Of a stretch of DNA of 30,267 nucleotides, positions 1 to 30,267 are shown piece after piece. A model generated the notes under the pieces. That model was not told the origin of the DNA and ran no database searches. It worked only from the letters and a program-made list of their open reading frames with translations. The stretch covers positions 1-30,267 of the IMG/VR virus record IMGVR_UViG_3300030380_002914. The stretch is one strand, 5' to 3'. Made by a program: the position numbers and the translations under genes. Source of the DNA: a virus. Position 1 is the stretch's first letter. The number at the start of each line of letters is the position of its first letter.

Positions 1-125
1 TCAAAACTGCAATGGAAGGTGACTTCGATACAGGTAATATGAGATTTAAAGCTAGAGAAAGATACTCTTTTGGATTCTCAGATCCAAGATGTGTATTTGG
101 TAATGGAAATCTACCAACTAGTTAA
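1..125 (+). CDS. Probable major capsid protein, C-terminal end only
   Basis: The reading frame is open from base 3 to a TAA at 123-125, giving the last 40 residues of a protein that begins outside the window. The tail contains MRFKARERYSFGFSDPR, which resembles the C-terminus of phage coat proteins in which an ERYSFG(W/F)xDPR stretch precedes the end. It is followed at once by a strong terminator and then by virion-type genes, the usual place for a highly expressed capsid gene. The identification rests on a short C-terminal motif and position, so it is moderate. Another head protein is possible. Confidence 0.5.
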   Translation, partial: KTAMEGDFDTGNMRFKARERYSFGFSDPRCVFGNGNLPTS

Positions 126-150
126 TAGATAACATAACTATTTAATATTA

Positions 151-181
151 AGGGGCGGTGTTCACATCGCCCCTTTTTTTA
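151..181 (+). terminator. Rho-independent terminator after the capsid gene
   Basis: A 9-bp stem (152-160 with 165-173) including one G-U pair closes a UUCA tetraloop, and its 3' side runs into a tract of eight T/U residues at 173-180. The lower six pairs are all G-C. It lies 26 bases after the capsid stop codon and should end the capsid transcript. The -35 box of the next promoter sits inside its loop and 3' arm. Confidence 0.9.
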
Positions 182-189
182 TGTATAAT
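161..189 (+). promoter_or_regulatory. Sigma70-like promoter overlapping the terminator
   Basis: TTCACA at 161-166 (five of six matches to TTGACA) and a perfect TATAAT at 184-189 are separated by exactly 17 bases. Transcription would begin near 195-197, so the next gene would have an 80-base structured leader. The promoter shares bases with the terminator, which would cut capsid transcription while restarting synthesis for the downstream genes. Confidence 0.65.
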
Positions 190-209
190 AGAAAGACCTA
201 GAAAAATTA

Positions 210-262
210 TTATGTCGACTGGCTAGGCAGACGGTATAGAGACGACATAACGAACGCTATAC
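210..262 (+). ncRNA. Candidate H-type pseudoknot in a 5' leader RNA
   Basis: Two interleaved inverted repeats are visible. Stem 1 pairs 210-217 (TTATGTCG) with 243-250 (CGACATAA), 8 bp. Stem 2 pairs 234-239 (GTATAG) with 257-262 (CTATAC), 6 bp. The 5' arm of stem 2 lies in the loop of stem 1, and its 3' arm lies beyond stem 1, so the two form a classic H-type pseudoknot with linkers of 16, 3 and 6 bases. The structure ends one base before the ribosome binding site AAGGAG (264-269) of the gene starting at 276, the arrangement used by translational riboswitches and autoregulatory leaders. I do not recognise the family. The pairing is read by eye, without energies or covariation. Confidence 0.55.
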
Positions 263-275
263 AAAGGAGATTATT

Positions 276-827
276 ATGGCAAATACTACATTTAGCGGAC
301 CGGTACGATCGGAAAACGGTTTTATTGGTGCTACTAAAAATGCTTCAACAGGTGCTTTCACAAATGTTTTTGAAATTAACTCATCTGGTCAGTACGTTGG
401 AACACAAATACAAGGTCAAGGAGTTGTAGCAACTGCTACAGTTAATGCAACTGCTGGAACAAACGAAGTTACTTTTGCACAACCTGCAAGATCAATCATT
501 ACAAGTATTCAACTTGTTTGTACATCTGCACCAACTGTTGCTTCAGGTGACATTGGTTACAAAGTTGGAACTGCTACAGGAGGTGCTCAATTAGTTGCTG
601 CATCTACTGATGAAATTTTAGATGGTGGAACAACTGTTGCTGAAGGTGCTCATTACACTTTAACTCTTTTAGATACAACTGCTAGCGATGCTGCTCCAGC
701 TGCGTCTCCAAGAGTAAATACTGCACTTAACGCAACAAAAGATATATTTTTACAAATTACTAATACTACAACTGCATCTGCTCAAGGATTATTTACTTGG
801 ATTGTTGCATATAAAATATATGGTTAA
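276..827 (+). CDS. Putative head decoration or minor virion protein
   Basis: 183 residues, starting at an ATG six bases after AAGGAG. It is rich in Ala, Thr, Gly and Ser, with almost no charged residues in the middle, as in beta-rich virion proteins. The N-terminus (residues 4-16, TTFSGPVRSENGF) matches a style seen often in uncultured marine phage proteins encoded just after the capsid gene. It is first in a new transcription unit with its own promoter and structured leader, so it may be made in large and tuned amounts. Head decoration or fibre is inference from position and composition. No catalytic motif is visible. Confidence 0.6.
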   Translation: MANTTFSGPVRSENGFIGATKNASTGAFTNVFEINSSGQYVGTQIQGQGVVATATVNATAGTNEVTFAQPARSIITSIQLVCTSAPTVASGDIGYKVGTATGGAQLVAASTDEILDGGTTVAEGAHYTLTLLDTTASDAAPAASPRVNTALNATKDIFLQITNTTTASAQGLFTWIVAYKIYG

Positions 828-834
828 TTAATTA

Positions 835-854
835 GTGGCTCCTTCGGGAGCCAC
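835..854 (+). promoter_or_regulatory. Intergenic cUUCGg hairpin, RNA stabiliser or processing site
   Basis: A perfect 8-bp stem (835-842 with 847-854) is capped by the exceptionally stable C(UUCG)G tetraloop. No U tract follows in either direction, so it is not an ordinary intrinsic terminator. It fills the gap between two virion genes of one transcript, the position of hairpins that shield an upstream message from 3' exonucleases or set differential expression. The GTG at 835 lies in the stem and is not the start of the next gene. Confidence 0.75.
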
Positions 855-873
855 AAAGAATAGGAGAAAAAAT

Positions 874-1473
874 ATGTACATGGGTGACGTAAAGTCGAAA
901 ACTTTTATCGACTCAAATGCTTCTTCTAATACTTATGTTGCTGCGGCTGCTAGACCAACGACTACGTTTACATTAGCAAAAACTTCTTTTGGCACGAACA
1001 CAGCCAGAAAAATTACTGCGACTACTCTTGGAGATGAGACTGGAATTACAGTAACGATTGTTGGAACAGATGAAAATGGAGATGCTCTTACTGAAGTAAT
1101 TAACTTACCAGGTTCAGCTTCTACAACTTCTGGAACCACAGGTGCTTTTTTAACAATAACTTCGGCTACTGTTAGCGCACAACCTGCAGCTAACGTTTCT
1201 TTAGGAATGACTGCTGATGTTTTTGGAGGTATCTTCGCTGGCAGAACAAGAGTAAGACAAGCTAACGTAGCATCAGGCGGTGCTATTGGTAGTGTTGAAG
1301 TAAAAAACGGAAGTATTACAGGAACGACTCAATTAACTTTGAGAACTCAAGCAACTGAAGGTGATATTAGCACAGTTAACATTCCACAAGATGGAATTTT
1401 ATACACAAGCGGTGCTTATATTAGTTTTTCAGAAGTGAATTGTAATTCAGTAACTGTTTATTTTGATGCTTAA
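874..1473 (+). CDS. Putative virion protein, unknown family
   Basis: 199 residues from the ATG at 874, which has AGGAG at 863-867 upstream. The frame extends back to a GTG at 835, but that codon is inside the UUCG hairpin and has no binding site. The protein is rich in Thr, Ala, Gly and Val with alternating hydrophobic residues, suggesting a beta-sandwich virion component. It follows the putative decoration protein and shares its composition, so both may be head-surface proteins. I recognise no domain. Confidence 0.65.
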   Translation: MYMGDVKSKTFIDSNASSNTYVAAAARPTTTFTLAKTSFGTNTARKITATTLGDETGITVTIVGTDENGDALTEVINLPGSASTTSGTTGAFLTITSATVSAQPAANVSLGMTADVFGGIFAGRTRVRQANVASGGAIGSVEVKNGSITGTTQLTLRTQATEGDISTVNIPQDGILYTSGAYISFSEVNCNSVTVYFDA

Positions 1474-1507
1474 AAAATTGTATGGCATAGAAATTTTACG
1501 TTTAAAA

Positions 1508-1533
1508 CGTGGAGGAGATGTAATGCCTCCACG
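1508..1533 (+). promoter_or_regulatory. Hairpin sequestering the ribosome binding site and start
   Basis: CGTGGAGG (1508-1515) pairs perfectly with CCTCCACG (1526-1533), an 8-bp stem with a 10-base loop. The Shine-Dalgarno GGAGG (1511-1515) lies wholly in the stem, and the ATG (1523-1525) is at the 3' edge of the loop. The 3' arm is made of the first codons (Pro-Pro-Arg). Translation initiation should be low unless the hairpin opens, for example by ribosomes finishing the upstream gene or by a protein. Confidence 0.65.
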
Positions 1534-1789
1534 AAACAAAAAGAATTTTAGACCTACAAAGTCTGGAGCAGGTATGACACGAGCCGGTGTTGCTGCCTAT
1601 AGAAGAGCAAATCCTGGTTCTAAATTAAAAACAGCTGTAACTGGAAAAGTTAAAGCTGGATCAAAAGCTGCAAAACGTAGAAAATCATACTGCGCAAGAT
1701 CATTAGGTCAGCTAAAAAGAGCTTCAGCTAAGACAAGAAACGATCCTAATTCAAGAATAAGACAAGCGAGAAGGAGATGGAAATGTTAA
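1523..1789 (+). CDS. Small Lys/Arg-rich phage protein, DUF6321-like
   Basis: 88 residues from the ATG at 1523, preceded by GGAGG. A frame-extended TTG at 1463 has no binding site and overlaps the previous gene. The protein is strongly basic. It carries GSKAAKRRKSYCARS near the middle and DPNSRIRQARRRWKC at the C-terminus, which match, from memory, the small conserved family DUF6321 common in marine phages. Function is unknown. The charge suggests nucleic acid binding, perhaps in packaging or as an RNA-binding regulator. The hairpin over its own start would suit autogenous control, but that is inference. Confidence 0.75.
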   Translation: MPPRNKKNFRPTKSGAGMTRAGVAAYRRANPGSKLKTAVTGKVKAGSKAAKRRKSYCARSLGQLKRASAKTRNDPNSRIRQARRRWKC

Positions 1790-1941
1790 AATGGATTATA
1801 TCATTATTTACTCCAAAAAAAGAAGTAGTGGAGGAGATAAAAAAACCAGAAGAACCAAAATTAAATTTACAAAAAATGACCAAAGGGGACTTAAAAAAAC
1901 TCTATGCTCAAGGTAAAATAAAAGAATCAGATTTAAGATAA
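1783..1941 (+). CDS. Small protein with hydrophobic N-terminus, unknown
   Basis: 52 residues from an ATG at 1783, overlapping the previous gene by 7 bases, with AAGGAG at 1771-1776. A short hydrophobic stretch (residues 1-9, MLKWIISLF) is followed by a Lys/Glu/Pro-rich segment and an amphipathic C-terminus (LKKLYAQGKIKESDLR). The length and overlap suit a translationally coupled phage gene. It opens a run of tiny, membrane-leaning genes before the endolysin, so a lysis-accessory or membrane role is possible but unproven. Confidence 0.6.
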   Translation: MLKWIISLFTPKKEVVEEIKKPEEPKLNLQKMTKGDLKKLYAQGKIKESDLR

Positions 1942-1951
1942 GGAGAAAAAC

Positions 1952-2023
1952 ATGATAAAAAAATGTAAAAATATTTGTTGCAGAATATGGGAAAAAATTA
2001 AAAGTTGGTTTTGGGTTAGCTAA
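1952..2023 (+). CDS. Possible 23-residue amphipathic peptide
   Basis: The ATG at 1952 is preceded by a good AAGGAG (1940-1945) and opens a 23-codon frame ending at 2021-2023. The peptide has three Cys and three Trp residues with many Lys residues, consistent with an amphipathic membrane-active peptide. At this length, coding cannot be proven. Support comes only from the binding site, the tight fit between neighbours, and the Trp/Cys-rich composition. Confidence 0.4.
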   Translation: MIKKCKNICCRIWEKIKSWFWVS

Positions 2024-2038
2024 TGAAAGAGGGTGGTA

Positions 2039-2179
2039 GTGGACTACAAATTTACAGCAGTATTGATAATATTACTATGCTTATTAGCTTTTTTTGTAAG
2101 GCCAGTATCCCAAACTTCATTGAAAATTGATTCTAAAGATTATATAATTCCTTTACCAAAACCAAAAATAAATGAGTAA
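2039..2179 (+). CDS. Small single-pass membrane protein, unknown
   Basis: 46 residues from a GTG at 2039, preceded by AGAGGG at 2028-2033. Residues 4-21 form one strong hydrophobic segment, followed by a polar tail ending PLPKPKINE. The stop overlaps the start of the next gene by 8 bases, supporting coupled translation. A spanin-like or holin-accessory part is conceivable from the size, the membrane anchor and the lysis context, but no family is recognised. There is no lipobox cysteine. Confidence 0.55.
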   Translation: MDYKFTAVLIILLCLLAFFVRPVSQTSLKIDSKDYIIPLPKPKINE

Positions 2180-2594
2180 GCCATTAAAAATATCTGAAGA
2201 AGCAGCTGTGCAGATGCCGATGAAAACGGTTGCCTCTCTGATAGTCCTCGTTGCAATTGGCACTTGGGCTTACTTTGGTATTATTGAAAAACAAAACAAG
2301 ATGGCTACTGAACTAGAACTGATGTCTAAAGATGTAGAGAATAATTCTGAGTTTAGAATAAAGTGGCCACGAGGACAAATGGGTACATTGCCCGCTGATT
2401 CTGAGCAGTATATGATGATCGAAGATTTGTATAAAACTACAGATCGTTTAAATAAACACATTGAATCAATGGCATTAAACAAAGTAAACATAGAATTTCT
2501 AACAAAACAAATGGATAAGGTTTTGGTAGATATTGAAAAATTAAAAGATCAAAACAGGGAGATTAAATACAATGGCAACGGGAAGAATCACTAA
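2172..2594 (+). CDS. Membrane-anchored coiled-coil protein, possible lysis accessory
   Basis: 140 residues. A single transmembrane helix spans about residues 19-38. It is followed by a charged, helical domain with Leu/Ile heptad-like spacing, especially residues 85-125 (HIESMALNKVNIEFL through VLVDIEKLKD). This one-TM plus coiled-coil design resembles inner-membrane spanin subunits and other phage envelope proteins. It starts inside the previous gene's end and precedes the endolysin by about 1.5 kb. I do not recognise the exact family. Confidence 0.7.
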   Translation: MSKPLKISEEAAVQMPMKTVASLIVLVAIGTWAYFGIIEKQNKMATELELMSKDVENNSEFRIKWPRGQMGTLPADSEQYMMIEDLYKTTDRLNKHIESMALNKVNIEFLTKQMDKVLVDIEKLKDQNREIKYNGNGKNH

Positions 2595-2742
2595 AAAAGT
2601 TTTAGACTATATAGCTCATATTAACAAAGAAGCTAAACAAATGAATTATGTAAAAGATTTAAAAAAATCTGTTGAACATGGTAAGAATGGGACACAAAAA
2701 TATGTTATAAAGGAAGGTGAGAATAAAGGAAAAATAGTATGA
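2572..2742 (+). CDS. Small basic protein, unknown
   Basis: 56 residues from an ATG at 2572, overlapping the previous gene by 23 bases, with AGGGAG upstream. It is Lys-rich (ITKKVLDYIAHINKEAK) and helix-prone in its first half, with no hydrophobic segment. Its TGA overlaps the next ATG as ATGA, so it is translationally coupled to the 70-residue gene that follows. Function is not recognisable. Confidence 0.6.
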   Translation: MATGRITKKVLDYIAHINKEAKQMNYVKDLKKSVEHGKNGTQKYVIKEGENKGKIV

Positions 2743-2951
2743 TTGTTGAGTCTATAGTGGCCCTGTTAATGTTTGTGAATGGAGAGATTAAAGAACATCT
2801 TATTCAACCTTCAATGGCACAATGCTTACGTGGAAAGCGTGAGGCAGAGAGACAGTACAGCGAAACTGTATCCTACAAATGCTACAAGGGTAAAGCTAAC
2901 ACAGAAATATATCAAGGCAGAAAAAGTGTAAAATCTTTAATTCTTGAATAA
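2739..2951 (+). CDS. Small conserved-looking protein with signal-like N-terminus
   Basis: 70 residues. The N-terminus (MIVESIVALLMFVNG) is hydrophobic and could act as a signal or membrane anchor. Two Cys residues (29 and 48) could form a disulfide outside the cytoplasm. It starts by an ATGA overlap and its stop overlaps the next ATG by one base. Proteins with a very similar beginning are familiar from marine phage genomes, always unnamed. A periplasmic role near the lysis genes is inference. Confidence 0.65.
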   Translation: MIVESIVALLMFVNGEIKEHLIQPSMAQCLRGKREAERQYSETVSYKCYKGKANTEIYQGRKSVKSLILE

Positions 2952-3655
2952 TGGCTTATTTGAATGTAAACATTCCACCAGTTTATTGTCAAATAAGGAG
3001 GGAGTATTTATATGATCTCAAAGAAAATAAAGGACAGCTTCGTGACTGTGTTATCTTTGGTATGGCTTCCATTCCAGGTCGTTCACTACTATTTCACATT
3101 ATGCTTCCGAATGGTGCCTGTTACTGGCGTTTACCAATATCTGCTTTCGTTCAAAAAGGATTTGATATTAAACAAGTTCCGGATATGGAATTACACGAAC
3201 TTGAACTTTGGAATTGTTTTAGTTATTGGCCTAGTGTTCATAAGTTTGATTGGTTGGCTGGTTTAGATGGAAAATTTATGGGGATTGATAAAAAATTTCA
3301 TCACGGACGTTATTTATTTACTATTGATTGGGCCCATCCTGACACTAATATATTGGACGTGGAACACTCTGAAATTCCTCAAGAACATAAGTGTGCGCAT
3401 ATATTGGCTCTTAATAACGGCAATTTTGCAGCTCAGCCTAATAATCGTATTTTGTGGCACGTTAATAGCTATACTACTGATAACGATTGGCCTGACTATA
3501 AAGTACAAACTACTTACTGGGATGCGGAAAATTCTGACCTTATAACAGAAGATTCAGATAATATGTTTTACGAAGTTAATTTAAAAAAAGATCCAAAAAG
3601 AACATATGAATCATACAAAGATTATGCTACAGACAAATCTTATGAAAATGAATAA
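2951..3655 (+). CDS. Conserved marine phage protein, unknown function
   Basis: 234 residues, starting on the last base of the previous stop. The N-terminal half is distinctive (VYCQIRREYLYDL; ASIPGRSLLFHIMLPNG; CYWRLPISAFVQ) and familiar from many uncultured marine phages, where it is annotated only as hypothetical. It is rich in Trp, Tyr, His and Asn, with no membrane segment. Its base composition is less AT-rich than the oxygenase gene that follows. AAGGAGGG at 2996-3003 is explained here as consecutive Arg codons rather than a second start. No enzyme motif is visible. Confidence 0.75.
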   Translation: MAYLNVNIPPVYCQIRREYLYDLKENKGQLRDCVIFGMASIPGRSLLFHIMLPNGACYWRLPISAFVQKGFDIKQVPDMELHELELWNCFSYWPSVHKFDWLAGLDGKFMGIDKKFHHGRYLFTIDWAHPDTNILDVEHSEIPQEHKCAHILALNNGNFAAQPNNRILWHVNSYTTDNDWPDYKVQTTYWDAENSDLITEDSDNMFYEVNLKKDPKRTYESYKDYATDKSYENE

Positions 3656-4152
3656 TGTCATTTTATATATTCAATAACTTTTTAGAAAAAGATTTTTACA
3701 AGCAAATATCTGAGGATATTAAAAGTGAAAACATTCCTTGGTATTTAAGAAACAGTAAAGGTGTTGCTGGAAAAACTTATTTTACTTTTTGTTATTATAA
3801 TAACAACCAACCACAACATGATTTATATTATAAACATATTCAACCTTTATTAGATAAATTAAAGGTTTTATCATTAATACAAGTAAGATCTAACTTAACA
3901 TTTAAAAATAATGAGAGTATTGAATCAGCTTATCATACAGATTATAATTCAAGTAAAACAATTACAGGAATATTTTTTTTAACAACTTGTAATGCTAAAA
4001 ATGTTTTAAAAATAAATGGAGAGGAAATTATTATAGATAACTTTGAAAACAAAATGTTACTATTTCCTACAAATATAGAACACAAAGTAATTTATCAAAC
4101 AGATGTCGATGAAAGGTATATAATAAATTTTAATTTTTTACAGGAAGGATAA
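3655..4152 (+). CDS. Fe(II)/2-oxoglutarate-dependent oxygenase
   Basis: 165 residues, beginning on the final base of the preceding stop codon. It has the full 2OG-oxygenase signature: H94-x-D96 (YHTDY), distal H143 (IEHKV) and R154 (DERYIINF), on the expected double-stranded beta-helix spacing. The family uses Fe(II), oxygen and 2-oxoglutarate to hydroxylate proteins, nucleic acids or small molecules. The substrate cannot be read from the sequence. The short length suits a minimal catalytic domain. The gene is very AT-rich and lies directly before the endolysin, 1 base apart. Confidence 0.85.
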   Translation: MSFYIFNNFLEKDFYKQISEDIKSENIPWYLRNSKGVAGKTYFTFCYYNNNQPQHDLYYKHIQPLLDKLKVLSLIQVRSNLTFKNNESIESAYHTDYNSSKTITGIFFLTTCNAKNVLKINGEEIIIDNFENKMLLFPTNIEHKVIYQTDVDERYIINFNFLQEG

Positions 4153-4153
4153 C

Positions 4154-4633
4154 ATGGAACTTACACGTAATTTTACTCTAGAAGAATTAACCAAATCGGA
4201 CACAGCAATTCGTAAGGGTATCAACAACAACCCAAACGCAGAACAGATTGAAAAACTAAAAGTATTGTGTGAAAAAATTTTACAACCAGTACGTGACCAC
4301 TTCGGCAGGGTAAAGGTGACCAGCGGTTTCCGTAGCCCAGAGCTGTGCCAAGCCATCGGTAGCTCACCAAATTCACAGCACGCGCGTGCGGAGGCGGCCG
4401 ATTTTGAAGTTGTAGGTGTGGATAATTGTGAGCTTGCAGATTGGATACACAGAGAGTTGGAGTGGGATCAATTGATCCTCGAATACTATACTCCTGGTGA
4501 ACCTAACTCGGGGTGGATACATTGTAGCGTAACAGAAGGCATGGATAGAAAACAATTTTTACATGCGTATAGAGAAGAAGGTAAAACAAAATACAAACCA
4601 ATACTAGGTAAAGCAAAAGAAATATTTGTGTGA
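4154..4633 (+). CDS. Endolysin, M15-type zinc D-Ala-D-Ala peptidase
   Basis: 159 residues. The zinc-binding pattern of the M15 family is intact: S74-x-H76-x(6)-D83 (SQHARAEAADFE) and a late W-x-H (WIHCS, H123), preceded by the family's TSGFRSPELC segment (residues 56-65). It should cut peptide cross-links in host peptidoglycan at the end of infection. No signal peptide is seen, so a holin is needed for export; candidates are the small membrane proteins at 1783-2951 and 27584. The middle of this gene (about 4290-4560) is clearly more GC-rich than its flanks, suggesting separate acquisition. Confidence 0.9.
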   Translation: MELTRNFTLEELTKSDTAIRKGINNNPNAEQIEKLKVLCEKILQPVRDHFGRVKVTSGFRSPELCQAIGSSPNSQHARAEAADFEVVGVDNCELADWIHRELEWDQLILEYYTPGEPNSGWIHCSVTEGMDRKQFLHAYREEGKTKYKPILGKAKEIFV

Positions 4634-5133
4634 TAATATATTACAAAGTTCCTAACTTTGAACAAATAAAAAGTAATATTATTAATTTAATTTACAAGAT
4701 ACCTGAGACTCCATATGTTGAAGGTACAAATAAAATATCTCATACTGACTATAAACATGAAGATAATAAAAAGGAGTATGTAAATTTTTTTATCAAAAAT
4801 ATACTTCCAGATTATCATAATAATTTAAGAAAAAAACTAGGGGTAAATACCATACATATATCTAATTTGTGGTTTCAAGTTTATAGGAAGGGAGATTTTC
4901 ATGGAAGACATACACACGAAAAAACTCATTTTACTAACGTATTTTATATTAATCTTCCTGATAAAAAATTAACCACAAGAATTAATAAACCCCAGCAACA
5001 GGTGTTAGATATAGAAGAGGGCACTATTGTTACTTTTCCAGGCTACTTTGAACACGAATCCCCAGTAAATAATAGTAATCAAGAAAAAATAATAATTTCC
5101 TTTAATATTGATATTCACTCATATCTAGATTAA
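4630..5133 (+). CDS. Fe(II)/2-oxoglutarate oxygenase, 2OG-FeII_Oxy_5-like
   Basis: 167 residues from a GTG at 4630 that overlaps the endolysin stop (GTGA), so translation is probably coupled. A core of HGRHTHEKTHFTNVFYINLP (residues 91-110), GTIVTFPGYFEHESPV (131-146) and IIISFNID matches, from memory, family PF13759. Likely metal ligands are H94, H96 and distal H142. The position usually holding the 2OG-binding Arg before the last strand is Lys153 (EKIIISFN). The substrate is unknown. The gene is AT-rich like the oxygenase on the other side of the endolysin. Confidence 0.8.
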   Translation: MIIYYKVPNFEQIKSNIINLIYKIPETPYVEGTNKISHTDYKHEDNKKEYVNFFIKNILPDYHNNLRKKLGVNTIHISNLWFQVYRKGDFHGRHTHEKTHFTNVFYINLPDKKLTTRINKPQQQVLDIEEGTIVTFPGYFEHESPVNNSNQEKIIISFNIDIHSYLD

Positions 5134-5147
5134 GCCAGTAAATAATG

Positions 5148-5168
5148 ATACAATTCAATAAATTGTAT
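5148..5168 (+). promoter_or_regulatory. Intergenic AT-rich hairpin, possible weak promoter region
   Basis: ATACAATT (5148-5155) and AATTGTAT (5161-5168) form an 8-bp inverted repeat with a 5-base loop. No T tract follows, so termination is unlikely. TACAAT at 5149-5154, with TAGATT 17 bases upstream, could be a weak sigma70 promoter whose -10 lies in the repeat. Evidence is thin. The gap otherwise holds only the GGAGG site of the next gene. Confidence 0.35.
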
Positions 5169-5181
5169 ATTCGGAGGAAAC

Positions 5182-5379
5182 ATGTCACTAAAACTTAAGG
5201 TAAAAAAAGCAGCTATGGGTCGTGCTATGTTTAGACAATCTACGTCTAAAGCTCCTGGAAAAGCTCAAAAACAAGATGATTATGTTGGAAGTTACATTAA
5301 ATCTGAAGTTGATGGCAAGTATATATCAAACAAAAGCTATGAAAATTATTATGGCGAATTCTTAAAAGGGTTAAACTAA
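5182..5379 (+). CDS. Small basic protein, unknown
   Basis: 65 residues from an ATG preceded by CGGAGGAAA. The N-terminal half is strongly basic (LKLKVKKAAMGRAMFRQ) and the C-terminal half is Tyr/Asn-rich (SYENYYGEFLKGLN). There is no membrane segment. It comes first in the connector block, and its stop overlaps the start of the next, also basic, protein by one base. A role in DNA packaging or as a minor virion part is possible, but nothing specific is recognisable. Confidence 0.65.
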   Translation: MSLKLKVKKAAMGRAMFRQSTSKAPGKAQKQDDYVGSYIKSEVDGKYISNKSYENYYGEFLKGLN

Positions 5380-5756
5380 TGTACAAAAAACAAATGATGT
5401 TAGGTGGTCTATTAAGAATTAAAGGTATGAGACAAATGATTAAGTCTAAACCATATCAAGCTGAAAGAAAACTAGCTATGAAAGAAACAGCAAAAGCATA
5501 TAAAAAAAATGCAAGTGCAACTAAGGATAAAAAGTTTTTAAGAGGTTTACAAAAATTAGATACACAAAGAGCAAAGACATCTAAACTTTTAGATATGTCA
5601 CAATTCCTTGTTAAAGAAGCTAGAACAGCTGGGAGAAAAGATATGACAAAAGTTGGTAGAGGAATAAGAAGAGGTGTTGTCGATTATGGTAGAAACATTT
5701 CTAGAAAAGCAAAAGCTATGATTCATAGAAAAACACGAAAGAAAAAATTAAACTAA
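5379..5756 (+). CDS. Strongly basic helical protein, unknown
   Basis: 125 residues with Lys and Arg throughout and very few acidic residues. It looks almost entirely helical and ends RKAKAMIHRKTRKKKLN. The start overlaps the previous stop by one base. The charge implies binding to DNA or to an acidic protein surface. Its place between small basic and connector genes suggests a packaged or head-associated protein. I recognise no family. Confidence 0.65.
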   Translation: MYKKQMMLGGLLRIKGMRQMIKSKPYQAERKLAMKETAKAYKKNASATKDKKFLRGLQKLDTQRAKTSKLLDMSQFLVKEARTAGRKDMTKVGRGIRRGVVDYGRNISRKAKAMIHRKTRKKKLN

Positions 5757-5757
5757 T

Positions 5758-6453
5758 ATGGCAACATCAGGAACTACAGCATTTAATTTAAATATTGATG
5801 ACATCATACAAGAAGGTTATCAAAGATGTGCAATAACAACTACAAAAGGTTATGATTTAAAATCAGCAAGAAGAAGCTTGGATCTTTTATTTGCCGAGTG
5901 GGGTAATAGAGGTATTCATTTATGGAAAGTAGATTTGCATGAAGTTAGTTTAGTATCGGGACAAGCCGAGTACAGTGTATCTTCTAATGTAAGCGATGTT
6001 TTAGAAGCTTTTGTTTCATCAACTTTGACAGCAGCAGACAATGCCAATACACAAGATATATCTTTAACAAAAATAGATAGATCTGCATATGCAGCTCTAC
6101 CTAATAAATTAGCTACAGGACAACCATCACAATACTACGTACAAAGACATACGACACCAAAAATTTATTTATATCAAGCACCTAATTTAAACACATACAC
6201 TGTTCTAAAATACTATGTCATTAAAAGAATTGAAGATGCTGGAGCATACACAAATGATTCAGATGTTGTTTACAGATTTTTACCATGTATGTGTGCTGGC
6301 TTAGCATACTATTTAGCAATGAAAGTATCGCCACAATTAGTACAACAAAACAAATTAATTTATGAAGATGAATTGAAAAGAGCATTAGATGAAGATGGTC
6401 AGAGAACATCTACTTATCTAACGCCACAATCATTTTATCCTACTGGAGTTTAA
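5758..6453 (+). CDS. P22 gp4-like tail accessory / head completion protein
   Basis: 231 residues. The N-terminus (DIIQEGYQRCAITTTKGYDLKS, split here as IDDIIQEGYQRC and GYDLKSARRSLDLLFAEW) is the hallmark of the P22 gp4 tail accessory factor family (PF11650, from memory), with the following GIHLWKV segment. These proteins form a ring beneath the portal that closes the head and seats the tail. The family's presence points to a short-tailed phage. The neighbouring genes are connector-like too, which agrees. Confidence 0.75.
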   Translation: MATSGTTAFNLNIDDIIQEGYQRCAITTTKGYDLKSARRSLDLLFAEWGNRGIHLWKVDLHEVSLVSGQAEYSVSSNVSDVLEAFVSSTLTAADNANTQDISLTKIDRSAYAALPNKLATGQPSQYYVQRHTTPKIYLYQAPNLNTYTVLKYYVIKRIEDAGAYTNDSDVVYRFLPCMCAGLAYYLAMKVSPQLVQQNKLIYEDELKRALDEDGQRTSTYLTPQSFYPTGV

Positions 6454-6455
6454 TT

Positions 6456-6896
6456 ATGGGAAAATATGCAACAGGAAAAAGATCACAAGCGATTTCTGAT
6501 AGATCAGGAATGGCATTTCCATATACTGAAATGGTTAAAGAATGGAATGGTTCTCTTGTTCATATATCTGAGTTTGAACCAAAGCATCCTCAAATAAGAA
6601 GAAGACAAGCAGTTTCAGATGCAATAGCATTACAAAATGCAAGACCAATGAGATTTCAACAACCAACTGTAGAATTTCAAAATGATGTTACATCATCAAA
6701 TTCTGGTGGTGCATCTGTTGGTGTTGCTAATCTTTCTTTACCAGGAAGTTTTGCATTTAAAACACAAGATATTGAAGTAACTACAAACGGGATTACAACT
6801 ACTCAACATAGTATGATTCCTGAAGATCCTTCTTTGCAAAATAGAAGAAGACAAGCAAATTTCTTAGTCGGATCAGTGGAGGTTAGTATTACATAA
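6456..6896 (+). CDS. Conserved phage protein with SDRSG/EMVKEWNG motif
   Basis: 146 residues. The N-terminal third carries ISDRSGMAFPYTEMVKEWNG followed by VHISEFEPKHPQ, a pattern I know from many tailed phages of marine bacteria, always between head-tail connector genes. The C-terminal part is Gln/Ser/Thr-rich and of low conservation type. Function is unknown. Position suggests a virion connector or a head-assembly factor. The stop overlaps the next ATG by one base. Confidence 0.7.
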   Translation: MGKYATGKRSQAISDRSGMAFPYTEMVKEWNGSLVHISEFEPKHPQIRRRQAVSDAIALQNARPMRFQQPTVEFQNDVTSSNSGGASVGVANLSLPGSFAFKTQDIEVTTNGITTTQHSMIPEDPSLQNRRRQANFLVGSVEVSIT

Positions 6897-7561
6897 TGGC
6901 TATTACACATGCAAATTTTTTAACACAAGTAAGAAACTATACAGAAGTAAGCAGCACTGTTTTATCTGATTCTCAAATACAAGAATTTATTAGAAATGTA
7001 GAATTAGATGTTGCAGGTAAGGTGGATTATGATGACTTGAGAAAGTATGCTAATTCAAATTTTACTGCGAGTAATCGTGCAGTAACTTTACCTTCAGATG
7101 TTTTAGTTTTGAGATCTATTGAACATATTGCTTCTAACGGCACAAGAACTTTTTTAGAAAAAAGAGACACTAGTTTTATATCTGAATATAACGGATCTGG
7201 AGCTACAGGAACTCCTAAATATTATGCAAATTGGGATGATTTTAACATTATTGTTGCTCCTACGCCAACTGCTGCTGATACAGTTCAAATAAATTATATC
7301 AAAGATCCACCAAATTTTACTTCAACAAATAATACCTTCTTATCAACATATCAAGAATCGATGCTTTTACACGGTGTCCTAGCTGAGTGTTTTAGGTTTT
7401 TAAAAGGACCCATGGATATGTACAAATTATATAATGATAAGTATAATGAAGAAACACAAAATTTTGCTTTACAACAAATGGGCAGAAGAAGACGTGGGGA
7501 GTATGACGATGGTGTACCAAGAATGAAAGTAGCTGTCCCAACTCCTAACACAACTTATTAA
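6896..7561 (+). CDS. Head-tail adaptor-like protein
   Basis: 221 residues. It starts with a helical segment (QIQEFIRNVELDVAGKVDYDDLR). A beta-rich middle carries TLPSDVLVLRSIEH and WDDFNIIVAPTPTAADT. A helical C-terminus carries LLHGVLAECFRFLKGPMDM and FALQQMGRRRRGEYDDG. This architecture is that of phage adaptor proteins (the group called DUF6682 or phage adaptor in marine phages, from memory). It probably forms another ring of the connector beneath the gp4-like protein. Homology was not computed. Confidence 0.65.
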   Translation: MAITHANFLTQVRNYTEVSSTVLSDSQIQEFIRNVELDVAGKVDYDDLRKYANSNFTASNRAVTLPSDVLVLRSIEHIASNGTRTFLEKRDTSFISEYNGSGATGTPKYYANWDDFNIIVAPTPTAADTVQINYIKDPPNFTSTNNTFLSTYQESMLLHGVLAECFRFLKGPMDMYKLYNDKYNEETQNFALQQMGRRRRGEYDDGVPRMKVAVPTPNTTY

Positions 7562-7571
7562 GGAGAAAACT

Positions 7572-8018
7572 ATGGCTATAACAACTAATGCAATTTGTGA
7601 TTCTTTTAAAAAAGAATTACTGCAAGGAAAACATGATTTTGATACATCATCAGATACTTACAAACTGGCAATGTACACAAACTCTGCATCACTAGGTAAG
7701 TCAACAACTAACTATACAACTGGAAACGAAGTTTCTTCACCATCAGGTTACTCTGCTGGCGGAAAAGCTCTTGTTAATCAAGGTGTAAAAGTTTCATCTT
7801 CAGTAGCGATTACTGATTTTGCTGATTTATCATTTGTAGGTGTTACACTTACTGCAAGAGGAGCATTAATTTATAATACTACAACTGATGGTGGTTCTAA
7901 CACTACTGATGCAGTTGCTGTATTAGATTTTGGCGGTGACAAGACTGCAACGTCTGGAACATTTACAATTCAGTTCCCTGCGTTCACAACATCTGCTGCT
8001 ATATTAAGATTATCATAA
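7572..8018 (+). CDS. Putative virion structural protein
   Basis: 148 residues from an ATG preceded by AAGGAG. The first part (SFKKELLQGKHDFDTSSDTY, then KLAMYTNSA) is typical of a small beta-rich protein seen in many phage structural clusters. The remainder is rich in Ser, Thr, Gly and Val, with alternating hydrophobic residues. It sits between the adaptor and the cupredoxin-domain protein, so a tail or head surface role is likely. No catalytic feature is visible. Confidence 0.6.
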   Translation: MAITTNAICDSFKKELLQGKHDFDTSSDTYKLAMYTNSASLGKSTTNYTTGNEVSSPSGYSAGGKALVNQGVKVSSSVAITDFADLSFVGVTLTARGALIYNTTTDGGSNTTDAVAVLDFGGDKTATSGTFTIQFPAFTTSAAILRLS

Positions 8019-8035
8019 TCTAAGGTCCTGGAGCT

Positions 8036-9784
8036 ATGGCAGACGTAAATTTTACAGTCACAGTAGCTTCAGGAAACCTATATGGTGGAGGAACTGGAAA
8101 CGTCTATTACATAGATGGAGCTAGAAATTCCTCTGGTCCAGGCACTATAACTTGGGAGCCTGGACAAAGTTATAGATTTGAACAAAGTGATAGTTCAAAT
8201 GACGGACATCCTTTAATATTTTCATCTACAGAAAATGTAGCACAATATTTAACATCAGGTGTAACTTACTATCTTGATGGTGCATCTAATTATGCAGCTT
8301 ACACAAATAACACAACTTTTAACGCTGCAACTACTCGATATGTTGAAGTAACACCCACATCGGCTACTAGTTTTTATTACCTTTGTTACTATCATGGAAT
8401 TGGTATGGGTGGCCTAATGGATAGGGCTACCACTGATACTTATGCAGTGACAGTTGCAAGTGGTGATCTATATGGAGGCGGTACTGGTAACGTTTTTTAT
8501 TTGGACGGTGTTAGAAATTCCACTGGCCCCGGAACTGTTTCTTGGGTTAAAGGTGGCACTTTAAGATTTGATCAAACAGCTTCCTCTAATGATGGACACC
8601 CTTTAATTTTTTCAACCAATACTAGCACATCAGGTATAATATCTTCAAATGTTACTTATTTTCTAGATGGTGCTAGCAATCAATCAGACTATACCAACAC
8701 AACAACTTTTGATGCTGCAGACGTAAGGTATGTAGAGGTTGTTCCACAATCACAAACTGATTTTTATTATTTGTGTTATGTGCATGGAATTGGTATGGGA
8801 GGTATTTTTGATATTACTTCTACAACTTGGGGTGCATTAAATTGGGGTGAAGGTTTATGGGGTGAATCAGGAAACATGGATGTTTCAGTTACTGGAATAT
8901 CTATGGCATCGAATATTGGTGCATTACAATCTGTAACAGGTGGTGTTGACCAAGATGCAACCGCACAAACTTTATCTTTTTCACAAGGAACAACTGTTGC
9001 TGGTACTTCAGCATTAATAGAAAATCCAGGACCTGTAACTGCATCAATCGGAGTAGGTCAGGTAATAATAGGTATTGGTGCTGCTGCTTCTGGAATGCAA
9101 CTAGCATCTGCTATTGGAGCTGCAACTGTAGATGAATCAACTTTAACAGGAGCAGGTTGGGGTAGAGCAGCTTGGGGAGAATTTGCATGGGGTGTAAATT
9201 ATTCTGTTGCTGTTACTGGTCAAACTTTAGCATCTGCTATTGGAGAAGAAACCGCATTTACAGATGTAACTGTAAATGTAACAGGCCAACAATTAACAGC
9301 AACACAAGGTTTAATCTCTCTTCAAGGAGATTTTGGTATTGTAGTTTTTGCTGCTGAAGATCAATTGGATGGGGTGGTTGGAAGCACGACTGTAGCTGCA
9401 GGTGCTACTGTTGATGCCACAGGAATTTCTTTATCTGGTTCAGTTGGTCAAGTAGTTCCTGAACCTAAATTTATTCAAGTAGTAACAGGAATACAAGCCA
9501 CATTTACTATAGGTACAACAACTTTAGAACAAACAACGACTGAATCAGTTACTGGTCAAACTATGACCATGACCCTAGGAGAAGAGGGACAAGCATCTAA
9601 ATATGACGTAACAGGCTCTGCAATGGCTAGTTCTATAGGTTCTGTAACTGTTGTAGGTGGAGCAGGAATTGATGTTACAGGTATCCAAATGACAGCTACA
9701 GTGGTATCACCTAATATCACAGCTTGGCAAGAGATAGATTTAGGTGTATCAAATACTTGGACAGAGGTTGATTTGGCAGCATGA
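8036..9784 (+). CDS. Virion protein with two tandem cupredoxin-like domains
   Basis: 582 residues. Residues 6-130 and 136-260 are near copies with a 130-residue period, each with a complete type-1 copper-like ligand set. Domain 1 has H58, C117, H120 and M124. Domain 2 has H188, C247, H250 and M254. The motifs are DGHPLIFS and YLCY(Y/V)HGIGMGG. Trp/Gly linkers follow (WGALNWGEGLWGES at 265-278). Then come about nine copies of a short V-T-G-x-x-hydrophobic...G repeat. It ends ITAWQEIDLG... TWTEVDLAA. Position in the tail region suggests a fibre or baseplate protein. Copper binding is inference. A related C-x2-H-x2-M variant is, from memory, frequent in marine phage virion proteins. Confidence 0.75.
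   Translation: MADVNFTVTVASGNLYGGGTGNVYYIDGARNSSGPGTITWEPGQSYRFEQSDSSNDGHPLIFSSTENVAQYLTSGVTYYLDGASNYAAYTNNTTFNAATTRYVEVTPTSATSFYYLCYYHGIGMGGLMDRATTDTYAVTVASGDLYGGGTGNVFYLDGVRNSTGPGTVSWVKGGTLRFDQTASSNDGHPLIFSTNTSTSGIISSNVTYFLDGASNQSDYTNTTTFDAADVRYVEVVPQSQTDFYYLCYVHGIGMGGIFDITSTTWGALNWGEGLWGESGNMDVSVTGISMASNIGALQSVTGGVDQDATAQTLSFSQGTTVAGTSALIENPGPVTASIGVGQVIIGIGAAASGMQLASAIGAATVDESTLTGAGWGRAAWGEFAWGVNYSVAVTGQTLASAIGEETAFTDVTVNVTGQQLTATQGLISLQGDFGIVVFAAEDQLDGVVGSTTVAAGATVDATGISLSGSVGQVVPEPKFIQVVTGIQATFTIGTTTLEQTTTESVTGQTMTMTLGEEGQASKYDVTGSAMASSIGSVTVVGGAGIDVTGIQMTATVVSPNITAWQEIDLGVSNTWTEVDLAA
8050..8818 (+). repeat. Tandem 390-base repeat encoding the cupredoxin-like domains
   Basis: The two domain-coding segments are in exact register (130 codons each), including VASGxLYGGGTGNV at residues 10-23 and 140-153. 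The DNA copies have diverged at many third positions while the protein core stays conserved, which points to an old internal duplication kept by selection. Confidence 0.75.
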
Positions 9785-9796
9785 TGAAGGTATAAT
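9768..9796 (+). promoter_or_regulatory. Sigma70-like promoter for the tail fibre gene
   Basis: TTGATT (9768-9773) and a perfect TATAAT (9791-9796) are separated by 17 bases. The predicted start, near 9803, leaves a short leader containing the TTTAGGAG binding site before the ATG at 9822. The -35 box lies inside the end of the preceding gene. Confidence 0.65.
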
Positions 9797-9821
9797 TAAC
9801 ACAATTTAGGAGAAAAATTTT

Positions 9822-11066
9822 ATGACATCTAGTTATTCATCTGATTTAAAACTCGAACTAATGGTAACCGGTGAAAACGCTGGTACATGGGGAGATAAAA
9901 CAAATACAAATTTAAATTTAATACAACAAGCTGTTGCTGGATTTGAGCAAGTAACATTATCAAGTGGTGGAACTTTAGCTTTAGCAATGAGTGATGGTGC
10001 TGCGTCTAACGCAAGAAACATGGTAATTAAATTTGCTACAGCATCTATCGCTGCAAGCACAGTTTGTACTATACCAGACTCAATAGAAAAATTTTACATA
10101 TTCGATGCAACAGGTTTAACTAATCCTACAAACCTTACAATTAAAACTGCATCAGGATCAGGATTTACATTAGACCAAGCAAAAATTTATGCTGCTTATT
10201 CTGATGGTACAAACTTAAAAGAAATTTCATTAGATACACTAGGCGGAACAGTTGCTGCTGCAAATATTACTGGAACAATTGCAACATCACAAATTGCTGA
10301 TGATGCTGTTACTTTTGCTAAAATGCAACACACAACTACAGCCAACAGAGTTTTAGGTGCTGCTTCTGCTGGAGCTATTGGAGAAGTACAAGTTGCAACT
10401 GATATGATTGCAGATGATGCTGTATCCGCAGATAAACTTGCTAACACTGCTGTTTCAGCTGGATCGTATACAACTGCTGATATTACTGTAGATGCTCAAG
10501 GAAGAATTACTTCTGCTGCATCAGGTGCGGCAGGTGGAGGAATGAATCAACTTTTAAGTAAACAAGGACCTGCTTCAGGAACTTTAGCAGCAGATTCTGC
10601 TTCAACAGAATTATTAATTTATGGCTGCTCTGGTGGCGGAGGAGGAGGAGGGGGTGCGCCAAGGCATAACCCTAACTCTGGTGGTGCTGGTGGAAAAGGT
10701 ATATTTGGATTTTATGAAGCTCCTATAAGTGCTCCATTTTCACAACCTTATGCTGTTGGAGGCGGTGGCCCAGGCGGAGGCCAAGGTGGATATAGTGGGG
10801 GAACGGGAAGTGCCGGAGGCACAACTTCTATTACAAACGTTATGAACCTCAACGGAGGAAACGGTGGAAATGGCGGAAGTAACTATAACAATGGTAGTGC
10901 CGGAAGTAATGGAACAGCTTCAGCTACAGATCTAGAAGACTCACAAGTTGCTGGTGGTGAAAATCCGTTAAGATTTATGAGTGATAATTTTGGATCAAGC
11001 AGTCCAGGTAGTTCAGGTAATGCAAATGCTGGTTCACCTGGTTGTTTAATAGTTTTTGAAAGGTAA
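9822..11066 (+). CDS. Tail fibre protein with polyglycine-rich tip
   Basis: 414 residues. The N-terminus (SSDLKLELMVTGENAGTWGDKTN) is the common virion-attachment segment of marine phage fibres. The middle has repeats of the type IADDAVTFAKMQ and IADDAVSADKLAN (about residues 157-218), typical of trimeric fibres. From about residue 265 the chain turns Gly-rich (CSGGGGGGGGAP; GGGGPGGGQGG; GGNGGNGG), ending SPGCLIVFER. Such domains can pack as polyglycine-II helices and bind receptors, as in the gp38 adhesins of T-even-like phages. Likely role: host recognition. It has its own promoter. Confidence 0.8.
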   Translation: MTSSYSSDLKLELMVTGENAGTWGDKTNTNLNLIQQAVAGFEQVTLSSGGTLALAMSDGAASNARNMVIKFATASIAASTVCTIPDSIEKFYIFDATGLTNPTNLTIKTASGSGFTLDQAKIYAAYSDGTNLKEISLDTLGGTVAAANITGTIATSQIADDAVTFAKMQHTTTANRVLGAASAGAIGEVQVATDMIADDAVSADKLANTAVSAGSYTTADITVDAQGRITSAASGAAGGGMNQLLSKQGPASGTLAADSASTELLIYGCSGGGGGGGGAPRHNPNSGGAGGKGIFGFYEAPISAPFSQPYAVGGGGPGGGQGGYSGGTGSAGGTTSITNVMNLNGGNGGNGGSNYNNGSAGSNGTASATDLEDSQVAGGENPLRFMSDNFGSSSPGSSGNANAGSPGCLIVFER

Positions 11067-11071
11067 TAATT

Positions 11072-11542
11072 ATGGCTAAATATGGAATTTTTGAAAAAGA
11101 TCATAAGTATCTCGGTTTTATTGCAGAGTCTGAAACGGAGAGAGATCATATTTTATTTTTTAATAATACTTTTATAGCTGTTGAAATGACAGATGATCAA
11201 TTTAACAAAGCAGGTTTTCAAGAAAAAGTTTATACAATAGATAATAGTAATGCGATTGTTGAGTCAGATTTTGATACTGGATTTTCAGTATGTGATGATC
11301 TTGCAGGAGTTAAATCAGACGCAGAAGGTAAAATAGAAATATGGACACGACAGATTGATAATTATATTGTTAAAAAAGAAGCAACAGACGTATCTACTTG
11401 GGAGACTTTTAAAACGAAATTAAACGAAGTAGATATTGATAATGCAGGTCTTTCTTTTCCTACAGGCAAATCATTTATGAAATGGTTTAGTGAACAATCT
11501 GGAGTTCCTGCAAAAAAAGCATTGCAAATTCCTGTCCGTTAA
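11072..11542 (+). CDS. Protein following the tail fibre, possible fibre partner
   Basis: 156 residues, starting six bases after the fibre stop with an AAAGG-type binding site. It begins MAKYGIFEKDHKYLGFI and has a C-terminal helical region (STWETFKTKLNEVDIDNAG; SFMKWFSEQSG). Genes directly after fibres often encode assembly chaperones or adhesins, which is the only basis for the suggestion. No known chaperone motif is visible. Confidence 0.6.
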   Translation: MAKYGIFEKDHKYLGFIAESETERDHILFFNNTFIAVEMTDDQFNKAGFQEKVYTIDNSNAIVESDFDTGFSVCDDLAGVKSDAEGKIEIWTRQIDNYIVKKEATDVSTWETFKTKLNEVDIDNAGLSFPTGKSFMKWFSEQSGVPAKKALQIPVR

Positions 11543-11556
11543 ATATAAATCCATGA

Positions 11557-12312
11557 ATGAGTCTTATAGATTTTTCTATTCATAAAGATTTAATTGATAT
11601 AAAAGAAATTAGACCAAGACCAGCTAAACATTTTTTACCTGATTGGTATAAGAAAATACCTAAATATACTTGGCCAGGAGAGAACATTAGAGGCTGTATG
11701 CCTTTTTTAGATGGTATTTCTGCAGGTTATATTTTACCTCTACCACAAGATATTAAAATAGTTTTTAACAAATATAACGAAAAAACTAAAAAAGAAGATG
11801 TCTTTATTGGATACTCATCTAATCATATGCATCAAAGAGATCCTCAAGAATATTGTAAAGAATTAAATATTAATTTTGGTGAAGCTGCAGTGCATGGATT
11901 ACAGCAATTAGGCGGAGAGTCATCTTTTCCTGTTAAAAAAAATGGTGGTTTTAATATTTTAAAGTTATTAAACCCATGGAAAATTAAAACTCCTGCAGGT
12001 TATTCATGTTTATTCATTTCTCCTATTTTAAATGAAAATGATTATTTTCATATAATAAGTGCTATTGTAGATACAGATACTTATGAGGATAAAATAAATT
12101 TTCCATTTTTAATTAACAAAGATAAATATGAAACATTTGAAAAAAAATTTAATGCAGGCTTACCATATGTACAAGTCATTCCTTTTAAAAGAGATGATTG
12201 GCAACACAAAATTTCTAAAGAAAAAGTAAATAAAAATTTTATAAATAAATTAGTATTAAAATTTATAAATCGTTATAAACAATTAGCATGGTCTAGAAAA
12301 AAATGGATGTAA
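11557..12312 (+). CDS. Conserved unknown protein, possibly DUF6065-like
   Basis: 251 residues. No convincing Shine-Dalgarno precedes the ATG at 11557. Distinctive blocks are IRPRPAKHFLPDWYKKIP near the start, CMPFLDGISAGYILPLPQD (about 47-65), LLNPWKIKTPAGYSCLFISP (about 136-155), IISAIVDTDTYEDKINFPF, and VQVIPFKRDDW. The order matches, from memory, a phage and bacterial family called DUF6065, without known function. It is AT-rich and joined to two oxygenase genes by overlaps, so it may act in the same pathway. It lacks an HxD metal motif itself. Confidence 0.65.
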   Translation: MSLIDFSIHKDLIDIKEIRPRPAKHFLPDWYKKIPKYTWPGENIRGCMPFLDGISAGYILPLPQDIKIVFNKYNEKTKKEDVFIGYSSNHMHQRDPQEYCKELNINFGEAAVHGLQQLGGESSFPVKKNGGFNILKLLNPWKIKTPAGYSCLFISPILNENDYFHIISAIVDTDTYEDKINFPFLINKDKYETFEKKFNAGLPYVQVIPFKRDDWQHKISKEKVNKNFINKLVLKFINRYKQLAWSRKKWM

Positions 12313-12884
12313 AAGATTTAATATATATAAAAGATAATGTTCTTCCAATTGAAGCATTGTCCTCTTTAATAAAATGGATAAACCATAAAGATGAAAAATT
12401 TGTTAAATCAAGAGTTGTTTCAAGTCATGGAAAAGAAGACGCATTAGATGAAAAAATTAGAAAAGTAGAAAATTTTACTTTGTTGCAAAACTCAAAATCA
12501 ATGACAGAAGTACATTGGGCAAATTATTTATTACATAATTTTATGCAACACATAAATTATTATCAAGCTGATTTTAAAATGAATTGTTCTATAGAAGGTA
12601 TTATTGAAATAACAGTTTTAAAATATGAAAACTCAGGACACTACTCTTATCATACTGATCACTGTAGAAAGCATCCTAGAACTTTATCAATAATATTTTT
12701 ACTTAACAATGATTACGAAGGTGGCGAATTAGTTTTTGGTTCAGTAGACAAACAACAAGAAATTATGAGAGTGAAAAAAAATGCAAACAGGTTAATTTTA
12801 TGGCCAAGTAATTTTGTTTATCCACATAAGGTTGAACCAGTAACTAAAGGTAGAAGGTATTCAATAGTTTCATGGTCACTATAA
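12303..12884 (+). CDS. Fe(II)/2OG oxygenase, prolyl-4-hydroxylase-like
   Basis: 193 residues, overlapping the previous gene by 10 bases. The C-terminal half is a textbook 2OG-oxygenase core of the PF13640 type: H117-x-D119 (YHTDH), RTLSIIFLLNNDYEGGELVF (126-145), distal H175 (YPHKVEPV) and R184/R185 before YSIVSWSL. This closely resembles phage and bacterial prolyl-4-hydroxylase-like proteins, which hydroxylate Pro or other residues in proteins. The actual substrate is unknown. It is followed by another oxygenase with a 13-base overlap. Confidence 0.9.
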   Translation: MDVKDLIYIKDNVLPIEALSSLIKWINHKDEKFVKSRVVSSHGKEDALDEKIRKVENFTLLQNSKSMTEVHWANYLLHNFMQHINYYQADFKMNCSIEGIIEITVLKYENSGHYSYHTDHCRKHPRTLSIIFLLNNDYEGGELVFGSVDKQQEIMRVKKNANRLILWPSNFVYPHKVEPVTKGRRYSIVSWSL

Positions 12885-13417
12885 AAGATTTAAAATATAA
12901 AGTTGTTAAAAATTTTCTTACTAAAGAAGAAACAGAATTAGGTGTTAAATATAATATACATAGGCATAGAAACAATACGACAGATTTTGCACCTACTCAA
13001 AGTAATAATAGAGATACGTGTTATTATGGTGATCCTCTAACTGATGCTTTGCTTTATAACAAGATAGACTTAATGGAAAAAGAAACTAATTTAGAATTGT
13101 TTCCAACCTACTCTTATTCTAGACTTTATACATATAATGCAGAACTTAAAAATCATTTGGATAGACCTTCTTGTGAGGTATCAGTAACAGTTATGTTTGG
13201 TAGTTGTGGCACTGAATGGCCTATATACATGGGCGATAAACCAGTATTACTTGAACCAGGAGATGCGTGTATATATCTTGGTTGTGAATTAAATCATTAC
13301 AGAAAAACTTTTACTGGAGATTGGCACTCTCAAATGTTTTTACATTACGTTGATAAAAATGGTCCTAATGCTGAGTGGAAATACGATAAAACACCACCTC
13401 TTTTTGAACTAGGCTAA
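12872..13417 (+). CDS. Probable Fe(II)/2OG oxygenase, divergent
   Basis: 181 residues, overlapping the preceding oxygenase by 13 bases. The candidate metal triad is H95-x-D97 (NHLDRPS) and H142 (LNHYR), around a jelly-roll-like core (CEVSVTVMFGS; PVLLEPGDACIYLG; HSQMFLHYVD). The usual C-terminal Arg for 2OG is not obvious; Q154 or H152 falls near its place. From memory, similar proteins occur in cyanophages as putative 2OG oxygenases. Substrate unknown. The tandem pair may act on successive or related targets. Confidence 0.75.
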   Translation: MVTIKDLKYKVVKNFLTKEETELGVKYNIHRHRNNTTDFAPTQSNNRDTCYYGDPLTDALLYNKIDLMEKETNLELFPTYSYSRLYTYNAELKNHLDRPSCEVSVTVMFGSCGTEWPIYMGDKPVLLEPGDACIYLGCELNHYRKTFTGDWHSQMFLHYVDKNGPNAEWKYDKTPPLFELG

Positions 13418-13442
13418 AGTTTATTTTCACACAATAAAATGG

Positions 13443-13448
13443 TATAAT
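13443..13448 (+). promoter_or_regulatory. TATAAT box positioned for a leaderless transcript
   Basis: A perfect TATAAT ends only five bases before the ATG at 13454, so transcription would begin at or within a base or two of the start codon. No Shine-Dalgarno is visible upstream of that ATG. The -35 region is weak (TTTATT at 13420-13425, 17-base spacer). The same AAAATGGTA context appears before the -10 box at 20083. Confidence 0.5.
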
Positions 13449-13453
13449 TTCGA

Positions 13454-15607
13454 ATGCCTTTAACAAATGTATTAATACAACCAGGATTTAACAAACAAGT
13501 AACTGAAGTTGGCGCAGAAGGTCAATGGACAGATGGAGATTTTGTAAGGTTTAGATACGGACTACCAGAAAAAATAGGTGGCTGGGAAGAAATATTAGCA
13601 AGCACATTAGTAGGAGCTGCAAGAGAACAATTTACTTGGGCAGATTTAGATGGAAGAAGATATGCTGCTATAGGAACAAACAAACTATTAGTTATTTATT
13701 ATGAAGGATCTTTCTACGATATAACTCCATTAGACACAGCTCTTACAGGTTGCACTTTTGATACAGTTAATACAAACGCGACTGTGACTGTAAATAAAGC
13801 AGCACATGCATTAGAGCCTGGAGATTTATTTACATTTACCTCTGTTACTCCTCCTACAGGAGCAGGTTATACAGCAGCAGATTTTGAAACAAATACATTT
13901 CAAGTAGTAACAGTGCCTGACATCGATACGTTTACTATTACAATGGCTAGCGCAGCAGGGACAACGGTCAACGGATCAGGGGCAGCGACTGTAAATCCTT
14001 ATGTAAAAATAGGAAACCTTTCACAAACTTATGGGTTTGGTTGGGGTACTGGACTATGGGGTGGTGGACAATCTGTATTTGGAACTTTAAACGGAAGTTT
14101 AAATGATGACACTGCTGGAACAGGAGGATCTGGAACATCCATAACTCTTGCATCAACGACAGGATTTCCAACAACAGGGACTATAAAAGTTGGAGCAGAA
14201 TTTATTTCTTACACTGGTATTTCATCAAATGACTTGACTGGTATTACTAGAGCTACTGGAGGAACAAGATCGGCACACTCAAGCGGAGCTGGAGTAGAAT
14301 ACTACACAGGTTGGGGACAAGCATCTTTATCTGCAACTCTAAGTATTGATCCTGCCTCTTGGTCTTTAGATAATTTTGGTCAACAACTTATTGCAACAAT
14401 CAAAAACGGAAAGTCTTTTTCTTGGAATCCTACTGCTGCAGATCCAAACGCATTACAAACTAGAGCTGTAGTAATTTCAAACGCACCCACTGCTTCTGTA
14501 ATGTCAATGGTGTCTGACAGAGATAGACATTTATTTATGTTTGGAACAGAAACAACTGTAGGAACACCTAGCTCTCAAGACAAAATGTTTATTAGGTTTT
14601 CAGACCAAGAAAATATATCAGATTACACAGCAACCTCAATTAACACTGCAGGTTCTTTTAGATTAGACTCAGGCACAAAGATAGTAGGAGCTGTAAAAGG
14701 TAAAGATTATACTTTTGTTTTAACAGATTCTTCTGCATATGTAATACAGTTTATTGGGCCGCCTTTTACTTTCAGTGTAAGACAAGTAGGTTCTAATTGT
14801 GGAGCCATTGGTCAACAATCAATCAAATATGTAAACGGAGCAGTTTATTGGATAGGGGAGTCTGGAGGATTTTTTGTATACGATGGTACTGTAAAAGCAT
14901 TACCATGTCTTGTAGAAGACTTTGTTTTTAAAACTACTGGAACTAATTTAGGTATAAACTATGATGCTGGTGAAGAAGTTTATGCTGGATTAAATCATTT
15001 ATATGAAGAAATAATTTGGTTCTATGCAAAATCAGGAAGTTCGCAAATAGATAGATGTGTTACTTATAATTATCAAAACCAAACTTGGACAACTGGCTCT
15101 TTAGCACGAACTACATGGGTTGATGCATCAGTTTATTCTGCACCTTACGCAACCGAATTTAACTCAACAGCTGTTCCGACATTTCCAACAGTTCAAGGAA
15201 TTACTAATATTAATGGCGCTACAACTTATTATGCTCATGAAGTTGGAGTAGACCAAGTAGATACTGCTGGTAATAAAACTGCAATACCTGCATTTATACA
15301 ATCTGGTGATTTTGATTTAACAGTAGGTGGAGATGGTCAGATGTTTATGAGTATGAAAAGATTTGTACCAGATTTTAAAGTAATTCAAGGAGATGCAAGA
15401 ATAACTATTCTGTTAAAAGATTATCCACAGAACTCAAATGTTTCATCTCCATTAGGTCCATTTACAGTTAATTCATCAACTGATAAGGTTGACACAAGGG
15501 CAAGATCAAGATTTGCAAGTTTAAAAGTAGAGAATACCTCTACAGACCAGAATTGGAGATACGGAACTTTTAGAGCAGACATACAACCAGATGGTATGAG
15601 AGGATGA
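13454..15607 (+). CDS. P22 gp10-like packaged-DNA stabilisation / tail hub protein
   Basis: 717 residues. The N-terminus (IQPGFNKQVTEVGAEGQWTD, then FVRFRYGLPEKIGGWEE) is diagnostic of the phage stabilisation family (PF11134, P22 gp10, from memory), which forms the tail hub below gp4 and keeps DNA inside the head. Middle and C-terminal blocks (YVIQFIGPPFTFSVRQVGSN; WIGESGGFFVYDG; NYQNQTWTTGS) fit its beta-propeller-like repeats. About residues 213-283 hold an inserted Gly/Thr-rich module with IKVGAEFISYTG and LTGITRATGGT. The protein is longer than P22 gp10, in part because of this insertion. It has a leaderless-type start. Confidence 0.8.
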   Translation: MPLTNVLIQPGFNKQVTEVGAEGQWTDGDFVRFRYGLPEKIGGWEEILASTLVGAAREQFTWADLDGRRYAAIGTNKLLVIYYEGSFYDITPLDTALTGCTFDTVNTNATVTVNKAAHALEPGDLFTFTSVTPPTGAGYTAADFETNTFQVVTVPDIDTFTITMASAAGTTVNGSGAATVNPYVKIGNLSQTYGFGWGTGLWGGGQSVFGTLNGSLNDDTAGTGGSGTSITLASTTGFPTTGTIKVGAEFISYTGISSNDLTGITRATGGTRSAHSSGAGVEYYTGWGQASLSATLSIDPASWSLDNFGQQLIATIKNGKSFSWNPTAADPNALQTRAVVISNAPTASVMSMVSDRDRHLFMFGTETTVGTPSSQDKMFIRFSDQENISDYTATSINTAGSFRLDSGTKIVGAVKGKDYTFVLTDSSAYVIQFIGPPFTFSVRQVGSNCGAIGQQSIKYVNGAVYWIGESGGFFVYDGTVKALPCLVEDFVFKTTGTNLGINYDAGEEVYAGLNHLYEEIIWFYAKSGSSQIDRCVTYNYQNQTWTTGSLARTTWVDASVYSAPYATEFNSTAVPTFPTVQGITNINGATTYYAHEVGVDQVDTAGNKTAIPAFIQSGDFDLTVGGDGQMFMSMKRFVPDFKVIQGDARITILLKDYPQNSNVSSPLGPFTVNSSTDKVDTRARSRFASLKVENTSTDQNWRYGTFRADIQPDGMRG

Positions 15608-16122
15608 TAGATAATAACAATATGGGCATAGTCCCTTTAGCAAATGAACAAAATTTAGGAATTCTACCTGAAAGAGGTCCTGTAGAATTACCGAGTCCAT
15701 TCGAGATTGGTAAAAATATTGCCAAACAAAAAGCTCTTGAAACTATTGGAAGAAAAGTAGGATTACCTGCATTAGGTCAGGTGCTTGGTATGAATAGTTT
15801 ATATTCTAACCCATTTGGTTTGGCCTTACTTGGCCCTGTTGGTTTAGGTATTGCTGCATTAGGAGGAGGCATAAGAGATAGGTTTATGAACTATAGACAA
15901 GCTAAAGAAACAAAGAAAGCTATTCAAAGAGAATCAGTAAGTGATTTACAAGGTAGAATTGACAAAGGAGAATTTGGTTCAAACACTCCTACACCACAAG
16001 ATGACCGTAGAGGAGGTCAATATTCAGGTGGTTCACAAGGAGGTGGTAGATCAAATGCTGCAAGAAATGCAGGAACGGAAGCTGCACGAGGCGGAGGATT
16101 TGGAGGAAGATTACATGGCTAG
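15604..16122 (+). CDS. Putative minor virion protein with hydrophobic segment
   Basis: 172 residues, overlapping the tail hub stop (ATGA). The central region (about residues 66-90, NPFGLALLGPVGLGIAALGGG) is hydrophobic and Gly-rich. The C-terminus is low-complexity Gly/Arg/Ser/Gln (from about 133). Proteins with this plan are common near ejection proteins of marine podoviruses. A membrane-interacting ejection role is inference. No family is recognised. Confidence 0.65.
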   Translation: MIDNNNMGIVPLANEQNLGILPERGPVELPSPFEIGKNIAKQKALETIGRKVGLPALGQVLGMNSLYSNPFGLALLGPVGLGIAALGGGIRDRFMNYRQAKETKKAIQRESVSDLQGRIDKGEFGSNTPTPQDDRRGGQYSGGSQGGGRSNAARNAGTEAARGGGFGGRLHG

Positions 16123-16279
16123 AGTTGATATTATAATACCTGAACCTTCACCAGAATATACTGAAGAAAACCAAAGACAGATAAATCAATCTTTACGAAC
16201 GATGCAAGATAAGTTAAACACTTCTTATCAACAAGAATTAAAAAATGAACAAGATGCTTTCAACTACTTTTTAACATGA
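16115..16279 (+). CDS. Small conserved marine phage protein, unknown
   Basis: 54 residues from the ATG at 16115, with GGAGG at 16102-16106; longer in-frame starts lie deep in the previous gene without a binding site. It reads MARVDIIIPEPSPEYTEENQRQIN and then a helical, Gln/Asn-rich tail. Its pattern is familiar from uncultured marine phages at this same place after the tail hub. It overlaps the previous gene by 8 bases and the next by 4. Function unknown; possibly a small fibre or virion linker. Confidence 0.7.
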   Translation: MARVDIIIPEPSPEYTEENQRQINQSLRTMQDKLNTSYQQELKNEQDAFNYFLT

Positions 16280-16626
16280 CAATTAGATATAAAAATCAAG
16301 GTTTCAAACAAGCAGGCACAGGTAAGACTACGGTGTTTACATGCCCTAGTGATGCAACAGTTATAGTTAAAAGTGTTTATTGTGCAAACAATGATGCCTC
16401 CTCTGCTATTTTAGTAAATATGAACTTGGTAGATTCTTCTGATTCAAGCGCAGAATATGAATTTTTTAGAAATGATTTAGCTGCGAAGTCACAAGTAAAC
16501 GCTACTCCAGAAGGTTTAAATTTAGAAGCAGGTGATGCAATAACAGTAACAGCAGCTACAGGTAGTAATAAAATTCAAGGTGCTATAAGTTATGCTCAAA
16601 TAGATAGATCACAAGAGAATGGCTAG
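16276..16626 (+). CDS. Putative small virion protein
   Basis: 116 residues, coupled to the previous gene by ATGA. It looks all-beta: TTVFTCPSDATVIVKSVYCANN, ILVNMNLVDSS and AGDAITVTAATGSNKIQG alternate hydrophobic and polar residues. Similar short jelly-roll-like proteins are encoded among tail genes of many marine phages. Its end overlaps the next small gene by 8 bases. No enzymatic motif is seen. A capsid or tail decoration role is inferred from composition. Confidence 0.65.
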   Translation: MTIRYKNQGFKQAGTGKTTVFTCPSDATVIVKSVYCANNDASSAILVNMNLVDSSDSSAEYEFFRNDLAAKSQVNATPEGLNLEAGDAITVTAATGSNKIQGAISYAQIDRSQENG

Positions 16627-16747
16627 ACAAAAGTTTGTTCACTTTGTACCCAGACCAAAACCTAGGAAGAGGCCCGGTCGTCACACAAAACGATTAAACA
16701 AACATGCTAAGAGGTCAGCGAAAAAATACAATCGTCAGGGGAGATGA
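16619..16747 (+). CDS. Highly basic 42-residue conserved peptide
   Basis: The ATG at 16619 opens a 42-codon frame that reads MARQKFVHFVPRPKPRKRPG and continues with RHTKRLNKHAKRSAKKYNRQGR. About half the residues are basic. I recognise this peptide from many marine phage genomes, where it is conserved and unnamed. It resembles a ribosomal-protein-like or nucleic-acid-binding tail. It overlaps both neighbours (8 and 4 bases). Function unknown; DNA condensation or RNA binding is possible. Confidence 0.8.
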   Translation: MARQKFVHFVPRPKPRKRPGRHTKRLNKHAKRSAKKYNRQGR

Positions 16748-17292
16748 TAGATTTAACAAAATTACAAAACATTGTTGATTCTACAAATATAAATTTGAAA
16801 GAATCGGATGTTTTAAATTTTTTAAAGAATAGAAAAAGATGGCCTTTTAAATATCCATGGAATCAACCTACTGTTGAAATATTATCAAATGCTGGTGACT
16901 TACAAAGTAATTATTTATTTGATGCAGATTCGTATTTAAATTTTAATAAATGGGAAGAATTATATAATCTAGGATATACATCTGTTGTTTCAAACATATT
17001 AGATCTTACAGATGATTTGAGAATATTACAAAAGAAACTTTTTTATGAAACAGGATTAAATATTACTGCTAATTTTTATTTTTCTAAACCAGGACAACAA
17101 GCAAGTTTTGATGCGCATAAACATTCTTATGATGTTATTGTTAAACAAATTTATGGAGAATCTACTTGGACTATAAATAATAAGTCTTTTGTTTTACAAT
17201 CTCAAAAGTCTTGTATTGTACCTAAAAATAGTGTACATCAAGTCTTAGATAAGAATGTAAAAAAATTATCTTTAACAATTAATATTGAGTAA
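16744..17292 (+). CDS. Cupin/JmjC-like non-heme iron oxygenase candidate
   Basis: 182 residues, coupled by ATGA. The C-terminal half fits the cupin-4/JmjC hydroxylase pattern: DAHKHSYDVIVKQIYGESTW (residues 123-142) followed by SCIVPKNSVHQV (156-167). Likely metal ligands are H125, H127 and H165. The usual HxD of this group is HxH here. Related enzymes hydroxylate ribosomal and other proteins. It begins the oxygenase-glycosyltransferase cassette. Catalysis is not proven, and a non-enzymatic cupin is the main alternative. Confidence 0.7.
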   Translation: MIDLTKLQNIVDSTNINLKESDVLNFLKNRKRWPFKYPWNQPTVEILSNAGDLQSNYLFDADSYLNFNKWEELYNLGYTSVVSNILDLTDDLRILQKKLFYETGLNITANFYFSKPGQQASFDAHKHSYDVIVKQIYGESTWTINNKSFVLQSQKSCIVPKNSVHQVLDKNVKKLSLTINIE

Positions 17293-17295
17293 ATT

Positions 17296-17493
17296 ATGAA
17301 CGATATACCAAAGATACCTGCAGAGGCTACAGAGATTATCAAACATAAGAGAACTGGAAAAGTATATGCTAGCAAAGCTGAGTTTGATTCTGATGTTGCT
17401 GATCCCAACACTGATACTACTGCTGATGATTTTAGGCAAGACTTGGAAATCAAAGTAACTAAAGTTTCTATAGGTGCACATACAAAAGAGTAA
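17296..17493 (+). CDS. Small acidic protein, unknown
   Basis: 65 residues, three bases after the previous stop. No strong binding site is visible, so translation may depend on the upstream gene. It contains EATEIIKHKRTGKVYASKAE and an acidic stretch (DSDVADPNTDTTADD), and ends KVSIGAHTKE. I recall near-identical small proteins in marine phages, always unnamed. No membrane segment or metal motif is present. Confidence 0.7.
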   Translation: MNDIPKIPAEATEIIKHKRTGKVYASKAEFDSDVADPNTDTTADDFRQDLEIKVTKVSIGAHTKE

Positions 17494-17709
17494 ATGAAAT
17501 TTATTTTCAAAGAGAGAGGAATAGATATAAAACTTTCTTGGAAAGAAAGACTTACAATTTGTTTCAAAGGTCTTCTATCTTTTAATAGATTAGAAAGTTA
17601 TAAACTAAATGCTTCTTTCATGAAGATTCTTGCCGATAGTACCAAAAAATATGGTGACTCAAATGAACATGGTCCAATAGATCCTGACAAAGAAAATCAA
17701 TCTGGATGA
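17494..17709 (+). CDS. Small protein, unknown
   Basis: 71 residues, starting directly after the previous stop and overlapping the next ATG by four bases. The N-terminal half is basic and amphipathic (MKFIFKERGIDIKLSWKERL), followed by CFKGLLSFNRLESYKLN, and a polar Asp/Glu-rich C-terminus. It could be an amphipathic peripheral membrane protein. No family is recognised. It lies inside the oxygenase-glycosyltransferase cassette. Confidence 0.6.
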   Translation: MKFIFKERGIDIKLSWKERLTICFKGLLSFNRLESYKLNASFMKILADSTKKYGDSNEHGPIDPDKENQSG

Positions 17710-18278
17710 TAAATGTTATTGATGATTTTTACGATTTAGATTCTCTAGGTTTAGTATTAGTTAATTTTCTTAATTTACATTTTCAACCGAACCACGAACC
17801 TCATGCAAGTTATTTTGGAGGTGATAGATTATTGGGATATCCAACAAATGAGACAAACGTTTTTAAAGATGAAGGCGAACAATCTCCTTTTAGACTTTTT
17901 GAAAAAACATTTATAAAAAAAACAAATATAAAACCACTTAAAATAAAAACTTTTTTTAGAAAGACATCTTTAGATGAATGTAAAAAATCACCTTCTTGGA
18001 AACAATACAAACCTCACAAAGATCCAAAACATTTTGATTTAGCAGGCATTGTTTATTTTAACGCTAATACATTGAGGGATGGCACTTACATTTTTAATAA
18101 AGCAGAAGATTTTGAACCTACTATAATTGTAGGCTCTAAATACAACAGATGTGTTTTCTATAATTCTCAGATTGATCATTCACCCTCTATGGAACAAAGT
18201 GTAAATGAAAGGTGGACACAACCTTTTTTTATTGTATACAAAGAAGAAACTCTAAAACTTTATGAAAATAGAACCTAG
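17706..18278 (+). CDS. Fe(II)/2OG oxygenase, DUF6445-like
   Basis: 190 residues. It shows the complete oxygenase signature in the C-terminal half: H104-x-D106 (YKPHKDP), LAGIVYFNANTLRDGTYIF (112-130), distal H158 (QIDHSP) and R169 (NERWTQPFFI). The arrangement recalls the phage and bacterial group DUF6445, from memory, which belongs to the 2OG-Fe(II) superfamily. The substrate is unknown. It overlaps the following glycosyltransferase by 17 bases, so the two are probably made together and may act on one target. Confidence 0.8.
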   Translation: MINVIDDFYDLDSLGLVLVNFLNLHFQPNHEPHASYFGGDRLLGYPTNETNVFKDEGEQSPFRLFEKTFIKKTNIKPLKIKTFFRKTSLDECKKSPSWKQYKPHKDPKHFDLAGIVYFNANTLRDGTYIFNKAEDFEPTIIVGSKYNRCVFYNSQIDHSPSMEQSVNERWTQPFFIVYKEETLKLYENRT

Positions 18279-19197
18279 AGGCGCAACTGAAATACAACAT
18301 GAACTTTTAAATAAACATGTTCCAAAAGATTTATTAGACAAATTTCAGATTTGCACGTCCATACCCGGCAAAGTTCCGTTAGACCCAAATAAAATAAATA
18401 TACTTTGGCAAAAGAATTCATACGACCAACCTAACTTACAATTCTTTTTTCAAAACAAAGAAAGATTTAATGAGTACGATTGGTATGTGTTTAACTCAAA
18501 TTGGACATTAGAGAAATTTAGATATTTTTTTCAAGTTCCCGAAGACAAATGTGTAGTAATTAAAAATGGTTGTGCACATTTTCCTGAGAGAAAAATATAT
18601 AAAAAAGGTGATCATATAAAAATTATTCATCATTGCACACCTTGGAGAGGTTTGAATGTTTTGTTGCTAGCCATGCAATTAATCAAAAATAAAAACATAA
18701 CATTAGATGTGTATAGTTCTTGTGAAGTTTATGGTTCTGAGTTTATGGAACAACATGGTAAAGAATTTACTGGACTATTTAATCAAGCAAAAGAATTACC
18801 CAATGTAAATTATATTGGACATAAACCACATGAATATATCCTAGAACATATGTCTGATTATAATATGTTTGTTTATCCGTCTATCTTTGAAGAAACGTTT
18901 TGTGTTTCTGCTCTTGAAGCATTATCTGCAGGATTGCATGTTATTACAACTAACTTTGGTGCGTTGCCTGAAACTTGTTCTGAGTGGCCTGTTTATGTAA
19001 ATTATACAAAAGACCATGAACTGTTAGCAAGTGTAACTGCAGGAGCTATAGACGTAGCAGCTGGTTATTTGCATGAATCTTACATACAAGAACATTTAGA
19101 TGAACAACAAAAGTTTTATAAGAGATTTTACAACTGGAATAAAAAAGGTTTAGAATGGAAACATTTCTTAGAAGGAGCATTAAATGTCAAACGATAA
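18262..19197 (+). CDS. Glycosyltransferase, GT-B fold, group 1 (GT4-like)
   Basis: 311 residues. The C-terminal donor-binding half carries the E-x7-E motif (E211 to E219) in YPSIFEETFCVSALEALSAG (about 205-224), then VITTNFGALPET, the standard GT4 signature. The N-terminal half is shorter than in bacterial enzymes. The start PRGATEIQHE recalls GGxE-type openings of the family in phages. It would transfer a nucleotide-activated sugar to an unknown acceptor. Overlaps with the oxygenase before (17 bases) and a second glycosyltransferase after (14 bases) suggest one pathway. Confidence 0.9.
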   Translation: MKIEPRGATEIQHELLNKHVPKDLLDKFQICTSIPGKVPLDPNKINILWQKNSYDQPNLQFFFQNKERFNEYDWYVFNSNWTLEKFRYFFQVPEDKCVVIKNGCAHFPERKIYKKGDHIKIIHHCTPWRGLNVLLLAMQLIKNKNITLDVYSSCEVYGSEFMEQHGKEFTGLFNQAKELPNVNYIGHKPHEYILEHMSDYNMFVYPSIFEETFCVSALEALSAGLHVITTNFGALPETCSEWPVYVNYTKDHELLASVTAGAIDVAAGYLHESYIQEHLDEQQKFYKRFYNWNKKGLEWKHFLEGALNVKR

Positions 19198-20077
19198 ATA
19201 TATAAATGAAGATACGTACCAAACACTAAGTGAGGTAAAAGTAGAAGCTCAATCTAGTTTTGAAAAAGCTATTAAACCATTATGGAAAACGGACACCGGA
19301 CAATTTAGAGTAGATGAAGAAACAAGTCCTTACGAAATATTTGTAGGAACTCCTGTTCACAGTGAAGTTTCTATTCATTACACACAAGCATTGATAGAAT
19401 TTCAACAACAGTGTTTTTTAAAAAAGATGAAAGTATCATTTCACTTGATGAAATCATCATTAGTAACACAAGGTAGAAATCTTTGTGTTGCTGGTTTTTT
19501 AGAATCTAAAGCAACTCATCTATTGTTTGTTGACTCAGATATATATTTTCAAGCTAAATCAATCTTCGCTATGCTTGAAGCAGACAAACACGTAATTTCA
19601 GTTCCTTACCCTTTAAAAACTTTAATGTGGGATAAGGCTTTTAGAAAAATGCAAGAAGGAAAAATAAAAGAACCAGATGATATTAGAAAAGCTTTACATA
19701 CTTATCCAATGAAAGTTCCTGATGCAAAAGATATTAAGGTGCAGAAAGGTGTTATGGAAGTAACTGATGCTCCTACAGGATGCATGTTAATCAAAAGAGA
19801 AGTAATTGAAAAAATGATAGAAAAGTATCCTGATAAAGAGATTGTACAAAAGACTGTTATTAATGGTAAATATGTCAATAAACCTAATATGTGGAATTTT
19901 TTTGACACACTTCATGACCCTAAAGAAAAAACCTACAATGGTGAAGACTTTGCTTTTTGTAAATTATGGAGAGACTTGGGTGGTAAATGCTACGCTTATA
20001 TCACTGATTCTATCGTGCATGTGGGAGAACACCAGTATCAAGGTAAGTTCTATGATGAGTTGATATTACCTAAGTAA
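19184..20077 (+). CDS. Glycosyltransferase, GT-A fold (GT2-like)
   Basis: 297 residues from an ATG with AAGGAG upstream. GTPVHSEVSIHYTQAL (55-70), SSLVTQGRNLCVAGFLES and HLLFVDSDIYF (112-122), with D117-x-D119 as the metal and nucleotide-sugar motif, identify a GT-A enzyme. Later PTGCMLIKREVIEK and YNGEDFAFCKLW are typical acceptor and catalytic regions of such phage proteins, also seen in cyanophages. It probably adds sugars to a virion or host surface component. A promoter for the next operon begins inside its last codons. Confidence 0.88.
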   Translation: MSNDKYINEDTYQTLSEVKVEAQSSFEKAIKPLWKTDTGQFRVDEETSPYEIFVGTPVHSEVSIHYTQALIEFQQQCFLKKMKVSFHLMKSSLVTQGRNLCVAGFLESKATHLLFVDSDIYFQAKSIFAMLEADKHVISVPYPLKTLMWDKAFRKMQEGKIKEPDDIRKALHTYPMKVPDAKDIKVQKGVMEVTDAPTGCMLIKREVIEKMIEKYPDKEIVQKTVINGKYVNKPNMWNFFDTLHDPKEKTYNGEDFAFCKLWRDLGGKCYAYITDSIVHVGEHQYQGKFYDELILPK

Positions 20078-20088
20078 AATGGTAATAT
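20060..20088 (+). promoter_or_regulatory. Sigma70-like promoter for the ejection-protein operon
   Basis: TTGATA (20060-20065, five of six) and TAATAT (20083-20088, four of six) are separated by 17 bases. Transcription would start near 20095, at the edge of a 14-base palindrome. The spacing equals that of the promoters at 161 and 9768, which strengthens the call despite the imperfect -10 box. Confidence 0.55.
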
Positions 20089-20094
20089 TCAATA

Positions 20095-20108
20095 TTTAAG
20101 ATCTTAAA
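20095..20108 (+). promoter_or_regulatory. 14-base palindrome at the predicted transcription start, operator-like
   Basis: TTTAAGATCTTAAA is a perfect palindrome at about +1 to +14 of the promoter at 20060-20088, and directly precedes AAAAGGAG. A homodimeric regulator could bind here. As RNA it would give only a weak hairpin. AATATTCAATATT (20085-20097) adds a second short inverted repeat beside it. Confidence 0.4.
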
Positions 20109-20125
20109 AGGAGAATTTTACAAAT

Positions 20126-21097
20126 ATGAATCCACTGGCATTAATACCATACGCGTTAGCGGCTTACGGTGGTTATCAAGGATATAGACAAGCAAGAGAT
20201 TCAGGAGCTAGTGGTATAGGACAATTACTAGGAACCGCGACTGGAGCTTATACTGGCTATTCATTAGGTAACATGGTTCCTGGTGTTCCACAACCTCAAG
20301 CAGCTTTTCAATTACCAAAAGGTCCAGGAAGAAATCCTATGGCTCAATATGGTACACAAGCAGCAAGCCAAGTGCCTGTAGCTACAAGCGCAGCGGAACT
20401 TGCAAAAGCTCAAACAGCAGATAGATCAATAGCAGATATTTTATTTAGAAAAAAAAATCCAGCAGATGGATATGATCCTTTAAAAATTTCTGCACTAGCT
20501 GGAGGTATACCTCTTGCATTAGGTGCATTCAATCAAGCACCTGTAGATGTTTATCAACCTACATACAATCTTGCTTACGGAGAATTTGCACAAAAAAGAC
20601 CAAACTTTAAATATATAGATGCAACAACAGGACAAGAAAAAGAATATGAAAAAGTTTACATACCAGAATCAGATCCTGCAAACAAAGGTGACTTAAGAAT
20701 GGGTCCTTACGCAATGAGTAAAACAAGACTTAGAACTGGTGGACTTGCAGAAATAAAAAAATTTAATGAAGGTGGTATAAACTATCTTCCATCAAAAATG
20801 ACTCACGATGAAAACGATGCTAATAATTATATAAGAGCATCGGGTTATGTCGAGGACGGAGCAGGAGTAGGTGATAAAGACGAGGATACAATGTTAGCTC
20901 AATTAGCAGACGGAGAGTTTGTAACAAGAGCAGATGGAGTATTAGGTGCTGGAATCATTGCTGGAGCAAATCCAAATAGCATGAAAGACATGAGAGAAAA
21001 AGGTGCCGATTACTTCTATGAACAACAAAAAAGATACAAACGTGTATTTGATTTATTGAAGGAAAAAAATGGCATCAGCGAACAAAAAAAGAATTAA
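20126..21097 (+). CDS. Putative internal virion / DNA ejection protein
   Basis: 323 residues. The N-terminus is hydrophobic and Gly/Ala/Tyr-rich (LALIPYALAAYGGYQGYRQA, then GIGQLLGTATGAYTGYSLG). The C-terminal third holds YLPSKMTHDENDANNYIRAS and DEDTMLAQLADGEFVTRADG, a block I know from marine podovirus structural clusters. The helical, amphipathic plan and its place as first of four large proteins suggest part of the ejectosome that carries DNA across the envelope. The binding site AAAGGAG is 12 bases from the ATG, rather far. Confidence 0.65.
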   Translation: MNPLALIPYALAAYGGYQGYRQARDSGASGIGQLLGTATGAYTGYSLGNMVPGVPQPQAAFQLPKGPGRNPMAQYGTQAASQVPVATSAAELAKAQTADRSIADILFRKKNPADGYDPLKISALAGGIPLALGAFNQAPVDVYQPTYNLAYGEFAQKRPNFKYIDATTGQEKEYEKVYIPESDPANKGDLRMGPYAMSKTRLRTGGLAEIKKFNEGGINYLPSKMTHDENDANNYIRASGYVEDGAGVGDKDEDTMLAQLADGEFVTRADGVLGAGIIAGANPNSMKDMREKGADYFYEQQKRYKRVFDLLKEKNGISEQKKN

Positions 21098-21530
21098 ACC
21101 TTTAGTTAGTGTTCTCCCAATAGAGCCAAAGGATGTTGAAAGATTTTGGCCATTGATGGAGTTTATGATTTCAGAAGCATTAGTATTTTCTGGTAAGTAT
21201 GCAGATGCTGAATGGGTTTTTAGAGAATTAAAAAAAGATGTAATGCAATGTTGGATTATGTTTGGTTCAGACGAACAAGAAGAAAATAAAGTATTTGGTG
21301 TTTGTATTGGTAGGATAGCAGTTCTACCAAATTATTCACAATATGAAATAGTTATCTGCACAGGTAAAAGAAGAGAACTTTGGGAGGATAATTTAGTAAA
21401 TGAAATAACTAATTTTGCAAAGCATAACAATTGTAAAAGATTAAGTATAATGGCTCGACCTGGTTGGGAAAAAATATCAAAACAATGGGGTTGGAAAAAG
21501 AAACACGTTCAACTAGAGAAATGGATATAA
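21069..21530 (+). CDS. GNAT-like protein, resembling T7 gp13-type virion accessory
   Basis: 153 residues, overlapping the preceding gene by 29 bases. The layout is GNAT-like: a helical N-terminus (EPKDVERFWPLMEFMISEAL), strands VFGVCIGRIAVLP and YEIVICTGKRRELWED, and a C-terminal LSIMARPGWEKISKQWGW with HVQLEKW. Phages of the T7 supergroup encode such proteins (gp13-like) beside the internal virion proteins, where they aid assembly rather than acetylate. The acetyl-CoA loop is not clearly conserved, so an enzymatic role is doubtful. Confidence 0.65.
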   Translation: MASANKKRIKPLVSVLPIEPKDVERFWPLMEFMISEALVFSGKYADAEWVFRELKKDVMQCWIMFGSDEQEENKVFGVCIGRIAVLPNYSQYEIVICTGKRRELWEDNLVNEITNFAKHNNCKRLSIMARPGWEKISKQWGWKKKHVQLEKWI

Positions 21531-21531
21531 T

Positions 21532-22386
21532 ATGAGTTTTTTTGGAGGAGGAAGTAGATCAGCAGCACCATCAACACCGTCTACTCAAACACAGTTTTTG
21601 AGAGAAGCTCCTGGTATAGAGGAAAGAAAAATAGAGTTGATGGATATCGCAAGACAGGTTGCACAACAACCTGTTAACTTACCTGCAGTTCAAGCAGCTG
21701 GTGCAGGTTCTCTAGAACAATTAGGATTTACTCAAGCGGGAACTACAGGCATAGGTGCTCCCACAGTTCAACAAGGTATTGCACAAATTCAAGGTGCTGC
21801 AGCTCCTGTTGGCCAAGCACAGATAAATCAATTTTTAAATCCATATCAATCATATGTGACTGATGAAATTGCAAGACAAGGTCAAATAATGCAAAATCAA
21901 TTAGCAGCTCAAGCAGTTGGGTCAGGTGCATTTGGTGGTGCAAGAGAAGGTGTACAACAAGCAGAATTACAAGCACGAACACTTGATGCGATGGGTAGAG
22001 CAAATGCGATGGGCTTTGGCTCAGCTTTGGGTGCTGCACAAAGACAACAACAAGTAGGTTTGGCTGCAGGTCAACAGCTTGGTAATTTAGGTGCAGGTCA
22101 ACAGCAAATGGCTCAAAGAGATATTCAAACATTAATGGGTGCAGGCGGAGTTCAAAGACAACTTGCTCAACAAGCATTAGATGCTCAAAGAGCTACTACT
22201 TTACAACAACAATATGAACCTTACCAAAGAGCAGAATTCTTAGCTAATCTTTATGCTGCTGGACCTAAAACACAATCTGGTGTTACTATGGGAACTACAC
22301 CATCTACAAGTCCTTTAGCACAAGCAGTAGGAACAGGTATAGGAGCATTCGCAGCTTATCAAGGCTCACAACAAACAAATAATTAG
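21532..22386 (+). CDS. Gln/Ala-rich internal virion protein
   Basis: 284 residues, rich in Gln, Ala and Gly. The segment NPYQSYVTDEIARQGQIMQN (about 107-126) followed by AVGSGAFGGAREGVQQAELQ is a hallmark of ejection proteins in marine podoviruses. The rest is predicted long helix (LQARTLDAMGRANAMG; GAAQRQQQVGLAAGQQLG). It should travel inside the head and enter the host envelope with the DNA. It corresponds in place and type to the small ejection proteins of T7 and P22, but sequence identity is not claimed. Confidence 0.7.
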   Translation: MSFFGGGSRSAAPSTPSTQTQFLREAPGIEERKIELMDIARQVAQQPVNLPAVQAAGAGSLEQLGFTQAGTTGIGAPTVQQGIAQIQGAAAPVGQAQINQFLNPYQSYVTDEIARQGQIMQNQLAAQAVGSGAFGGAREGVQQAELQARTLDAMGRANAMGFGSALGAAQRQQQVGLAAGQQLGNLGAGQQQMAQRDIQTLMGAGGVQRQLAQQALDAQRATTLQQQYEPYQRAEFLANLYAAGPKTQSGVTMGTTPSTSPLAQAVGTGIGAFAAYQGSQQTNN

Positions 22387-22393
22387 GAGAAAC

Positions 22394-24547
22394 ATGTCTA
22401 TTAATAAAATTTTAAACAGACCAATGTTTCGAAGCCAAGCTTTAAAAAAAGGTCATCTAAAACCAATAAGAGCTCAATTAGGACAAATGGTTGGACCAAC
22501 GATGACTATAAGTCAAGCTACAAATCCAAGAAGACTTCCAATGGTTGTTCCACAACCAAAAGCACCTGGAATGTTTAGAAGAGGATTTGGAGCTATTGGA
22601 CAACTTCCTTTTCTAATTGGTTCTGACATTGCTTACAATGCATTGGAAAGATCAGATCCTGAAGGAAGACTTTCAACTCCTGTTAAAATAGGAGCATCTG
22701 GTCTTGCAGGATTGGCTGCAAACTATGGTGCAGCAAGAATAGCTCCTTCATTAATGGGTCTTGGTTTAGGACCAGGACTAGTTGGTTATGGTGTTTATGC
22801 AGGTTTAGATAATAGAATTAGAGCAGGTATTGAAGAAAGAAAAAGAATTAATGCCATGTCTCCTAAAGAACGTGCAGAATTTTCAAGACAAAATAGATTA
22901 AAAGCAACTGATATTATGAGTGAAGGAGTTAGTGATCAAGAATTATTTGGTAAATTTGTTCCTAAACCACCAACACCAAAAGAACCAAAGGAAAGAGTAA
23001 AGGTTGAAGGTAAACCCGGATCTGGAAGACCAGGCTTTAATAGATTAACAGAACAAGATAATGAATCACAAATTGTAAAAGGTGATGTAGATATTAATAA
23101 AGTAGTAGAGAATAATACAAATCAAGGAGTAACTTCAGATGAAGGATTTGTTAATACAATCAAGGTTGCAAAAAAGAAAGAACCTCAATCTGAAAATCAA
23201 GTAGGTGCAGCTGGTGATGAGGATAAAAAAGCAAATGCAAAAGTAATTTCTACAACTGACAGTAAACTTGATGCTCCAGGTAAAATAAAAGCAGCAGATG
23301 GCACTGAAGTTAATTCAGAGGTTATTGATCTAGCACGTAAATATAGAAAAGAATTAATGGCAGGTCAAAAATCACAAGCTAAACTTGTGTTCTTGTCTAA
23401 TCTTGCATCAGGATTAATGTCAGGAACTACAACAAAAGGTGGCTTAGGTGGTGCGTTAGAAGTATTTGGTAAGGCATTAGGTCCTGCAGTAAACAATTAT
23501 GCAACTATCAAACTTAAAGAAAATGAAATGGAAAATGAGTTTATGTCTGATGCATTAGAATTAGCACAAGATGAAATATCAGCAAGAAATGATTTATTAG
23601 AAGGTGGTTCAGGATTAGAATTTGAAAAATATGGAGTAATACAATTTACTGACGCAAACGGACGTTTAAGAAATGTAACTGGTGGCTTATTAAAAGATGG
23701 TACATACGTTATTGCAAGACCAGGAGAGATAAATGCAAATGGAAGACAAGTATTTGCACCAGTAGCAGCAGGAACCTTTGACAGATTCTTACCTGGTGAT
23801 TATGCAACAGAAGAACAAGGTAAAACTTTAAGAAACTTATCAGGTAAATACAAAGCTCTTAACTTAGGTCAATCTACAATACAAATTTTACAAGATGCTG
23901 AACAAATGGACAAAAAATTTGCTGGTCCAGTTGGTCGTTTAAATTTATTCACTACACGATTAGGTGATGCAATGAGTGACTTAAATTTGAACATGTTCAA
24001 TAGTAAGGAAGAGGGAGAAGCTTATATTCAAGAAATGAAAAATACTTTCAAACGAGACCTTATTGCTGAAGGTATGAATGAAAAAGAAGCAGATAAATTC
24101 CTTGAAAAGAATTTTGGAAGCACAGATACACTATTTAAAAATACATTAAAACAATTAGGTGTCTATAAAGATCAAACTGATGCAGCCAATCTTGAGAGAT
24201 TAGCTATTAACGAAACAGTTTTAACTTACGCACTTGCAAACTCATTGAAAGATAAAGATAGATTGACACAAAAAGATATTCAAATGGCAAAAGACCTTGT
24301 TAATGTTTTCCCATTCTTAAGAGGTCAAAAACAAGTTATCAAATCTCTTGAGGCTGTTAACGAAACTATTTTAGCTGATATAAAAAGACTAGAAGATGAT
24401 TATCAATTTGCTTTTGGTGGTGACTCATCAACGATTGACAGATACAGAGTTCAATATGGTGTTTTGGATAGTAATGTAGACCCAGCTACTGTTTTACAAA
24501 ACCCATTCAAAGATTTAAGCACAGATGAATTGTTGGAGAACTTCTAA
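22394..24547 (+). CDS. Large internal virion protein, 717 residues
   Basis: It starts at an ATG after TTAGGAG. The N-terminal third has a Gly/Ala-rich hydrophobic region (about residues 63-130, including LPFLIGSDIAYNAL and APSLMGLGLGPGLVGYGVYAG). A charged low-complexity linker (about 190-290, Lys/Glu/Pro/Asn) follows. A helical C-terminal domain holds two Phe-rich segments. The modular plan suits an ejectosome subunit that unfolds to leave the head. No lysozyme or protease motif is visible. It overlaps the next, larger gene by one base. Confidence 0.7.
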   Translation: MSINKILNRPMFRSQALKKGHLKPIRAQLGQMVGPTMTISQATNPRRLPMVVPQPKAPGMFRRGFGAIGQLPFLIGSDIAYNALERSDPEGRLSTPVKIGASGLAGLAANYGAARIAPSLMGLGLGPGLVGYGVYAGLDNRIRAGIEERKRINAMSPKERAEFSRQNRLKATDIMSEGVSDQELFGKFVPKPPTPKEPKERVKVEGKPGSGRPGFNRLTEQDNESQIVKGDVDINKVVENNTNQGVTSDEGFVNTIKVAKKKEPQSENQVGAAGDEDKKANAKVISTTDSKLDAPGKIKAADGTEVNSEVIDLARKYRKELMAGQKSQAKLVFLSNLASGLMSGTTTKGGLGGALEVFGKALGPAVNNYATIKLKENEMENEFMSDALELAQDEISARNDLLEGGSGLEFEKYGVIQFTDANGRLRNVTGGLLKDGTYVIARPGEINANGRQVFAPVAAGTFDRFLPGDYATEEQGKTLRNLSGKYKALNLGQSTIQILQDAEQMDKKFAGPVGRLNLFTTRLGDAMSDLNLNMFNSKEEGEAYIQEMKNTFKRDLIAEGMNEKEADKFLEKNFGSTDTLFKNTLKQLGVYKDQTDAANLERLAINETVLTYALANSLKDKDRLTQKDIQMAKDLVNVFPFLRGQKQVIKSLEAVNETILADIKRLEDDYQFAFGGDSSTIDRYRVQYGVLDSNVDPATVLQNPFKDLSTDELLENF

Positions 24548-27500
24548 TGGCAACAACTTTACAAGAACTACAAAAAAAATTAGATGATAAATCATTAAAT
24601 CCTAGTGAGCTTTCACGAGATCAAAGAGCTATTATAGATGAATTAATTGAAAGAGGTGAACTTAAAGGACCTAAAACTAGAGAACTTTCATTACAAAGAA
24701 ACAAAGCAGCAGAGGATATTGCTAGAGCAGATGAGTTTTATGCAGACCCAATAGGACAAGCACTTGAAGCTGAAGATAGTTTTTTTAAAGGTAGACCAAC
24801 TGCAGAACTTGCAGGTGATTTATCAGGATCGATTGCACCCTATGTTGTGATGAGAAAAAAAATATTTGGTGCTACAAAAAACGGAACACTTTGGCAAAAA
24901 GGTCCTGGAAAGTTTTTACAATCTGCATCAAAAGTAGCAGATAAATTACCAGGAAGATTTAAACTAATTGGTGGTGCATTAAAATTAGTTGCAAGAGCAG
25001 CTGACGTACCAGCAAAAGTGATTGCAAGTCCTTTAGGTCGTGCTGAAATTTATTCTGTATTAGGTGGTACTGCAGGTGCGGGTACAGGTTCAATAGGTTA
25101 TGATTTATTAAATGAACAAGCAGGTATTACTATTGCTAATGCAATTACTGATGACTTTAGAGATTTACCAGAAAAAGAAATAGACCAAAACATTTTAGCT
25201 AACTCTTTGAGAGCAACAAAAACTGCAGCATATTGGAACGCTGGAGCTGCTGCTCTTACTCCTTTTATATTTGGACCACTTGGAAAATTAACAGGTAAAT
25301 TATTTGGTGGAAAGTCAGAAAAAGCTGCACGATTATCTGAGTTTGCAAAAGAAAAAGGATTACCATTACCTTTAATGACAGGTATTGAAGATGGTGTTTT
25401 TTCTGATTTAGGTAGAAACTATTTTAAAACTGTTGGTGTATTTCCATTTGTATCAGGAATAGGAAAAGAAGCTTTACAAGTTGCAGAACAAGAAGCTGGT
25501 AAACAATATTTAGATGGTATTGTAAGATATGCACCACTAATGAAAACAGCAGCTTTGTCATCATCTATTTATAATCAGGCCGCAAAAACTTTTGCTGAAA
25601 AAGCATCTATCATAGGTTCAAAATATAATGCATTTGAAACTTTTGCAGAAGCTATGGGAAACCCAAGAGTAATAGGTTTAGATAAGACAACAAAATACGC
25701 GAAAGAACTTGTTGAATCAAATAGAGCAATGTTTCCAGAAATTGATGCATACAAATTAGATAATTTAGGAGCTAACGTAAAAGATGTAGATAAATATTTA
25801 AAAGATGCAGGAGATCCATTGAATCTATTTATGAAAGCTATGACTGCAATAGGTTCAAATAAAATTACACCTAAAGAATACAGTGGTGTAATGAGAATGT
25901 TAAATAGAGCAATTGAAGGTACTCAATACAATTTACCAACAGGAAGTGTATGGGCTTTAAGAGAAGCCTTAGAAACAGACCTAAATTCTTTTGGAGCTAA
26001 ATTAACAAAAGACAATTTTTTAAAAGATGAGTTTATAAAAGAAGGTTATGAAGCTATGAGCAAACAAAGTGGTAAAGAGTTTGCAGATGCTGACATTGCC
26101 TTTAAAATTAAACAAGGTGAACAGCTTTATGATAAGTTAAAAGATGCAAACGCAACATTTTCTTCGTTGATGGGCTTTGTAAAATCTCCAATAATAAAAT
26201 CTTTTAGAAAATTTGATTCTAGTTTGTTTACACAAAGAGGAGTAAATGGAGTTAGAGGTATCGAAAGTATGGCCAGAGATAAAATGTTTCAAACAATGGA
26301 GAGAGATGTATTTGCCTCAAACTCTCCAGAAGCTATTGATGCATTTAAAGTTATCATAGGAGCTGCAGGTAAAGGGGCTACACCAAATGGTAAAGCTTTA
26401 TTTGAAGCATCAAAGGCAAGATATATGTTCAATGCATTTTTAAAATCATTTGATAGTGCAGGTAGTCCACAAGCAAAATCAATCTTTAATGATGTTGCTA
26501 TGACTGCAGGAGTTAAATCAGGAAACAAATACATGTCAGATGCTATGGAAGAGTTAGGTACAGATGCAATACAAAATTACAGAGGTTTTTCTATTGATGA
26601 TGTAAGATTAAATAATGGTATCTATGATGTATCAAAAATAAGATTTAGTCCAAAAGATTTTGCTGACTTTAATATTAATAAATTTATGGACAACTTAGGT
26701 ATTGGTAAAGCAACAGAAGATTTGGGTAGAGATAAAATGATGAAACTACTTGGCAAAGGTGGTTCTGATGATTTTTATAAATTTACAGATTATATGAAAG
26801 CAATATCTGATATTTCAATTTCAGATACATCTACATTCTTACAGAGAAGATTTACATTATCTGGAGGTAGAGGTGTTTTATCTGGTGTTGTAATTGGTGG
26901 TGGTATGGCAGCAGTCAACCCATTAGCTCCTTTAGTATTTTTAGCACTTGCAAGAAAAGCTGGTTCAGTTTTATCAGACCCTGTTGCTTTGAGATTAATG
27001 AATGATGCTTTGGGTGTAGATGAACAATTAAAAATATTAAAAGGACAAAAAATTAGAGGTAAGAAATATGGTACTGGTGCATATAGAAATGTTACACCTA
27101 AACTAACAGCTGCAGGCTTAACTCAAAAACGTGAGGCTTTTGCAAGATTTATGAATTACATTTTTGATGAGAATGAAGATACACCAAAAGTAAATCCAAA
27201 AAATATAAGTCCTGAAAGAATTCAAGAGATGTTGTTAGGAATGCCTTTTGAAAATCCAAAACCAAGGTATGATGATAATACTTTACCAAAAGAAACTATT
27301 GAGTCTATGTTTGCACAAGACTTTACTCCAGGTTCTGGAAATGATGAGACAGATAATCAATTGGTAGATTATATACAATCAACAGCAAGAGCTTCAGATG
27401 AAGCAGATATTGATCAAGAATCTAGAAACGTTGAGGCAGAGAGCGCAAGTGTTATGGGTGATGTTGAGTTAGAAAGCCCTGTACCACAAACACCGGCTAC

Positions 27501-27591
27501 CGGACAACAAGTAAACTCACAACAGTTCCAAGCATTATTTCCAAATGATCCAACAGGGACTGCTATAGCGCAGAGAAGAAGAAATGCCTAA
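24547..27591 (+). CDS. Largest internal virion protein, 1014 residues
   Basis: The largest gene here, overlapping the previous stop by one base. It is largely helical and has three hydrophobic stretches: about 173-182, 225-250 (WNAGAAALTPFIFGPLGKL) and near 777-805 (GVLSGVVIGGGMAAVNPLAP). The C-terminal 100 residues are acidic and Gln/Pro-rich. Size and last place in the ejection block match T7 gp16 or P22 gp16-type proteins, the channel-forming subunits. I see no transglycosylase motif at the N-terminus, unlike T7 gp16. Peptidoglycan crossing may rely on another protein. Confidence 0.7.
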   Translation: MATTLQELQKKLDDKSLNPSELSRDQRAIIDELIERGELKGPKTRELSLQRNKAAEDIARADEFYADPIGQALEAEDSFFKGRPTAELAGDLSGSIAPYVVMRKKIFGATKNGTLWQKGPGKFLQSASKVADKLPGRFKLIGGALKLVARAADVPAKVIASPLGRAEIYSVLGGTAGAGTGSIGYDLLNEQAGITIANAITDDFRDLPEKEIDQNILANSLRATKTAAYWNAGAAALTPFIFGPLGKLTGKLFGGKSEKAARLSEFAKEKGLPLPLMTGIEDGVFSDLGRNYFKTVGVFPFVSGIGKEALQVAEQEAGKQYLDGIVRYAPLMKTAALSSSIYNQAAKTFAEKASIIGSKYNAFETFAEAMGNPRVIGLDKTTKYAKELVESNRAMFPEIDAYKLDNLGANVKDVDKYLKDAGDPLNLFMKAMTAIGSNKITPKEYSGVMRMLNRAIEGTQYNLPTGSVWALREALETDLNSFGAKLTKDNFLKDEFIKEGYEAMSKQSGKEFADADIAFKIKQGEQLYDKLKDANATFSSLMGFVKSPIIKSFRKFDSSLFTQRGVNGVRGIESMARDKMFQTMERDVFASNSPEAIDAFKVIIGAAGKGATPNGKALFEASKARYMFNAFLKSFDSAGSPQAKSIFNDVAMTAGVKSGNKYMSDAMEELGTDAIQNYRGFSIDDVRLNNGIYDVSKIRFSPKDFADFNINKFMDNLGIGKATEDLGRDKMMKLLGKGGSDDFYKFTDYMKAISDISISDTSTFLQRRFTLSGGRGVLSGVVIGGGMAAVNPLAPLVFLALARKAGSVLSDPVALRLMNDALGVDEQLKILKGQKIRGKKYGTGAYRNVTPKLTAAGLTQKREAFARFMNYIFDENEDTPKVNPKNISPERIQEMLLGMPFENPKPRYDDNTLPKETIESMFAQDFTPGSGNDETDNQLVDYIQSTARASDEADIDQESRNVEAESASVMGDVELESPVPQTPATGQQVNSQQFQALFPNDPTGTAIAQRRRNA

Positions 27592-27775
27592 GAACGAAGC
27601 TTTAACAAAAATAGAAGCACATGAAAAATTGTGCAGAATAATGCAAAAACAAACACACGATAAAATTCACAACCTAGAAAAAACAATAGAGAGAATTGAA
27701 AAAATTTTGTTGACTTCAGCAGGTGTATTAATTACAGGTATGGCTAGTGTCATAATTGTATTAATTACTAGATGA
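27584..27775 (+). CDS. XhlA-like small coiled-coil membrane protein
   Basis: 63 residues, overlapping the previous gene by 8 bases and the next by 4. An N-terminal charged helix with heptad-like spacing (KIEAHEKLCRIMQKQ; HDKIHNLEKTIERIEK) is followed by one C-terminal transmembrane helix (residues 41-61) and a final Thr-Arg. This is the plan of XhlA/haemolysin-like phage proteins that assist holins. A lysis role is plausible from the architecture. Its distance from the endolysin is the main reason for caution. Confidence 0.7.
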   Translation: MPKNEALTKIEAHEKLCRIMQKQTHDKIHNLEKTIERIEKILLTSAGVLITGMASVIIVLITR

Positions 27776-28440
27776 AATTAAACAGAAAATATCCATATAA
27801 ACATTACAATAGATTTTCAGATACAACTGGTAGGAAGTATCTTGTTGATAATATAAAAGTCCCTTCAGTAACCACTATATTGAGTGCCACTAAAGATAGA
27901 AGATTTTTAGATAATTGGCGAAGACGAGTGGGAGATACAGAAGCCGACAGAATAATGAGACAAGCCTCTACCATTGGAACGGAGATGCACCAAGTTCTAG
28001 AATATTATCTTACAGGGCAAGGTTATTACAATGCAGCAGAAGAAGGAACTAAACCAAGAATGATGGCAAAAACCATTTTGGACAATATTAAATTAGATGA
28101 AGTATGGGGAAATGAAATAAGTTTAGAATACAAAAATCAATTTGCAGGAACTTGTGATCTAACAGCAGTTGCATACGGAAAACCTAGTATTGTAGATTGG
28201 AAACAATCAAATAGACCCAAAAAAGAAGAATGGGTAGAGGACTATAAACTACAGCTAGGAGCCTATTATTTAGCCCATACAGCCAACTACGGGCCCATAG
28301 AACAGGGAGTCATAGCGATTTGTACCCGAGACCTTCAATATCAAGAATTTAAGCTCTCAGAGGCTGATTTAAAAGAATATGGTGAGAAATTTTTAGAAAG
28401 ATTAGGTGAGTATAATAAGCTACAAAAGCCAGTCTCTTAG
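27772..28440 (+). CDS. RecB-like PD-(D/E)XK exonuclease
   Basis: 222 residues. It carries the RecB/Cas4-type motif set in order: G69-T-E-M-H73 (STIGTEMHQ), E119 (ISLEY), D129 (AGTCDLTA), D142-x-K144 (SIVDWKQSN), and Q161 with following Tyr (LQLGAYYLA). All catalytic residues are present. Such phage nucleases trim DNA ends in replication and recombination, or degrade host DNA, as T7 gp6 does by a different fold. The start is coupled to the XhlA-like gene by ATGA. Its 3' end overlaps the convergent helicase gene by 21 bases. Confidence 0.85.
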   Translation: MKLNRKYPYKHYNRFSDTTGRKYLVDNIKVPSVTTILSATKDRRFLDNWRRRVGDTEADRIMRQASTIGTEMHQVLEYYLTGQGYYNAAEEGTKPRMMAKTILDNIKLDEVWGNEISLEYKNQFAGTCDLTAVAYGKPSIVDWKQSNRPKKEEWVEDYKLQLGAYYLAHTANYGPIEQGVIAICTRDLQYQEFKLSEADLKEYGEKFLERLGEYNKLQKPVS

Positions 28441-29847
28441 ATCTTCTTCACCTAAAGTTTTAGCAGCTATTTGACCTTTATTAGTAAGTGACTTCATAAT
28501 CGCTTCATCTAATGTATTTCTAGCTACAATATCAATATAAACTACAGAACCTTTCTGGCCCATTCTATGTGCTCTGTCTTCTGATTGTTTACGCACTTCT
28601 AAATTGTAATTGTTTGAGAAGTAAATAACAGTATTACAAGCAGTAAGTGTGAGACCAAAACCGCCAGTAGTAGGATTTCCCACCATAAACCTAGTTTTTT
28701 CATCTGTTTGTATACGTTCAACTGCTTTTTTTCTATCTTCGACATCTACTTCCCCATAAATAGATACGACAGCATCTTTGCCATATTTTTGTTCAAGAAA
28801 ATTAATGATTTCCTTGATGTTATAAATATAATTAGCCCATATTATCACTTTACCATCTGTTTCTTCAAGAATCTCCTCCAAAGCATTAAGCTTAGATTTA
28901 TGTAAAGCCATGATTTGGCCATCATCATTCTTTGAAAAACCATTACATACTTGATGAAGTTTAATTATTTCGGTGAGTTTATTTGAAAATGATATGGTAC
29001 TATCTTCAACAATAGCAAGAGCTGTTGTTCTTAGTTTTTCATATATTTTTTTACCCTCACCTTCTAATTCAATATATCTTTTTTGACGAATCTTAGGTTT
29101 TAAATCTAAACATTGGTCTTTTCGTATCCTTGTTGAAAACTGTTGCATTTTTATCTCTAGTTCTTCAAGCCTTTTGTAGTATTTGGGTACACTTATAAAC
29201 CTACCTGAGCCTACAGGTATGTCAGTCATCTCAGCATATCTATTTCTAAAAGCTAGGTAACTAGAAAAACCTAATAATTCTGGACTTAGAAATTGACATT
29301 GTGTATATAGGTCTAATGGAGATTTTGTTATTGGCGATCCTGTTAGGATACGCCTTATACGCGACAGTGATCGTAATCCTAAAATGTTCTTTGTTCTTTT
29401 TGCTGATCTATTTTTTATGGTGGTTGATTCATCCAGTGCTACAAAATTTAATTTATTTTTAGATAAATAATCTACACATCCATTGAAACCTCTTTTGGTA
29501 GATAAAGCTTCAACGTTAATTAGAAAGATTCTAAGTTCTGAGCTTTTATTTAATTTTTCTAAATCTTTTGGTTTATCTATATTCCATTTAAATATTTTAT
29601 ACTTTACACTTTCTGGTATATGTGTTTCTATTTCTGTTTCCCAAACTGTGTAAACTGATTTTGGTGCAATTATTAAAGCTGATGTTATTTCTTTTTTTAA
29701 ATATAAGTAAGCCATGTTATCAATGGTAACTTTAGTTTTTCCTGTTCCCATTTCCATGAAGTAAGCCCACTGCGTTTTTTCAGCAGATTGATTAAGAGCA
29801 TTTCTTTGATGCTCATATGGGGTAGTCTTATACGGGTATTTCCACAT
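28420..29847 (-). CDS. SNF2-family DNA helicase/translocase
   Basis: 475 residues on the minus strand from the ATG at 29847-29845. The frame could begin 34 codons earlier (29949), but this would overlap the divergent gene and run through its binding site. Residues 10-16 (PYEHQRNA) are motif Q-like. Motif I is G34-T-G-K-T38, motif II is D139-E-S-T, motif III is LTGSPI (168-173), and motif VI is QSEDRAHRMGQ (421-431). Superfamily 2 ATPases of this type move along or remodel DNA in phage replication. It is the only minus-strand gene seen. Confidence 0.88.
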   Translation of the reverse strand: MWKYPYKTTPYEHQRNALNQSAEKTQWAYFMEMGTGKTKVTIDNMAYLYLKKEITSALIIAPKSVYTVWETEIETHIPESVKYKIFKWNIDKPKDLEKLNKSSELRIFLINVEALSTKRGFNGCVDYLSKNKLNFVALDESTTIKNRSAKRTKNILGLRSLSRIRRILTGSPITKSPLDLYTQCQFLSPELLGFSSYLAFRNRYAEMTDIPVGSGRFISVPKYYKRLEELEIKMQQFSTRIRKDQCLDLKPKIRQKRYIELEGEGKKIYEKLRTTALAIVEDSTISFSNKLTEIIKLHQVCNGFSKNDDGQIMALHKSKLNALEEILEETDGKVIIWANYIYNIKEIINFLEQKYGKDAVVSIYGEVDVEDRKKAVERIQTDEKTRFMVGNPTTGGFGLTLTACNTVIYFSNNYNLEVRKQSEDRAHRMGQKGSVVYIDIVARNTLDEAIMKSLTNKGQIAAKTLGEEDLRDWLL

Positions 29848-29857
29848 CCTATACACA

Positions 29858-29885
29858 TATATATTTTTTTTGTTTACAAGATCAA
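29858..29885 (-). promoter_or_regulatory. Candidate promoter for the helicase gene
   Basis: On the minus strand, TTGATC (29885-29880) and TATATA (29863-29858) are separated by 16 bases. Transcription would start near 29851, only about four bases before the helicase ATG, and no Shine-Dalgarno stands before that codon. The divergent gap (29848-29917) must hold promoters or binding sites for both directions. Confidence 0.4.
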
Positions 29886-29917
29886 GTAAATAATTTAAGA
29901 CCCCAACAGGAGGATTT

Positions 29918-30267
29918 ATGGATATTGAAAAAATGTCAAATATAGACATTAGTCAAGATAGTGTGAAATCTATTTCTGACAAATGTAATCAACTTAAAAA
30001 CTTAAGACAACAAATTGAAGACGAAGAAAAAAAATTATCTACTCTAAAAAATCAATCAAGAGATTTAGAGGAGAGAGTAATTCCAGAGATGATGCAGGAA
30101 GCTGGTGTATCTTTGCTGAAATTAAGTGATGGTTCAACTGTTGAAGTTAAACCATTCTATGCAGCAAAAATTCCTGAGTCACGTGTTGACGAAGCCTTTG
30201 GCTATTTAAGAAGTAATGGGTTTGAAGACTTAATTAAGAATACTGTTACTGCTTCATTTGGTAGAGG
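29918..30267 (+). CDS. Coiled-coil protein of the DNA-metabolism module, 3' end outside the window
   Basis: The ATG at 29918 has AGGAGG at 29908-29913, and the frame stays open to the window end (116 residues). The first 60 residues form a charged coiled coil (CNQLKNLRQQIEDEEKKL). Then come ERVIPEMMQEAGVSLLKLSDG and VEVKPFYAAKIPESRVDEAF, ending NTVTASFGR. I know similar proteins from podoviruses, encoded among replication genes and unnamed. The conserved part has no visible catalytic motif. It is a possible DNA- or SSB-related factor, but that is not shown. Confidence 0.75.
   Translation, partial: MDIEKMSNIDISQDSVKSISDKCNQLKNLRQQIEDEEKKLSTLKNQSRDLEERVIPEMMQEAGVSLLKLSDGSTVEVKPFYAAKIPESRVDEAFGYLRSNGFEDLIKNTVTASFGR

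Follow-up and report, generated by a model that had tools for sequence, protein, structure and literature searches.

The analysed stretch of DNA (hereafter the window) comprises 30,267 bases, positions 1-30,267 of the IMG/VR virus record IMGVR_UViG_3300030380_002914. Between the end of a Mu-gpT-like capsid gene and an open reading frame at 276-827, it contains a putative leader RNA (approximately 196-275). The features of this region, all on the plus strand, are as follows.

1-125, plus strand: 3' end of the major capsid protein gene, with a C-terminus (DPRCVFGNGNLPTS) identical to that of the capsid protein of locus L010
150-180, plus strand: intrinsic terminator of the capsid transcript (11-bp stem, 7 GC, T tract)
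161-189, plus strand: sigma-70 type promoter (TTCACA at 161-166, 17-nt spacer, TATAAT at 184-189; 11 of 12 consensus positions)
197-201, plus strand: 5' strand of helix P0 (CCUAG), pairing with 223-227 in the loop of hairpin P2
210-217, plus strand: 5' strand of helix P1, UUAUGUCG (DNA TTATGTCG), 8 bp with 243-250
217-243, plus strand: core, GAC at 217-219, 230-232 and 241-243, with G217 and C243 paired
219-230, plus strand: hairpin P2 (CUG 219-221 with CAG 228-230), the loop of which displays CUAGG
223-227, plus strand: 3' strand of P0 (CUAGG)
234-239, plus strand: 5' strand of helix P3, GUAUAG (DNA GTATAG), within the joining segment J (233-240)
243-250, plus strand: 3' strand of P1, CGACAUAA (DNA CGACATAA), exact complement of 210-217
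257-262, plus strand: 3' strand of P3, CUAUAC (DNA CTATAC), 6 bp with 234-239, 2 nt before AGGAG
264-269, plus strand: Shine-Dalgarno sequence AAGGAG
276-827, plus strand: the putatively controlled gene, encoding a 183-aa all-beta protein with the conserved N-terminus MANTTFSGPVRSENGF

Protein matches bore out the order of capsid gene, leader and virion-type gene given in a preliminary description of the locus. The capsid gene was assigned to the Mu-gpT-like (phrog_371) family through its complete relative in L010, whose profile matches were phrog_371 (4.5e-23), Phage_capsid_4 (2.4e-12) and, barely above the cut-off, Pfam Mu-like_gpT. At 150-189, the -35 box lies inside the terminator loop region and the -10 box directly follows the T tract; a -35 box in the terminator loop was found again in many relatives (loop TTTACA or TTTACT). 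Elsewhere in the window, a perfect hairpin without a long T tract (GTGGCTCCTTCGGGAGCCAC, 835-856) stands directly after the stop codon of the 276-827 frame and precedes a Shine-Dalgarno sequence and a gene starting at 874. An auxiliary-type gene at 2951-3655 encodes a 234-aa protein of the PHROG 'ferredoxin' family (phrog_3704, 4.9e-77), and the minus strand, which is not that of the virion genes, encodes a DNA helicase (phrog_62, 3.4e-115) at 28420-29949.

The two interleaved perfect stems of the preliminary description, now P1 and P3, are exact, and the structure stops one base before AAGGAG, as had been described. An interleaved perfect pair of 8 and 6 bp appeared in 2 of 5000 dinucleotide shuffles of 196-275, and comparable stem pairs were present in 21 of 3019 stretches of 80 nt across the 30 kb; the geometry alone is only suggestive, and the deciding evidence is comparative. 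A single further perfect stem of at least 5 bp is present in the 80 nt, namely P0, formed between CCUAG at the predicted first bases of the transcript and the loop of the small hairpin P2. Because P0 interleaves with the 8-bp stem, the window RNA is predicted to be a double pseudoknot, in which P0 is interleaved with P1 and P1 with P3. The earlier proposal of an H-type pseudoknot holds for the two-stem knot and was incomplete, having missed the third helix (197-201/223-227) and the P2 hairpin (219-221/228-230). Only about five core bases are conserved and unpaired (A218, A231, C232, G241 and A242). The ordinary folding energy of the leader was unremarkable (z = -0.48), as is to be expected of a program that cannot form pseudoknots. 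P3 of the window is a weak A+U helix of 6 bp (duplex -3.9 kcal/mol) that covers neither the Shine-Dalgarno sequence nor the AUG. An alternative hairpin, GCUAUA 256-261 with UAUGGC 275-280 (-2.7 kcal/mol), would loop out the Shine-Dalgarno sequence, cover the AUG and compete with P3; a hairpin of this type with at least 5 bp is possible in 50 of 60 leaders of the window type. We did not adopt it because P3 and the start codon already dictate the sequence of its arms and because it has no counterpart in the forms that overlap the Shine-Dalgarno sequence.

A search with the following protein yielded 80 loci, and the leader was in the same position wherever the upstream sequence sufficed. Further loci were collected by patterns derived from the RNA alone, which supplied nearly all of the more than 400 homologous leaders. 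The parsed set consisted of 408 matches to three pattern types, 397 of them with a recognisable downstream gene; 340 were distinct, and 269 remained after the removal of near-identical sequences. The leaders have a common core, GAC-hairpin-GAC-J-GAC, with a J of 7-11 nt, and were sorted into four forms. Form S3 is the window type. Form S4 has P0, P1 and P2 as in S3, with P3 extending to the Shine-Dalgarno sequence or the start codon. Form C2, which is Rfam family RF03012 (Mu-gpT-DE), has a short P1 pairing the Shine-Dalgarno sequence itself (CCU/AGG or CCUU/AAGG) and a J whose UAGCCA is the complement of UGGCUA at the gene start. In the fourth form (L003, L439 and L514), P0 is ACUAUAC/GUAUAGU or a variant thereof, and P3, CCUAG/CUAGG, lies on the Shine-Dalgarno sequence. 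Across all forms, P3 lies immediately before, on or beyond the Shine-Dalgarno sequence, in one form at the start codon, and all 120 matches to the RNA pattern of the Mu-gpT-DE form lie a few nucleotides before an ATGGC or TTGGC start. The remaining elements are more variable: in the L061 group P0 is lost and P2 is extended into a longer hairpin that closes its own short loop, and Mu-gpT-DE type leaders have different hairpins at the P2 location. In 28 of 60 S3 leaders, the window not among them, an extra short hairpin, its stem differing between leaders (GGUC/GACC, GUG/CAC, GGGA/UCCC), carries the 3' strand of P3 in its loop; there P3 would be a contact between two loops.

The leader is carried by many aquatic phages, including ones infecting SAR11 and Roseobacter; HTVC023P, HTVC027P and CRP-901 are isolates. 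Pelagibacter phage HTVC023P has the window form, HTVC027P and phage 023Pt_psg01 have the fourth form, DSL-LC04 is S4-like (P3 UAGUAG/CUACUA), Roseobacter phage CRP-901 has the Mu-gpT-DE form (72.3 bits), and CRP-902 matches by sequence. In the distant capsid relatives examined (Alcaligenes, Caulobacter and Manatee Spring phages and Synechococcus phage MinM2), the leader was not found by eye or with the models used. In bacterial genomes, the exact pattern of the Mu-gpT-DE form had no match; the S4 pattern had 23, of which only five, all on marine MAG contigs, had P1, P3 and the gene together, and the other 18, lacking this set, were rejected as chance matches. The five contigs (L497, L498, L501, L504 and L512), in MAGs assigned to Trichodesmium, Neomarinimicrobiota, Gammaproteobacteria and Maricaulis, are probably binned phage contigs. 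Weak model matches hinting at a second RNA copy upstream of the capsid gene were dismissed, as they come from the common ribosome binding site and ATGGC in a coding region where such stems are absent.

Compensatory changes, which the preliminary description had named as the check on its two stems, are present in P1 and P3 and also in P0, and the refuting condition it had set, loss of either stem without compensation, was not borne out. In 55 aligned S3 leaders, changes on both sides were found in 5 of 5 pairs of P0, 7 of 8 of P1 and 1 of 6 of P3, the last figure being low because the search pattern fixed most of P3; P2 was held constant by the pattern. Overall, 95.0% of the cells were paired compared with 84.8% in shuffles, controls that ignore phylogeny, and 15-44% in slid controls, with P1 at 97.5%; the search patterns bias which helices can vary. 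Alignment-free tests, which avoid this bias by taking one representative per distinct segment, gave consistent results. For P3 (30 distinct J), the longest Watson-Crick run was 5.57 with the leader's own partner versus 4.02 +/- 0.19 with others; for P0 (22 distinct P2 segments), it was 4.64 versus 3.24 +/- 0.20; and for P1, 68 distinct strands had 7.66 of 8 positions paired versus 5.29. The pair equivalent to 217-243 covaries from G-C to A-U in 10 sequences. Departures from Watson-Crick pairing in P1 are G.U in 60 cases and A.C in 5, which identifies the sense RNA as the strand that folds.

If the GCCA of J pairs with the UGGC of AUGGC, a changed G should go with a changed codon 2. Among S4 leaders with A, C or T in place of this G (46 loci fetched, 45 scorable), codon 2 had GG instead of GC in 45 of 45, and the GCCA controls had UGGC in 66 of 66. 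The changed set comprised 15 distinct leaders, ten with CCCA/UGGG, one with UCCA/UGGG (U.G) and four with ACCA/UGGG, which are unpaired, so that pairing was restored in 11 of the 15. The swap from G-C to C-G occurred in at least four lineages, as judged by distinct P1 sequences and distinct following proteins; ACCA/UGGG, with the start-codon pair broken, is confined to one lineage. The capsid gene of these phages, too, normally begins with ATGGC. A pattern search for a changed GCCA in the Mu-gpT-DE form found none, and covariation therefore provides no start-codon test there. Two of these results bear on the idea of an element acting at the DNA level, for example a recombination site for swapping the C-terminal domain of the next gene. 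Such a site would suit the constant leader and N-terminus and the swapped C-terminal domains described below, but the sense-strand departures are G.U and not A.C (60 versus 5) and the pairing of codon 2 is a constraint at the mRNA level, and we consider it highly improbable.

Transcription is predicted to start at about 196 from the promoter at 161-189. The distance from the -10 box to the first paired base is 7-8 nt in the window, the same spacing being commonest among the homologues; a near-consensus -10 box was found in 58% of S3 leaders and in 7% of shuffles, usually 7 nt before the first paired base. Terminators upstream of homologous leaders were found in 52-72% of cases and in 0% of shuffles. 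Since the -10 box adjoins the first paired base, with P0 starting at about +1 or +2, the leader RNA would be the whole 5' UTR of the next gene, and the upstream terminators and promoters likewise indicate a 5' UTR of that gene rather than a capsid-gene tail. The helices, their sense strand and their placement at the predicted 5' end and the ribosome binding site are established by sequence comparison, and a conserved, pseudoknotted leader linked to the ribosome binding site is strongly supported. A structure that starts 1-2 nt past the predicted start behind strong promoters could also act as a 5'-end stabiliser, shielding a highly expressed mRNA from 5'-end-dependent decay with its translation unregulated. 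This is unlikely in our judgement, since stability requires no helix at the Shine-Dalgarno sequence or AUG, and P3 stays there despite complete changes in its sequence and place.

The statement in the preliminary description that the leader belongs to no known family is correct for the window, which had no match to the Rfam covariance models; it needs amendment in that intermediates tie the window to Mu-gpT-DE. RF03012 did not reach its gathering score (49 bits) in the window, the best match being 9.4 bits at 1931-1954, outside the leader, and low-scoring Rfam matches over the window all lay on the terminator hairpin or were attributed to chance. Leaders of another form (L053, L064, L066 and CRP-901) reach the gathering score. 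Neither RF03012 nor our S3 model (R1) bridges the window-type and Mu-gpT-DE leaders. With the S4 model (R2) over 220 kb, the best matches were the window and other S3 and S4 leaders (4e-5 to 9e-5; window 4e-5), followed by C2 leaders at the exact place (0.013-0.07 for the best five). The best RF03012 match in the record holding the S4 leader L382 is consistent with the place of that leader (E = 0.025), and the J segment AUUUGCCAAGA is common to S4 and Mu-gpT-DE leaders. The window leader also resembles Mu-gpT-DE in its place between a Mu-gpT-like capsid gene and the next start codon, in its GAC-hairpin-GAC-J-GAC core and in the downstream gene family. We therefore treat the two, from their sequences, as homologous forms linked by intermediates.

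They differ in several respects. The 8-bp P1 of the window reaches only to 250 and leaves the Shine-Dalgarno sequence downstream of it free, whereas P1 of Mu-gpT-DE has 4 bp on that sequence (CCUG/CAGG). The window has the added 5'-end helix P0 and a P2 of 3 bp, its J (GGUAUAGA) lacks the UAGCCA of Mu-gpT-DE, and its P3 lies upstream of the Shine-Dalgarno sequence and not at the start codon. Because the score and two structural features fail, the window is not filed as a member of RF03012 as modelled. The RF03012 model is without P3 and stops short of codon 2; at loci L037, L064, L079 and L513, the element overlaps the ribosome binding site of the next gene. RF03012 is named as a downstream element and typed 'Gene; sRNA' by Rfam, and normally adjoins the capsid gene, all of which would suggest an element belonging to that gene or an sRNA and not a leader. 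However, a terminator, often with a promoter, separates the RNA from the capsid gene in most cases, and the RNA pairs with the Shine-Dalgarno sequence and start codon of the next gene, which leaves this view with very little probability; the most fitting reading of Mu-gpT-DE is a translational leader of this kind and not an sRNA.

In the proteins that follow the leaders, a common N-terminus (MA.TTFSGPV.S, with variants) is joined to C-terminal parts that form 18 clusters. The predicted structure of the 276-827 product (P0001) is all-beta (pLDDT 77, pTM 0.69); its best match among solved structures was one chain in the capsid of cyanophage Pam1 (E = 1.5e-3, TM about 0.4), with the capsid of Ralstonia phage GP4 lower in the list. 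GP4 and Pam1 possess Ig-like cement proteins; GP4 has 540 copies for its 540 capsid subunits, and in Pam1 an N-terminal loop touches the capsid protein (PMC9698820). In phage DSL-LC04, the corresponding gene carries the annotation 'cement protein'. The genes behind the leaders probably encode a capsid cement or decoration protein. At 276-827 and the homologous loci, a constant leader and N-terminus combined with at least 18 interchangeable C-terminal clusters has the layout of a swap cassette, probably at the capsid surface.

The leader architecture was the same as that of the nearest capsid relative in a fraction of 0.89 of cases (random 0.29), compared with 0.27 (random 0.11) for the C-terminal domain. 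Within each of the larger C-terminal clusters, the genes follow leaders of several architectures, all of which keep P3 near the ribosome binding site. The leader tracks the capsid gene while the outer domain swaps, so that domain is unlikely to be the regulator; the tracking could also be mere linkage. The most natural candidate would be a protein of the capsid lineage, either the capsid protein or the constant N-terminus, and not a metabolite. The preliminary description had likened the leader to translational riboswitches. A small pseudoknot aptamer controlling the ribosome binding site would share this geometry, and a conserved GAC/GAC/GAC core is present, but with about five conserved unpaired core bases, no match to an Rfam riboswitch, and controlled genes that look like virion proteins and in no case metabolic, this part of the description is unsupported and a metabolite riboswitch is quite improbable.

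Our preferred reading, which we regard as probable, is that this is a cis-acting translational leader RNA that sets or times the synthesis of a capsid-coating protein relative to the capsid protein. Transcription from about 196 would yield an mRNA that opens directly with structure. The large loop of the P1 stem would hold both hairpin P2 and segment J. P0 would form by back-pairing of the P2 loop with the very first bases of the RNA, and P3 by forward pairing of J with a strand beside the ribosome binding site. The end of P3 invariably falls on the start codon, on the Shine-Dalgarno sequence or immediately before the latter, and for this reason the fold and the loading of the 30S subunit would compete or be coupled. 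In the C2 and start-codon S4 leaders, the fold would hide the Shine-Dalgarno sequence, the start codon or both, and would have to open for translation. In the window form, P3, ending 2 nt before AGGAG, would sit at the 30S landing site and could hinder or position the 30S subunit. We infer, with moderate confidence, that translation is the controlled step and that the folded state would be the low-expression state, directly so in the start-codon forms and less directly in the window form. A fixed, unregulated setting of the rate is possible, as is phage autoregulation through the leader. More tentatively, and with rather less than even probability, one leader superfamily including Mu-gpT-DE might couple cement synthesis to capsid assembly: a capsid-lineage protein (the capsid subunit or the constant N-terminal arm) would bind the GAC core and open or lock the pseudoknot, the last helix having moved among lineages between the positions upstream of the Shine-Dalgarno sequence, on it and at the start codon.

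A literature search turned up no specific earlier study of phage capsid leaders. The pseudoknot of T4/T2 gene 32 was described in 2010 as perhaps the sole viral pseudoknot used in translational autoregulation; in T4 it lies 67 nt upstream and nucleates the cooperative binding of gp32 (PMC3014915). The window leader is likewise a pseudoknot in a phage mRNA leader upstream of the ribosome binding site, whereas the helices of its family abut or cover that site and its gene encodes a virion protein; we claim no homology. It also resembles the rpsO (S15) type of ribosomal-protein leader, in which a pseudoknot linked to the ribosome binding site controls translation (PMC3014915), but leaders of that type belong to host genes and have no sequence or model match to the window.

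Among phages, a structural gene under the control of a pseudoknot would be unusual. Relocation of the helix that blocks the ribosome binding site between lineages suggests that selection keeps the blocking itself. The orphan Rfam RNA Mu-gpT-DE would gain a function and a testable mechanism, and it is widened to a large set of aquatic phages that includes cultured pelagiphages; the cultured hosts HTCC1062 and FZCC0083 make leader control directly testable.
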